A DNA stretch of 64,000 nt, taken from Pyropia yezoensis. Taxonomy: Eukaryota; Rhodophyta; Bangiophyceae; Bangiales; Bangiaceae. Each line of letters starts with the position of its first letter. Positions within the stretch are counted from its first letter, which is position 1. This document shows, in pieces, positions 1 to 64,000 of this stretch. The stretch lies in assembly GCA_009829735.1 (NCBI GenBank), contig CM020618.1:39857030-39921029 (forward strand). The letters run 5' to 3'. The position numbers and the translations under genes are program-made. The notes beneath the pieces were generated by a model, which had not been told where the DNA came from, made no database searches, and worked only from the letters and a program-made list of their open reading frames with translations.

Positions 1-1950
1 GGCCACGAGGGCACGCCGCCGCCCTCTTTTCCGGGAACGGGCGCCGGTGCGGCGGGCGCGTCCCCTTCCCCCCGCCCACCTCCTGGGGACGACCCCGCCG
101 CGCTGCGCCCTGGCCGTGGGCGCAAGCGTGGAGTGGCGAGTCTCCTTGCCAACTCTCGCGACGCCGCCCGCGCCGAGGCGGCGCTCGCGCGCGTGCGCTC
201 CGCGGCAGAGGCAGCGGCGGCGGCCGCCCTGGCCGCCGCGACCACCGACTTTGATGCGCATTTTGGGCCCGTCCTGGGCGCGATACCGTCGCCGCCGAGC
301 CGCTGGTGGCCGGCAACGTCGTCGGCCGCGACGACAACGGTCGCGGGAGTGCCCGCATCGGCGGCAGCAACAGCCGTGGCGCCGCGGTCGTCGACGGCTG
401 TCGACCACCAACCGACACTGACGCAGATGGAGGCGGCGACGGGTGCGGCGGCCGCGTCTGCTGCGGGTGGGCCGCCGCCCGTCCGCACGGCGCCGCTCGA
501 GTTGGTCCTCCGCCCGCAGCGGGCGCCGTCTGGCGCCACGTCAGCGCTGCTGTCGGCCCTGTCGCCATCGTTTGTGGTGCTCTACGACCCGGAACTGTCG
601 CTGGTGCGAGAGGTGGAGGTACTAGCGGCGGAGCGCGCGGCGGGCAATGGGAGCGATGCGTCTGCATTGAGTATCGTCGCTCCGGGCACACTCGGGGAGG
701 AAGATGATGGGCAAGGCGGAGAACAGGAGCCACGCGGCACCCCCGCGGCTGGTGATGCACACGACGCCACCAACGGCAACGTATCCCCCATCCGCCGCTC
801 CTCTTCCTCCCCTTCGCCTATAGTGGTCCCCCCCTTGCGGGTGTATCTCATTCGGTACGACCGGGGCATCGATGACGAGCGCTACGCCGCGGCCGCCTCC
901 CAAGAGGCTTCCGCGTTTGAAACCCTCATCCGCCAGCGCGCGCGGATGACGACGCATGCGGAGCAAGACGGGCGCATCGACGCGGCGGCCGTGGCCGCTT
1001 CGGTGGCGGCTGTCCTCGATGCAGAGGACCCCAGTGCTGGTGGCGGCGGCAACCGCCGGGACGCTCGGCGGCGGGCGGCCGCCACTACGGACGGCGCCCC
1101 CGCGGTGCTGACGTCCGACGCGGCCCGCCGAGGTCGGGTCATTGTCGATGCGCGGGAGCTTCGGTCGGGCCTACCATCTGCCCTCGATGCGGCGGGGCTG
1201 GCTGTGGTACCCGCCACGCTCGCCGTGGGGGATTATGTTGTGTCCCCGCGGCTGGCGGTGGAGCGCAAGTCGCCTAGTGACTTGGCGTCGTCGCTCGCGT
1301 CGGGCCGGCTAGCGACGCAGGCAGCCGCGCTCATCCGTCACTACGCCATGCCGTCGCTGCTGCTGCACCTAGGGGGCAACTCGGCGGGCGCGGGGAGTGG
1401 GTCGGGTAGCGGGAGTTCCGGGCGTGCTCACTACTCCCTGTCGCCCTCCTACTCGGATATCCCCGCCGAGCTGTCGCCCACCCACATCCTTTCCCGACTG
1501 GTGCTGCTCGTCCTCAACTTTCCACAGCTGCGGCTGCTGTGGTCGTCGTCGTCCCGGGACGCGGCGGCGCTCCTGGCGGCGCTCAAGGCTGTTGAAGAGG
1601 GGGAGCCGGACGAGAGCGTGGCGGTCGCGCTGGGTGGCATTGGGGCGGTGGCGCCGCTGCCGGGCGTGGAGGTGGCCGACGCGGTGGGGCTCCTCGACGG
1701 GGACGAGGGGTCACGTGATGGGGGTGACGGCGGGAGCAGCCTGGATGCCGAGGCCATGCTCCGCTCCCTCCCGGGGGTGGACAGCGGCAACGCGTCGCGG
1801 GTGATGCGGTCGGTGGGTTCGGTGGCGGAGCTGGTGGGGCTGTCGCGTGCGCGGATGACCGAGGTGCTGGGCTCGGCCGCCGCCGCGTCGGCGCTATGGT
1901 CGTTTGTGCACCAGGTACCGCCACCCGACATGGTGCCGGTGCCATCATAG
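1..1950 (+). CDS. ERCC4: XPF/ERCC4 DNA repair endonuclease, 3' part (5' end outside window)
   Basis: Catalytic subunit of the XPF-ERCC1 structure-specific nuclease, which cuts 5' of lesions in nucleotide excision repair and in crosslink repair in the nucleus. The frame is open from base 1, so the gene starts upstream; the missing part would hold the degenerate helicase region. About 649 residues are visible. VVLYDPELSLVREVEVL (nt 570-620) and LRVYLIRYDRG (nt 835-870) match the linker before the nuclease. The nuclease core is at nt 1130-1400, with VDARE, the GDY motif and the catalytic ERKSPSD (ERKxxxD). A tandem helix-hairpin-helix lies at nt 1740-1920 (LRSLPGVDSGNASRVMRSV), where ERCC1 binds. 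Alanine/serine-rich inserts lengthen it relative to animal XPF. No intron is seen. The first possible initiator, a GTG at 133, is internal and not a real start. Confidence 0.93.
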   Translation, partial: GHEGTPPPSFPGTGAGAAGASPSPRPPPGDDPAALRPGRGRKRGVASLLANSRDAARAEAALARVRSAAEAAAAAALAAATTDFDAHFGPVLGAIPSPPSRWWPATSSAATTTVAGVPASAAATAVAPRSSTAVDHQPTLTQMEAATGAAAASAAGGPPPVRTAPLELVLRPQRAPSGATSALLSALSPSFVVLYDPELSLVREVEVLAAERAAGNGSDASALSIVAPGTLGEEDDGQGGEQEPRGTPAAGDAHDATNGNVSPIRRSSSSPSPIVVPPLRVYLIRYDRGIDDERYAAAASQEASAFETLIRQRARMTTHAEQDGRIDAAAVAASVAAVLDAEDPSAGGGGNRRDARRRAAATTDGAPAVLTSDAARRGRVIVDARELRSGLPSALDAAGLAVVPATLAVGDYVVSPRLAVERKSPSDLASSLASGRLATQAAALIRHYAMPSLLLHLGGNSAGAGSGSGSGSSGRAHYSLSPSYSDIPAELSPTHILSRLVLLVLNFPQLRLLWSSSSRDAAALLAALKAVEEGEPDESVAVALGGIGAVAPLPGVEVADAVGLLDGDEGSRDGGDGGSSLDAEAMLRSLPGVDSGNASRVMRSVGSVAELVGLSRARMTEVLGSAAAASALWSFVHQVPPPDMVPVPS

Positions 1951-2697
1951 ATAACGACGGGGGACGAGCGGAGATGTGCATGTGCAACTAAGGGCAACGA
2001 TGTGAAAGAGGCGGACCGTCACGTGGCTGGTGGATGTTGTCGGGGAGATGACTGGCACGTTCTCACCCGAAGTGGAGCTCTGGCGGCGTGATTATTGCAG
2101 CGACGGCGGCAGGGAACGCTTCCAATGGATGACTTTATCGCACAGCGTGCTGCGTGACTGGACAGGCGAATGCTTTACGGACGTTTGTTGGACCGACGAC
2201 GACGCGATGCCTGACATGTTTGCGACACAATGTCATGCCGAAAAAAAAATAAAGGAACACCAGTCTCCATAAAGCTTCCTATGTACACACGCTCAGCAAT
2301 AGGAAGAGACACACACACGACGGGCTGCCCTCCTCCAGGGATAACAGCCAAGTAGCCACCGCAGCGGCCACTCGCCCAAGCCCTCACCAACCACGCCCCC
2401 ACCACAGGCCTCGACATTCACCACCACATCAAGAGATTCTCGCCACCAGCCCCACACATCCGCCCATGCCGCGTCCAGTCCGCGTCGCCGTCCGTTGCCA
2501 TGCGTTGTTGCAACCGACAGCGAACTCCACCCCTGCCCGCTCGGCCAACCAGCCAGCCGCCTCGTGTCCGATAACCAGCTACGGCCACCACCGCGCGCCC
2601 CGCCTGGCGCCCACCACCACCACGCCCCGCCTGGCGCCCCCCCACCGACACCGCCCACCCGTCACGGCCACAGCCACAGATTCGCCTCGCGCTGCGC
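1951..2697. other. Convergent intergenic region between XPF and H4
   Basis: No gene is seen. An A-rich run with AATAAA at 2248-2253 could be a polyadenylation signal for XPF. A short CA-rich stretch (2310-2325) and proline/arginine-rich shadow frames fill the rest. Confidence 0.5.
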
Positions 2698-4471
<1,774 letters not shown>

Positions 4472-5715
4472 GGGACGTCCTTGCGCTGGATGCCAGCTGT
4501 GTGTGTGGGTGGTGGGGAAGGGGTTGGTGCTGAATATGAGGATGGTGGCTTTAAGGAGGGGTGAATCCTGATGGTGGACCAGATGGAGTGTGACTGAGTC
4601 ATGCGGCCTGGCACGGCGGGGTTGGCCGGCCGGACGGGCCGGGGGAGTGAAGTCTGGGATGGGGGCCGACGTTGGCCCATGTGGCGCATGCCGCGCTGCG
4701 CCGCGTGGGGATGGGTGGACCGTGTGGCGTGCCTGGTGCGGAGGCTTCCCTTTGGGCGTGGGTGTGCTGTACATATGATGATGTGGTTGTTTTTCTCCTC
4801 ATGTTTCGCATGTTGTTGGTTCTGCGTGTTGTCGAGCAGTCGTGAGGTGTTAAGGTCATATGAGAGTTGATTGGAAAGAAGTTGAACTCGCGGACGACGA
4901 CACAGTTGATGGTGCCAGGAAGGTTGAGCATGGAAATGTAGGCCATGCTGACGGTTCCAGGCTCGACAGGCCGCTCTGGGACGGGCTCGCAGCGAGACTC
5001 AGACCGCCTTATCTCAAGAAACACATCGCGGCCTGCGTCGTCTCTTCCTGCCTTGCGCAAGGTCGTGGCAGTGGCAAGCTGTTCACATGTTTTGAAGCCT
5101 TGAAAGAGTTGTCTGGAGGGGGCTTGGCCACGCACACGCAGTCACTGTTGTTGATAATTTCAGGGAGGTTGGACATGCGGACGCAAACCAAGTTGACGGT
5201 TGCAGGCTCACCAGGGCACTCTAGGACCGGCGCACGCGGCCTGAACGTGAAGAGTACGTAGAGGCCGCCGTCGTTTCTTCTCGCGATGCGCAAGGTGGCG
5301 GTCGTGGAGCGTCGAGGTGCTTCAATGGGTTGTCTAGAAGGCTGGACATGCAGACGGAAACATAGTTGATAGCTCCGGGAAGGTTGGACGAGCGGATGCA
5401 CACAGTGTGGTCCAAAGGCTTGACACGGCAACCTTGCAGGCGACGAGCTATGCCTGGCCACCGGCATAAAGATAGGGGGGGATAAGAACGGGAACGAGGC
5501 ACAGCTCGGCGAGCTGCTCGCGCGGCGCATGGTACAACACAGAATGAATCTCAGGCAACAACCACCCACCCCTACCCCCCCCAGCCCCCCACCCCCTCAC
5601 CCCCTCCCTCCGCATACCCCGCACACCGCCCTTCCAGCCGCAACAACTCGCCGGCTCCGCCAACACCGCAGGCACAAGGCCTGAGCGCAAAAAACAAATC
5701 GGGGCCGCCGCCATC
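4472..5715. other. Convergent intergenic region between H3 and eL31 with diverged tandem repeats
   Basis: No recognisable gene. From about 4898 to 5430 a 215-245-bp unit recurs three times, each holding a GTTGAT...GG(A)AGGTTGGA block followed by a GTTGACGGTT-like block and a CGTCGTTTCTTC-like block. The copies are well diverged. Short minus-strand frames share NLPGTIN/NLPEIIN/NLPGAIN as a result, but no family was recognised. Confidence 0.5.
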
Positions 5716-6066
5716 CTACTCGTCAATCGTCAGGTTCTGCAGTCCCTTGAATGTCGGCACCTTCACAACCGTCACAAGCGTGTAGAGCGGCTCCTTCGCG
5801 TCCTCATCCTCGTTCCGGCGCCGTGACAGCCGCACCCGCAGCCGCCGTGGCACGTTGCGCACACCATCCTTCCACACCTCCTTGTTCAGCTGCGTGTCCA
5901 GACGCACGTCGGTCGTGCCCATCGTCTTCTGCGCAAAGTCGCGCACGGCCTTGATGGCCTTGGGCGCCCGCTTCTTAAACGCCTTACCGTGTACGTGCTT
6001 GTGCAGGTGGATGGTGTACTCCCGGGTCACCACATCCGCAGACTTGGGCTTCCGGTCCTTCACCAT
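5716..6066 (-). CDS. RPL31: 60S ribosomal protein eL31
   Basis: Structural protein of the large cytosolic ribosomal subunit, near the peptide exit tunnel. The product is 116 residues against the usual 115-125. The start is placed at MVKDRKPKS, whose codon lies in the palindrome CACCATGGTG; the frame continues upstream but only with non-family sequence. Family blocks are [24 protein letters not shown] (positions 15-38, in pieces REYTIHLHK and [10 protein letters not shown]), [13 protein letters not shown] and [15 protein letters not shown], ending [17 protein letters not shown]. Lysine- and arginine-rich as expected. No intron. Confidence 0.97.
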
Positions 6067-6709
6067 GGTGAAAGGCAGAGGGGGACCCCTAGAGACAGAG
6101 GGAGGGGAGGGTTGGGAAGGTCGAACGGGGAGGGGGACCGCGGAGCATGCAACTGGATGCGACAGTCCCGCGGCGAGCAAGACGGAATCGCAGTGTGCGA
6201 TGGACGTGGGCGTCACGTCGGTCGGTCCCCGCCGACGACACCAGGATCGAAACGATCGAGACAAAGTATCCGTCACGGTCGCGCGTGGTCCAGATTGACC
6301 CGCACAGCTGTCCCGCTTGAGAGTTGAAGAGCCCACGAAGAGATACGTACATTTATGCATGTCGATGGATTGGCTTGCACGTACTTCATAACACCTCCAC
6401 GTTACGTGTTCAACGTGGAACCTTCGAAACTTTCTACTTTTATTGTTGCGTCAATGTGGATGGAGAATAATACGGAATTCGGCATGCCGCGTATCTCCCT
6501 CGTCGCCGGACGTCGCCCCTTCTCTCTCCAAGGTCGGGTCTCATCACCATCATCTGCCCACCGCCGCTATCGCTGTCGCCGTCGCCTGCGCCCCCCCCTA
6601 CTCCTTCTTCCTTTTTTGACTCTTTCTACTCACCTGACGGCGCCGTCCCCCTTGCCTCCTCCCTCCAGACTGCCTGTTTGTGCGGCCGGTCTGGGACACA
6701 CCTTCCGCC
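6067..6709. promoter_or_regulatory. Divergent intergenic region eL31 / DUF3082
   Basis: This holds both upstream regions. A pyrimidine-rich tract lies just upstream of the DUF3082 start (6580-6665). A less GC-rich segment (6340-6490) separates the two genes. No clear TATA box or other gene was found. Confidence 0.4.
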
Positions 6710-7561
6710 ATGGCGCCCGCTGCCTGTTCCTGCGCCCGGCTGCGGGCACCCCGACAGAGCGGCCAAGTCGCGCTCCGCGCCCCGGTTGCTGGAAAAACCC
6801 GCCACCTGCCAGCATTCCTGGGCTCCCCCTCCCTCTTCTTCCACCCCACCCGCGCCGGCGCTGTTGGTCGTCCCTGGACGTCCACTGCCCGTGGGCGGCC
6901 CGGCGGCGGCGCCGCGCGCCACGCCCCCACTGGCGGCGGTCGCGAACGCACCTTGTCGCTGCCGGTGGCGGCGCTCGGGTCTGACGACCGCTCCGCGCCC
7001 CCCCGGTTCCGCGTCGACGCGGATGGGGAGGATGCGCCCAAGTCGCGGTTTGGCCCCGCGCCCACGCGGCCGTCGACGCCCAACGAGCGGGCCGCCGCGG
7101 CGGTGGCCGAGACGATGGAGCGGCTCGGCGTCGCCGCCGCAGCCGCGCCCGTCACGCCCGTCACCCGCGGCCCGGGGCGGCTCGTTGACCTCCGGACGGT
7201 CAACCCGGGGGGGGCGGCCGTCGGCGCCGCGGGCGCGGCGGCCATGTTTTGGGCGCTGTGGACGGCGACGACGTGGCTCGCCGGCTGGTATGGTGCCCAC
7301 CCCGTGACGTCTGATGGGGACGGCGGCTACGTTGTGGCCCGCATCAGTGTGGTTGTCCGCACGGCGGTGGTCGGCCTCGTCGCGCTCGCTGCTGGCATGA
7401 GCGGGGTCACGGGGGCGGGGCTGGCGCTCCTGGCGGGGCGGGTGACGTTCGGTAAGGTCACCGGGGTGTGGCCCGAGGTCACGCCAGAGGGGGGGGACGC
7501 GGCGTCGCCGTCTGGCAAGGCTGGGAGAAGTGCAGACGGAGGGGGAGGGGGCGGTCAGTGA
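6710..7561 (+). CDS. DUF3082 family membrane protein, probably plastid-targeted
   Basis: Product of 283 residues. The start at 6710 sits in a near-ideal context (TTCCGCCATGG) and gives a leader rich in Ala, Arg and Ser typical of plastid transit peptides; an upstream in-frame ATG at 6680 is less likely. The conserved part lies in the C-terminal half. TMERLGV leads to a first membrane segment (AAMFWALWTATTWLAGWY), then VVVRTAVVGLVALAAGMSGV forms a second, matching the two-segment layout of DUF3082 proteins of cyanobacteria and plants, in which VRTLVVGL is a hallmark. The biochemical role of the family is not known to me. No intron. Confidence 0.72.
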   Translation: MAPAACSCARLRAPRQSGQVALRAPVAGKTRHLPAFLGSPSLFFHPTRAGAVGRPWTSTARGRPGGGAARHAPTGGGRERTLSLPVAALGSDDRSAPPRFRVDADGEDAPKSRFGPAPTRPSTPNERAAAAVAETMERLGVAAAAAPVTPVTRGPGRLVDLRTVNPGGAAVGAAGAAAMFWALWTATTWLAGWYGAHPVTSDGDGGYVVARISVVVRTAVVGLVALAAGMSGVTGAGLALLAGRVTFGKVTGVWPEVTPEGGDAASPSGKAGRSADGGGGGGQ

Positions 7562-7973
7562 CAAGCCCACCCGATGGGGGCCAGGAGTGTCTCTCTGCAG
7601 GGGGTAGCAAAGAGCTGGGGCGGTTGCTCGAGCAGCTGGCAGTTGGTCTGGAGGGTGTCTTGCGCGCGGGCCTGCCCGCCCTGTTGACGCGGACGAGATG
7701 CGTCCACCCGTGGCTAAACTCCACCCAGAGTCACCGACGCACACCAACCGCGTTGCCTCCCATCCACCGTACCAGCCACCCGCGTCACTCAAGCGCCCAA
7801 CAACAAAAGGCACCGCGATTTTGCTCAGGCGGTGCTCCCCACCCCCCAAAAGGCCCAACTGACAGCCGCGGGAAAAAAAGTACAGCACAACGACTGGAAA
7901 CTGCACCTCAAGGCACGCGGGCAACCTCTCCGCTCTCATCCCCCCCCCCCCCGCACCCCTCCTCCACACCACC
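7562..7973. other. Convergent intergenic region
   Basis: Between the stops of DUF3082 (+) and the SNARE (-). A poly-C run near 7942-7953 is the only notable feature; no gene is seen. Confidence 0.4.
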
Positions 7974-9062
7974 TCAAAATAACCACTTGAGCAACAGTGC
8001 CGACGCCATAATGCCGCACCCAATAGCCAAGCACAGGAGGCACCAAAAGCTCGCACGCGCCCGCTGCGCCCGCTCCGCCCGCCGCAGTTGCCCCACCGCC
8101 CGGCCCGTGTCGGCCCGCACCGCCTCCACGTTGTAGTCGACGCGGTCAAGGACGCTGCCCTGGTCAATCACCAGCGCCGCCAGGTCCCGCACCATCAACG
8201 CCAGCTCCGTCACCGACGCGGCGACGCTAGTGAGCTCGGCGGCGCGCGTCTCGGCTCGGCGGCGCGCAGAGGCGGCCTCGGCGGTCTGCCCATCGTCAAA
8301 GCCTGTGTCGTACAGGTCCGACTCCATCTCCAGCTCGAGCAGCACCGCGTCCTCCCCTTCCACCACCCCGCCAGACGCGGGGTCATAGGGGGACGGTCGG
8401 CCAACGCCTCCTCCGCCGCCGCCGTCACGACCGCCGCCGCTGCTGCTGCCACCAATTCGCCGACGGCCTCGGCCGGCACGCGCCCCCCTCCCCAGGGCGG
8501 GCACGCCGACCGCGTCCTTCATGCCCTGCAGCTTCACCATGTACTCCTTCTGGTCGGCCCGAAACGCCAACGACGCCGCTTGCAGTGTCCCAGCTAGCGC
8601 CCGCTTGATGTTTTCTACCACCCGCGCCTCGGCGGCGCCGCGCCCATCGGGGGCGAGCGCCCGGAGCTCCCGCTCCGCCGCATGTAGCGCAGCCGTCAGC
8701 GCGCGGGTAGACGACGCAATGGCTTCTTCTGCGGCCGCCGTGTCATCCTCCCCAAAGGCGGGTAGCAGGTGCCGGGCCTGAGCGTCGGTCAGGGCCGCGT
8801 GGTCGGCCCGCACACCCTCCAAAGCAGCGACGAGGGCGTAATAGCGGGACACCCATTCGGGGTCGGGCGGGTCACCCGTAGAGGCCCGCTTTAGCGAAAC
8901 AAGCTCCGTGCCGTTGCTTCCGCTGGTGCCGCCATCACCACCGCCTCTCGCAGCGGAAGGTGCCCCCGCCAGCGGACGGGCGTGGAGAAAGGTGGGGGGA
9001 GCGGCCGCCTGCGTCGACGCCCGCAACTGCAGGAAGAGGGGGGTGCGGTCGCGTTTGACCAT
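7974..9062 (-). CDS. STX16: Qa-SNARE of the Tlg2 / syntaxin-16 type
   Basis: Membrane-anchored SNARE expected at the trans-Golgi/endosome, driving fusion of retrograde vesicles. The product has 362 residues. The start at 9062 gives MVKRDRTPLFLQLR, the short N-peptide by which Tlg2/syntaxin-16 binds its SM protein Vps45; the frame is open upstream for 19 codons without family sequence. A helical Habc region spans roughly residues 50-175. A Gly/Arg-rich linker of low complexity follows. The SNARE motif is near 275-334, with the zero-layer Gln in VIDQGSVLDRVDYN. A C-terminal membrane anchor (SFWCLLCLAIGCGIMASALLL) ends the protein at the usual position. No intron. Confidence 0.88.
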   Translation of the reverse strand: MVKRDRTPLFLQLRASTQAAAPPTFLHARPLAGAPSAARGGGDGGTSGSNGTELVSLKRASTGDPPDPEWVSRYYALVAALEGVRADHAALTDAQARHLLPAFGEDDTAAAEEAIASSTRALTAALHAAERELRALAPDGRGAAEARVVENIKRALAGTLQAASLAFRADQKEYMVKLQGMKDAVGVPALGRGARAGRGRRRIGGSSSGGGRDGGGGGGVGRPSPYDPASGGVVEGEDAVLLELEMESDLYDTGFDDGQTAEAASARRRAETRAAELTSVAASVTELALMVRDLAALVIDQGSVLDRVDYNVEAVRADTGRAVGQLRRAERAQRARASFWCLLCLAIGCGIMASALLLKWLF

Positions 9063-11036
9063 GGTGCGTTCAAGGCGGGCGCACCGCGGACTACGTCGGC
9101 AACAACGCCGTATCGACAAACATGGGGGTCGGGAATGCCTGCTTCAAACGTGGGCGGGGGTGGGAAGAGCCACCAGGCAAGAGGATGCGCGCGAGATGGA
9201 AGTGCTGGCCTTCACTAGCCGGACGCCGGTGGCGGCGTCAGCGTTGTTCCGCACCACGCCATTTTCGCCCGAAAGTCGAACGCTGGAACGTCCGGCATTC
9301 GGGGGAAAACGCTGGCGCAGCGCACTGTAAACGTGTTGCCGAACGCGCATTACAGTGAGCACCGGAAAGTCCTCGCCTCGCGGCCCGGATCTCTACAAGT
9401 CGCGTCCTCAGCCTCAAAGCTACAGTCTCGACGCATGGCAGGGTTGATAAAATTATTAAATCTTGCCCGAGGATGTATATTACGTACAGTTATCTAGATG
9501 TACAATCAAACAATGGCTATTGCATCTCATTTCCAATATGTTGTGCCACGGGTCAGCCACGTAGTAAACATGTACAATATTCGACCCTGTGATTCACCCC
9601 CATCGGCTGCGAAGCAAGCATCACATCTAATGTGTACTGGCGAGCCGCCACGCGCTTTATGAAAATGCATGGCTGCCTCGCCAGGTAGCTTCTCCTGGTC
9701 CCCACTTTTGTGCCGTCAGCTGTGGCCGTTTCAAGTCCCACCCCGGCTCACTGCCGCAGCCAGTTCACACCGCCCCCCACCGAGTCGATCACCACCTGAA
9801 AACCGCCTGTAGCATCCTTGTGGGCACACTCTGTCGGGTAGCAGCACGCCATCGTGCCAATGATTGGGCCCTCTCTCGAGTCCCCTCCCGTGATGGCGAG
9901 CTCTCCACGATGCATGAACACACATCCTCGAAAATATCGCTCCCCTGTCTCCGACACCCACTCGTTCCGCCTGCGGCCTGGCATGGTCGACGTTGTTCGT
10001 GTTCACCTGGCCGAGTCGTTACTCGAGACATATCATCAGTTATTAGCCGTGAAAGAGCAGTGGTTGCGACCAAACGTGAGAAAACAGTGGGTTTTTTTTT
10101 GCACCCGGCCAAAGCACGGGGAATTGTTATTGATACGGCTCTCGCCGTTGTGATGATTCATTGATAATTTCATGGTTTACCTTCAAGTTTAAATTATCAG
10201 CCCCTCATGGATCATGTGGCGTCATTCTCCTGCCGTCGTCCCTCTCTGGTATGGAATCGCCAGCACACCAGCTCCCCGACTGGTCAACTACCTTGGCTCC
10301 CCTGCTATGCCCTCCCACACCCAGCCATCTCCTGCCATCCCCTGCCACTCCGTCCCCCACAAGTGATGACCAAGCCACCTGCTCTTGAGGGTGGGCCTTG
10401 AGCGGTCCTGACGGCATCGGTCGCTTCAGGAGCCCGAGGCGCAGGTCGCGGCGGGCGCTCGGGCAAGACTGAGAGGCGTTCCAAGACATTGTGGCGGCGA
10501 TGTGGCGAAGCGTTTGTGGCGCCACAAACAGGGCGCCACAAACAGGGCGCCACAACTGTCAAACCGTTCCGAGGCATCCTCGGACTCAGACCTTCATGGC
10601 GACGCGCAGTACACTAAAGTCGATTCCATATAGCTAGACTGATTGGCACCCCCCAACTTTGACCCCTCCTATCTTCCTTCTCGCTCACACCCAGACAACG
10701 TACCTGGGCTCATTTTGTAGCTTATGTCATGAGCATTATACTGCGCTGTCGCTCGAGCTCACTGTACGAACGCACCAGACAAAAATGCTCCACGCCGTGA
10801 TTGTAGCTGTGGTTTTTCCGTCACTTTTTCGACGTGTTTTATCCGCAGCAACCACGTACCGCTAAGTGGCGAAGTGGCGTGGACTCCGATTGTGTCTCCG
10901 CATGCATGATATGCCATCCTCTGTAATAGTAGCGGTTCTTAGCAGCGTGCTAGCACACACAGGGCGGTACGACGCTGGGCATGCTGCGCTTCTCCGCATA
11001 CATTGCGAGCGCAGCCGATCCGGACAACCGCTTTTA
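9063..11036. other. Intergenic region, no recognised gene
   Basis: Composition falls from GC-rich to mixed after about 9.4 kb. A 78-codon minus-strand frame at 9748-9984 has a fair start context (CGACCATGCC) but no recognisable similarity and is left unannotated. The only distinct structure is the palindrome/repeat at 10512-10556. Confidence 0.4.
10512..10556. repeat. 18-bp perfect palindrome with overlapping short tandem repeat
   Basis: GTTTGTGGCGCCACAAAC (10512-10529) is a perfect palindrome centred on GGCGCC. Its right arm is then repeated as AGGGCGCCACAA twice. Function unknown. Confidence 0.7.
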
Positions 11037-11951
11037 GAGCGTGTCTATCGGTGAGACCCAAAACCCATATTTTATGGGTTTATAGCTCAGCGCATGTCTA
11101 TCGGTGCACCTAAAACCCATAAAAAGTAGCTCTGAGCTATTCGCTGAGCCAAATCGGGCCTCGGATAGCTCAGGGGATAGCTCAGAGCTATCCTGCAGAG
11201 AAGAATAGCCAAGCCAATCACGTGCCAGCATCTCAAGAATGAGCGGCCGTGACACGATTCCTGCTAGTAAGTTCAGGGTCAGGGACACAATTGCTGCGAG
11301 AATGTGCCACACAGCCCTTACAGTTGCCACACTTGCCTGCCGTTCGCCTTCGTCCAGCCCGTGGCACTCGGTGCGTTCGTCGGTGATGCGAGCATCAACG
11401 TCCCCCCTTCCCACACCAGCGAAAACGTTCACACTCCTGCCGTGATGGCATCGTCGCCGGAGAGCCCTAATCCCCCTGACGCGGCTGATCCTGTTCCTGC
11501 ACCTTCCTGCTGACCCTACCAGTCGCCCCCGCCAAGTAGCAGGCACCGACGTGACTGCAGCTCCGCTGGCCGTTGCCGCTGCTACGCACACTTCGACCGC
11601 AGCATCCTGCTCTTCATCGTCACTCAGGAGGTGCTCAAGTAGCTCGTCCATTGCAAAAAAAAAAGGGGGCGGGTGGTAAAGCGTTGGTGGAGGAATGCGC
11701 GATGGTTCACGCACTGGTGAGACCGGTGGGGAGGACTGGAATGATCGCAGAGCAGCGTTTGTTGCATCGCCAGTCTCCTACCCTGTGGATTTAGGGAATG
11801 GACATCAACTCCGCTTCAACTATCTAACATTGCGGCACCCTTGTGGGCTGGAGAAGCCTATATGGCTCAGGACCGATAGACATGCTCTGAGCTATCGCCA
11901 AAAGAAATAGCTGGATGGGCATGGGTTTTAGCTCCACCGATAGACATGCTC
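11037..11951. mobile_element. PIF/Harbinger-type element, non-autonomous (915 bp)
   Basis: The ends are GAGCGTGTCTATCGGTG (11037-11053) and its inverse CACCGATAGACATGCTC (11935-11951), 16/17 matching, flanked on both sides by TTA (11034-11036 and 11952-11954), the 3-bp TWA duplication of PIF/Harbinger elements. A second, inner copy of the same motif lies inside each end (about 11093 and 11870), giving a nested double TIR. The interior has a minus-strand frame whose start at 11651 (MDELLEHLLSDDEEQD) resembles the acidic N-terminus of Harbinger nucleases. The rest of that frame is not recognisable, so no working transposase is encoded. Confidence 0.8.
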
Positions 11952-12197
11952 TTACTCGGTCGACATCAATGTGAGAGCTCAGGGGGGCTACTAATATTCG
12001 AATTGAGGGGGTCCACATCTTGGAATCCCTGCATCCCCTGTTGCATTGCCCGCCTTTTGTCTCCTGATCCCCCCCTGCCGTTGCATTGCCCGCCATTTCT
12101 GATCGCCTGACCCGGTCGGGCGAGACGCAGCTTCAGGACCGTCCGCCTGTGCGGGCGACGCTTCTGACTGTAGGGTGCGGCACACTTTCGAGGCGCC

Positions 12198-13120
12198 ATG
12201 CCCCGCCCCCGTTCGGTCGCTGCCGGCGGGCGAAAGCGGGACCGCGCGCTTTACAGCGTCACGCGGGAGGCGGTCGTCATTGTGTTGTACGTGCGGCGCT
12301 TCTTCGAGCGTGAGTGCCGTCGAGGTCGGTCCACCGCGTTAGGCAGGCCGGTAGAGAGGACGCGCCTCGCCACAGGGCTTAGTGAGTCAACCGTCCAGCA
12401 CGTGCACGACGAGGCGTACGCGAGCTCGTGGCGGAAGGGGGGAGATCCCGAGCGGCGCCAGTCGAGCCGCCGCGTGCCGAGCAAGGAACTGGCGAGAGTG
12501 CGCGAAGCTGTCTACAAGCAGTACGAGAACAGATCGATTCTCACGCTAAGCTCGACGCTTCTGTGCCTCACTGCTGAGCGCGCCGCTGGTCAGTCAAGTG
12601 GCACGTACAAGTGGACTCGAACAACGCTGTTTCGATGCATAAGAAACTAGGGCTTCACGTTTTCCCGTGGCCCAAACCACTACGATGTTGCTCGCGAAAA
12701 GCCGTCGATCGTGGCTCAGCGGAATGAGTTCCTGCGGCGTATCCAGGAGTACCGAGAAGCTGGGCGGACTATTTAAATGTGGTCTACACGGAAGAGACGT
12801 GGGCAAACTAAAATTTGACGCCGTCTCGAACATGGAATGACTGCAACCTCCGGGCACGACTGAGTGTCCATCGGGCTAGGGCGGGCGGATCTTCATCGCG
12901 CACGTCGGCTCCCAAAGCACAGGACTGTTGGAAGACGCGGCCCTGGTCTTTGTCGGCAAGAAAAAGACTGGCGACTACGGGAAATGAACTCCCAGGTGTG
13001 GCTGAAATGGCTGGAGGACAGCGTGCTACCGAAAATAAAGGGCGGCGTTTTGGTAGCGGACCGGGCCCCGTTCCATATGGTTCTGACAGACGACACCCGC
13101 CCGGCGTCGAGCAAGCTGAG
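12198..13120 (+). pseudogene. DDE transposase, 5' half (degenerate)
   Basis: IS630/Tc1/mariner-superfamily transposase. The N-terminal 150 codons from ATG 12198 contain a helix-turn-helix-like region (RTRLATGLSESTVQHVHDEAY). The frame then breaks several times. QRNEFLRRIQEYREAGRT (about 12715-12770) and NVVYTEETWAN (about 12775-12808) lie in different frames. GRIFIAHVGSQSTGLLED and FVGKKKTGDYG are in a third, and MNSQVWLKWLEDSVLPKI with VLVADRAPFH (catalytic second Asp, about 13052-13080) in a fourth segment. The first catalytic Asp, normally in DETW, reads Glu. It stops at 13120 where the LTR element is inserted; the reading continues at 18142. Confidence 0.8.
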
Positions 13121-13589
13121 TGTGGCAAAAACCACTTGCACACACGACACCCAAGTTGGGGCGGTGTACAAGGGCTGCCTCCCGTGTCGGGGGAACCGGA
13201 TGAAGTGCAAGTCGCACACACTCTGTCCCTGTTGTGGGGCAAACCCCCCACTAACAAACAAGAGGATGGTGTGTGGTCCAACAGTTTCTTGGTCGGGACG
13301 GGGACGCAGGGCCAAGCCCCGCTGTCCCTCCCCTTATCCCCCCAGGGTCCCCTCAGAATCTCGCCACTCAGAATCTCCCACCCCAGCACCTGCCCACCTG
13401 GCCACACGAAAATTCAAGACGATAAATGCAGAAAACCCTCAAATCCAAGTTGGATTTACTACTAAGCTAACTATCCCAAACTTAGGGAGTACGGACCCAA
13501 ATGCAGGGGGAGGAACGGATCAGGCTAGTGGCCTGCCGCCCCTTGTGTGGCACGTGTTGCCCCCGTACCTGGGGGTCAATACTGCCACA
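13121..13589 (-). repeat. 3' LTR (element orientation is minus)
   Basis: 469 bp, TG...CA termini within TGTGGCA/TGCCACA. It holds the 17-bp palindrome AAATCCAAGTTGGATTT at 13441-13457 and CCCAAGTTGGG at 13150-13160. Confidence 0.95.
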
Positions 13590-13604
13590 CTTCCATCTCC
13601 TCAG
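13590..13604 (-). promoter_or_regulatory. Candidate polypurine tract
   Basis: On the minus strand it reads CTGAGGAGATGGAAG, directly against the 3' LTR. This is the position expected for plus-strand DNA priming and supports the minus orientation of the element. Confidence 0.6.
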
Positions 13605-13926
13605 TTCCGACCGACCCGGTCGGCCCTGTGAGGGGGTGCGTAAACGCACGTCTCGGCGTTGGGGGCGCGACTTGCTGTCCCCCCTGGAGTACGTAACGCG
13701 GATGTGGAGGCGGTCACGTTGACCGCCCCTCTCCTCAAGCTTGCCCACTCGGCAGCTTGCTCTCCCCGGTTCTCACTTCACCATCCCACCACCTCCCCTT
13801 CACCTTCCACTGGGCCGCCCCACGCTGGGGAGGCCATCCGTCTACCCACGATCCGAGTCCCCCTCAACTCGAGGCGGGTCTCGTGCCGCTGTAGCCAGGG
13901 CGTCTCTCCCCAACTTGGGGAGAGCC

Positions 13927-15192
13927 ATGGCGACCCCGGGGGTGGAGACGGACTCTCTCGACGAACGTATGGAGGACACCTCCTACGGTGCAGCGCCCGC
14001 CGGGACTTCCGGCGGGGGCTCCGCGATCGCTCCGAGGGATGGGACTCCCGCGTCACCCGGCTTTGGGCTGACGGCGGGATCTCCCCCGGAGGCGGGACAA
14101 GTTGTCCCGCGTGAGGCCTTGGGGCGGTGGTTTTACCCCGCTTGGCCTCTATATGAGGAGGGGTTGACTGTTCTTCGCTGTGGCCGACTTGGCGCAGCGA
14201 TGGGTCGGGTATGGGACCGCCTACGGGAGAAGTTTCCCCGTAGGGTCGGGTTCCCTGCCGGCTTCAGGACGGACCAGTTTGCCTTCCTGGACGACGAGGA
14301 GGTCGAAGACGTACAGCGGGCCAAGGCCATGGTGGACCGCGGGGGATCTATCCCGGGTCCCGGCGACTTGCCTTCCTTTACTTGGGACGCGGTGGCAACT
14401 CGCCCCCCGTACCTTCACGAGGCCGATCCGCACACTCATCACTTTGATGTGCGGATGGAGAAGGACTTCCGGCGAGGTCCCTACTTGGTGACCTCGGCTC
14501 AACTTGAGTTTCCTCAGCAGTCTGCTGCCAGTAAGGAGCAGTACTATCCGAAGAAGCCCGAGTGGTGGCCTCAAGTAGAGGTCCCCTACGGGTTCCCGGC
14601 GTTGCTGCCACGGTTGCTTGACCACTTCGGCTCCGTCATGTTGACGGCTGGCCCTGATCACCTTGTGTGGGTCATGTTGGCCACCCAGTGGCTCCTCGAG
14701 GTCATGTCGACCTGGGTGTCTTGTGTTCAGCGGCGGGGGATGCTCTGGCATCTCCCCCTCCGGCTTATCCAAGGTTTGGAACAGCTCACCCCTCAGCTAG
14801 TTGCTGAGGGGTGCTCATCAGGACAACTCACTCTACTTGAGGAGATGCTCCGCCTCCACAAGTTAATCGAGTGGGAGAGCACTGAGCACAAGTTGCGCCG
14901 CCCTACTCGTGGGCCCAAGGACGATGGCGCACTTCGCCAGTTCGTGTGGGTCGCTCGTGAACTTCACGACGGCCGTGTGGTCCTACGAGAGGGGTTGGGC
15001 ATCGGGGACTACCCGTATGCCCCGGGAGTGGATCGCCACACTGCGCCACCCCCGGACAAGCCCATAGATATGGCCGTGCCCTCATATGATGACCATATGA
15101 CTCAACCCACTGCGGGGGCCCCAAGTCGGGGTCGCAGTTACACCCGGGTCCCGCCACCTCGGCGTGCCCCTCCGCTTCCTCCTGTCCCCTAA
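13927..15192 (+). CDS. Antisense ORF1 of the LTR element, unknown 421-residue protein
   Basis: This frame runs opposite to the pol remnant. The ATG at 13927 (GAGCCATGG) directly follows a palindrome spanning 13904-13924. The N-terminal 80 residues are acidic and Gly/Pro-rich. The middle is rich in Trp, Tyr and Phe (KKPEWWPQVEVPYGFPALLP), followed by a helical Leu-rich stretch (LATQWLLEVMSTWVSCVQRR). The C-terminus is Pro/Arg-rich. No family recognised. A Gag-like structural role is possible from the helical core and a basic follow-on ORF, but this is speculation. The frame is long and codon use matches the other GC-rich genes. Confidence 0.55.
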   Translation: MATPGVETDSLDERMEDTSYGAAPAGTSGGGSAIAPRDGTPASPGFGLTAGSPPEAGQVVPREALGRWFYPAWPLYEEGLTVLRCGRLGAAMGRVWDRLREKFPRRVGFPAGFRTDQFAFLDDEEVEDVQRAKAMVDRGGSIPGPGDLPSFTWDAVATRPPYLHEADPHTHHFDVRMEKDFRRGPYLVTSAQLEFPQQSAASKEQYYPKKPEWWPQVEVPYGFPALLPRLLDHFGSVMLTAGPDHLVWVMLATQWLLEVMSTWVSCVQRRGMLWHLPLRLIQGLEQLTPQLVAEGCSSGQLTLLEEMLRLHKLIEWESTEHKLRRPTRGPKDDGALRQFVWVARELHDGRVVLREGLGIGDYPYAPGVDRHTAPPPDKPIDMAVPSYDDHMTQPTAGAPSRGRSYTRVPPPRRAPPLPPVP

Positions 15193-15219
15193 CAACCGCA
15201 CGGGGACATCCCGATTAGC

Positions 15220-15900
15220 GTGGCCATTGAGTCGTCCACCCCGGTGTCCCCCAACTTGGGGGCCACCCTCCTGACGGTATACCCCAAGTTGGTGTTACCG
15301 CCCACGCCTCTAACCTCAGAGATGATGATCACCACGTTGGTGCGCACCATTTCCTGGTTGGCCGCGTCGACCGCAACCCTTCAAACTTCCGAGACTCCTC
15401 AACTTGAGGAGCGCGTTCGTACTGCAGTGGCGACCGCGAGTTGCGAGTCGGTGGCGGAGTTTATGACGGCCGAGTTGGCTCGCATTGGGGCTATTATGCC
15501 CCAGCCAGCCCCACTTGGGCGTGGCAAACGTCGTGCGAGCCGGGCATACTCGCCTCCTCGCCGTCGTCGCCGACGCTCGCGGCGCTCTCCCTCCGTGTCG
15601 GAAGACGATTTGTCTTACTCCGTCTCGGAGTCCTCGACTCCGTCTGAGTCGGAGTCGGTCCGGCGTCTGCGTCGCCAACTTGCGCGCAAGACTAAGCAGA
15701 AGAGCAGCCGCGGTCGTCGCCACTTGCGCGACCGTGAGGGGCGCGACGGGTCCGACTTGGAGCCGCCGGCCCCGCCGACTGGTGGGGAGCGTTATCGCCG
15801 TGGGTCTCGCCGCTCGCCTCTACGTGAGGGCGAGGGCCGTGTGGTTGGAGAGTCTAGCATGCATGCCAAGTTGGCAGCTGCCTTTGTTGTGAGAGTGTGA
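15220..15900 (+). CDS. Antisense ORF2 of the LTR element, basic Arg/Ser-rich protein
   Basis: 226 residues, starting 27 bases after the ORF1 stop, on the same strand. The first 100 residues look helical (VRTISWLAASTATLQTSE, VAEFMTAELARIGAIM). A strongly basic block follows (PPRRRRRRSRRSPS), then Ser/Glu-rich and again Arg/Lys-rich segments. Such tails bind nucleic acid or act as nuclear localisation signals. No family recognised. It may be translated from the same antisense transcript as ORF1. Confidence 0.5.
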   Translation: MAIESSTPVSPNLGATLLTVYPKLVLPPTPLTSEMMITTLVRTISWLAASTATLQTSETPQLEERVRTAVATASCESVAEFMTAELARIGAIMPQPAPLGRGKRRASRAYSPPRRRRRRSRRSPSVSEDDLSYSVSESSTPSESESVRRLRRQLARKTKQKSSRGRRHLRDREGRDGSDLEPPAPPTGGERYRRGSRRSPLREGEGRVVGESSMHAKLAAAFVVRV

Positions 15901-15981
15901 GGGTTAGGGCTGTAGTTAAAAGCCACTCTGCGTACCACTTCGACTTGAAGCACTCTCTTGGCACTGTTGCTCGGCCTTCCC

Positions 15982-16977
15982 TCACGTTGAGGGAGGGCTG
16001 TTAGGGTCCATCTCATTCCGGGCACAGTACGCCCGGACCTTCTCAGCGGGAAGGTCCTCCACATACTCCCACGTATCATCCTTGGCTTTGTAGCCAAACC
16101 AACGCACCCTCAACATGAGGCGGTTAGTGTCCTCATCCCATCCGTGGTCGATGAACTTATCGAACACGTACTCCTGCGGGCCCTGTTTGGCCGCAGGCAG
16201 TGAGGGGAGGCGCCACGCTTCCAAAGCACGCGCCCAAGCTGGGTCGCCTGCAGGCGGTGGTGCAACTTTGACCACGTCCTGTCCGTTCACTGTGCGGACC
16301 CCATCGTCACTTTCGATGGTGAAGCGCCGCCCATCAGTACGAAGGACCTGATACGGCCCCTTCGTCTGGAATACCAACTTACCCCCAGTTGGGGTGTGTG
16401 AGTGGACCAATACGCAGTCACCCTGCTCGGGGACATGCTTGGCGTTGCGCACCTTTTTGTCAAAGGTACGCTTGTAGCGCTTTTGTGCTTTGTCCATCTC
16501 AGCCCTGACTTTAGGGATGAGGTTTTCAAGCCTAGCAGCGAACTCCGCCTTACTCTCAGTAGGAGTAGGCGTACTGCCGCCATCCTCCCTAGTTGGGAGC
16601 GGCCGCCGCACGGCAATAGACCGCACGCGACGGGGGGTCACAAAAGCGAGGGGTACTTCCCCGGTAGATGAGTGAACCTGCGAATTGTAGGCAGTGGTAA
16701 GAATAGAAATGTATTGGTCCCACGTTTTCACATGCTCACTCACATAGTGGCGCAGCTGCCGAACAATAGTTTTGTTGAAGCGCTCCTTAACGAGGGCCCT
16801 TGAACGGGGCCTTCCCCTATACGGTTGTTGGCGTATAGGGGGTACACCGGGTTTCAACTCGATCCGGTGTTGGGTGGCTCTCATGAGTCCCAACTGACCA
16901 TCCCACAACTTGTGATATTGGTCCAAGAGGCGTTCAACTTGAACCCTCAACCTGGGTGGAACACCCTCCATGTTCAC
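15982..16977 (-). pseudogene. Gypsy pol remnant: RT lead-in fused to integrase tail and chromodomain
   Basis: 331 codons, uninterrupted. Residues 1-58 (HRIELKPGVPPIRQQPYRGR) match the segment just before the reverse-transcriptase fingers. At about residue 60 the sequence jumps to the C-terminal integrase region (YISILTTAYNSQVHSSTGEVP), so the RT palm, RNase H and the DDE core of integrase are missing. An integrase C-terminal region follows (GDCVLVHSHTPTGGKLVF...KGPYQVL). A chromodomain closes it (DKFIDHGWDEDTNRLMLRVR, WEYVEDLP), as in chromodomain-bearing Gypsy elements. The open but internally deleted frame means the copy depends on enzymes from a complete relative. Confidence 0.85.
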
Positions 16978-17647
16978 ATGGGGACGAGGAGAGGCGGCCG
17001 ACTTGGCTTGGTGCTTCTCCTTTCCGGACTTCGGGTCGCTACTCGCGCCCGCGTTGAGGGTGACCGCTACTGCCGGTCCCTCATGTTGGTCGATATAGCC
17101 GAACTTGGCTCCCGATCAAAGATACTTTCTTTGAGGGTGGCGGGGGTAGCAACTTGCTACGACCCCTGTCACAGGCTCGAGCCCATCACCGACAAGTGAA
17201 GGTCCGCCGTCCTCCACCCGCCTAGTTGGCGACGGCTCTATGCCGAAGTTGAATCCAACCCGAGTGGATCTCGCGGGGACAGTCCTCTCACCTTGGGACG
17301 TTCCCTTTGAGTGTACCACCCGGTGGCCGAAGTGCGAACCACCGGTCCGAGGAAGAACCTCAGGGTGAACACCCGACTGGGTCGGGGTGGCATACCGCCC
17401 GCACCGATACCCACGGCCCTGCTGGCTGGAGTGCCTCTAGCACCTCCGCGACCCCAGGTACACCCTGTGTCTGGCCAGTATTCAAAGGTGCCGGAGTAAA
17501 GTCGTCACCGGAGAGTTTCCCGAACGTCGGGAGGTCCGATCCAGCCGTGTTCGCTAACGATCCACACGACACAGTCCAAGACCACCGTTCCTCTGAGACA
17601 GAGGGCCCCCTACACCCGGGTGCACCCGGAGGTAAAGTTCACCTCTG

Positions 17648-17665
17648 TCCCCTGCTGCTCCACCA
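17648..17665 (-). promoter_or_regulatory. Candidate primer-binding site
   Basis: Two bases inside the 5' LTR (minus orientation) the sequence reads TGGTGGAGCAGCAGGGGA. It starts with TGG as needed to pair with a tRNA CCA end. The tRNA was not identified. Confidence 0.4.
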
Positions 17666-17667
17666 AA

Positions 17668-18136
17668 TGTGGCAAAAACCACTTGCACACACGACACCCA
17701 AGTTGGGGCGGTGTACAAGGGCTGCCTCCCGTGTCGGGGGAACCGGATGAAGTGCAAGTCGCACACACTCTGTCCCTGTTGTGGGGCAAACCCCCCACTA
17801 ACAAACAAGAGGATGGTGTGTGGTCCAACAGTTTCTTGGTCGGGACGGAGACGCAGGGCCAAGCCCCGCTGTCCCTCCCCTTATCCCCCCAGGGTCCCCT
17901 CAGAATCTCGCCACTCAGAATCTCCCACCCCAGCACCTGCCCACCGGGCCACACGAAAATTCAAGACGATAAATGCAGAAAACCCTCAAATCCAAGTTGG
18001 ATTTACTACTAAGCTAACTATCCCAAACTTAGGGAATACGGACCCAAATGCAGGGGGAGGAACGGATCAGGCAAGTGGCCTGCCGCCCTTTGCATGACAC
18101 GTGTTGCCCCCGTACCTGGGGGTCAATACTGCCACA
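17668..18136 (-). repeat. 5' LTR (element orientation is minus)
   Basis: 469 bp, differing from the other LTR at eight positions. Four of these are transitions clustered within about 9 bp near 18090-18100. Confidence 0.95.
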
Positions 18137-18141
18137 CTGAG

Positions 18142-18655
18142 GAAAGCGGAGCTTGCGGACTGGCTGGAAGCGCACGATGTTGTTCCCGGAGGCTGGGGGG
18201 CGGACTGGCGGCAGAATCGGACACGGGCGGAAATGAAGGAGCAGGCGGACAAGCACCGCCCAGCGCCTCGGTTTTTGGTGCAGGACCTGGCGGCGCAGCT
18301 TGATGTCACCATCCTCATATCTCCTGTTGCGCATCCCGAGCTCAACTCTATTGAGATGCTCTGGAGAACCGTGAAGGCGGTATTGCGGCGCGCCAACATT
18401 GACTTCTCGCTGACGCGGCTGAAAGAGCTGGTTGAGGTGGACTTTGTGCGGATCACGCCGGAAGTATGGGGCCGCTACGAGGATCACGTGGTGAAAATGG
18501 AGGATTACTACCGGACTGTGGCATCGGCGAACGAGACAGAGGAAGCGGCCACCGACAGCGAGATTGAGGAGTTCGAGCCGAACGACGATGTGGAATCCGA
18601 CAGCAGTGAGGATAGCGCTTTCGAGAGTGGGAGTGAAATTGAGGATGACGATTGA
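18142..18655 (+). pseudogene. DDE transposase, 3' half
   Basis: Continues the frame broken at 13120; one copy of the CTGAG duplication rejoins the reading as SSKL then RKAELADWLE. LDVTILISPVAHPELNSIEM (about 18300-18360) holds the third catalytic residue (Glu of LNSIE) with the following W and K of the family. The C-terminus is long and acidic (Ser/Glu/Asp-rich) to the stop at 18655. This half alone is undamaged. Confidence 0.85.
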
Positions 18656-20732
18656 TTGAGGCATTTTGGTACAGTACTTCATATCGTGATGGTTACTCGC
18701 TGTGATTGCAAATAGTTGCTCAAGCGTCCGGAAGACCTGAGGGGTGATGAAATTATCGCATCGCGGGGGGCGGGGAGGAGCCCCGAGAACAGGGGGGGGG
18801 GGGTGCAGCTCTGTCACGAATCTGCTGATTCGGATGGCAGGCCCCGGGAGGGGCTTGGGGGACAGCGTTAAGGAGGCCCACACTGGGGAATCCCTTGCCG
18901 AAGGTTGGAGAGGGTTTCGGGAGGAGCAAGGCAGCTGGCAGGTGCTACACGCTCGGAGGCGGAGCTTGAGGGGGACAGATACCCTCCTTGTGGCGCAGGA
19001 TGGCAGGCAGCGGGGGAGTGGAGAACGGCATGGGCGCCACAGGGATACGAAGATGTGGTGGAGGCGCTGTTGCGTGAGTGGGAGCGCGGTGGGGGGGGGG
19101 GCGGGCATGTGACTGGGAGCAGGTTAGCCGGGCGATGTGAGGAACTGCGGGCGGCGTGGCAGGTGTGGGGCGGCACCGGGGCGGGCGAGCCGTTGGAGAG
19201 TGGGCGCAGGGTGGGGCGGAGGGCGGGGGTGGGGAAGGTAGGGCAAGCGATTGAGGAGTGGTTGGGGGGAGGGGGGAGGCAGTGGAGGGGGGGACTCGTC
19301 CACGTGGAGGGAGCTGGGCAACGTGGCAGCAGCCATCCAATGCTCAGAACTTGACAATAAAGTAGTCCCCTTTTCTTGCAGGTGAGGATGTCTCGGATGC
19401 TGCGTTCGGAGGAAGAGGTATCAGATGAGATAAGATCGAGGGGGTCCCCGGAAGAATAAGGACGTACGAGACGCCAGAACACCACCTCCATACCCATGTC
19501 ACAATTCGAGCATGAGAGGTGTGCCGCAGGGCACTCTCGCGTCTATCTGCAGAGTTTGGACCTGAAAGCTGTAGTCTGCTTGCTGCACGGGGCACTTTAT
19601 CATCCGTCTAGCTGTATGGAATTGACTTTAATCAATCCAATAACCCGTGTGAGAGAACTGCGTGCCCACAGCTCATGTTCTCTCCGAGGCGTGTTTAGGC
19701 GTGGGCTGACGTCCCAAGTGTGCTGCGGCTATGAGAAAAATAATAGACTCTCTCTGGCCACTCCTGTGCGAAAGCGAAGAGTTCTTGAAAGCAGCACACG
19801 CTGTAGTGTTCAACGTGGCTACAAGCAGACGCTTCACTTTCTCACATCCTAGATATCGATTGGTGCTCTGTTTCTTTGGTCTGCTTGTTGTGACCCAATG
19901 TTTACCGCATTCAAAGTGCGACCATCTCGCGCGAGAAGTCGCAGAGGGCTCTCTCCCTGTCTCCGTGATACAACAGAGAAGTCTGAGAAGCCCGCAAACA
20001 CGGGACCCAATACTGTTGGCTACAGCCACGACGCGGTTGACGATGACACTGATGAGTAATATCTTGAAGCCATGGGACAGCCTCTGAGCTACTCTCTCCA
20101 CTGCAGCTGTTTTTTCCTCGGTTGCGTTAGTGGTTTCGACTATGCACGTCAGTTAAGATGCGCTTCGGCCACGTGCCTCATTTAATGACACGGACATTTT
20201 GTTCCGAAAGTATCTGACATATTCCGACCGTCCGTTGGAAGACACATTACAATCTCACAACCTCAGAGAGAGAAACAGGCGTACAACACATAGGCAAACG
20301 GAGAAGGAAGAGGACGAAGGGTACAAGACGAGAGAGCTCGGTGAGATGTATCGAGAACTGCCCTCAAACGACGAACGTCAAGTGCCTCAAATAATTAGAC
20401 AAACCGCCACATATATACAACTGCTAATGTACTTCCAGGACCGGCCTCCAGGTCGGCAGACGAGATGCTGAGGAGTTCGTCTGTCATGATGAAGCCCTGG
20501 TCCTGGACTGCGTTTACCACGTTTCTTCGTGACTAATGGGCTTGAGCCTATTGCGGCTCGAGACTTGTTAAGGCATGCTTTGAGCGGTCATACCGATTAG
20601 ATTGCGTAACTTGAACCCTGAGCCTTCTGGAGAGATCTGATCTGCAGCACCTGTCTCGCAACTGCTGAACGCCGCTTCACACAGGGCAGCTTTCAGCTCT
20701 CCCCTAGTTCAGTCGGAATGGGTCATGATATA
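18656..20732. other. Tail of the fossil transposon and AT-richer repeat DNA
   Basis: From 18656 to 19350 it is G-rich, with poly-G runs and unrecognised overlapping frames. After 19.4 kb composition drops sharply. At 20205-20350 a purine-rich block (AAGTATCTGACATATTCCGA onward) recurs inverted at about 51470-51600. No gene recognised. Confidence 0.45.
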
Positions 20733-21182
20733 GCAATACCCCGAATTTTGTTTCATGGCGACAATAATAACAACAGGCCGACAACAGGCCAATGACATGC
20801 CTGAGATGGCGCACCACTGGCCAATGAGTGCTCCGCGTCAGGGCGGAAACAGTGCGACCTGAGAGTTTCTCGGGATTTCTGCCCACATCGAAGAGGGAAC
20901 AGGCATCGCATGAACCAGCTGCGACCTCTCTCATTCTTCTTGAGTGGATCGGGCCGAGATAGAGGGAAGTCCGCCGAGATCGTGAGAGAAAACGACAGCT
21001 ATCCGACCAACCAGCGTTCGGTGCCATATCAGCCGCGACTGCAGCCAATCATCGCCTGATCGAAAGGAAAGTACCACAGCACGCTACCGGTCCGCTGCGA
21101 GCTCCGAGCACGCGGTTGGCTCATGGCCTTGTTGTCACGCTGTTGCTCTTGTTGCCATGAGACAAAATTCGGGGAACTGCAA
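20733..21182. mobile_element. MITE family M1, copy 1 (450 bp)
   Basis: The right terminus inverted reads TTGCAGTTCCCCGAATTTTG and the left GCAATACCCCGAATTTTG. Both continue into TTTCATGGCGACAA-like sequence, giving about 33 bp of terminal inverted repeat. TA flanks each end, as for Tc1/mariner-mobilised MITEs. Copy 2 is at 58493-58945 in the same orientation. No coding capacity. Confidence 0.75.
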
Positions 21183-21223
21183 TAGGACACCGCGTTGCCC
21201 TTCGAGCACGCTTCCTGCGCAAA

Positions 21224-21325
21224 AGAGATTGTCTTGGGTCCTGTTTTCTTTCTGCGCGAAGACATTGTCTTGGGTCCTGTTTTTCTTTCTGCTCAAAAAA
21301 CAATTGTCTTGGGTCCTGTTTTTTT
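21224..21325. repeat. Short tandem repeat, 3 copies of about 37 bp
   Basis: ATTGTCTTGGGTCCTGTTTT recurs three times with CTTTCTGCGC-like spacers, just downstream of MITE copy 1. Confidence 0.7.
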
Positions 21326-24300
21326 AATTACAGACTTGGATAACGCCGCGGATCATGCTGACCAAGTTTGATGCTTTGGCAACGAGTCGCAACTGAAGGA
21401 AAGTGACTTCTGAAGCGACTAGCTATATGAAATAGAACTTTAATCAGAAGGGCTCCTAGGACACGCTTTCTGACCGATAAGCCCCCAGACGCCGGAAACG
21501 CCCTTGTCCTTTCTTAGAGCTCTCTGCAAACGAATGGCCTTGGCAAAACCTCCCCGGAAAGAGCTTCTGACAGAAATATAAGTCAAGTTCTGAGAGGAAA
21601 TGGGTAGTGCAGGGTCGGATTCGAGCAGACGTATGGCGGCAGAAGAAAAGAAGCTTTCAAAGAAAAGCCGATGTGACCTCTCTCTGGCAGGAAAGTCGGG
21701 GGCGTGATTGGCTGTTGCTCTCGCAATCGATTGTACAATCCGCTCACTCAAGCAGCAGCTATGATGCCGCTTTCTATGCAACCGTATTGTGCACGGCTGT
21801 GTGGCCTATTCTCCCGTCGTCGGAGTTTATTCAGCGACGGAAAGCCAGCTGCTCGGGGCCTGTCGCTCAGGCCCTGTCATAGCGGTATATGAAACGTCGC
21901 TTTTATGTGTCTAGTACTTGTCGGTGCCGAAAACACGTGGGTCATCGACTGCTCAAGTCACTCACGACAAGGCCATAGCTGCGCACGCCGTCTCCAGCGG
22001 TGCTACCTCTGGGAGGTCACTCTGTTCATCGTGTTTGAGAAAGCGATGCTGGCAACATTGGGCTGACGCAGTGAACCAAAAAGGAAGTGCAGTTTCTCTG
22101 GCCAGATCCACTCATTTAGTAGAAATCTACTTCTCAGTTAAGCACAGTATTTACAAGGCATATGTGACATCGGTGCAGTTGTGACTGGTGTACTAGCGGA
22201 TGTGCATCGCGCACTCATTCGGCCAGGATGCAGCGGGCGAAAGCGACCACGCGCACCAAAGACGGCTCCGAGATGCCTCATCACGATGATTGTACCCTGG
22301 TGGTGCTCTAACAAGGCTCTCGTACTTGTAGTCCCCCCTACATTCACGTACAGCCAGTCAAATTTCTTTAGAGGTGATCTTATGATGTGTATTTGCGGAG
22401 AACTCGCTAATGCGACGTACCATGCACTTCAGTCGGTCGTCGAAGACAGCCCCTATCGCGCCGAAATTGCGCCTTCCAGAGCGGGGCAGGACGAGGTGCG
22501 TCGCGCCCGGATTTCAGCTTCGTATCGCCAATACATGCCCCCCCAAAATCGCAGAAGGCGTCTTGCACTGCCTTTCAGCGTTATTTGCGTATCGCCGCTC
22601 CTGAAAGAAACTCGTTAGAAGTCAATCATCCTGGTGTCTTTCTCTGAGCAGTAAGAGTGCACGCAAGCTCTTGCGCTCAACACGGTATTCGTTCTTCTAT
22701 TAGTGCACTCTGCGCTGACAACATTTCTTAACCAAAGAACGGATCCACGCCATTTCTCTCTTCCCTCACGGGGCTGTGACTTAGCGTGGCTGACTTCTTG
22801 TTCTCCAGCTGACGAACCGCTCAGGGTCACAAAGCTGCTCTTGAGAAAAGGATCATCGTACACTTCTGCGTTTTCTTTAGCGTTCATGGGCGATTTGTTT
22901 CTCATTGTTTTTAAGAGCTAACGTTCCATTCCAGCTTGAAACGGTGCAATTGGAAATTCGTTGATACCATGCACAATTTACGACGTACAAAGTAAAATCT
23001 TAATGAGGTGGCATCAGTACGTGACGGATTGCTCTGGTGCCAGACAACCGAAACTTGCCGTAGTGCGCGTCGAGGCGTAAAGAATATTTTCTGGGCCACC
23101 TCGAAGCGGTCCTGTTTAAGACCGACCGAGCGCGCGCGCACTTAGCGGCTCCTTCCGTATTGCCTTAGCGTATTTCTACTGCCGGGCACACACTCACACA
23201 TCATTTTGACACGCGAGAAACTGAGTTGGATATTCATCGAAACTGGGGGTTGTGAAAGGGGTATTTTGTGTCGGACCTGAAGCTAGATCGGGGGACGTTC
23301 TACGACGTCGCGTGTTTGTCAAATTTGTCATGCGCGGCACACAGCGCAGCCTCTGACACAGGCAGCCACAGCATGTGGCACATCTGAGCGCGGGTCTGGT
23401 CGATGTAGAGCATGGCCATTGGGAGGGTCAAAGGAACTCAGATCGCATCTGCAAGAGGCTATGGATCATTGGATTGCAGAGAAGATGACGATCGGGCGCG
23501 TCTTGTCAGCAAAGTGCCAACGCAGGTTGAGCAATCAAATCAGCACACATTTCACGCCGAACCTCGAGATAGCTTCGAGCAATCGTGTGCTTGACATATT
23601 TTTTCAAGTTGCTGGAAGTGCTCGCGACCAGCAATGAAAGACTGCGACCAGCACTGGAAAGCATGGCTTGGTTATACCGATTCAACTCGATCCGCCTCTT
23701 TCATCCGGAACTCCAATGTTCAGGACTGCACAGAAGTCGTGAGCCCACCAATCGGGACCCGAATAAGTATTCCCCACTGGAACCATCTGGAGTATTTTAC
23801 CGTTTAATTCAACCCGGAACACGGTTCGCGCAGTGGACCCCGAGCGCGGTCAATACGGCCATTGAGGTACTCGAGACCGCGGCAACGTTTAAAGGAATCT
23901 TGCACAGACACCTGCTCCCGAAGGACCTCCGGTTTTATGAAAGGCCTGGGAGACCCTCCCAAGACAGTTTCGAGGTTGCGTCAAAAGTGGTGATGTGCGT
24001 CGCACCTAACCCTTCTTGAAACAGCACCATGCCGTTCTTTCACCTGGGGGAAATGCGGAGGTGCTGTGAGCATAACTAAGGATCAGGTGTTCGCGCACCA
24101 CATTTCTGACGCTATAAACAATTGATTGAGCTCCCTGACTGAGACTCAGACCCACACGCCACAAGAGTGTCTTCCCGCAAGAACGAATAACCGGCTGTGC
24201 AAATTCACTGAGATAGAGTTGTGCAACTAGCTGGTGCTTGCTTGCTTGTTCATAAGCCGCCTCCTAGTGAGGAACATACGCATCGGTGAAAGAGACGCCT

Positions 24301-24706
24301 GCAGCAAAGTACCGTATCTGTGATGTGCATCTATGTATTTTTTGACGACCTCGCAAACTCTTCACCGACCGGCTCATCTCAGCAATTCTGGATCTTTTCG
24401 ACATACTTCGTAAACCAAGTTTTTTCACGCTTCGATGGGCCTCCTTTTTCTGACAACAAAAAAATAGCTGAAATGAGCGTGGCCAGTCTTCTCGTGGGAG
24501 AGACCCAGGAGCACCCAGCTCAAGACAGAGCTGGTGTTGCCTGCCCCCATGCCGCCAACTGATTTTGGAGGGGGTTACGCATCCGGTGCGGCTGCAAGCT
24601 TGGTAATGACGGAGTCAGCATCGGCAGTTCTTCAGACGAACACAGGCCGTACTGCTGCATCATTTGAGCGGCTTTGCAGGATAGTGCACTCCAGGGGCCG
24701 CGCAAT
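21326..24706. other. AT-richer intergenic DNA, no recognised gene
   Basis: Only short frames without family resemblance. The longest (23585-24019, 144 codons) shows no known motif. Confidence 0.4.
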
Positions 24707-25502
24707 GGGTCTTAAACCCTGTCCCTTACGGGAGGCGATTTTTCGTGTTTGGGCGTGTAAACACGTGCTGGCACGGCCGAGCAGGGGTGTGCACGGGGCC
24801 CAAAATTGTGCAAGGGTGCACGATTCCCCCTGTTTACGTGCACAATTCACTGCATTTTGCACCGAAAAGTGCTGCAGGCGCGTGGCGGATAAAGCATGAA
24901 GCCTGCACGCAGCGTGCACTTTCGTGCACAGAGAATGCACTGGAGATTGCTCAACTCGGGAAAAAGAGAGTCGCTCGGCTGCACTGGCGTGCAGAGGCAT
25001 GCCGCTGAGTACGCACTGCAGATGGGGCGCGCGGGTTGCTCTCAAGAAGCACGTCGTTGTAGAGAGCATGAGCGTTTGTACAGGTCGATGCATGGTCGTG
25101 CTAGATTGCACGGGATCTGGTGCAGGGGGGTGTATATTGCAAATACCTTTTCCGTTTCTATGCGGCGTGTCGACGCGAATCGTGCAACCATGTATGCACG
25201 ATTGCACGTTTTTCACGACATGGTCCAGATGACAAAAGGCGATAATTGGCGAAGGAAGCGCCGGCGAGAAAAACGCTCTTCACGCACACCTCGACAAGGT
25301 CGTTCTCATGCTCCTCAAAAAAATGGGATCTCGCCGGCGCTTCCCCTTCTGGAAGGGGGCGTAGCGGGGCAAACGTGCAGTGCATAAACGCAGAAAAGGA
25401 CGTTCTTGGGCCCTCGGGGCCACATTGCAGTGCACGTGCAGCGGGCCGCGCACGCTGTTGCACGTCACATCGGCCGTCTGTAAGGGACAGGGTTTAAGAC
25501 CC
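24707..25502. mobile_element. Non-autonomous TIR element saturated with TGCAC motifs
   Basis: Inverted ends GGGTCTTAAACCCTGTCCC (24707-24725, continuing TTAC) and the exact inverse at 25480-25502, 23 bp perfect. Weaker inverted similarity continues about 20 bp outward on both sides, so the true ends may be near 24680 and 25525; no clean target duplication is seen. The interior holds roughly twenty TGCAC/GTGCA motifs in both orientations. No transposase. Confidence 0.65.
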
Positions 25503-25645
25503 GCTGCGCCGTGGACCGCACACCACGACTGACAGCGTGCACAGTACAGGAAAACGTGTACGGGGATCCATAATCGCAACAGTGCAGTAAGAGCTATCAT
25601 TTTTCGAGCTGTATAAGACTCGCGGCAAAACCAGGACGCACTCAA

Positions 25646-26509
25646 TCACTTCCAACCCCGCTCGGCTGCGTCGATAACAAACTGGGAAACGGCGACTACT
25701 TCGGAGTCAGACAGCTGGCCCAAGTCATACCCAGGCATCACACCCTGTGATGAGATGATGCGAGAGGTCATGGTCTCGCGGTGCAGCAACGGGAGCATAC
25801 GCGACGCATTCCGTTCCGTCAGAAGCTGAACTGAATAGTAGGCAACACACGCACCTGCACGGTGGCAACACCGATTACAGCGCAGCACTCGAACTCGTTA
25901 TGCTAACGTACCTTGCCTGAACGAACGAGACCAGCAACAGACTCGGGAGTAGTGAAGCCGTACTTCGCCAGCTTGTCCGCCTTCAGCGTCTTGCCGCGTG
26001 AGAAGCCGATGATATTGCCGCCTCCAGCGTGACAGCTACGTCCCACATGAGCAGGAACCACAAGATAACCAGAGTACCTGGCACGACCAGTGATACAAAG
26101 CAGGCGATGTCGCTGCATCAAGCAACGCACTCGAGTTAGCGCTCGCAGTACCTCAGAATGCACTGGAATCAAGCGCGGAATGACAAGGCTACACAGCATC
26201 TCCCAGTTAATGAAGCCATAAACCGCCCCACACGACTTACGCAGCGCAGCTGTTCTCGAAAACCGCCTGTCCGTTGTCTAGCGACGCAGCGCTAGCAGGT
26301 GTCACGCAAAGTAAGCTGAGAGCAGCTGCTGCCAGAAGCGTGCGAGCAACAGCTGATGCCCGGTCAGACGAGGCTGCGACCGCGGCCGGCACCACGCGCT
26401 TGCTCGTTGCAAGCAGCCCTCCCCCAAGGCGATTGCCTGGGCTGACTCGGCGAACCGGGAGGGGGACGACTCGCACGAACCCAGGAGCGGAGAAGGTGTT
26501 GTACGCCAT
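25646..26509 (-). CDS. petJ: Cytochrome c6 (plastid lumen), nuclear gene with two introns
   Basis: Soluble haem protein carrying electrons from cytochrome b6f to photosystem I in the thylakoid lumen. Exons on the minus strand are 26509-26241, 26035-25912 and 25744-25646. The introns are 205 bp (GTAAGT...TAG) and 167 bp (GTACGT...CAG). The 163-residue product has a bipartite leader: an Arg-rich stromal part, then a hydrophobic lumen signal (TLLAAAALSLLCV) ending ASA at about residue 74. The mature part begins ASLDNGQAVFENS. The haem motif CAACH is split by intron 1. The axial Met is in GVMPGY, and the end is AERGWK. Length and motifs fit c6, not c6A, since the extra disulfide loop is absent. 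It lies in repeat-rich DNA, away from the other host genes. Confidence 0.92.
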
Positions 26510-27479
26510 GATGAGCCAAAGTGGTCGCAGGGACAACGGGAAGGCGAAGGCGGAGGGGAAAGCAAGGAGAACCCAACTGCGAACCCACCTACGACCGCGC
26601 TGCGGCGGATAAGTACGCTTCACTTGACCTACAGTGGGACTTTCTTGAGACACTCGTAGGCAATCTTTACAAAAGCACTTTCTGGAAAACCTCTCAAAAC
26701 TTGGCCAATCAGTTCTGTCAAATGTTCGCGAATCAGATACGTCAACGGGACCCTCGCTGCGTCTGTGTCAGAGGCTTACAGACACAAAATTGGGCATGGA
26801 GCAATACACAGAGCAGAATGCTGCTGCGACTCTCTTTCCCAATGAGGCTTGATTTTTGTACGGTTCATTCTTGCCTGCATGCTGAGGCCTCAGTTCCGGC
26901 CATTGGGGCCGCCCAGAGCACGCACAACACGCCACCTCGGGAACGCGAAGCCACGATGCGCTCCCATGGAAACAGAATCACGTCCCAATGTCAGATATGG
27001 CATCTAGAACTGCCACGCGGGGTACGCGGCGCGGTCTGGCTGAGCTGAAACTGTCAATATCTGCAATCCGCAATTGTCCGCAGAAACATGCTTCTTACGA
27101 ACTTTGTTTTGGAGCATGAGGACCAAAGCAACAAGTTCTGGCCCTTAAGCGACTTCATCGATTGTGTCAAAATAGGTCCTCGACAAGTCGCACTTTGGTC
27201 ATTTGTGGGATGCAGTCCAAGGATTGAACCGGAATTGGGTTCATCCTAGAAGTTGAACCCACAAAGATCAGTCCACATCTGGGTTCGGAAGCCTTGCTCC
27301 CTATGGCTGTGGAATTCGCCCAAGATGCTTCTGGAGGACGTTACACGGGCGCTGCTAATGGACGAATAGGATGCGAGGCGCTCCGACTCACCCTGGCTCT
27401 TGACGCCGGATTAGGACGTGATCAAACAAGTACAAGATGAATTGACCAAGCCGCATGTTTCTCCAAGTCAAAGGGGTCA
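26510..27479. other. Upstream region of petJ and intergenic DNA
   Basis: No gene seen. The GC-rich segment up to about 26.62 kb probably holds the petJ promoter and leader; CCAAT occurs near 26705 in AT-richer sequence. Confidence 0.4.
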
Positions 27480-27801
27480 GGGCATGTCCACCAATAATGG
27501 CATTCAAAAAACAATGGGTATGTATTCAGAGTGACAAGCGACATGTGCGTCATCAATGACTGCCCAATGAGGTGCGAACATGATTTAGAACCTTGCTCGC
27601 CGCAGGGCTATCGCTCGACCGAAGCCCGGGATCTGGTCGAACGCTGCCTTTCAGGCTATCATGGCCCCGCAAGAATGTGATCTGATTGGCTGTCAGCAGT
27701 AAATAAGTATACGTGAGGAACACAAAGTCCGACTTACATTCAGAACAGTGTTGAAATAAACTGTATCATTATATTCAATATGGACATTGGTGGACGAGCC
27801 C
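27480..27801. mobile_element. PIF/Tourist-like MITE, 322 bp
   Basis: The ends GGGCATGTCCACCAAT and (inverted) GGGCTCGTCCACCAAT match at 14/16 and are flanked by TCA on both sides (27477-27479, 27802-27804), a 3-bp duplication. No coding capacity. Confidence 0.7.
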
Positions 27802-27852
27802 TCAGTGGGGGACCAGAACACAAGCTCAGACAGCTAGCGGCGAATACCATTA

Positions 27853-28177
27853 CGGTATACCCACCCACGTGGACTAACGGGGAGACCAAAACGAGGCCAT
27901 GTAGTGGTTTTCGATATGCAAGTCCTACTTACCTTTCGTCACAACTTGAAAACCATTTCAGCCAATCAGACGCGCGTATCACCACGCGACCGATAGTCTG
28001 CTGACTATCGGTGTGACCCAAACTCGCTGCTTTGGTCACACCGGTAGTCCACGGACCAACGGAGGTCTCCCTGGGCTTCATCTGAATGGCTGTCGCCTTG
28101 TTACAAGAATATGCGATTTCGCTATGTAACGTTACATGATTGTCCATTGTCGCATAGTCACGTTGGTGGATACGCCC
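27853..28177. repeat. MITE-like dispersed repeat family B, copy 1
   Basis: The left end CGGTATACCCACCCACGTGG and the inverted right end GGGCGTATCCACCAACGTG are imperfectly related. TTA and TAA flank the two sides. An inner dyad (GATAGTCTGCTGACTATC) is present. About 230 bp match the inverted copy at 52025-52249. Confidence 0.6.
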
Positions 28178-28652
28178 TAACAGTGCCAGCCAGGTAGGGG
28201 ACTACCGTTCTAAACAGTGTTCAAAAAGTCTAGTTTATCGGGGGCTATGAGAGTGCTTGCAGGGCGAGGCTCTAGACGAGCGGCCAATAGGGAGTGCGCA
28301 GCTTGTACAATGGAGCGGTACAAGCCCAGAGGCACCGTCCGCCGAGACACCTCCACGCGTCGGGCCCGCCCAGATGTGGAAGTGCCGCGCATCCAACGAG
28401 TTTTCGAGATGACGAAGCGGGGGCCAATCGGTTGTGGAATGTTCGTTCGAGGGATCAATTTCTCAAACGTGTAGCATACAACTGTCCCTCAAGCGGAGTT
28501 GCCGGAGCTCTCAAATGCTTGAGTATTTGGCTTGCTAGACAGAAGTCCTTGCGAGCATTAATTAGCCAGCACAGATGTATCCACAGCATGCTTGTTAAGT
28601 ACAAATCCACTGGACGGGGTGTGGCCAGTTTCAGAAGATTGATGAGATCCAC

Positions 28653-28940
28653 TCATCCGGAACCGCGCGATCCGAGGTAAACAAGAATCATACGCCCGCT
28701 CTTACTGCATTGCACGTTCAGCCGCGTTCGGAGGCTCCTGTCACGGCATGTGCGGGAGGAATTCTCTTTATTCTTAGCCCCAGTTTCGTCGAAGTACAAA
28801 ATAGTCTCGCGTCTGTCCCAATACTGTACTTCTTGATGCGTAAGTGAACTCATTTCTCTAAGCCTTACTAGTTGGCCTCGCACACACCGTAGCATAGACG
28901 TCATTCGTTGCGAAATTCGATTTTTACGGGCTTGCCGCAC
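28653..28940 (-). pseudogene. Possible IS630/Tc1-like transposase scrap
   Basis: A 95-codon frame contains ILYFDETGAK, resembling the first catalytic block of IS630/Tc1-type transposases, with basic residues before it. A second trace (LYFDETS) occurs on the minus strand at about 30475-30510. No further catalytic blocks found. Confidence 0.3.
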
Positions 28941-29439
28941 CCTTGACTTATGGCCCCTACATACATGGTTTAAGACCAGGTGCGGCTTGCCCTTTCAGAT
29001 TACCACAATTATTTTGTACTTAGCATCTGTTCTTGCTCTGGAGGGATACTTTGCGTTGATTGCAGTGCTCAGCGCGATTGAATGCGTCGGCCTTCGCTCC
29101 GTCGCGCGACAAGCCCACAGTGCTCTGAAGTACACCCCATAATGAACACTACCATCGTATCCACAACTCACATTAACAATAACAACGAGCAATAGCTGAG
29201 ATAGCATTTGAAACAGTCCTGACAACTGTGTGGGACATTTGACGAAGAATTGCACGATATCTAATTGCTTGTGCTCTTTGCGTCCTTTGCTTGCATTGCT
29301 GCTTGCTGATTGTCCTGGGGACCCGACACCGAAACACATAATCAATTTGTTAACTGCACGGGCACAGCATTGGCTGGACCGCGCTATCAGCTGCTTGACA
29401 ACCCAATCAAGTGGTTGTCAGCCGGGCCAGAACCGTCCG

Positions 29440-29667
29440 CGACTGTTTCTCACTATTTCTTCTCCGAAGGAAGAGATTTTCTACTGGCAGACGCACTTTG
29501 GCGGGAGATCTTGGCCGAACCACTTGTTTTCCCGGAAATGTATAGAAAAGTATAGGCGATTCCAACTTGTGGAGGCACATCGGCGAGAGAGTTGGGTCCC
29601 AGCGGCGTATCTGATTGGCCGAGAGCCCGTCTGAGAGAGCCAGTCTCGGTCGACCAGGACAGCATTC
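29440..29667 (+). repeat. Dispersed repeat R1, copy 1
   Basis: About 220 bp that recur inverted at 51185-51400 at roughly 75-80% identity, including AACAAGTGGTTCGGCCAAGA-type and CGCCGCTGGGACCC-type blocks. No coding sense. Confidence 0.65.
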
Positions 29668-32600
29668 AGAAATCAGCAATATCTTCAAGACCTTTTCCCT
29701 GCTGGACCGATTGATCAAAACCCTAGCAGTTTTTGAAAGACCACCAAAGTCATTCTGCTGTCCGTAGCAAGAAAAACATCAAGATGTGCTCGGCAATTTA
29801 CAAGACACTGGAAGCGGTCTAAAAATAACCCGGTGTGGTTCTCAATTGAAAGATGTTTTATATACATCAAAACAAATGTTGGTGCAACGTCCGACAGATA
29901 ACCTGATGGAGCCAGCGGTGACGTCTTTTCTGCTTTAAAAGCAAGAACATCTCGGCATGAAGGGCAGACCGAAGGCCTCGTAGCAAAACACCCCGCTCAT
30001 TTGTAGGCGGAGCACGGTAGCAAGAATCAACCGAGTATCTGGGTGGATATCTGAGGACGTCTTATCTCTAGCGTGCAAATGTTTGACATTGCCTGACGCT
30101 CGGCGGAGGGCCCACACGTCACGTCCAGTCCGAGTGAAGAGGACATGGAAGGAAGTCGAATTCAACATGTAGCTTGTTCACATCGTCTCTTTTGACGTCA
30201 ACATTTGACTGAACTTGGTAGGGTGGAAGGCATGGGTCGCAACTCGGCCTGGAAGAGCGTGTAGTCACTGTGGACATTTTTTTGGCGCCAGTGATCTTCC
30301 AAGAGACAGAACTGTGTCCCGGGGGCACCCCCTTCTCTCGCCCCGTCTGCTCGCTCGATCTAAGAGCTTGTCACACAGACGGCTACAGAATTCTTCAATT
30401 TACTTTCTTTACATGTCACGTTTTTACATGCTTTTGTCAGCTTTCTAACCCTGCGAGATCACAGCAGGACCTCAATTTTCCTTGAAGTTTCATCAAAGTA
30501 CAGCGGCGAATCTGGTCTTGGGGGCATCTTGGCAGCGGATCCGGTGCCTGATAAAACTTGTTTGGCTGAGCGACTCTCGCAGAGAGTCAGTCTCATTGTG
30601 CAAGGACAGCACTCATCAACACCTGACGCAATACTATTTGGTTCGCGGAAGCGGGACCGGAGATACTGGGCGTGGAAAAATGACAGCTCCAAGGGACGCG
30701 GGACGAGGGCAGCATCAATTTTTACTGAAGAACATCACGTTTGACAGGAGTCTATAGAACGTGATATATTTGTGGAGGGTGAGCAAGTGATCTCTGGGGT
30801 TCGGACCCTGCGAATTAGTTCTGACATACGCGAACCGCGCGCGTACGTCTTAACGTAACAGAGGCCATGAAATGCGTTCTACCAATCAGAGCATCGTCGT
30901 GCTCATACTAAGCGGAAATGCGAAAGGGCCTGAGTATCGGCCTTGGCCACACGTCCTCTGTTTGTGCATTGGGATTTCCAGAATTCAAGGGTATCGAGGT
31001 AGTACCTGTCACCGACGACGTCGACAGGTAAGCCACCAACAAGATATCCTACAGTTTGAACACACATGCATCTTATCAATATGATGAGACGAGGCGAAGT
31101 TTCGATTCGGAGAGGAAGTTTCGGATGGCTCTTGATTGTGACCGACCTGCAGACGACGACCAGTCTGGATTTCTTCCGCATGAAAGCACGCTCAGCAAAG
31201 CAAGGACATCTGAGGTCAGAGCAAACGCTTCTCAATTATAAACAAAAGGCCAGTAACACTCACGAAACATAGGAGAGGGACGCATATGGGCACTTGGGTT
31301 GAGGTTGGCTGGGAGTGAATGGTCGCGTCATACTCTACCATACTCCACTAGATGAGCGAAAGGCCTATCTTTTCCCGTTTGATCTTCAAGGCTTCACGCT
31401 GCTTCGTGGGGTAGCACAACTTATTGCTCGCTATAGACCGTGTTAACTGGTCGGGAGAGCGGACCCGCAAATTTCATCTGCATCATTGCCTCGCACGCCG
31501 TGGCACAGAAATCACCTCGGTGGAGGTGCCGCGGACTGCGGTCGTGTACTTTGTCATGGTAAGGACGTCCTGTGCTGCTCCGGGGTCCGTATGACTGGTT
31601 CTGAGGGTCCCCTGGGCGATACAGGTCTCTTCACCTCGTCCAAACGTGCTCACTAGAGCAGCGGCGCGGCTGATTCAGTATCAGATCACGCTACAATTCA
31701 ATGATCTGTGGTGGTCGGGCACTTACTGCGATGAGCTCCCGTGGACGAAGCTCTGAGAAACACCCGCCATAGCGCGGCAACTGCTTACTAGAAAAGCACT
31801 GGTGCTCTGGGCCTTGCCGCAGGCCTCCCGGGCGTCCTCTGAAGGGGCTCGACGACGTAATCCGAGCTGGGCTCACCACAACGAGCAGTTCTCTCCAGGT
31901 AATATTTTATGAAAAGACTTTAAGTGTCGGTTTAGAATTGCGTCTCATGCCCTTGCGAGACAGTGGAAGGGGTTCGGCAGATACCTCTCGCGGATGGAAA
32001 AACACGCCTTGTATATCTGCCGATTTTGACATTTTGTCTGGATGTACAAGCTGCAGATACCCTCGATTGATACCAAAGGTTGCCAAGTGTAGATGCTCAA
32101 AACAAGCGTATTGCGCGCATATTACTATAGCGTACTACGGGTGCGCTCTGAAAGATCTCCGAGTGTGCCTGGTACGCATACCCGCACTTGAGCGGGCAAA
32201 ATGTTCGCGAGAGTAGACATGATGCTCGAACGAACGTTCGCCAGGTTCACTGTCGGGCAAAACATATCGGCCATCGCGTGATTACCATCGTTTCTCAGAC
32301 GGATATCAGGTATATTGCGCTCAATTTGGGACTTCATGGCTCTGAGGATGTCTCTTGAGAACCTTCTTTCTGACCATTTTGCCAGCAGGTACGCTTGTGG
32401 TTCGCTACTTGCGTCATTGTTGACAGTACGCTTGCCAGATATCATGGAATAAAAATACGAGAGGAAAGCACTCTCTTTCAGGCGAGTTTAACAAAGTCGC
32501 CTGCTCGCAGTTGACGACACGCTGGTACGCGTTCGCTGATCTTGAAGATCTCTCAATGATCGTACGCTTGACCAAAAGTGGTACGCTTGACAACCCCTGA

Positions 32601-32714
32601 TTGATACATGTGCTGTGCCCTTGGCGAGATACCCTTGACTTGATCAGACCTGCTTTACAGTGCGAACGACGCTCGTTGCGACCGTCGCGCGGTCGCGATC
32701 CTCCCACATATATC
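29668..32714. other. AT-richer intergenic DNA, no recognised gene
   Basis: Short frames only; nothing with a recognisable domain or convincing splice structure was found up to the left end of the large TIR element. Confidence 0.4.
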
Positions 32715-32754
32715 GTCGGGAAAACGTACCACTCGTACTGGGGCTTACTGGGGC
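32715..32754 (+). repeat. Left terminal inverted repeat of the large element
   Basis: 40 bp, inverse of 50293-50332 with one mismatch. Followed by further GTACTGGGGC repeats to about 32765. Confidence 0.9.
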
Positions 32755-33309
32755 GTACTGGGGCTCAGATCGTGTGCTGAGCTCCCCCATCAGCACGGGC
32801 GTGGTGCTGGCGTGCTGAAATTGTGGGCGAATGCGTGCCGAGTCCATAGGAAGGTGGGCTACTACTCTCCGGGCTCTCAGATCCTGGCCGAGACCCGTCT
32901 GTTGGCAGTCAAAGAGCGGGCTACAAGTGGTGGACACAGCAGGAATTTGAGTGCCAGAGGAGAAATCACCGCTGCGCCTGACCCGTCTGTCACACTTCGC
33001 AGCACACACGTGGGCCGCGCCGATCCAGAGCCTTCCCTCCGTGCACTGCGTAGATTTGCCTGTCGCCGACAGCAGGACTTGTCACGCGTCGACGACGCGA
33101 TCCGCTGTGAACCAGCTCGGGAGGGTGGTCTTGGCCAACGGGGCATCCTTCGCTCGTTGCGTGGTGCCTTTCCCCTCTCGCGGGCCCGTTCCCGAAACCC
33201 CCCTCCCCTACTCGCAGCCCCGCCCCCCGGCGCGGCGCTCTGGACGAGCCCAGGCACGAGGGCCCGTCACCCGCACGGGGCCCACCCCGACCACCCCTTG
33301 CATGCCAGC

Positions 33310-34625
33310 AAGCATTCCCGTATTCCTGGCGGGGGCGGCCGCCACAACCCCGCGCCTGCCGCCGGCCGTGACCCCGCTGCTGGCCACGGCCGCCGCCACG
33401 ACTACCACCGTCTTTTTGTCGCCGTCGGTGACCTCCCCGCTGGCCGCGGCGGCGGCCACGGCCACAACGCTCTTTAGAGCACCGGCGGTATCCCCCGTGC
33501 TGGTCGGGACGGCCGCCACCTCCACCACGTACCCCTGGCACCGGCTGTGACCCCCCTGCTGGCCGCGACTGCGTGTAGCAATATGGTCGGCCGTATTGTG
33601 ACCCTAATATTAGGGGGGCTACTTCTAATCCTTGGCTTTCAATTTGAGAGTCCGTACTGGTCACGGTATCTATAAGTTACGTATGACCAGAGGGACTTGC
33701 ATCTTGGGGTGGAGGGTAGTTAGTAGTGTCTCCGAGGGTTTATAACGAGGGGGCCGGCGGCGAATCCACCGCCGGCCAAGGCAGAACAACAAACCCCGCC
33801 CACTTGGGCTCCCATATTGGTCCCGTGGCTTGCGCTCCAAGGACAGCAAGCTTGGCCTCCCGGTGACGTTGGTGCCGATCCCCCGTGAAGAGTGTTCCCT
33901 GAGAGTGGATGTGTAGCGGATACCCTATTGTGCTACACTGCGGCCACGACGACCACCCTCTTCATGTCGCCGGCGGTCATCCCCCTTGCTTGCGGCGAGC
34001 GGCGCCACCACCACCACGCTCTCCTTGGCCCCGGCAGCAACCCTCTTGTTGGTGGGGGGCGGCCGCCACCACCACCACGTCTCCACCGCCGGCGGTCGCC
34101 CCCCTTACTGGCGGCGAGCGGCGCCACCACCACCACGCTCTCCTTGGCGCCGGCGGCCACCCTCTTGCTGGTAGGGGCGGCCGCCACCACCACCACGTGC
34201 CTGCCGCCGGCGGTCGCCCCCCTTACTGACGGCGAGCGGCGCCACCACCACCACGCTCTCCTTGGCGCCGGCGGCCACCCTCTTGCTGGTAGGGGCGGCC
34301 GCCACCACCACCACGTGCCTGCCGCCGGCGGTCGCCCCCCTTACTGGCGGCGAGCGGCGCCACCACCACCACACTCCCCTTGGCGCCGGCGGCCACCCTC
34401 TTGCTGGTAGGGGCGGCCGCTACCACCACCACGTGCCTGCCGCCGGCGGGCACTTTTATTCTGGCCGCGGCGGCAGCCACGACCACTACCCTCTTGTTGT
34501 CGCTGCCGGTGACTTTTCTGCTGACCGCCGCGGCGGCCACGACCACCACCATTTTTTTGGCGCCGGCGGTGACCCCTTTTGCTGGCGGCGGGGGCAGCCA
34601 CCGCCATCCTTTTCTTGTCGCCGGC
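33310..34625. repeat. 57-60-bp minisatellite, interrupted by a solo LTR
   Basis: About 15 units of 57-60 bp, each containing a run of the type GCCGCCACCACCACCAC followed by a GCCGGCGG-type junction. In the middle the units alternate between two types, giving a 117-120-bp higher-order period (34085-34445). In the + direction a unit reads as about 20 residues with a TTTT core and a Val/Pro/Leu-rich remainder. Several frames stay open, so the strand, and whether it is translated at all, cannot be decided. Confidence 0.8.
33574..33937. mobile_element. Solo LTR (364 bp) with 5-bp target duplication
   Basis: Begins TGTAGCAATA and ends TATTGTGCTACA. CTGCG flanks both sides (33569-33573 and 33938-33942), inside one minisatellite unit. 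A TATA-like TTTATAAC lies at about 33739. No internal region, so it is the residue of LTR-LTR recombination. It belongs to a different family from the 469-bp LTRs. Confidence 0.88.
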
Positions 34626-34757
34626 GGCCACCCCCGTACTGGCTGCGCCCCCCACCGGCCACCGCGCTACCCCGACGCGCCGACTACGAGCCGCCACTCT
34701 ACTGGTGGCTCCCCTCATCACGACAACTACGTCAAAGACCTCGCCACGAGAGCACTT

Positions 34758-37700
34758 TTACGAAGAGTCTTCCTCGCTTTCAGCACCATCCATAGCTCTT
34801 GTCCCTTGCGCAGCGAAGCAGTTCACAAAAAATCTTGCAGCGCAGAGCTCCTCGCTTGTATTTGGCACCTCGTCCGGCATGACTGTGATCCCGTGCCGTG
34901 TGCTGAGGTCCTCCCAGTCATGCTCCACTACCAGGTAGCTGACGATGTCCTGCTGGCTCAGTACATCCAGGGAAGCAGCGTTCCCACCGGGGGTGACGTC
35001 CCACCGCAGGCGCTCGCACCCGTACTGCGTCAGCACGCAACCAGGGTCGGCTGCGGCTTTCGTTGCTCGTCGTACCATCAGTCGCTGACACGTGCCCGTG
35101 CGGTTGCACAGGACCAGGGCAGCTTGCCAAACCCGTAGCTCTCTGTCTTCCGCCCGATAGCGGACCCAGTCGAACCATGATGATCCGTGAAAACACGGAG
35201 ACGCCCGGATGGTGTACTGCGACCTACCGTGTAGTACAGGCGCAGTACCGAAGTACATACTGGAACGGGGACAAACCATGACGGTGTCCTCACAGCCAAG
35301 TGCGCTCGCGAGACCCGGAAGGTTGCGGCTGGCAGCCAGCCAGGCGACCGACCGCTTCCTAGTGTATCGGTGCCGCACCCGGCGACCTCCACCACGTGGT
35401 TGGTGGGGCACGCTTTGTGGAGGGGGCGACCGCGACTCGGCGCCGCCGTCGTCGCTTCTTTCCGAGCACCGGGAGTCATCGTTCTCTTCCAGGAGGGCGG
35501 CGTGCACCTGCTCTTTGACGATCAGCTGCTCAACAAACTGGTCCCTTCTCTTGTTTGTAGTTCGGTATGCCGCCTTCACAGCTTTGTGAAGCGACTCGTT
35601 AAACGCACTGTCGCCGTCTAACACGTTACGTCGCAGGCGAAACTCGTCCAGTAAGTGTGCCGACACGAGATGGAGCTTAGTCGTATGAGCAGGACCCAGT
35701 ACAGGCTGAAAGTGGTCAACCACCCACTCGTGTGCCTTCTTTGCCAGTAGAGCAGCCTCATTCAAGGTGACGCCTTGACTACCGGGGCCACTTGCAGCGA
35801 AAAGAGAGTTGGTCAGCGCGACCAACTCACAGACGCACTGCAATACTGCGCGGTGCTCGTCGCCTTCACCAACAGGACCGACGACGCCCGCTACAGCAAA
35901 CGGCAGGTACGGCAAGGCACGACGGTGCTCACTCCCAGTAAGGGTTGCCTGCTTGACCGTCTCGAGGACGAAGTACCCTGGGTAGACGTAAGGAACACGC
36001 AGGCGGCGCGATGCGTACTTGAAGCGTAGGTTCATGGCTCGCTCTGTGTTGGTGACGCTGTCGAACCGCGCGCGCCCTCCTTCGCCTGCTACTCTTCTCA
36101 GCGTCACTGGTACGCTGTTGGCGACCTTCCTACTTACACCGGTTTCCATCACCTGGGAGATGAATCGGCAGAGCGCAGAGCGTAGGCACAGTACAGAAAC
36201 ACGTCCAGCATGAACCGGTCAGTACGTCACCCATGTACAGGGCCATACTGAGCACGAAGCAAAAACATGGAGCACGGTGCACCCCAGTAGCGATGAGGGA
36301 CACGTTCTCAAGGCAACGTACATGTAAGCGGTCAAACCCAGGTATACGGTACAGCTTGCGTGGGCCATTGCCGAGGCCGGCCCAGGACGCTAAAGCGGGT
36401 ACAGTGCTGTTGAGACTGTGCTCCAGCTCCACCTCGGCTCGCCTCGCATGCGACCCCCAGTACGTCCCCATCGTGGAATTGCGCAGCTGAGCCCCAACAG
36501 TCTTGTCGACATCGCGAGCCGGGGCCGTCGCACCGGCTGCCGAGCATGAGTCGTCCCGTGACACCTTGCATGGTGTACATGGGTAAAGACAGCCCGCTGC
36601 CTTGAGGCACATTACCGCCCGCTCTTCTGGCTGGTCACAGACGTACAGGAGCACCCGAGGAGACACCCGTACGCGGCCGCCGTCAGAAAGATCCATTCAC
36701 GCCCCCTTGTGGCTGGCCTGGATTGCAGTACGAAAAGTCAGGTGCAGTACACGCTGCAGTAGCTCCGCCCGCACCTCTTGCCCCTTTCGAGCCTCCAGGA
36801 ACTTTCCCGCCACCTGAGGGATGTAGGCGATGGTGACCCAGCTCTCTTTGGCACTACTGGTATTCAGCACACGCATGCGCAGAGAGTACGCAGACACTGC
36901 GCCGCTGCTGGACAACACCGTTGCATCCGAGTAGACATGGAGTGCAAGGACGCGGTTACCGGTCCGCATGGTACCAAGGACGTGTGCCTTCTGCTCCTTG
37001 TACATCTCCCCATCCCACGGACCCCGCAGTAATGACGGCTGGGCCCCCTCAGTACCGTTGTCCATCTCGGGCGCGTCGGCGGGGGGAGTGTCCCAGCACA
37101 TGTCCTGAGGATCAGTACGCATCAGCTCGTCTTGGGCAGCGGCTAAAGCGTCACGGAAGCACACTGCGTACTTGCGCCCGTCCACAGTCAATTTCACCTT
37201 CTGCCAATTCAATGGGGCGATGAGAGCGCGCTTGAAGCGCCGTACTGCAGCAATGAACCAGTTCAGGGAGCGAAACGTTTCCGTGAACTGCACCCTGGCA
37301 GCGCCGGTGGCCGCCTCCACCTTCCTCGTGTACGCGTACTGCCTCTTCAGGCCCTTTTGAGACAGCCCGAAACCGTTGCTGGCAGTACACGCATTCACGA
37401 AGACGTGCCACAGGCCATCCTTGGTCCAAGGCGTCCTACCTTCGGAGCCGCCTCCCCCGCTAGGCGGAACACAAAAAGCAGTCGTGGCGCGCGCGGCATA
37501 CCCGTACCGCTCGTAGAGGTTGTGGACCTGAGTACACAGGTCACGGTCACGACTCAGAGCCGATGCTGGCTGTGGCTCCGACCCTCGCCCTCCACCACCC
37601 GCACGAGCATCGTCGGTAGCAGACCAGGGGGAATCTCCAGCTGCAGCTGCACTGGAATATTCATCGTCCCCAGCGCCAGTACCGGAGTCCGTGTCGTGCG

Positions 37701-38091
37701 CAAGCCTCCTACCCCGCCGACGCGTTTTGCGCGGGTACCCGTGGCCAGCACGGCGGGCCCGTCGCGCGCGGTCAGACGGCGCGCGCTTCCGAGAGCTGCC
37801 TCTTCGAGGAGATTTTAAGGGTCTGGTAACTGCTCGAGATAGCTCCAGGAAAACAGGCGACTCCAGCCCAATCACATCTCTAACACGCTCCCCTGAACCT
37901 CTTCCCGCGCTGCTCTCCCGCGTGCCCTCATTCCTCGCCTCGTACTCGTCACCAGACTCAATGCAGACGGTATTGAAGGCAGGCAGGACGGGGTCACGCA
38001 GTTGGTTGTGCATTGCTCTGACATGTCGCGTCTCGCCCAATGCACTGTTCAACACACGACCGCAGCCGGGTACTCGGCATACGACACCCAT
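34758..38091 (-). pseudogene. Plavaka/CACTA-like transposase with one in-frame stop and one frame change
   Basis: The start at 38091 opens with a zinc-finger pattern (CRVPGC...RHVRAMH). A basic, Ser-rich region follows, then a transposase core. ALHVYSDATVLSSSGAVSAY carries the Asp typical of Plavaka-type proteins, and WVTIAYIPQVAGK follows. After an in-frame TGA at 36697-36699 the match continues without loss: SPRVLLYVCDQPEERAVMCL and C/CxxC residues (CLYPCTPC), then FDRLHVRCLENV. A frame change at about 36130-36152 (indel or intron; GTAAGT is present) leads to the C-terminal part with LLDEFRLRRNV, FNESLHKAVKAAYRTTNK and an acidic end at 34758. The damage is slight, so inactivation looks recent unless the stop is read through. 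Confidence 0.65.
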
Positions 38092-38902
38092 GATCCAACC
38101 CCGCGGACGCGACCACGACCGAGTGCAGTGAGGTGACCGCGAAGCGCAGAGAACGTCGGGGCGAAGAGGACGACGACGGTCCCAGATACCCGGCGGACCA
38201 GTACCACGGGGCGTCCGATTGAACCAGGTTCGTTTTTGAACTTTTTGAATTGAAAGTAGCCCAGGTTCACGCCTTCCTCGAAGGCGGCTTACTGGCTGGC
38301 ACACGAGGAGGCACCGTGCTGACGCGATTGGACACGCGACGGTACGCTGTGCACCACGCAGATGTCCCCAAAGTCTGGCACAGGGCTGTGCAAGGGTACC
38401 GGCCCAAGGGTACCACAAGTGTATGATATCAAGCGTATCAGCGATACACTTGGCGAAATCAGGAACTCTCCATAGATACACTTTTGCAAGTGTATTGCGT
38501 ATTCAAGTGTATACGCGATACACTTGGCTCCGAACTTCAAGGGTATCCAAAGGTACCGAGCAAGTAGCCCCAGCTGTTTGAAATCGCTGCCACCTGACCA
38601 ATCAGCAGTCTTGCTTTTCAAACGAGTGCCATCGGCTTGACCTCCGTGGCGATGCACGTGCCAGCAGGGGGCCTGCGCGCAGCACATCAGCCCGTTGTCC
38701 GTTTCCTGCGCACGCGTCGCGCACGCTAAATTGTTCTGGAACCGCATACTACACGGTCCACCCGCTCGCTCACGCGACACTCACCGGCCCTGCAACCTGT
38801 CCACAGCACACGCGCCTACCTGCTGTTCACGCATACTACTCCACCCCCCCTGGCTGTGATAGGCCGGACCCCTTCTCTCTGGGACGCTCTTCTCGCTCAA
38901 CC

Positions 38903-41437
38903 ATGGCAGAAACCGGTAACTCCGCAACCACATCTAATCTGCCGCCGTCGAGACGCGCAAGTGAGAGCTCGGCTGCTGGGAGCGATCTTGGTTCTAGCGC
39001 TGGTGGCATTCCGGAGAGCGGCCGAAAGCGCAAGGCCACAGAATCCCCGAGCGAGGATACTGTGGAAGCTATCATTGAAGCCGCAACCACCCAAGCACAA
39101 TTGACGCGACCGGATCAGCTCTCACGTGACGATGTTGCGTTTGTGTGGATCTCTCGGGATGGCCTGGCACGCAAAGTGCGCTCCTGTGCGTGGACGTTCT
39201 TTGAGGTGTACCTTGCCCAGGACGGCAGCGGCAGTCTGATGGGCTGGTGTCGTCTGTGTGCAGGCATGGGCACGACCAACACGCAGTTCATGCCCAAGGG
39301 AGCGATTGGTAACTCTGTCAAGCACTTTGAGAACACAGCAAACGGGGCGGGCGGGCAGGAGAGACGGCTTGTTCACTCGTGGGCAGCGCTGCTTCTTTGT
39401 CGGAATCCCACCGGGGGCAACCGCACAGAGCACGTGGTGGACGGCAGTATTTCCCGGTTTTTTACCGCGGACGTGCGTCCTCACCACCTCCGTTTTGTAC
39501 TGATGCAGGCCATGTCTTATTCCCCACAGGTACTGACGGAAAGCCCGTATCTCGAAGCGTTTGTGTCTGGTCTGTCGTCGTCTTACTCTACGCCCTCCCG
39601 CCACACCGTCACCCACCACCTGACAGAGATTTACTCGTACACGCTCACGGCCATCCGCGACCGATTGAAGGCCGTGAAGAACCAGTACAGTGGCCTCCCT
39701 TTTGCCCACGCTATGACTGACTTATGGTCGGAGATGCACAGCCGCAGGTCGTACGGGTCATTGGTGTTGCGCTTCGTCGACCCCAGTGCAACCACCATGG
39801 ATGCAGGACACCTTGGCGTCGCGTTATTCCGCGGCAGGCACACAAACGAGAATATCGTAGCGTGGGTCCGCACCCGGCTGCAGTACTATGGGCTGGAGAC
39901 GGACGACCTTGCATCCTCGACCACCAACTCGGGAGCGAATGTGCGCAAAGCAATGCGTCGCCTGCAGGCTCCGTGGCTCCCATGTATGGCCCACTCCATG
40001 CATAACGCCGTGCATACCGCGCTGGGCATCTCTGGCACGGCGTCTCTCGACGACTCGGATGAGCTGCCCTCTCCCGAGTCGACCTCGAGCCGCAACCCGG
40101 CAACGAAGCTGCTTCTATCTCGCACCCGCAAGCTATGGGGTCATCTTAACCACTCCGATCTCAGCATCAGTATCTACCGAGGCCTGGATGTCCAGGGAGA
40201 GACGGAGGCGCGCGAGGTCATCACCGAGGTGCCCACCAGGTGGAGCTCATTTTACCGCGCTCTGGCTCGCTTGTATACCTGTTACTTGGGCATGTGTGCC
40301 TATTTTGATGCAGAGGGAGTTAGCGCGAGCGTGCGTAAGCGACGGCTGTCAAGCACTGACTGGGACCGCATTCTGCAGCTCCTTGGTGTGCTGAAAGGCG
40401 CCATGGAGGTAACTATGAGGAGCGAGAGCGCCACTGACCCAATTTGTGTTTCCTTTGCGGCCGTCTGCTCCTATCGCCGTGCCATTTTTTCAGATTGCTT
40501 TGTTGTACCTTGTCCGCCTGGTCCTCCTTAGGCTGCTGGCAAACGTGATATGGACGCTTACTGCACGGCTGACCCAGGGGACCTGCTGATTGAGCTTGAC
40601 GACCGCCTCTACCGAGCAGAGCTGCTCTACTTCGAGGAAAGACCCGGAAGGGACGGTCTTTGTGCCGAGGCCAAGCAGGTCGTCAGCATCCTTCGAGAGC
40701 AGCTCGACATGCGTTTTTTTGACCAGCACGACATCTCGCGCAACCTGCTGAAGTCGACACCCGTACTGATGAGCACCGCTCTTTCGCCGTGCGGCTCCAA
40801 GCTAATCAAGGCCGTCGCAAAGATGATGGCCTTGGAGGGCATGAAGGAACAGGCCGTCTTGGACATTCGAGGTGTATGTCATCGCATTTTGGAACCAGCG
40901 ACAGCGCCGTTGATGAATGCTACCCCGCCGGCTGCTTGCGCGCCACGAACTCGTCGGGTGTACTCGGCGCTTCCTGAGTGGACGGACAACGAGGAGAGCC
41001 AGGGAAACAACGGGATAGCTGAGAGCACGAAGGCGACGCTGGCGAAGGCGCAGCCGGACGAGTGTATGCAGGCGATTGCGACCAGCAAGACGAAAGACCC
41101 GATGGAGTACTGGAAAGAGAACGAGGCCCGCTTCTCGTCTATGTATCCGGTGGCGTGCGCGGCGTTAGGCGCCTCGGCCAGCTCGGCCGCATCCGAGCGC
41201 GACTTCTCTATTGCAGGCAACGTTGTGCGCAGGGAGCGGTCGGCCCTAATGCCGCGGCATGTGGAGATGCACACGCTGATCAAGGAGAATGCGCGCTTTC
41301 TCTCCAAGTCACTACACGAGGTGCCAAAGCTGATGCACGAGGCGGCTGTCAAGGTTTGCTCGGAGATTCCGCTTGGGCGCGCTTCAAGCGCTGCCAGCGA
41401 GCAGGCATCATCTTCCTCAGACGAGAGCGACGGATGA
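38903..41437 (+). pseudogene. hAT transposase, one in-frame TAG
   Basis: Starts at 38903 (CAACCATGG). The N-terminus is Ser-rich and disordered. A BED-finger-like region holds WCRLC; a core follows with LPFAHAMTDLWSEMHSRRSY and EVPTRWSSFYRALARL. A C-terminal hAT dimerisation block is clear (DPMEYWKENEARFSSMYPVA, then SSAASERDFSIAGNVV and RSALMPRHVE). A TAG at 40529-40531 lies in an unbroken frame. It is either a nonsense change or within a short intron; a 27-base GT...AG stretch at 40505-40531 keeps the frame but would be unusually small. An acidic Ser-rich tail ends at 41437. Confidence 0.85.
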
Positions 41438-41569
41438 TGAGGGTCGTGGGTTTTGCATTGCCTTGTTTCTGTGTGTCTGTTGGTACTCGAGTCGAGTAAG
41501 TGGCTGTGAGGGACACTGGATGGGGGTTTTTGGGGGTTGACGTGGCACCGCAGTTGAGGTGCAGCGGCT

Positions 41570-42388
41570 GTGGCGTTGACGTGCATGACCACATGTCAAC
41601 GCTTCGGTCGATCTCGACGGGCATCTTGGCTTGCCGTTGGGCACGTTCGTCAGCAAAGATCAGCGCCGTCGGGCGTACTTTGTTTTTTTGGAACTGCTCA
41701 CACGCGATCATCGCGGGATCTCAACCACTCGGACGAAATGGGCAGGGCAGCAGTTCTTTCCAGCTCCCCCAAGCGGTTGCGTTGTCCCACCGCCTGCGGC
41801 ACGCCGCCCCTCCGCCGGGCACCGCCGCCTTGAACTGCTGCCTCGCCTTTCAAACAACAGACTACGCGGCGCGGGGACGGTGGCGGACGTGGCGTTGGCG
41901 CTAATTGGCGCCACCTACCGGTCCGTCGGGGAAGTGCTGATGCTGACGGCTCCTGAGGAGGTGGTGGACCTGCCCAGCGGCAGTGGCAGCGGTGGAGATG
42001 TGGGGGGGGGTTGTTTGGCAAGGGCGGCAGCGGCGGAAGCGGCAGCAGCTGCAGCAGCAGCAGTGACCAGGCGCCCCACCCCACCACCTCCTCCTCCCCC
42101 CGCCGATCCACCGTCACCGCCACCACCACCGCCGCCGCCGTCGCCGCTGCCGCCGCCACCGCCACCGCCGATGGTCGTCGCCGCTGGCACCCTTCCTCCC
42201 TCGACCGGGGCGCTGTCGGCACCGCGACGCTCACGACCGCCGACGTGGGCGCGCTGACCGGTTTGGCCGTCACCCTCCGAGGACCCGCCGCACACGAGGG
42301 GTGGCGGATGGAGCGGGCGACGGTGTCCCTCGAAGAGGGGCGGGAGGTCCGCTGGGCCACCGCTGCCCCCATGGGGCTGTCCCGGTAG
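41570..42388 (+). pseudogene. Unrecognised cargo ORF inside the hAT element, two frames
   Basis: A + strand frame (from about 41630) reads VSKDQRRRAYFVFLELL, then VADVALALIGATYRSVGEV, and continues to a G8 run at about 42001-42008. Reading resumes in another frame to the stop at 42386-42388, ending ADVGALTGLAVTLRGPAAHE and WRMERATVSLEEG. That ending vaguely resembles the last strands of PLAT/LH2 domains; this is a weak suggestion. Gly/Ser/Pro low-complexity sequence separates the two parts. It could be a host gene fragment captured by the transposon. Confidence 0.3.
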
Positions 42389-43324
42389 GCGGGGTACTCG
42401 GCGGTGCTGCTAGTGCTCTTTGGGGGGGGGGTAGGGGGGGGGATTGGAGGGACCGTGGCTCCCCGTTTCTGTGAGGGGCTGCTGCCGCTGCTGCCGCTGC
42501 CGCTGCGGTGTCGACGGCTGCCACCATTACCATCACGAGCAGCCCTCCCACCACCTGCACCACCAGCGCCCGCTCGCCTCGTCGGGCGGGCGGTACGCCA
42601 TTGCAGGCGGCAGAGGCCCCGCCAGCCCGGACAGCCGCCGCGTTGCCGCCGCCGCTTCCGCCCCCGTCAGCGGTGGCACCAGTTGTAAGGCGGCCGCGAT
42701 GCTCTGCGCCCGCACCGGCACGGCGGCTCGCCCCCGCCACGCCTGCCGCGCGCAGGTCGTGCAAAACTGGTGGGGGGCTGCCGGAGGTACGCGGGGGGAC
42801 ACAGCGGCGGTGGCCGTGGCGGCGGCAGAGACGGCGGCGGCAGCGGTGGCGGCAGACAATATGACGGCCGCTGCCTCTACTGGGACAGCAAGGACGGGGA
42901 TGTGGCGGGGGATGACCGCGTGGAACCGAGGGCGCAGGCCGGAGGGGGCAGGAGTGGCGGGCATTCCCGCGCCTACCACCTGCACTGAAGACGGCGCCGA
43001 CGCCGACGCGGCCGACCACGCGCAGCCACTCGCGAGCGCGAGCAGCTTCTTTGAATTTTGTATATGCGGAACGCCACACAACTATCATTCATACCGTGCC
43101 CCTGAGGCCCTGTGGTCGACGGCCACCGAGGCCCAGCTGACAGACACTGCCGCAAAAGATGACGAGACCGCCAGGCAGCCCCGAAGCGACCCACAAGCCG
43201 CTGGACACGGGTCGTGGCAAGTGGTTCCTGTGCCACGAGCGCCTGCCCAGCAGGCTGCGTTACACCCAGGCGGCGCCGCCATCGACAGGGCGGCCAAACG
43301 TCAGCGACTGCGTGTCTACTGAGG
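42389..43324. other. GC-rich part of the hAT element without recognised gene
   Basis: Long overlapping frames exist on both strands (42444-43322 +, 42270-43088 -) but none shows a known motif. Ala/Pro/Arg-rich composition and poly-G runs (42421-42440) explain their openness. Confidence 0.4.
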
Positions 43325-43540
43325 GGTATTGATACACTTGGCCGTCGCAATCTGCCGATACACATGCCGATGTAGGGCACGTGCGTATACCCTTGATACA
43401 TACTTTCGCACTTGCCTTACAGCCGAATACACTTGACGGAACCACAGGCCACTGTCAGCTAGATACTCTGACCCAGTTGGTGCGGTCTCATACAGTACAC
43501 TTGGCCAAATCCGGTACCCTTGCACAGCCCTGGTCTGGCA

Positions 43541-44107
43541 CCCTCTGCGGCAACCCCGAAATCAGGATTCTTGGTGGGGTCTGCCTCACCGCGCGCCACG
43601 CCGAGCGGGCCCTGGACTGGCCCGTTCCTCTGTGTTGCAGCCCGGAATTGCCCACGTACCGGGCCACCAGGCGGGCCACCAGGTGGGCCCCGCGCCGGTG
43701 CAGGATGATGCACCCTTCCAAGGGGGTGCTGTGGTCCACCCGCTGGTAGACCCTGGGTGCTGTCCGCGACACAGGGCGCCGCCCGTGACAGCTCTCGCGG
43801 GCCGGCGTGCAGTACTGCCTTGTGCTGGCTCGCGAGCCACCTCTTCTTGGCCCGCCCCACCGCGCCATCTCCCCTCGTCCTCCCCCCCCCCCTCCCCCTC
43901 ACAACCACCCCCCCCTCACGCCCCCGCTGCCGACCACTGCCCTCCCCCCCCCCCCCCTCCCCCCCCCCCCCCCCGCCGCCCGCCCTCCTTTTTTCCTTCC
44001 CTCTCTCCCGCCGCCGCGCCCTCCCGTACCGCCTTGCCGCGTTTGCGTGGCCGTTCGCACGCCGCGTTGCAGGCATAAGCGCGCGTCAGGCCAAGTACGG
44101 TCGTCGC
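43541..44107. other. GC-rich stretch with long C runs, large element
   Basis: Dominated by poly-C at about 43882-43975. It may contain the promoter of the following repeat-protein gene. No recognised product. Confidence 0.4.
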
Positions 44108-46549
44108 ATGAGGAGCTCAGTGCCGTACGTACCGCCCGCACTGGGGCCAGCGATCGCTAGCTCCGTCAGGAACACAGCCGGTGGGCGGGCCGCTGGAGGC
44201 GCGCCCGCTGGTGGCGCCGGCGGCAACACCACCTACCCCGCCCCTGACGGCGACGCAGCCGGTCACGCCGTTGTCGGCGACGCGATTGGGCGCGTCGTCG
44301 TCGGCGGCGCGACCGGCCGCGCCGGGGACAACGCCGCGACCGACGACACCGGCGACGCCGAGCATCCTCGTCCTACGCGCGATCCCCTCGCGTCTCTATC
44401 TACCGAGCTGCACCCGGACGCAAGCACCACCCCGTGGGCCGTCGATCTGATGTCGGTCGTGGCGGCTGCTCCCGCAACCTGCTCTTGCGGGGCAAGAGCG
44501 ACTCGTCCTGGGAGAGCCTCACCTGACGTGGGAGAGTCGGGTGCGACCGGCACGGCGGGCGGCGCGATCGGCACAGCCGCCACGACGGGCAGTACGACGA
44601 ATGGTGACGCCAGCACGGCGGTAGGTGCCGCAAGCACGGTCGGTGCCGCCAGCACGGCAAGCGGTGCCGCCAGCCCGGTCGGTGGCGCCAGCACGGCGAG
44701 CGGTGCCGGCAGCATGGTCGCTGCTCCCTTTGAGGTCGGTGCCGCCAGTACGATCGGCGCCGCCAGCACGGCGGGCGGTGCCGGCAGCACGGTTGCTGCC
44801 GCAAGCACGGTGCGTGCGGCCAGTACGATCGGCGCCACCAGGACGGCGGGCGGTACCGGCAGCATGGTCGGTGCCGCCAGCACGGCGGGCGGTGCCGGCA
44901 GCGCGGTCGCTGCTGCCAGTAAGTTCGGTACCGCCAGTACGATCGGCGCCGCCAGCACGGCGGACGGTGCCAGCAGCACGGTTGCTGCCGCAAGCACGGT
45001 CGGTGCCGCCACCACGGCGGGCTGTGCCGCCAGGCCGATCGATGCCGCCAGCATGACGGGCGGTGCCGGCAGCACGGAGGGAGCAGCCAGCATGGTCGGT
45101 TCCGCCAGGACGGTCGGCGGTGCGAGCTGCCCGGTCGGTGCCGCCAGCACAGCGGGCGGTGCCGGCAGCACGGTCCGTGCCGCCAGTACGGACGGGGCCG
45201 GCAGCACGGCAGGCGGTGTTGCCCGCACGGCGGGCGGTGCCGCCAGCACGGCGAACGGTGCCGGCAGCACTGTGGCTGCCGCAAGCACGGTCGGTGCCGC
45301 GGGCACCGCGGGCGGTGCCGCCAGCAAGGCGGACGGTGCCGGCAGCACGGTGGCTTCCGCAAGCACGGTCGGTGCCGCGGGCACCGCGGGCGGTGCCGCC
45401 AGCACGGCGGACGGTGCCGCCAGCACGGTCGGGGCCGCCAACACGGCAGGAGGTGTTGCCCGTACGGCGGGCGGTGCGGCCAGCACGGCGGACGGTGCCG
45501 CCAGCACGGCGGCTGCCGCAAGCACGGTCGGTGCCGCCACCACGGCGGGCTGTGCCGCCAGGCCGATCGATGCCGCCAGCATGACGGGCGGTGCCGGCAG
45601 CACGGACGGAGCAGCCAGCACGGTCGGTTCCGCCAGGACGGCCGGCGGTACGAGCTGCCCGGTCGGTGCCACTGGCACAGCGGACGGTGCCGGCAGCACG
45701 GTCCGTGCCGCCAGTACGGACGGGGCCGGCAGCACGGCAGGCGGTGCTGCCCGCACGGCGGGCGGTGCCGGCAGCACGGCGGGCTGTGCAGTCAGCACGG
45801 CATGTGGTGCCGCCAGCACGGCGGACGGTGCCGCCTGCACGGCGGGCGGTGCCGCCAGTACGGCGGGCGGTGCCGCCAGCACGGCGGGCGGTGCCGCCAG
45901 CACGGCGGATGGTGCCGCCAGCACGGTCGGGGCCGCCAGCACGGCGGACGGTGCCGCCAGCACGGTCGGGGCCGCCAGCACGGCGGGCGGTGCCGCCAGC
46001 ACGGCGGGTGGTGCCGCCAGCACGGTCGGGGCCGCCAGCACGGCAGACGGTGCCGCCAGCACGGTCGGGGCCGCCAGCACGGCGGGCGGTGCCGCCAGCA
46101 CGGCGGGCGGTGCTGCCAGCACGGCGGGCGGTGCCGTCAGCACGGCGGGCGGTGCCGTCAGCACGGCGGGCGGTGCCGCCAGCACGGTCGGGGCCGCCAG
46201 CACGGCGGCCGGCGTTGTTAGCGCGGCGGATGTCGCCGGCGGCGCGGCCTGCACCGGAGCGAAAGTGGCCGCGGTCGGTGCTGCGGCGGGCGTGGTCGGC
46301 GCGTCGCTTGGAACGGTCCCTGCGGCGGGGGGTCTGGTTAGTGAGGTGGGGGAGGTATTGCACCAGGCCAACGAAGCTGTTGAGATGGTGGACGTGGAGC
46401 GCATGACACGGGCGAAAAAGCGCATTCGCTTTGTTCCTGGTCTGCAGCAAGCGTACGCTCTCCTCGCGGGCATGTGCCTTGTGGTATGGGGTGCGATCCT
46501 CCAGTGGCGTGGTGGGTCCGTGCGTGAGACTCCGTATGAGCCGTCCTGA
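44108..46549 (+). CDS. Gly/Ala/Ser/Thr pentad-repeat protein with C-terminal membrane segment
   Basis: About 813 residues from ATG 44108 (frame open further upstream). Residues 1-150 are Ala/Gly-rich but non-repetitive. From about residue 165 to 700 it is an array of GAAST-type units (GAASTAG, GAASTVG). The last 70 residues are unlike the array and protein-like: LVSEVGEVLHQANEAVEMV, MTRAKKRIRFVPGLQQ, then a hydrophobic stretch (AYALLAGMCLVVWGAIL) near the end. All six frames are open over the array because of the repeat. The + strand is chosen for the coherent C-terminus. No family recognised; a cell-wall or structural role cannot be shown. Confidence 0.5.
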   Translation: MRSSVPYVPPALGPAIASSVRNTAGGRAAGGAPAGGAGGNTTYPAPDGDAAGHAVVGDAIGRVVVGGATGRAGDNAATDDTGDAEHPRPTRDPLASLSTELHPDASTTPWAVDLMSVVAAAPATCSCGARATRPGRASPDVGESGATGTAGGAIGTAATTGSTTNGDASTAVGAASTVGAASTASGAASPVGGASTASGAGSMVAAPFEVGAASTIGAASTAGGAGSTVAAASTVRAASTIGATRTAGGTGSMVGAASTAGGAGSAVAAASKFGTASTIGAASTADGASSTVAAASTVGAATTAGCAARPIDAASMTGGAGSTEGAASMVGSARTVGGASCPVGAASTAGGAGSTVRAASTDGAGSTAGGVARTAGGAASTANGAGSTVAAASTVGAAGTAGGAASKADGAGSTVASASTVGAAGTAGGAASTADGAASTVGAANTAGGVARTAGGAASTADGAASTAAAASTVGAATTAGCAARPIDAASMTGGAGSTDGAASTVGSARTAGGTSCPVGATGTADGAGSTVRAASTDGAGSTAGGAARTAGGAGSTAGCAVSTACGAASTADGAACTAGGAASTAGGAASTAGGAASTADGAASTVGAASTADGAASTVGAASTAGGAASTAGGAASTVGAASTADGAASTVGAASTAGGAASTAGGAASTAGGAVSTAGGAVSTAGGAASTVGAASTAAGVVSAADVAGGAACTGAKVAAVGAAAGVVGASLGTVPAAGGLVSEVGEVLHQANEAVEMVDVERMTRAKKRIRFVPGLQQAYALLAGMCLVVWGAILQWRGGSVRETPYEPS
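44600..46210. repeat. 18/21-bp coding minisatellite
   Basis: Tandem units such as GGTGCCGCCAGCACGGCGGG alternate with 18-bp variants for about 1.6 kb. Larger duplicated blocks are also visible: the segment around 45000-45240 resembles 45520-45760. Confidence 0.85.
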
Positions 46550-46627
46550 CATGTTGTGCTGCCGTACTGCCCCTGGTGTTACGTGTATGTTCTTTTTGTG
46601 CTTCTGTTCACCACCGTACTGGGACTA

Positions 46628-47919
46628 ATGTCCTCTTTTCGTTTGCTTCTTTGTCGCGCACACCTTTCTCACAGTCAATCCAAGCTCTCGTTTTCCTGGC
46701 CCGGACGCAAGCTTCCCTCTGGTGGCTCCGGCTTGACCGAGCGCACGGGTCCGGCTGCCAGTACTGCTGAGGGCTCTGATTCACCACCCCCCGCCACCAC
46801 GACGCGAAAGAGGGTGCGTGAGCAGCTGACTGTTGCCGCAGCCAGGCAGCTAGGCAATGACCTGGTCTGGCGAGTGGCCGGCAAGGACGTTCCCGTCGCG
46901 CCCCCGCCCTGGAGCGTGGCGGGTGCGAGCGCCACTCTGGGCTTTGCGAGCACATCTCCGCTCACAATAGCTATGTCGCGGCTGTGGCTGCCCGCGGGGC
47001 AGTGGATGCCATCGCGGCAGCGGTGGAGGGCACGGACACACCACCCACTGAGGGGCAGAGGAGGTCGTCGGCCACGGCGTCGGCTCGTCGCCCCACCACT
47101 TCGCGACGCAGCAAGGCGGATGGTGTCAGTACGACACCGAAGCGCAAGGACGTCTCTTCTGCCGACGTCGGTGAAGCTGATGGAGCGCGGTCAGGCGAGG
47201 AGGAGCAGGCCAGGGCAGCTGACGCCCCCGAGGATGCCGTGGTGAATGTGGCAGGTCCCGCAGCTGCACCCAAGGACGACTACGTTGTGCCAACAGCGTG
47301 GCACAAGACGCTACCGCGCGTCAGTAAGAACAAGACACCGGCGGGCGAGCGGCGGCCCAGTATACAGGCGCTGCGCAGCTTCTTGACAAAGAAGACGCAC
47401 CGTGAACTACTGGCGCCCAGTACGATTGACGCGATGTATCTACCACGCTCATCTCATCTGTCGTTTTTCCGGGAGGTGGACATGTCGGCAGCCAAGGTCA
47501 ACGCCGAGGAGGCGGACAACCTTTTAAAGTCTACATTTGAAGTCCCCGCTGCCAACAGGAACGACAAGCCGAGCACGAAGGAGCTCAAGCCGTGGCTGGG
47601 GAAGGCGCTGAACAACGTGCATTTCAACCTGCGCAAGAGCATCATCAAGGCGTGGTCGGCGGCAGTGGACTACGACGGCACGAAGGAGCAGGCTCTTTCG
47701 TACCTGAAGGGGCGCGGCTACCTCAAGGGCCCTGTGGGTCGTCGCGGGTTTGTGGCGGCATTTCTGGCGGCGGTTGCGCAGTGCTCGGGAGACCCGCACG
47801 AGCACACCTTCCCAGACGGACCGGATAACGTGCTTCTGAATGCCGTACTGGTCACGCTGGCGTTTGTCCTCAGCAAGGTGAGCCTGTGGGAGGCGGTTTT
47901 GTACTGGGTGTCGGTCTAA
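46628..47919 (+). CDS. Unknown protein of the large element, possibly two exons or frameshifted
   Basis: A frame from ATG 46628 is basic and plausible (TTTRKRVREQLTVAAARQLG) to about 46.98 kb. The main open frame (from 46861, no early ATG) then continues to 47919. Its conserved-looking part is WHKTLPRVSKNKTP, RPSIQALRSFLTKKTHRELL, then FFREVDMSAAKVNAEEADNL and LKPWLGKALNNVHFNLRKSI. It ends hydrophobic (LNAVLVTLAFVLSKVSLWEA). The switch of frame between 46.86 and 46.98 kb needs an intron or indel; I could not place a convincing splice pair. No family recognised. A DNA-binding accessory factor is possible, since CACTA-type elements often have one, but this is inference. Confidence 0.45.
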
Positions 47920-47985
47920 TCGCGCTGTCGCATGCTGCGAGCTTGTACTGACTATTTACTTCTGTCTCATTGCCGCGCTGCTTGT

Positions 47986-49460
47986 ATGTCGTCTCGTGTA
48001 CTGTACTGCATTTTTGTTCTTTTTTGCGTCGCTGTGGTCCGTGCGGATGGCGTGCAGGTGCGCATGGGTCTGGAAGCTGACTGCATGGACCTGCTGCCTA
48101 GTGGCAAGCGTGCGAGCGAGACGATTTTGCACGGCGGGGTGCTGGTAGCTGGACGCAAGGTGTGGGCTGAGGAGCTCACATACCTTCATGTCTACGTGGA
48201 CGAGGCGGGCGACCACTGGGCGAGGCTGTTCAAAACAAATCAAGACGAGGACAACAGGGCAACTATCACCTCCCCCCCCCCACCAGTTACCTCCCGCTAC
48301 ACCCTTCCGGTTGACATAGACGTGCTGACCGACGATGAGCCCGTCTCCGACGCGGAGCTTCAAGCCCTCAAAGTGATGGTGCAGGAGTGGGTGGAGGCAA
48401 GGAAGTCCGTGGCGGAGGTGGTCGACTTGGACGCGGACGATGAGCCCCCTGCCGGCAACGAGAATGGGGCAGGGGGTGGGGGTCGTCGTACCGGCGCGCA
48501 GCCGGCCGCCGGCACCGGTGGCGGCCCTTCACCTACCGTTCGTACTGGAGCGCAGCAGGACGCCGGCACCAGCGGCGGCCCTCCACCGGCCGTTCGTACT
48601 GGAGCGCAGCAGGACGCCGGCACCGGCGGCCGCTCCTCGCATGTGGGTGGCGGCGGCACCGGTGTGCCGGCGGCGGGGGTCGGCGGCGGCGGCAGGGGCG
48701 GCCCGCCTACGGTCGGGGGCGACGGTCACGGCAGCGGCAGCGGCGTGCCGGCTTCGGGGGTGGGCGGCAGCGGCAGCGGCGGCCCGCCAGGGGCGGGGGT
48801 GGGCGGCAGCAGCAGCGGCAGCGGCGCGCCGGAGGGGGGATGGGCGGCAGCGGCAGTAGCGGCCCGCCGGGGGTGGGGGTGGGCGGAAGCAGCAGCGGCA
48901 GCAGCGCGCCGGAGGGGGGGATGGGCGGCAGCGGCAGCGGCGGCGGCGCGCCGGAGGGGGGAATGGGCGGCAGCGGCAGCAGCGGCCCGCCGGGGGTGGG
49001 GGTGGGCGGCAGCAGCAGCGGCAGCGGCGCGCCAGAAAGGGGTATTGGCGGCAGCAGCAGTGGCGGCGGCGCGCCGGAGGGGGGGATGGGCGGCAGCGTC
49101 AGCGGCAGCGGCATGCCGACGGTGGGGGCGAACTGTCACCGGTGCGGCTGCGGGTCGGCAGTGGGGGTGGGCGGCGGCGGCAGTGACGGCCCTCCGGCGG
49201 TAGGCGCCGGCGGGGAGGGCGGTGGTCGCGCGCTGGAGGTGGGCGTAGGCGGCAGCGTGGGGCACAGCCCTCCTGCACCGCCTCCTGATCGCCATCCTCT
49301 GTCTCCGGCGCCATCGGACGACGAGATTCAGCTGGTGCGGCGACGCAAGCAGCCGCTGTGGAGCCGGCGGCGCTCGTCGGGTAAGCGCGCTCGCGGGGGG
49401 AGTCTGGACGCGGACTCTCAGTTTTCTGCGGGGGACCTGGACGACAGCGCGTCGTCTTAG
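47986..49460 (+). CDS. Gly-rich repeat protein of the large element, frameshift at a G run
   Basis: ATG 47986 gives a hydrophobic start (MSSRVLYCIFVLFCVAVVRA) that could be a signal peptide; an upstream ATG at 47932 is also possible. A unique N-terminal domain follows (HGGVLVAGRKVWAEELTYLH, YVDEAGDHWARLF), then RTGAQQDAGT repeats. The rest is VGGSGSGGPPG / GAPEGG repeats. At about 48834-48841 a G6 run, where the next repeat has G7, shifts the frame. The repeat pattern continues perfectly in the other frame to a stop at 49460, with a basic end (RRRKQPLWSRRRSSGKRAR). Taking the shift as an indel, the protein is about 490 residues. No family recognised. Confidence 0.5.
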
Positions 49461-50292
49461 TGCCATATGCGCTGGCGTGCTTTGCTTTTTTCTTTTCTTT
49501 GCTTCTTATTTTTTTCCTGTGTTTTTCTATTTCTTCTTCGTCTTGCCTCTGGGGGCGCACTGGACTAGGTGAGGGGGTTAGGGGTGCGAGGGACGAGGTG
49601 AGGGGGGTGAGAGGCGTGAGGGACGAGGCGGTCGAGGCGGTGGGGTGGGGGCACCGGGAGGGGTGAGCATCCGGGTCGGGGTGCCCGTCCGCGTGCCCCT
49701 GGAGGTGCCCCTGGAGGTGCCCCTGGAGGTGCCCCTGGAGGTGCCCCTGGAGGTGCCCCTGGAGGTGCCCCTGGAGGTGCCCCTGGAGGTGCCCCTGGAG
49801 GTGCCCCTAGAGGTGCCCCCGGGGATCCAGAAATAGCTTTTTTTTTCTGCAACGTACTGCACGCAGACTGCGGAGCGTACCCGCGAGAGCCCGGTCGGAT
49901 ACCCCGGTACCAGAACGAGCCCCAGGGCAGTGCGTATCAGCACCACTGCGCTCAACGTAGACAACAAATGGCTGGACACGCTCCGTGACAGGGAGTAGAC
50001 ACGCTCTGGGCTGGAGGTGGTCGATAAGTAGCTGGATACAACTCCTTCCGGGGTCACAGCCTGGTCGTCTGTCGCGCTTGGGGGGTGCGCCATGTGCACA
50101 CACGCCCTCACAGAGCGGTCGTGGGCGCAGTGGATGCGCGTACTGCCTAAAACCGTGCGAATATGGGCATGTACTGAATTGGGTAGACACTGGGGAAAAC
50201 ACGTACTGCCAGAGCGATGCACACGTGCGAATATGTGTACTGCGGGTCATTTCACCCCAAATGAAATGAATCTAGGTCGGGGGGTGGTCACG
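49461..50292. other. 3' flank of the large element's genes
   Basis: Contains a pyrimidine-rich stretch after the last gene (49476-49545), the 12-bp tandem repeat below, and several GTACTG copies (for example near 49854, 50137, 50170, 50203, 50236). No gene recognised. Confidence 0.4.
49696..49820. repeat. 12-bp tandem repeat, about 10 copies
   Basis: CCTGGAGGTGCC repeated nearly perfectly. In minus frames it reads as a collagen-like Gly-Ala-Pro-Pro run, taken as an artefact of the repeat. Confidence 0.9.
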
Positions 50293-50332
50293 GCCCCAGT
50301 AAGCCTCAGTACGAGTGGTACGTTTTCCCGAC
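50293..50332 (-). repeat. Right terminal inverted repeat of the large element
   Basis: 40 bp, inverse of 32715-32754 with one mismatch. Confidence 0.9.
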
Positions 50333-51184
50333 AATGGCAAGGCGCCATATAACCTGAGCGCATATAACCGGATATTGACCAATTTCGGCACATCAGCGGA
50401 TGGGAACAAGTAACTTTCTTAATATCGGCCAGGAGTGCGTGTTTTCAAGCGCACTTCATTCTCCGGAGTCTGCTCTACTAGCGTGGTCTTGAAACAGCCA
50501 GCAGCGCACCAAAAGCGTCATTTGATGTACTTTCATTCTTTAAATGCCGAGAGCCGTCGTGGAGCTGATTTGATTATGTCTACGAGGGCTCCATGCGCAA
50601 GAGCACGAAGTAAATACCACTAAATAGGAGTGTTCGCCCGAGAGCGTGTCTGGGAAAAAGTCGCTCGAAGCCAGTCCTGCAGCGTCTTTTAAGACCACCA
50701 AAAGGAGCGTACGCGGACCTCGCTGTAAGAGCAAATGTGGAGGCCTACTATCTATAGAACTCTCATTCTATGTAAATATCTACTTGAGGTCAATCGAACG
50801 GCAGTTTTCCCAATTTTGTCCCTTGTGGACATGAGCAAGAACAAACCGCATGTAACCAATGATAAGCCTCAAATGAAGCCTGTCATGCCAATGACTGCTC
50901 TTCCTGAGTTGGGCAAGTGGTCGTGCGGTGGTCGTGCGGTGGTCGTCGGGTGGTCTTTTGGTAGTCGTGGGGTGGTCGTAGGGTGGTCGTCGGGTGGTCG
51001 TCCGGTGGCGCCAACCCCATCTGCTCCGCGCAGTGGAGCTAAAACCCTGTATCTTACATATCGTGATTTGGCGTGCACGCGACGTGTTTCTGCCCACGGG
51101 CCCAGCAATGTGGCTCCAGTGACCCTGTGAGGGCCGAGTTCTCTGTTCGCGCTCAATACGTCGTTTGCTATTGCTGGTTTCTGA
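50333..51184. other. AT-richer flank with a minisatellite, no gene
   Basis: An 11-bp repeat of the type TGGTCGTGCGG is present in about eight copies at 50918-51008. No coding sequence recognised. Confidence 0.5.
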
Positions 51185-51400
51185 ATTCTGTTCTGGTGGT
51201 CCGAGACCGATTCTCTCACACGGGCTCTCAGCCAAACAGGAACGCCGCTGGGACCCGGCTCCCACGCGATGTGCCCTCCCATGCTGGAATCGCCTCTACT
51301 TTTCTTCACATCTCTGGAGAAACAAGTGGTTTTGCCAAGATCTCCCGGCATAGGGCTCCTGACAGGGGAGAATATCAAGCTTTTGAAAAGAAATGTGGCG
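51185..51400 (-). repeat. Dispersed repeat R1, copy 2 (inverted)
   Basis: Inverted relative to 29440-29667. The adjoining 51470-51600 segment matches 20205-20350, also inverted. Confidence 0.65.
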
Positions 51401-51889
51401 ATTTTTTCAAGACTTCTAATTATTCGAGGCATTTGAAGATTGTCGTTTGAGAGCAGTAGTCATTGCAGCTCGTCGAGCTGGCTCTTCTCGCGCTCTTCGT
51501 TTTTTCCCTTCTCCGCTTGTCTCCGTGCTGTATGCCTCTTTCTCTCTCTGAGAATGTCACGTATCTTCCAACGGATGGTCGGAGAATGTCAAATACTTTA
51601 GGAACTAGGCGGGCTTCCTTCTCGGAACTGGCTCGATTCGCACCTGTTTCGTGCCTCCGAGCCAATGGGGAGGCGTTCCAGAAGACAAATAGTCCAACGA
51701 GAGCGCGAGTCCAACGAGCGTGCGCGGACAACTGCTGTGGGCGGCTACTTTGTCCTTGGCGTACTGTTGAAGACGCAATCTTCAGACGCCCGTATCTCCG
51801 TTCGACCGACCTCAAGTTGAATGAGAGTTCTATAGTAAGCCGCCACAAATAGTGAGAAACAATTGCGGCCCTCTCTGGCCCGGCATATA

Positions 51890-52004
51890 GTGCTTCCTGT
51901 AAAAAATGGATGTTGATGGTACGTGAAAGTGATGAAAATCGCTGTCTGGACCAATGGATCCCACCTCTCACGTCCCTTCAACATCCACGTTTTACAGGAA
52001 GCAC
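51890..52004. repeat. Foldback element, 115 bp
   Basis: The arms begin GTGCTTCCTGTAAAA and pair over about 42 bp with a handful of mismatches around a 30-bp loop. Typical of a foldback MITE. Confidence 0.75.
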
Positions 52005-52024
52005 AGTACGACCACATGATTGAG

Positions 52025-52249
52025 TTGTCAGGGAGACCTCCGTTGGTCCGTGGACTACCGGTGTGACCAAAGCAGCGAGTTTTAGTCACACCGATAGTCA
52101 AATGACTATCGGGCGCGTGGTGATACGCGCGTCTGATTGGCTGAAGTGATTTTCAAGTTGTGACCAAAAGTAAGTAGGGCTTATATACCGAAAACCAATA
52201 TATTGCCTCGTTTTAGTCTCCTCGTTAGTCCACGTGGGTGGGTATGCCC
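52025..52249 (-). repeat. MITE-like repeat family B, copy 2 (inverted, partial)
   Basis: Matches 27853-28090 in inverse orientation. It ends GGGTGGGTATGCCC followed by TTA, consistent with a PIF/Tourist end. The other end is replaced by sequence containing the foldback element. Confidence 0.6.
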
Positions 52250-52293
52250 TTAGAGTGGACCGCTTGCGATCGTGACAGATCAGGCTCGATCTA

Positions 52294-53579
52294 CAGTGCC
52301 CTACCAAAAGTTTTTACCCACTTGGGCCACCACTCGACGAGACTGAAATCTGTCGCTATCAAATCGCCATTCTTACTAGTACTTCGTGGGGAAACCCTTG
52401 GCTTTGACAACTGCGGCCAGGCGTCTCGGCATAGAAGAGACAAGACCGGCGAAGTAAGATTGCGGGATAGCATCCCACACCCGCTGCAACGCCAGGAACA
52501 GCTCCTCCTTATCCTTAGGGGCGGGCTCAATCGCCCGGACGTGGCGCTCGAGGTAGTCCCAAGCGTTCTCCAGGCAGTTCAAGTCGGGGCTTTGAGGCAC
52601 CCACGGCAGGCAGCGCAGCCCCAGGTCCTGCCGCACCTGGCAGCTGGTACGAGCCATATGCGGGGGCGCCATGTCCTCCTGAAACAAGAAAGCGTTGGTA
52701 GACCCGAAGAGGCGGAGGAGATGTGGGTAGGCTTCAAACACCAGCATCTCCTGGTAGGCCGCGGCGTTCATCGACCCATCGATGAGCACCAATGGTGTGC
52801 GCCCACGGCTGCAGATGGCAGCCCATACCATCACGCTCCCCCTCCCAGACTTAAAGGTGGGCGAGAAGCACTCAGAAAGCCACTTTTCTCCCGAGCCGCG
52901 CCACACGCGAGCGTGCGTCCGAGGTCCGCGGACCTCAAACCGGCTCTCATCGGAGAAGACGACGCTGGTCCACTCGTCGGTCCAGTAAAGGCGGCGGCGC
53001 GCCCACGTCAGCTGCTTGCGCCGGTTTATTGGCCCGACATACGGCTTTGCCGCCGGCCGACGGGACGCAATGTCAGCTTCATGCAGGCGACGACGAAGTG
53101 TTGACAGTGACACCGGCTTGTGACACCCAGTGTTGTAGGCAGCTCGCAATTCGGCCAGGGTAGCGTAGCGCCCAGAGCGGACAATCCTCAGCAGGCGCCG
53201 CGAGCCTCGATCATCGACAAGCGGCGGCCTCCCGGAGCGAGTGGGGCGGGCAGTGTGGCCATTTCGGCGCACGCGCTTCGCAATATGGGCCACAATTGAC
53301 TTTTTGACGCCAACCTGGCGCGCCATAACCCCATTGGATAGCCCACGATGGGTCAGCTCCTCAATGGTGGTCCGCTCCGCCGCGGACACGCACCGGTAGC
53401 GCATCCCCATGGCGATCTTGTCGCAAAAAGGGGGGAGATTGGCTGACGCAGTAGCCGAAGGCCGAGAAGAAGGGCGGCACAATGCCCCGAAATGGCCGGG
53501 TTTATTGGACTTTGTGAATAGAGTCCGAGTGTAATCGCCTCAGATGCAGGAGTGGGTAAAAACTTTTGGGAGGGCACTG
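52294..53579 (-). mobile_element. Tc1 element, apparently intact (1,286 bp)
   Basis: 29-bp inverted ends, CAGTGCCCTACCAAAAGTTT at the left and CAGTGCCCTCCCAAAAGTTT (inverted) at the right, with one mismatch over 29 bp. TA flanks both sides (52292-52293 and 53580-53581). It encodes one complete transposase. Confidence 0.95.
52376..53410 (-). CDS. Tc1 transposase (DD34E)
   Basis: 344 residues from ATG 53410, the family length; an in-frame ATG at 53482 would add 24 residues. A helix-turn-helix is at residues 15-50 (LTHRGLSNGVMARQVGVKKS), a linker GRPP follows, then a second helix-turn-helix (VSLSTLRRRLHEADI). The catalytic domain has Asp in VVFSDESRFEV, Asp in LFQEDMAPPH and Glu in SPDLNCLENAWD. 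There are 34 residues between the second and third residues, as in canonical Tc1. The usual QDNAPPH reads QEDMAPPH, but the catalytic Asp is kept. No stop or frameshift, so it may be functional. Confidence 0.93.
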   Translation of the reverse strand: MGMRYRCVSAAERTTIEELTHRGLSNGVMARQVGVKKSIVAHIAKRVRRNGHTARPTRSGRPPLVDDRGSRRLLRIVRSGRYATLAELRAAYNTGCHKPVSLSTLRRRLHEADIASRRPAAKPYVGPINRRKQLTWARRRLYWTDEWTSVVFSDESRFEVRGPRTHARVWRGSGEKWLSECFSPTFKSGRGSVMVWAAICSRGRTPLVLIDGSMNAAAYQEMLVFEAYPHLLRLFGSTNAFLFQEDMAPPHMARTSCQVRQDLGLRCLPWVPQSPDLNCLENAWDYLERHVRAIEPAPKDKEELFLALQRVWDAIPQSYFAGLVSSMPRRLAAVVKAKGFPTKY

Positions 53580-53599
53580 TACACAAGGTCAGGGGTTGC

Positions 53600-55260
53600 T
53601 GTGCCACGGGTCACGAGAGAGTCAATGCACCAAGTGTGCTCAGGCGCTGTTGCACGGCGCCCAACGTCTGGCTAGAACCCCTGCAGCCCCAGCCGGCCCC
53701 TCCCCCCCTCCCCCTCTTCCAAGACCTCTTTGACTGCGACACGGAGCAGCCCCGGCTGCCCGACGGCCGCCGGGGCTTCCTGCTCCAGCCGACCGTCAAT
53801 GGCACTCCCTTCTTCGTGCCCCACGGGGACCGCACCTGCGCGTCACCGCTGGAGCAGCTCAATGTGGCGGCGGCGACCATCCCGTACGCGGAAATGACCG
53901 CCGGGGGGTCGGTGCCCAACGCGACGGCGGTGGCGGCTGGGGTGACTGGCTCGGCGGGCCGCCGGCCACCGGCCATCTCGTCCACCTCTGGCGGTGCCCG
54001 CGAGTGGCTGGCCGAGGCGGTGGTGTACGACCCGGTGGAGGACTCGGAGGTGGCGTCGTGGGCGACCGGCGGCCGTCGGGAACACACCCTCCGGCGGTGG
54101 GCGCTGCTGGCGCCCCTGTTGACGCTCTACCGCAACAGCCCCACCGCCACTCTCCTCCGTGACACGTCTGTCTTTGACGTCTTTGCCACGTCCCGCACCA
54201 CGCTGGGCCTTTGCATGGACGAGGAGTGCGCCATAAAGATTGCGGTGGACACGGTGCGTGGGGGGCGGCCGGTCGTCAACACCACGTCGGTTCCTCTGCT
54301 GCAGTTCCGTGGCCTTGACGGGCTGTCCATGGGGGTGGACATGGCCGACGGGGGGCTCCTGTCGCTGGGCCGGTCGGTGTGGGGGCAGCCGCCGGCCACA
54401 CCGCCTGGGGGGTGCGTCGGGGCCATGGCCGTTTGGTGGCCTCTACTTTCACGTGGACGCAGACACGCAGGACGCTGGGCGGCCGGTCTTTGTGCTCCAA
54501 ACCCCATCCGAGGGGTACGTTGCGGGAGGCGCGGACCTAAGCGCCGACCTCGAGCGCCTCCTGTGCCTGCAGCCCGTCGGCTCGTTTGTCCGCGGCCAGG
54601 CTGGCACGTGCCTCGGACGTCCACCCAGTTTAGCGGTCAACCCGAACGCCAAGGCGCCGTGGCTTGTTAATAGGGAGGCCGCCCCGTGGCTCCGCGCCCG
54701 CACGCCGCGGTCCTCCCGACAGGCGGGGATTCGGGTGACGGTCAGGAACGCGGCCCAGCCGTGGCTCCCCCCGCCCTGCACCGATGACGTCCCTGCGGTA
54801 CGTGGACGCCCGCGACGCGGCCAACGAGGAGGGGCGGGGCGCGCCCTTCCCCTTTTTTTTTTCCCTTCCCGCGGTGCGGATGGAGTCGGTCATCCAGGTC
54901 GTGCGCACCGGCTACCGGGTGCGCCTGGTAGTTGGCCTCTGCGCGGCAATGTGCGCCATTTACGTGGCGCTGGCGGCCTTCCTCCTCGGCGTCCTTGGCT
55001 GGCAGCTGCGCGTGCGGCGGCGGCATCGGCGGCAGACTTGGCCATCCCAGACCGACATTGGTGCCCCCTCTACGGCGGCGGCGGGCAGGCCGCGACCGCT
55101 CACCGTGCGGGCGGAGGCCAACATTGAGGCGGCCCCACCGGCCGAGCTTTTGGGCGTCGACGACCTGCGGGCGTCCCCGGCGTGGCGGGACGCGGACGTG
55201 GGCACCGGCGGGTGCGTGCTGCCAGCCGTCGGGCGCCCCCGCCGGCCGTCTGCGTGGTAG
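53600..55260 (+). pseudogene. Unknown membrane protein, 5'-truncated, two apparent frameshifts
   Basis: Three successive + frames give one protein-like reading. The first runs from about 53600 to 54415 (RGFLLQPTVNGTPFFVPHGD, SVFDVFATSRTTLGLCMDEE). The second covers 54420-54775 (WPFGGLYFHVDADTQDAGRP, VFVLQTPSEGYVAGGADLSA). The third starts near ATG 54784 and has a membrane segment (VVGLCAAMCAIYVALAAFLL) and a basic, Pro-rich tail to 55260. Both frame changes fall near short homopolymers (CCTGGGGGGT at about 54408, CTCCCCCC at about 54766), so assembly error or real decay is possible. The 5' end abuts the Tc1 element and no start codon is convincing. Large extracellular domain followed by one membrane pass; no family recognised. 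Confidence 0.5.
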
Positions 55261-58200
55261 CCTCGGCCAGTCTGGCACACCCTGCTGGGCACACACGCGC
55301 GGGGAAAGCCCGGCGGGGTGGGTAACAGCGGTGGCCAGGTGGTGGGTACCGCAGGGGCGGTGTGCGGGTTGGGCGTGGGAGTGTGCGTAGCGAGGGGGGG
55401 GGAGAGGCTGCCGCGGTAGGCACCCCCCCCCTGGAGTGTGCCTTCCGCAGCAGCCCCTCCCTACCTTTCCCGCAGCGGAGGTTGGTGCCGAGGCAGGGCA
55501 AACCCCTTTTTGGGTGACCCGCCGCGGCATCATCCCGCTTGATGGGTTGTGTGACGGCAACGCTTTGGGCCGGTAGAGGCGGCCACCGAGCCCCCCCACT
55601 TGCGCCCCCGCCCTCGTGTGTAGCCTGACAAGGAACAAGGCCGCCAACGGCTTGCAGGGCGCCGAGACCCCACAGGGAGGGGGACATCGTCCCACCAAGA
55701 AGCTGGAAGGCGGGGTGGTAGGCATGAAAAAGAGCACCAGGCGCAGCACCCGCCGCATCCCGGGCAGCCTAAATTTTGTCGCCCGCCAGTGCTCTCCAGC
55801 AGGGAATCGGGCCACGGCTGAACGAGGTGGCGGACAAAACGGAGTACACTGGCCGGCCGAAAGGCCGGCGCTGGGCCAGCAGCTGGCGGCCGCCCGCCCC
55901 TCCCAACCCCTCCCCCCCAAGGGCGCGGGTGGTGCGACCACGTGGTGCACAAGGTGGTAGCTCGGCGGCTCGGCAGGGTTGAGCGACGGCAGAGGCGGCG
56001 GCAGCGTCGGCGGGAGGGTGCGGCGGCGGCCGCGGAAACGGCCGACGGGAGCCGCCACTCCCGGCTGTTGCGGCCGCCGCCGAGAGGGTCGCACGCCCTG
56101 CTGGGGGGGGGGGGGTGGCAGGGACACCTCCCGCCGGGGGGGAGGAGCGCCCGCGCCCATGGGGTGGCGGCGGCGTCGGCAGCGTTGGCGGTCCTTGCAC
56201 CTGTCGGCACGAGAGGTTTTCTGCCCAAGGCTGCGCGGAGATGGGTGCTCCCGCCGCCGGCTGTCCGTTGCCATGCCGCCGCCGCCGCCGTCGCGACCGC
56301 CCGGCAACGCACGCCCCCCGTGAGGGCATAGGGGTCCGAGGTGGTCGCGGCAGGCCCCCCGCCGCCTGCGCACCACTTTTTTTAGGCGTAGAGCGGCGGA
56401 TCCCCCCCGTCGTCGCCGCCGCCGTGGCACGGCGCGCAGGTCGAGTATCACTCGGAGCGGCGGGTGCAAACGCAGCCGCCCGAGCAGTCGTAGGGGGCGG
56501 TCCACGCGGGGGGCGCCCCACCCCCGCCCCCCACACTGGGCCCACGTGGGGGCCTCCCCCGCCGCCATCGCCGCCGGCAGACAATGGGCATGCCAGTCAT
56601 GGAGGGGGGCACACCCCAGGCCAGGCGCACAGGGGGGGCCCCCCCGGGTGGGAGCGGCCCCCGTAAGGCTGGTAGGGGGCCCCCAGGGGCCTGCCGGCGG
56701 TCGCCAATGGCGACGGCGACCGCGACGGCAGCGCGGCGGGAGACAGTGTCGGCGACGGCGACGCCGCCACCGGCGACGCCGTTGGCGACGGTGACGCCAC
56801 CACCGGCGTTGGCGTCGGGGACGGGGACGGCGACGGCGGCTGGGATGGGGACGGCGATGGCAACGGGGTTGCTGACGCACTCGGTCGGCCCCGCCTCCTC
56901 AAAGTCCCCCCCCATGTGGTAGCCCTCCTCCAGGTCGCCACAGCCCGGCGCGCCCCGTGACGACCCTGCCGCCCGTCTGGGGGACACGGCGCTCGCCTCG
57001 AACTGCCCGCGGGCACCTTCCGCACCATCCGCCCGCCCGGCACGCCCCGCCGCTCGGCGCTGCGCGGCGCAGGGGGTTGGAGTCCCAAGCTACAAGGCGG
57101 CACCAGCACGAGCAGCACGGGGCGGAGCGCCCACAGCGGTGAAGAGTGGCGGGCACGCATGGTGGATTGGTGAGGGGGGGGGATGCGGGGAAGAGCGGCT
57201 CGGGTCCTGGACGGGGGGTGGTGTGGCCGCCGTTGGGGGCGGGGCACGCCCACTTTTATAGCCGCCCCGGCAGCGCAGACCCCGCGCGCCGAGCGAGCGG
57301 AGAAGTGGCGGGGGGGTTCGGACGCGGCGGCGTCGCGGGCGTGTGGGATCCATCCGCTCCACAAAAGCCGCACCCGAGGCTCGCCGGTAGGAGCACAACC
57401 GCTCCCCCGACGAATGAACCATGGCCGCCGCCCAGTGGGGAAGAAATCAAACGCCTGCTTCGCCGCTGTCGATCCGGTTCTGTCTACCGACAAAAGGCGC
57501 AGCCGCCCCTCGGCAAGCGAGGACGCCAGCACACTCGCGGGAAAGGCATTGGCGCCCACAGGGCGGGGCTCGCTGTGGATGGCCGGGTGCGGGCACACAT
57601 GGTGAGCCTCTCGCCCGCACCCGCGCTGGCTGCTCTTGCTGCGGCGGCGGCCGCACAGGCAGAGCGCCGATCGGCATGCCCGGCATGGACGCAGGCAGAG
57701 CGCCCAGCGGCGCGCCCCGGCCGCGCAACGTCGTCGCGCCGTCGCCGACGAGCGCACACAGCACGCTGCCGCCGGGGGGACTGGAGACGTGTGGTGCCGT
57801 TGGGATACAGCCGCACGAGCCGTTCTGGTCGGCCCCGCTTCCCCGGCCGCCAGGGGCCCTCTGTATCCCCCCCCCTGCCGAACGGTCTGTCCCCACAGCC
57901 CGTGAGGGTGGAGATAGCATCCCAGGGGCTCCCATCTCGCAGGTGGACGCGTGACGCGGCGCCGCCCCACAGATGGCCGGTCGGCTTCGATCCACACGCA
58001 CCTCCAGCCGCAACCCTCCTCCCCCACGTCACGTGCCGTCTCGGCCGCCGGCAATGGGGGGAGGGGGGGTGCGGCAAAACAGACAGAGAATGACGTGGAT
58101 GACGAGGAAACGGGCGGGAGGCGGTGCGGCCCCGCGCAGCCATTGACCTCGGGCGCTCCCCTCCCAACCGGATGGGGGCACCTGCACCACCATAAAGCGC

Positions 58201-58492
58201 CCCACCCCCCCCCCTGTGCAGCGGGTGCAACACCGTGTTCCTTAGAAACCTGCAATTTAATGCGAATCGATGCTGTGCATCCGCTCAAGGCCTCCCCTGA
58301 GGCACGTGAAGGCCGATTTTGTCGCAGAGAACGTGCTCTTTGTTGCCTACGAGCTGGGCATATAGTTGTTTGTCGCTTTTGTTGACCATCACGACGAGCA
58401 CGTCACGGTCGTTCTCCTCATCCAAAAAGTTTGGCTAACGTTTATATCCCCAGGGAAAAAAAAAAACCAACAACGTTTGACATTTTCTTTGT
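55261..58492. other. GC-rich, low-complexity region with no firm gene
   Basis: Many long overlapping frames on both strands arise from GGCGACGGC-type and GCCGCC-type repeats (for example 56700-56870). Apart from the candidate at 56448-57160, none shows a family motif. Poly-G occurs at about 56104-56115. Confidence 0.4.
56448..57160 (-). CDS. Possible secreted Cys-containing protein (weak)
   Basis: ATG 57160 opens with a signal-peptide-like start (MRARHSSPLWALRPVLLVLV). A second minus frame downstream reads CGDLEEGYHMGGDFEEAGPT, then VSNPVAIAVPIPAAVAVPVP, and ends YDCSGGCVCTRRSE at 56448. The two need a frame change at about 57.0 kb. Low-complexity Ala/Val/Pro sequence makes all frames open here, so the reality of the gene is doubtful. 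Confidence 0.2.
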
Positions 58493-58945
58493 ATTGCAGT
58501 ACCCCGAATTTTGTCTCATGGCGACAATAACAACAACGGACCCTCAACAGGCCAATGGCATGCCTCAGATGGCGCACCACTGGCCAATGAGTGCTCCGCG
58601 TTAGTGTGGAAACAGTGCGATCTGAGACTTTCTCGAGATTTCTGCCCACATCGAAGAGGGAACAGGCATCCGAGGAACCAGATGCGACCTCTCCCAGTGC
58701 GCTCTTGAGTGGATCGGGCCGAGATGGAGGGAAATCCGTCGAGATCGTGAGAGAAAAAACACCTGTCTGGCCAACCAGCGTTTGGTACCAGATCTGCCAC
58801 GACTGCAGCCAATCATCGCCTGATCAAAAGGAATGCCCCACAGCACGCTATTGGTCCGCTGCGAGCTCCCAGCACGCGGTTGGCTCATGGCCTTGTTGTC
58901 ACGCTGTTGCTCTTGTCTCCATGAGACAAATTCGGGGAACTGCAA
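58493..58945. mobile_element. MITE family M1, copy 2 (about 453 bp)
   Basis: Begins TTGCAGTACCCCGAATTTTG and ends with the inverse CGGGGAACTGCAA, flanked by TA on each side. Same orientation as copy 1 at 20733-21182 and similar along its length. Confidence 0.75.
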
Positions 58946-59819
58946 TAGCAAAGAGCGTGTTTGTCAGAACAACGTTCTTGATGCGATGACAACCAAGCTC
59001 CTTGCGTGGCTGTGCATTTATTGACAGGTCGTCTTTCTCAACAATGTCAAGGAGACGCCTCAAGTGATGCTTCGGCAGCATGGTCCCTCCTACGTGTGAG
59101 CTGGTCCCCGGCTACGATGTTGGCAAGGCTGGGGAAGACCGTGGCCAGTGCTGAGCATCGGTCGCGCAAAATTTCTGTGCTTTTTCATGTTCCACCGCGC
59201 ATCATGACTATTCCACACAAGCCAGTGTCGTGCTGGCAGCACGTTTCTTGTTTGCCAGAGCGGAAAAAGTGTCCAGATGAACAATTCAAACGCAATTTCT
59301 GCGTAAAGAAACAGCCGATTACTCGGAAAAACGGATGCGCGCAGCCGAGTGAAGGAACACGGTCTTAAGTAGATAGATCCACTGCGCTGGGGGAGCGCGA
59401 ACGGCCACCCCCCCCAGAGCCTTCTCACCCCATCGTGAAATGAATGACAAGGTGCAATCCCAGGATGCGCTGAGGAGAGAGTTGGCCTGAAATATATTCT
59501 TGAATCTTGTTCGACAACAAGTTGGGACACGGCGACATGTGAAAACACTAAAAATCAGTTTACCCAATGAGTTTTCAATACATATACGTTTCTTTCGCGG
59601 ATTTCTTGGGTCAGCGTTGCTTGGCCGACGTTTTCGATAGGGATTGCCATCACCTGCGACAGCCGTGCGGCAGCCCGCTTCCAAGTTTGCGTTGAGCCCA
59701 CGACAGCCGTCGTGTTTGACCCACCGCGGCGACGCTCACGCACGTCTCTGCTGCATCCGTCCCTACCCAACCGCGGACCCTCAAGAGACTACGTCGTTCT
59801 CGCCACTTTGCATTTCATC
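58946..59819. other. Intergenic region upstream of the amidohydrolase
   Basis: AT-richer up to about 59.68 kb, then GC-rich leader sequence. No gene or clear promoter motif. Confidence 0.4.
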
Positions 59820-61346
59820 ATGCCTGGTGTCCCCGTCCTCCCTGCAACCGCCCCTGTTGCGGCGCCCGCGCCCAATGGCTCCCGCCTCGCCAGCGGTGAT
59901 GACGGCGGCGGCGCCAAGACGGTGGTGGACTGTGTCATCCACGCGCGGTGGGTTCTTCCCGTCGCCCCCACCCCTGACGTGGTTTTGGATCATCATGCGG
60001 TTGTCATTCACGAGGACACCCTCGTCGCGGTCCTGCCCTCGGCCAACGCCACTGCCCTCTACGAGGCCGTCACTGTGGTGCACCGACCTGACCACGCGGT
60101 GTTGCCAGGCTTTATCAACGCTCACACCCACACTGGCATGACGCTGATGCGGGGGTGCGCCGACGACACCACCCTATTTACCTGGCTCCACGACACTGTA
60201 TGGCCGGTGGAGGGGGCCTTCACGTCCGCCCCTGGCTTTTGCGCCGACGGCGCGCGGCTGGCGATGGCTGAGATGCTTGCCGGCGGGGTGACCACCTTTG
60301 CCGACATGTACTGGTTCCCCTCTGAGGCGGCTGCTGCTGTCGAGGCGGTGGGCATGCGCGCTGTCCTGGGCATGATCTGCATTGGCTTTCCGTCCGCGTA
60401 CGCCAGCTCCCCGGATGAGTACCTGGCCAAGGGGGAGGCCACCGCCGCAGAGTTTTCGCACGTTGACACTATCCATTGGGCCTACGCGCCGCACGCGCCG
60501 TACACAGTGGCCGACGAGACGTGGGCGGATATTGGCCGCCGGGCGGCCGCGACAGGCCGGCCCGTCCACACTCACCTCCACGAGACGCGAGATGAGGTGG
60601 AGGCGTCGGTGGCGGGCGACCGCACGGTTCCGTCGTGCCACCTGAGCGACAGCGCGGCGCGGCCGCTGGTCAACCTGGCCCGCCTAGGCCTTCTCAACCG
60701 CCGGCTGGTGGCGGTGCACATGGTGCACTCGTCGGCCGAGGACATTGCGTCAGTGGCGGCGGCGGGCGCCAGCATCGTCCACTGTCCCAACAGCAACCTC
60801 AAGTTGGCGGCGGGCGTCGCCCCCGTGGCCGACATGGTCGCCGCGGGCGTCAACGTAGCGCTGGGCACCGACAGCGCCGCGTCCAACAACAGCCTCAACG
60901 TGCTGGCTGAGGCCAAGCTGGGCGCCCTGCTCGCCAAGGGCGCATCGGGCGACGCGACAGCGGTGCCGGCGGCGACGGCGCTGGCCATGGCGACCATCAA
61001 CGGGGCGCGCGCGTTTGGCCTCGAGGCCATTACGGGGAGCCTCGAGGTGGGAAAGAAGGCCGATGTGACAGTCATGAAGATTGCCAACGTGGTGGGGTGC
61101 GAGCCCGTCTTTAGCCCCCTCAGCGCGGTCATTTATGCGGCTTGCCGCAAAGACGTGAGCGACGTGTGGGTGAATGGCCGCCGGCTGGTGGCCGACGGCG
61201 TCGTTACCGCCCTGGACGTGTCAGCCGTGGTTGCAAAGGCAGAGGGCTGGCGTGCTCGCATTGACGAATGCCTTCATGGGGTGCGGGCCAAGCAAGCGGC
61301 GGAGGCGGCCGAAAAAGATGAAGCTGCTGCCGGCAATGCTTCGTGA
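59820..61346 (+). CDS. MtaD-like amidohydrolase (S-adenosylhomocysteine / methylthioadenosine / chlorohydrolase group)
   Basis: Metal-dependent TIM-barrel hydrolase of the ATZ/TRZ-MtaD group, members of which deaminate 5'-methylthioadenosine, S-adenosylhomocysteine or related heterocycles. 508 residues from ATG 59820; the frame is open 36 codons further upstream with no family sequence. Metal ligands are visible: GFINAHTHTGM (nt 60109-60141), HTHLHE (nt 60568-60585), VHMVH (nt 60714-60728) and LGTDSAASNN (nt 60861-60890). YAPHAPYTVADE is another family block. The C-terminal GSLEVGKKADVTV returns to the small beta domain. Cytosolic by absence of a clear targeting signal. No intron. The exact substrate cannot be read from sequence. 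Confidence 0.9.
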   Translation: MPGVPVLPATAPVAAPAPNGSRLASGDDGGGAKTVVDCVIHARWVLPVAPTPDVVLDHHAVVIHEDTLVAVLPSANATALYEAVTVVHRPDHAVLPGFINAHTHTGMTLMRGCADDTTLFTWLHDTVWPVEGAFTSAPGFCADGARLAMAEMLAGGVTTFADMYWFPSEAAAAVEAVGMRAVLGMICIGFPSAYASSPDEYLAKGEATAAEFSHVDTIHWAYAPHAPYTVADETWADIGRRAAATGRPVHTHLHETRDEVEASVAGDRTVPSCHLSDSAARPLVNLARLGLLNRRLVAVHMVHSSAEDIASVAAAGASIVHCPNSNLKLAAGVAPVADMVAAGVNVALGTDSAASNNSLNVLAEAKLGALLAKGASGDATAVPAATALAMATINGARAFGLEAITGSLEVGKKADVTVMKIANVVGCEPVFSPLSAVIYAACRKDVSDVWVNGRRLVADGVVTALDVSAVVAKAEGWRARIDECLHGVRAKQAAEAAEKDEAAAGNAS

Positions 61347-63124
61347 TGCTTCGCTCTTTGCGTTCTCCCCCCCTGCGTTTTCTCCTCCTCCTGAAGGGGG
61401 CTCCAAGCCTGCCTGCCCGTTCGCCTTCGTGGCTTTGCTCGTCTCGTCCCACTTCACTACGTCTAGCCAACATGTTTGCTTCCTGTCGGCTGCTGCTGCG
61501 CGTATCGCGGCTTCGCGTTTTGCTGTCCACCGTGGCGGACGCGCCCCTCCCCCCCCTGATTGGCCATTGGGCTGCGCCGCTAGTAACCAGCGCGCCGCCG
61601 CTGTGAAGCGGAAGCCATTTTGCCCTGCCTGGCCGGCGGCCTGCGCGTTGGTCGCACCGCCGTGGTGGGTGGTTTCGCTCTTGGCCTGTACGATGGTGTG
61701 CGTGCGGGCAGGCAATTTGGGAGGACAGCGGCCGTTTTTGCGGAGTCGGCAGGCGGCTGTGCAAGCCGGGGTCATGCGGGGAGAAGGGGCAGGTGGCGGA
61801 GAGGAATGGTGCGGGGCATCTGGCGTGAGCATCGGAAGGGTGGGGATCAGAGCGAAGCTTACCTGACGGGAGCGGGCGGCACTACATACCAGCCACGAGG
61901 CCTTTGGATGGGCTTCAGGTCTTGAAGTTCAGGACGACTTCTCCTCACTCACCCAGCGAGCAACATCATGTTCCTCGGTGCTTCAGGAGCCTGTGGGGAC
62001 GTCGCCCCCTCTCCTTCCCACTCGTGTCCATATCCTACATACATAAATAGAGGAGGTGCCGTCGCCTCAGGCCTCGTACAGTGTACAGGTTGAGGCGAGG
62101 CACCAGGCTCCCTAGCATCTTGCCGAAATATTCTCTCGCTTGACCTCGTTTGCTTTGGGTCCATCTGTAGGAATTAAATACCGCATTAATTGTGGCTGGG
62201 CGCGATGCATGCATAGAAATAGGCTTCCGACACGATGTGGCACAACGAGCGGACAAGCGCGCACGACTGGCGAGCCCTCCCATGCGACCCGTGCCTTCCA
62301 CTCAACCGCCCCGACCGCCGCCCCCACCGCACCGGTGGCTGCCATTGGACGCACCAACCGCCTCCCGTCTATTGCCTACGAGCGGCGGCGCGACCGCCGC
62401 CCGCAGCATCCCCGCGCGGGGGTGGCCCCCACCAACCCACACACCCCCCGCAGCCACACACGCGCCGGCGCGGGTGGCGGCCATCTCCGGGCGGCCGCGC
62501 CCGCTGTGGGGGGTGCACCAGCGTCACAGGTGCGGCTGCATCCCCTGGCCCAACGCCACCGCTGTCCAGGCTGGCCACCAGTGGCGGCGTTCGCTGGTGG
62601 GCGCGCGCGCCCACGCCCCCCACCTCCCCCACCTGCCCCCTCCCCCCTCCCGCCCACGGCGGACGCGACAGACACGTCACGCGCCGCGTGTTGGGTGTGT
62701 GGGTGTACTGGGGGGGGGGGGGGGGGGCTGGCGGTGGAGGCGGGCGGTTGGGTAGGCGGACGCGTCGGCGGGCTGGCGAGTGAGGACTTGTCGGCGCGCG
62801 GTTGAGCAGAGGGGCGCGCGCTTGAGCAGAGTGGCGCGCGGAGGCGCAAACGGGCGCATACTGGCAGACGGGTGGACGGGCGGGCAGGTAGACGGGTGGG
62901 TGGGGGGGGTTGCGGCGGGAGGTGGTGGAGCGGTTTTCCTTGACGGCTGAACGAGGCGGGGAAGGGGCGGCTTGCGTTCTCTGTTCTTGGCGTGGCCATC
63001 AGAGCTGGGAGGGAAGGAGCGACGTGGGGGGGGGGGAGCGTATCGCTCCCGGCAGTCGCTTGACGCCTGCTCCCCTTACGGGCGGCAGGCACAGCGGGCT
63101 GTCACGGCGGCCGTGCCTGGCGCC
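61347..63124. other. Intergenic region between amidohydrolase and MATE gene
   Basis: No gene recognised. Poly-G at about 62711-62727 and short GC-rich tandem patterns (GGCGCGCG near 62800) occur. Overlapping frames at 62140-62805 are Pro/Arg/Ala-rich shadows. Confidence 0.4.
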
Positions 63125-64000
63125 ATGCGACCGCAAGGGCGCGCCCCCGGTGCCGGCGGTGACGATGCTGGCGCCGCCACCACCGCCACTGGCAATGACG
63201 GCGGCGATGGCGCCGGGCGGCGTGCGCGGTGCGGTGGCACGTCGGCGCGGCCCGCCGCGGCAGCGGCGTTTTTGGGTGCCCCTGCATGGCTGGCGGCCGC
63301 GGGCGGCCGCGGCGGCGGCGGCGCCGCGGTGGTGAGCGGCCGGCCGGTGGGCGCCCTCTCAGCGGCGGCTGCGGCGGCGGCGGGGGTGAGGGCGGGGGTG
63401 GTTGGTGGCGCCAGCTGGCGGGGGCGGCCGTCGCGGCGGCCGGCGCGGGTGGTGGCCATGTCGCCCCCACCCGCGCCGCCGCCGCCGCCGCCGCCGCCAC
63501 CGCCGCCACCGCCGCCACCGCCACCGTCATCGCCCGCAGATGGGCACGGCAGCACAGTGGCGGCAGAGGCAGTGGCGGCAGAGGCGGCAGCAACGGCAGC
63601 GGCGCCGTGGACGCCCGCCCCGCGGGCGTCGGCGTCGGCGACGACAGACGGGGACACTGCGGCGGACGCACCGGGCGCCTCTGCCGCCGCCGCCGCCGCC
63701 GCCGCCGTCGGGGGCCCCCTCGACAGCGACGGCGGCCGGGGCCCCCCCGCGTGGGCGGCGCTGACCGCCCGCCTCCCCGGCCTGCGGCGGTCTCCCCACG
63801 ACGGGCAGATCCTGCGCATCGCCCTGCCCGCCCTGGCATCGGTGCTGGTAGACCCGCTGCTGGGCTTGGCAGACACCCTCTTCCTCTCCCGTCTCGGGAC
63901 GGTGGCGCTCGCGTCGATTGGCCCGCCCAACGCGGTGTTCAACGCGGTATTTGCCACCGCCTCGACGGTGCTGACCGTGTCGACGGCCGTGACGGTGGCG
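63125..64000 (+). CDS. MATE-family transporter, N-terminal part, probably plastid-targeted (3' end outside window)
   Basis: Open for 292 codons to the window edge from ATG 63125 (GGCGCCATGC). The first 215 residues are Ala/Gly/Pro/Arg-rich, including a run of about 17 prolines, and would act as a plastid transit region. A second ATG at 63458 (MSPPPAPPPP) is possible. The family begins at HDGQILRIALPALASVLVDP, with LLGLADTLFLSRLGTVALAS, the first MATE transmembrane segments (Pro in the ALP motif, LADTLF). This is closest in layout to plastid MATE proteins of plants such as EDS5-like transporters. Substrate unknown. Confidence 0.8.
   Translation, partial: MRPQGRAPGAGGDDAGAATTATGNDGGDGAGRRARCGGTSARPAAAAAFLGAPAWLAAAGGRGGGGAAVVSGRPVGALSAAAAAAAGVRAGVVGGASWRGRPSRRPARVVAMSPPPAPPPPPPPPPPPPPPPPPSSPADGHGSTVAAEAVAAEAAATAAAPWTPAPRASASATTDGDTAADAPGASAAAAAAAAVGGPLDSDGGRGPPAWAALTARLPGLRRSPHDGQILRIALPALASVLVDPLLGLADTLFLSRLGTVALASIGPPNAVFNAVFATASTVLTVSTAVTVA

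Follow-up and report, generated by a model that had tools for sequence, protein, structure and literature searches.

The DNA between positions 32,715 and 50,332 of the window (the whole analysed stretch of 64,000 nucleotides from the red alga Pyropia yezoensis) is a genuine but decayed transposon with terminal inverted repeats (TIRs). It is most probably a decayed copy of a cut-and-paste Plavaka transposon with two genes, in which the product of the second gene, here called gene 2, would be an element-encoded partner of the transposase on the subterminal motifs. Gene 2 is part of the transposon and moves together with its transposase; it is not cargo, and the element is not a giant cargo element. 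What had looked like cargo is an element gene split into exons, together with nested insertions. These results show that a red alga harbours a Plavaka lineage with two genes and several copies, whose second gene has stayed beside the transposase despite deep divergence. To the extent of the search, such a red-algal lineage, with its second gene conserved, is new, and no literature on Plavaka in red algae or on this family was found in a search that covered paper titles and listings outside subscription journals and Repbase.

The 40-bp TIRs at 32715–32754 and 50293–50332 are 39/40 identical when inverted (one mismatch) and lie 17.6 kb apart, as an earlier note on this DNA had reported. One terminal base lies beyond each repeat, C on the left side and A, which is complementary to T, on the right side. 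AT flanks the window copy (copy A) directly outside both terminal bases. The ends are composed as follows:

32712–32713: left AT target-site duplication; single AT (copy B) or AC (copy L) in empty sites
32714–32754, plus strand: left TIR with terminal base, starting CGTCGGGAAAACGTACCACTCGTACTGGGGC; recurs in the genome
50293–50333, minus strand: right TIR with terminal base; recurs in the genome
50334–50335: right AT target-site duplication, read beside the right end

With the left 201 bp as query, the genome yielded 28 matches, and 155–201 bp were matched at 95–100% identity in 8 places; the right 341 bp yielded 20 matches, with 336–341 bp matched at 95–100% in 6 places (the window itself is counted in all four numbers). 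Since identical ends recur elsewhere in the host genome, pairing of the TIRs by chance is excluded. Eight further loci carry one or both ends of the window family. The search for inverted end pairs suggested in the earlier note was productive, with pairs at B (12.2 kb), C (18.2 kb), K (3.3 kb) and L (4.2 kb) besides copy A, and single ends were found at H, I, J and M.

The terminal base is preceded by AT in all 27 distinct ends read in the window family and related families, and C stands outside the AT in 20 of the 27, which shows a C-AT-G target preference. Paralogous empty sites (three for copy B and three for copy L) contain a single AT in the case of B and AC in the case of L, compared with AT on both sides of the filled sites, and this comparison fixes the target-site duplication at 2 bp, AT. 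After the duplication is set apart, the termini are CGTCGGG..CCCGACG. If the empty sites were ignored, the ends would read CATCG..CGATG, near the wording used for PlavakaB. The existence of short derivatives with the same ends (K and L) could be taken to mean that TIRs of separate MITE-like elements happen to surround unrelated genes. Such a chance assembly is refuted by copy B, where the same ends and genes, in unchanged order, occupy another locus that has an AT duplication and empty sites of its own, and also by the internally deleted copies, which kept internal pieces of the same element along with its ends; we give this explanation practically no weight.

The 17.6-kb span consists of a native element of approximately 12.1 kb plus a hAT transposon and a solo LTR, both of which are insertions younger than the element that contains them. 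Copy A without these two insertions measures 12.1 kb compared to 12.2 kb for copy B, and the main aligned segments of the two copies are 94–98% identical. The nested elements that the earlier note had seen are real. An unusual size, which it also proposed, is not supported, given the native length and a published 20.5-kb CACTA element encoding two functions (PMC2613891). The insertions and two of the minisatellites are:

38381–43532, plus strand: nested hAT transposon with 22-bp TIR CAGGGCTGTGCAAGGGTACCGG and 8-bp target-site duplication GTCTGGCA at 38373–38380 and 43533–43540
33574–33937: nested solo LTR, 364 bp, TGTAGCA...TGCTACA, with 5-bp target-site duplication CTGCG at 33569–33573 and 33938–33942
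33943–34601: minisatellite with a 60/118-bp unit, 3′ of the transposase gene, also present in copies B, H and I
49693–49819: minisatellite with the 12-bp unit GTGCCCCTGGAG, from repeat analysis

A Pfam scan found a Dimer_Tnp_hAT match (5.8e-12) at 40532–41434, inside the nested hAT. The 364-bp insert is identified as a solo LTR by its TG..CA ends, its 5-bp duplication, and the presence of its sequence as direct repeats bounding an 18.5-kb insertion in locus G; it is missing from copy B. A MITE identity of this insert at 33.6 kb was rejected on the same three grounds.

The transposase is encoded by one spliced gene on the minus strand, running from 38091 to 36322 and then from 36152 to 34758:

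36322–38091, minus strand: Plavaka transposase exon 1; N-terminal C2H2-like finger, recognised by eye; in-frame stop at 36697–36699
34758–36152, minus strand: Plavaka transposase exon 2; stop at the low end; splice site between CAG and GTGATGGA

When read through the stop, the spliced gene (first 815 of 1054 residues) matches PF18759 with 5.8e-12 and 45.9 bits, above the cut-off of 26.3, compared with 0.013, under the cut-off, for the unspliced open reading frame alone. PF18759 was also found in 15 of 15 transposase relatives scanned, which had been chosen from 24 because this domain was already noted for them. The C(2)C and H(3-4)H motifs that define Plavaka between the second D and the last E (PMC12730594) were recognised by eye, in the order VCDQPEE..CTPC, HLVSAH and FNESLH, with putative catalytic roles. 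The predicted protein, which the earlier note had rightly called Plavaka-like, belongs on sequence grounds to the Plavaka lineage of the CACTA/EnSpm-Mirage-Chapaev-Transib (RAG-like) clade. In common with fungal Plavaka as described in that source, the nori element has a PF18759 match that exceeds the curated cut-off, the motifs CxxC and H-x4-H following the second D as judged by eye, and a duplication within the 2–3 bp range of Plavaka. It differs in its red-algal host, in a second gene without TET/JBP similarity, and in its termini, CGTCGGG..CCCGACG, which agree neither with TGT..ACA of PlavakaA nor with CATCA..TGATG of PlavakaB (PMC12730594).

The three plus-strand open reading frames that had been taken for three long unrecognised genes are exons of a single gene, since the diverged copy D preserves the end of exon 1 followed by exon 2 and then exon 3:

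44108–46452, plus strand: gene 2 exon 1; first ATG assumed; conserved end RIRFVPGLQQA
46675–47877, plus strand: gene 2 exon 2; conserved helical core of about 180 aa at its end; frameshift in the window copy
48058–49460, plus strand: gene 2 exon 3; conserved 130-aa domain, Gly/Ser-rich repeats and acidic tail

In the window copy the frame of exon 3 shifts within the repeats. The minisatellite at 44603–46212 (21/39-bp units, AAST-coding) is part of exon 1. Both genes of the window copy are broken, and neither protein is encoded intact. Comparisons of copies B and D, in which dS is saturated or nearly so for both genes, gave dN/dS values of 0.22 for exon 2 (303 codons) and 0.145 for exon 3 (128 codons) of gene 2, and 0.154 for the transposase (194 codons); relative to the diverged copy, gene 2 (0.15–0.22) is about as low as the transposase (0.15). 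Relatives of both proteins exist beyond this assembly; one relative of gene 2 (P0007) and two transposase pieces (P0013 and P0021) are recorded from contigs of equal size, 11,427 bp.

The earlier note had proposed a search for other copies joining the transposase with the plus-strand genes, and such copies were found, so that the absence of a joint copy, which the note had named as a refutation, does not apply. Of the 9 places with gene 2, 5 have the two genes within 20 kb of each other and in a constant relative orientation, namely A, the second full copy B, the two diverged loci D and E, and G, a diverged 40-kb locus bounded by a TIR pair of its own family 40.3 kb apart. Copy C has gene 2 with the transposase deleted, and the gene 2 places at C1:25.240, C1:3.036 and C1:35.866 Mb have stop codons and no close transposase among the matches listed. 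A distant gene 2 relative used as query retrieved the same nine places and one weak piece inside locus G. The notion that gene 2 is cargo, a captured host or foreign gene without a role in transposition, would be consistent with the lack of a known domain in domain and structure searches, and with the lack of a gene 2 match near H, I, N and O, which are 4 of the 9 closest transposase places (A, H, B, I, N, D, O, E and G; two short 55–56% pieces at C1:33.909 and C1:25.853 Mb are omitted from this tally). However, linkage, order and orientation are kept between families whose identity is as low as 45% for gene 2 and 62% for the transposase, and dN/dS is similarly low in both genes. Among the nine places no intact stand-alone gene 2 was found, and the three at which no transposon feature was read all have stops. 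The cargo explanation is already refuted in part by the linkage seen here, and we regard it as very unlikely.

The resemblance to giant cargo elements is not supported, as the Pfam scan of 10 open reading frames of the element detected no recombinase and no known cargo domain. Starships are defined by a tyrosine-recombinase captain gene. The nori element resembles these fungal elements in being large and mobile with defined ends, but has no captain among the 10 open reading frames scanned, and no variable cargo was seen; its second gene is constant between copies. The Plavaka-flanked giant repeats of Amoebidium (PMC11244446) are also large regions with a Plavaka transposase in a non-fungal eukaryote; unlike the two element genes found here, they consist of tandem repetitive-gene clusters of up to 50 kb with many tyrosine recombinases.

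Short repeats lie at both ends of the element, and the repeated subterminal motifs at the right end recall TNPA/TNPD systems:

32736–32765, plus strand: three 10-bp direct repeats TACTGGGGCT at the left end, from repeat and motif analysis
50140–50242, minus strand: right subterminal array of four CAGTAC (50140, 50171, 50203, 50237), spaced 31–34 bp apart

All 6 right ends of the window family contain three or four CAGTAC, and the X15 family has four; among five ends of the D family, three have the motif at offset 91 and one has it at 75, and the remaining one lacks it. Seven right ends from three families contain CAGTAC 15 times and TATTCG 13 times, or 9.9 and 53.5 times the window background, an enrichment inflated by shared descent, as 5 of the 7 come from one family. 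Outside the TIR the three families are 49–68% identical.

These observations lead us to suggest that gene 2 most likely encodes a TNPA-like partner acting at the repeated CAGTAC/TATTCG motifs. The DDE transposase would cut at the CGTCGGG ends and insert into CATG-like sites, and the gene 2 product would bind or assemble on the subterminal repeats, as TNPA does for En/Spm. If so, the two-protein strategy would have arisen separately in another branch of RAG1-related transposases, which is directly testable. More tentatively, and with somewhat more doubt than confidence, the gene 2 product could be the first known member of a new family of proteins that assist red-algal Plavaka transposons. It would recognise the CAGTAC/TATTCG array, with its spacing of about three helical turns, and be required for excision, so that the TNPA role would have been invented independently in the clade from which RAG1 also arose. 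Searches of Pfam, PDB and folds (the last with the gene 2 core) returned no usable match.

It is also conceivable that gene 2 counteracts host silencing or controls expression rather than serving in synapsis or end binding. VANC-type proteins are a possible parallel for the role of an element-encoded anti-silencing factor. An anti-silencing protein could just as well bind the motif array, the low-complexity repeats and acidic tail fit a regulator, and TET/JBP genes with that presumed role occur in fungal Plavaka elements (PMC12730594). On the other hand, domain searches detected no TET or other enzyme domain in gene 2, and its presence in the copies fits either role; we consider a silencing-related or regulatory function rather unlikely.

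The TNPA-like reading has a precedent in CACTA/EnSpm elements encoding TNPD and TNPA (En/Spm, Tam1, soybean Tgmt*), which, like the nori element, are large, combine a transposase with a second element-specific protein, and possess asymmetric subterminal repeats (PMC2613891). The nori element differs from CACTA/EnSpm proper in having no CACTA (CAC) terminus, a 2-bp rather than 3-bp duplication, and a separate second gene on the opposite strand (PMC2613891); domain and structure searches, on which this further contrast is based, named no TNPA-type match for gene 2. Deletion derivatives of CACTA/EnSpm elements are moved in trans (PMC2613891), and the transposase and gene 2 protein may likewise act in trans on the deleted nori copies. 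Among these, C, K and L have the deletion 33562/38318 in common, together with a shared 130-bp filler sequence (123–127 of 130 identical), and K, L and M share the deletion 46826/49241.

The family to which the TIR element of the window (copy A, 32715–50332) belongs is a real, multi-copy, two-gene Plavaka transposon, and the window copy is decayed and enlarged by nested insertions. The two 40-bp terminal repeats of A differ at a single position, in agreement with the near-identical inverted ends claimed by the earlier note. The genome of the host, the red alga Pyropia yezoensis (nori), comprises 107.5 Mb in 11 contigs, three of them chromosome-size, and contains four further inverted pairs of these ends. 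Copies B and C have the 5–30 kb spacing named in that note, and two pairs are shorter. One end each was found at four further loci (H, I, J and M). The inverted pairs, on contigs C1 and C2, are as follows.

C1:5,278,001–5,290,182, 12.2 kb, second full copy (B)
C1:15,968,733–15,986,959, 18.2 kb, internally deleted derivative (C)
C2:2,850,837–2,854,104, 3.3 kb, internally deleted derivative (K)
C1:34,524,068–34,528,225, 4.2 kb, internally deleted derivative (L)

The 27 distinct ends that were read, some of them from related families, all have AT directly outside the terminal base, and C precedes it in 20. For A, B, K and L the two flanking sequences were joined and searched against the genome, which gave paralogous empty sites for two of these four copies, B and L. 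The three empty sites of B (C2:5,121,379, C2:14,811,392 and C3:9,146,032) have CCC-AT-GTC compared with CCC-AT-element-AT-GTC at the filled site, and the three read for L have a single AC in place of its AT. The comparison of empty and filled sites therefore shows a 2-bp target-site duplication, AT, and because it sets AT apart, the element extends from CGTCGGG to CCCGACG. The CAT flank in the P. yezoensis family is target sequence (C-AT-G), with AT alone duplicated. PMC12730594 gives the termini of PlavakaB as CATCA..TGATG, and we speculate that ends published elsewhere as CATC.. might in part be target sequence.

The earlier note had regarded 17.6 kb as an unusual size and likened the element to giant cargo-bearing elements. 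The nested elements that it also reported are present, and copy B carries neither of them.

38381–43532, hAT element, both 22-bp TIRs present, 8-bp target-site duplication
33574–33937, solo LTR of 364 bp, 5-bp duplication

Subtracting both insertions and their duplications from A (17,620 − 5,160 − 369) leaves 12,091 bp. Because this native size is close to that of B, the argument from size fails. The long ORF of the hAT element has a stop at 40529–40531, after which the same frame resumes to 41437.

The transposase is read as two exons, placed from GT..AG sites and from the point (36155/36316) where diverged copies cease to match.

38091–36322, minus strand, transposase exon 1
36152–34758, minus strand, transposase exon 2

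With its stop written as X, the spliced protein scores 5.8e-12 against the Plavaka domain PF18759 and so passes the cut-off, compared with 0.013 for the unspliced ORF alone; this bears out the assignment in the earlier note. The transposase has an in-frame stop at 36697–36699 in A, a frameshift where exon 2 begins in B, and stops in H. Matches to the Plavaka transposase in the genome number at least 96, from 320 candidates of which 88 were scored. Many of them have 36–39% identity and recurring match coordinates, a pattern that suggests two more distant Plavaka families, which may exceed the window's family in copy number.

The plus-strand ORFs at 44.1–49.5 kb, described earlier as three separate genes, are on sequence grounds best read as three exons of a single gene (gene 2, 44108–49460), since the diverged locus D conserves the end of exon 1, then exon 2 and then exon 3, in the same order and with splice-like borders. 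Exon 1 ends with RIRFVPGLQQA in A and with similar sequence in D. The minisatellite noted previously is present, and its AAST repeats fall inside the gene as a low-complexity part of exon 1; Gly/Ser repeats form a low-complexity part of exon 3. In A, gene 2 is broken by a frameshift in exon 2, and its frame also changes within the exon 3 repeats. The NCBI annotation splits gene 2 of copy B, with parts of exons 2 and 3 given as hypothetical proteins 000511 and 000512; the first (our P0001) is hypothetical protein I4F81_000511 of Pyropia yezoensis.

Gene 2 occurs in the host genome as 14 pieces in nine places. At five of the nine (A, B and the diverged loci D, E and G), a same-clade transposase lies less than 20 kb away in the same relative orientation (88 of 320 transposase candidates scored), so that other copies joining the two genes, which the earlier note had suggested looking for, exist at B, D, E and G. 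Copy C has kept gene 2 and lost the transposase. The places at C1:25.240, C1:3.036 and C1:35.866 Mb carry stops, with no close transposase among the matches listed (88 of 320 candidates scored). Counting against the linkage, no gene 2 match was found near the close transposases H, I, N and O, nor in the host genome near the more distant Plavaka transposases. Locus G (C1:38,761,727–38,802,058) contains both the transposase and gene 2 between related TIRs that lie 40.3 kb apart; within the stretches covered, the left end of D and any TIR of E were not found. G is the largest member seen, its size inflated by nested insertions.

Between B and D, dN/dS is 0.22 for exon 2 and 0.145 for exon 3 of gene 2 and 0.154 for the transposase; with dS of 1.15–2.7, saturated or nearly so, it is the likeness of these values that is informative and not the values themselves. 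Among A, B, C, H and I, the ratios of 0.43–1.03, from few changes, fit dead copies, as expected.

The derivatives C, K and L share a transposase deletion (window 33562 to 38318). In its place stands a common 130-bp filler, identical between pairs at 123–127 positions, which has no real match in the window. A second deletion, inside gene 2 (46826 to 49241), is common to K, L and M. Since the junctions are shared at different sites, they imply that the deleted copies moved after deletion, with proteins presumably supplied in trans.

The right end of A has CAGTAC at offsets 91, 125, 157 and 188; three or four of these motifs are retained at each of the five remaining right ends of its family. The X15 family has CAGTAC at 90, 123, 166 and 207. 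In the family of D, three of five ends have it at offset 91, a fourth has it at 75 and the fifth lacks it; GTACTG lies at 121 in two of these ends and at 129 in one. The TIR and the left end contain repeats of TACTGGGGC, whose inverse core is GTACTG. In CACTA elements, subterminal arrays are bound by TNPA, their second protein (PMC2613891), and the CAGTAC array of the red-algal family resembles these. From this likeness, which falls short of proof, we infer a TNPA-like role for the gene 2 product at the subterminal motifs.

Outside the assembly, the transposase query gave at least 24 clusters (E up to 0.001), among them one from Pyropia vietnamensis and another from P. yezoensis itself, and the gene 2 query gave at least eight further clusters besides the two proteins of copy B (worst E 1.2e-61); in both searches, scoring covered the candidates with the most words in common with the query. 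The exon 3 query gave three further clusters. As far as these searches reach, the second gene, the termini and the host are new; the element is neither a giant cargo element nor categorically new.

The window's LTR recurs in G, where two direct copies at C1:38,780,585–38,799,839 flank an 18.5-kb insertion that interrupts the transposase; the paired copies suggest a large LTR element in the P. yezoensis genome. A further copy adjoins a ~12-kb stretch in copy C. Just outside the window element, a long open frame at 52376–53539 on the minus strand encodes a Tc1/mariner-like transposase (HTH_Tnp_Tc3_2, 8e-13; DDE_3, 1.9e-9).
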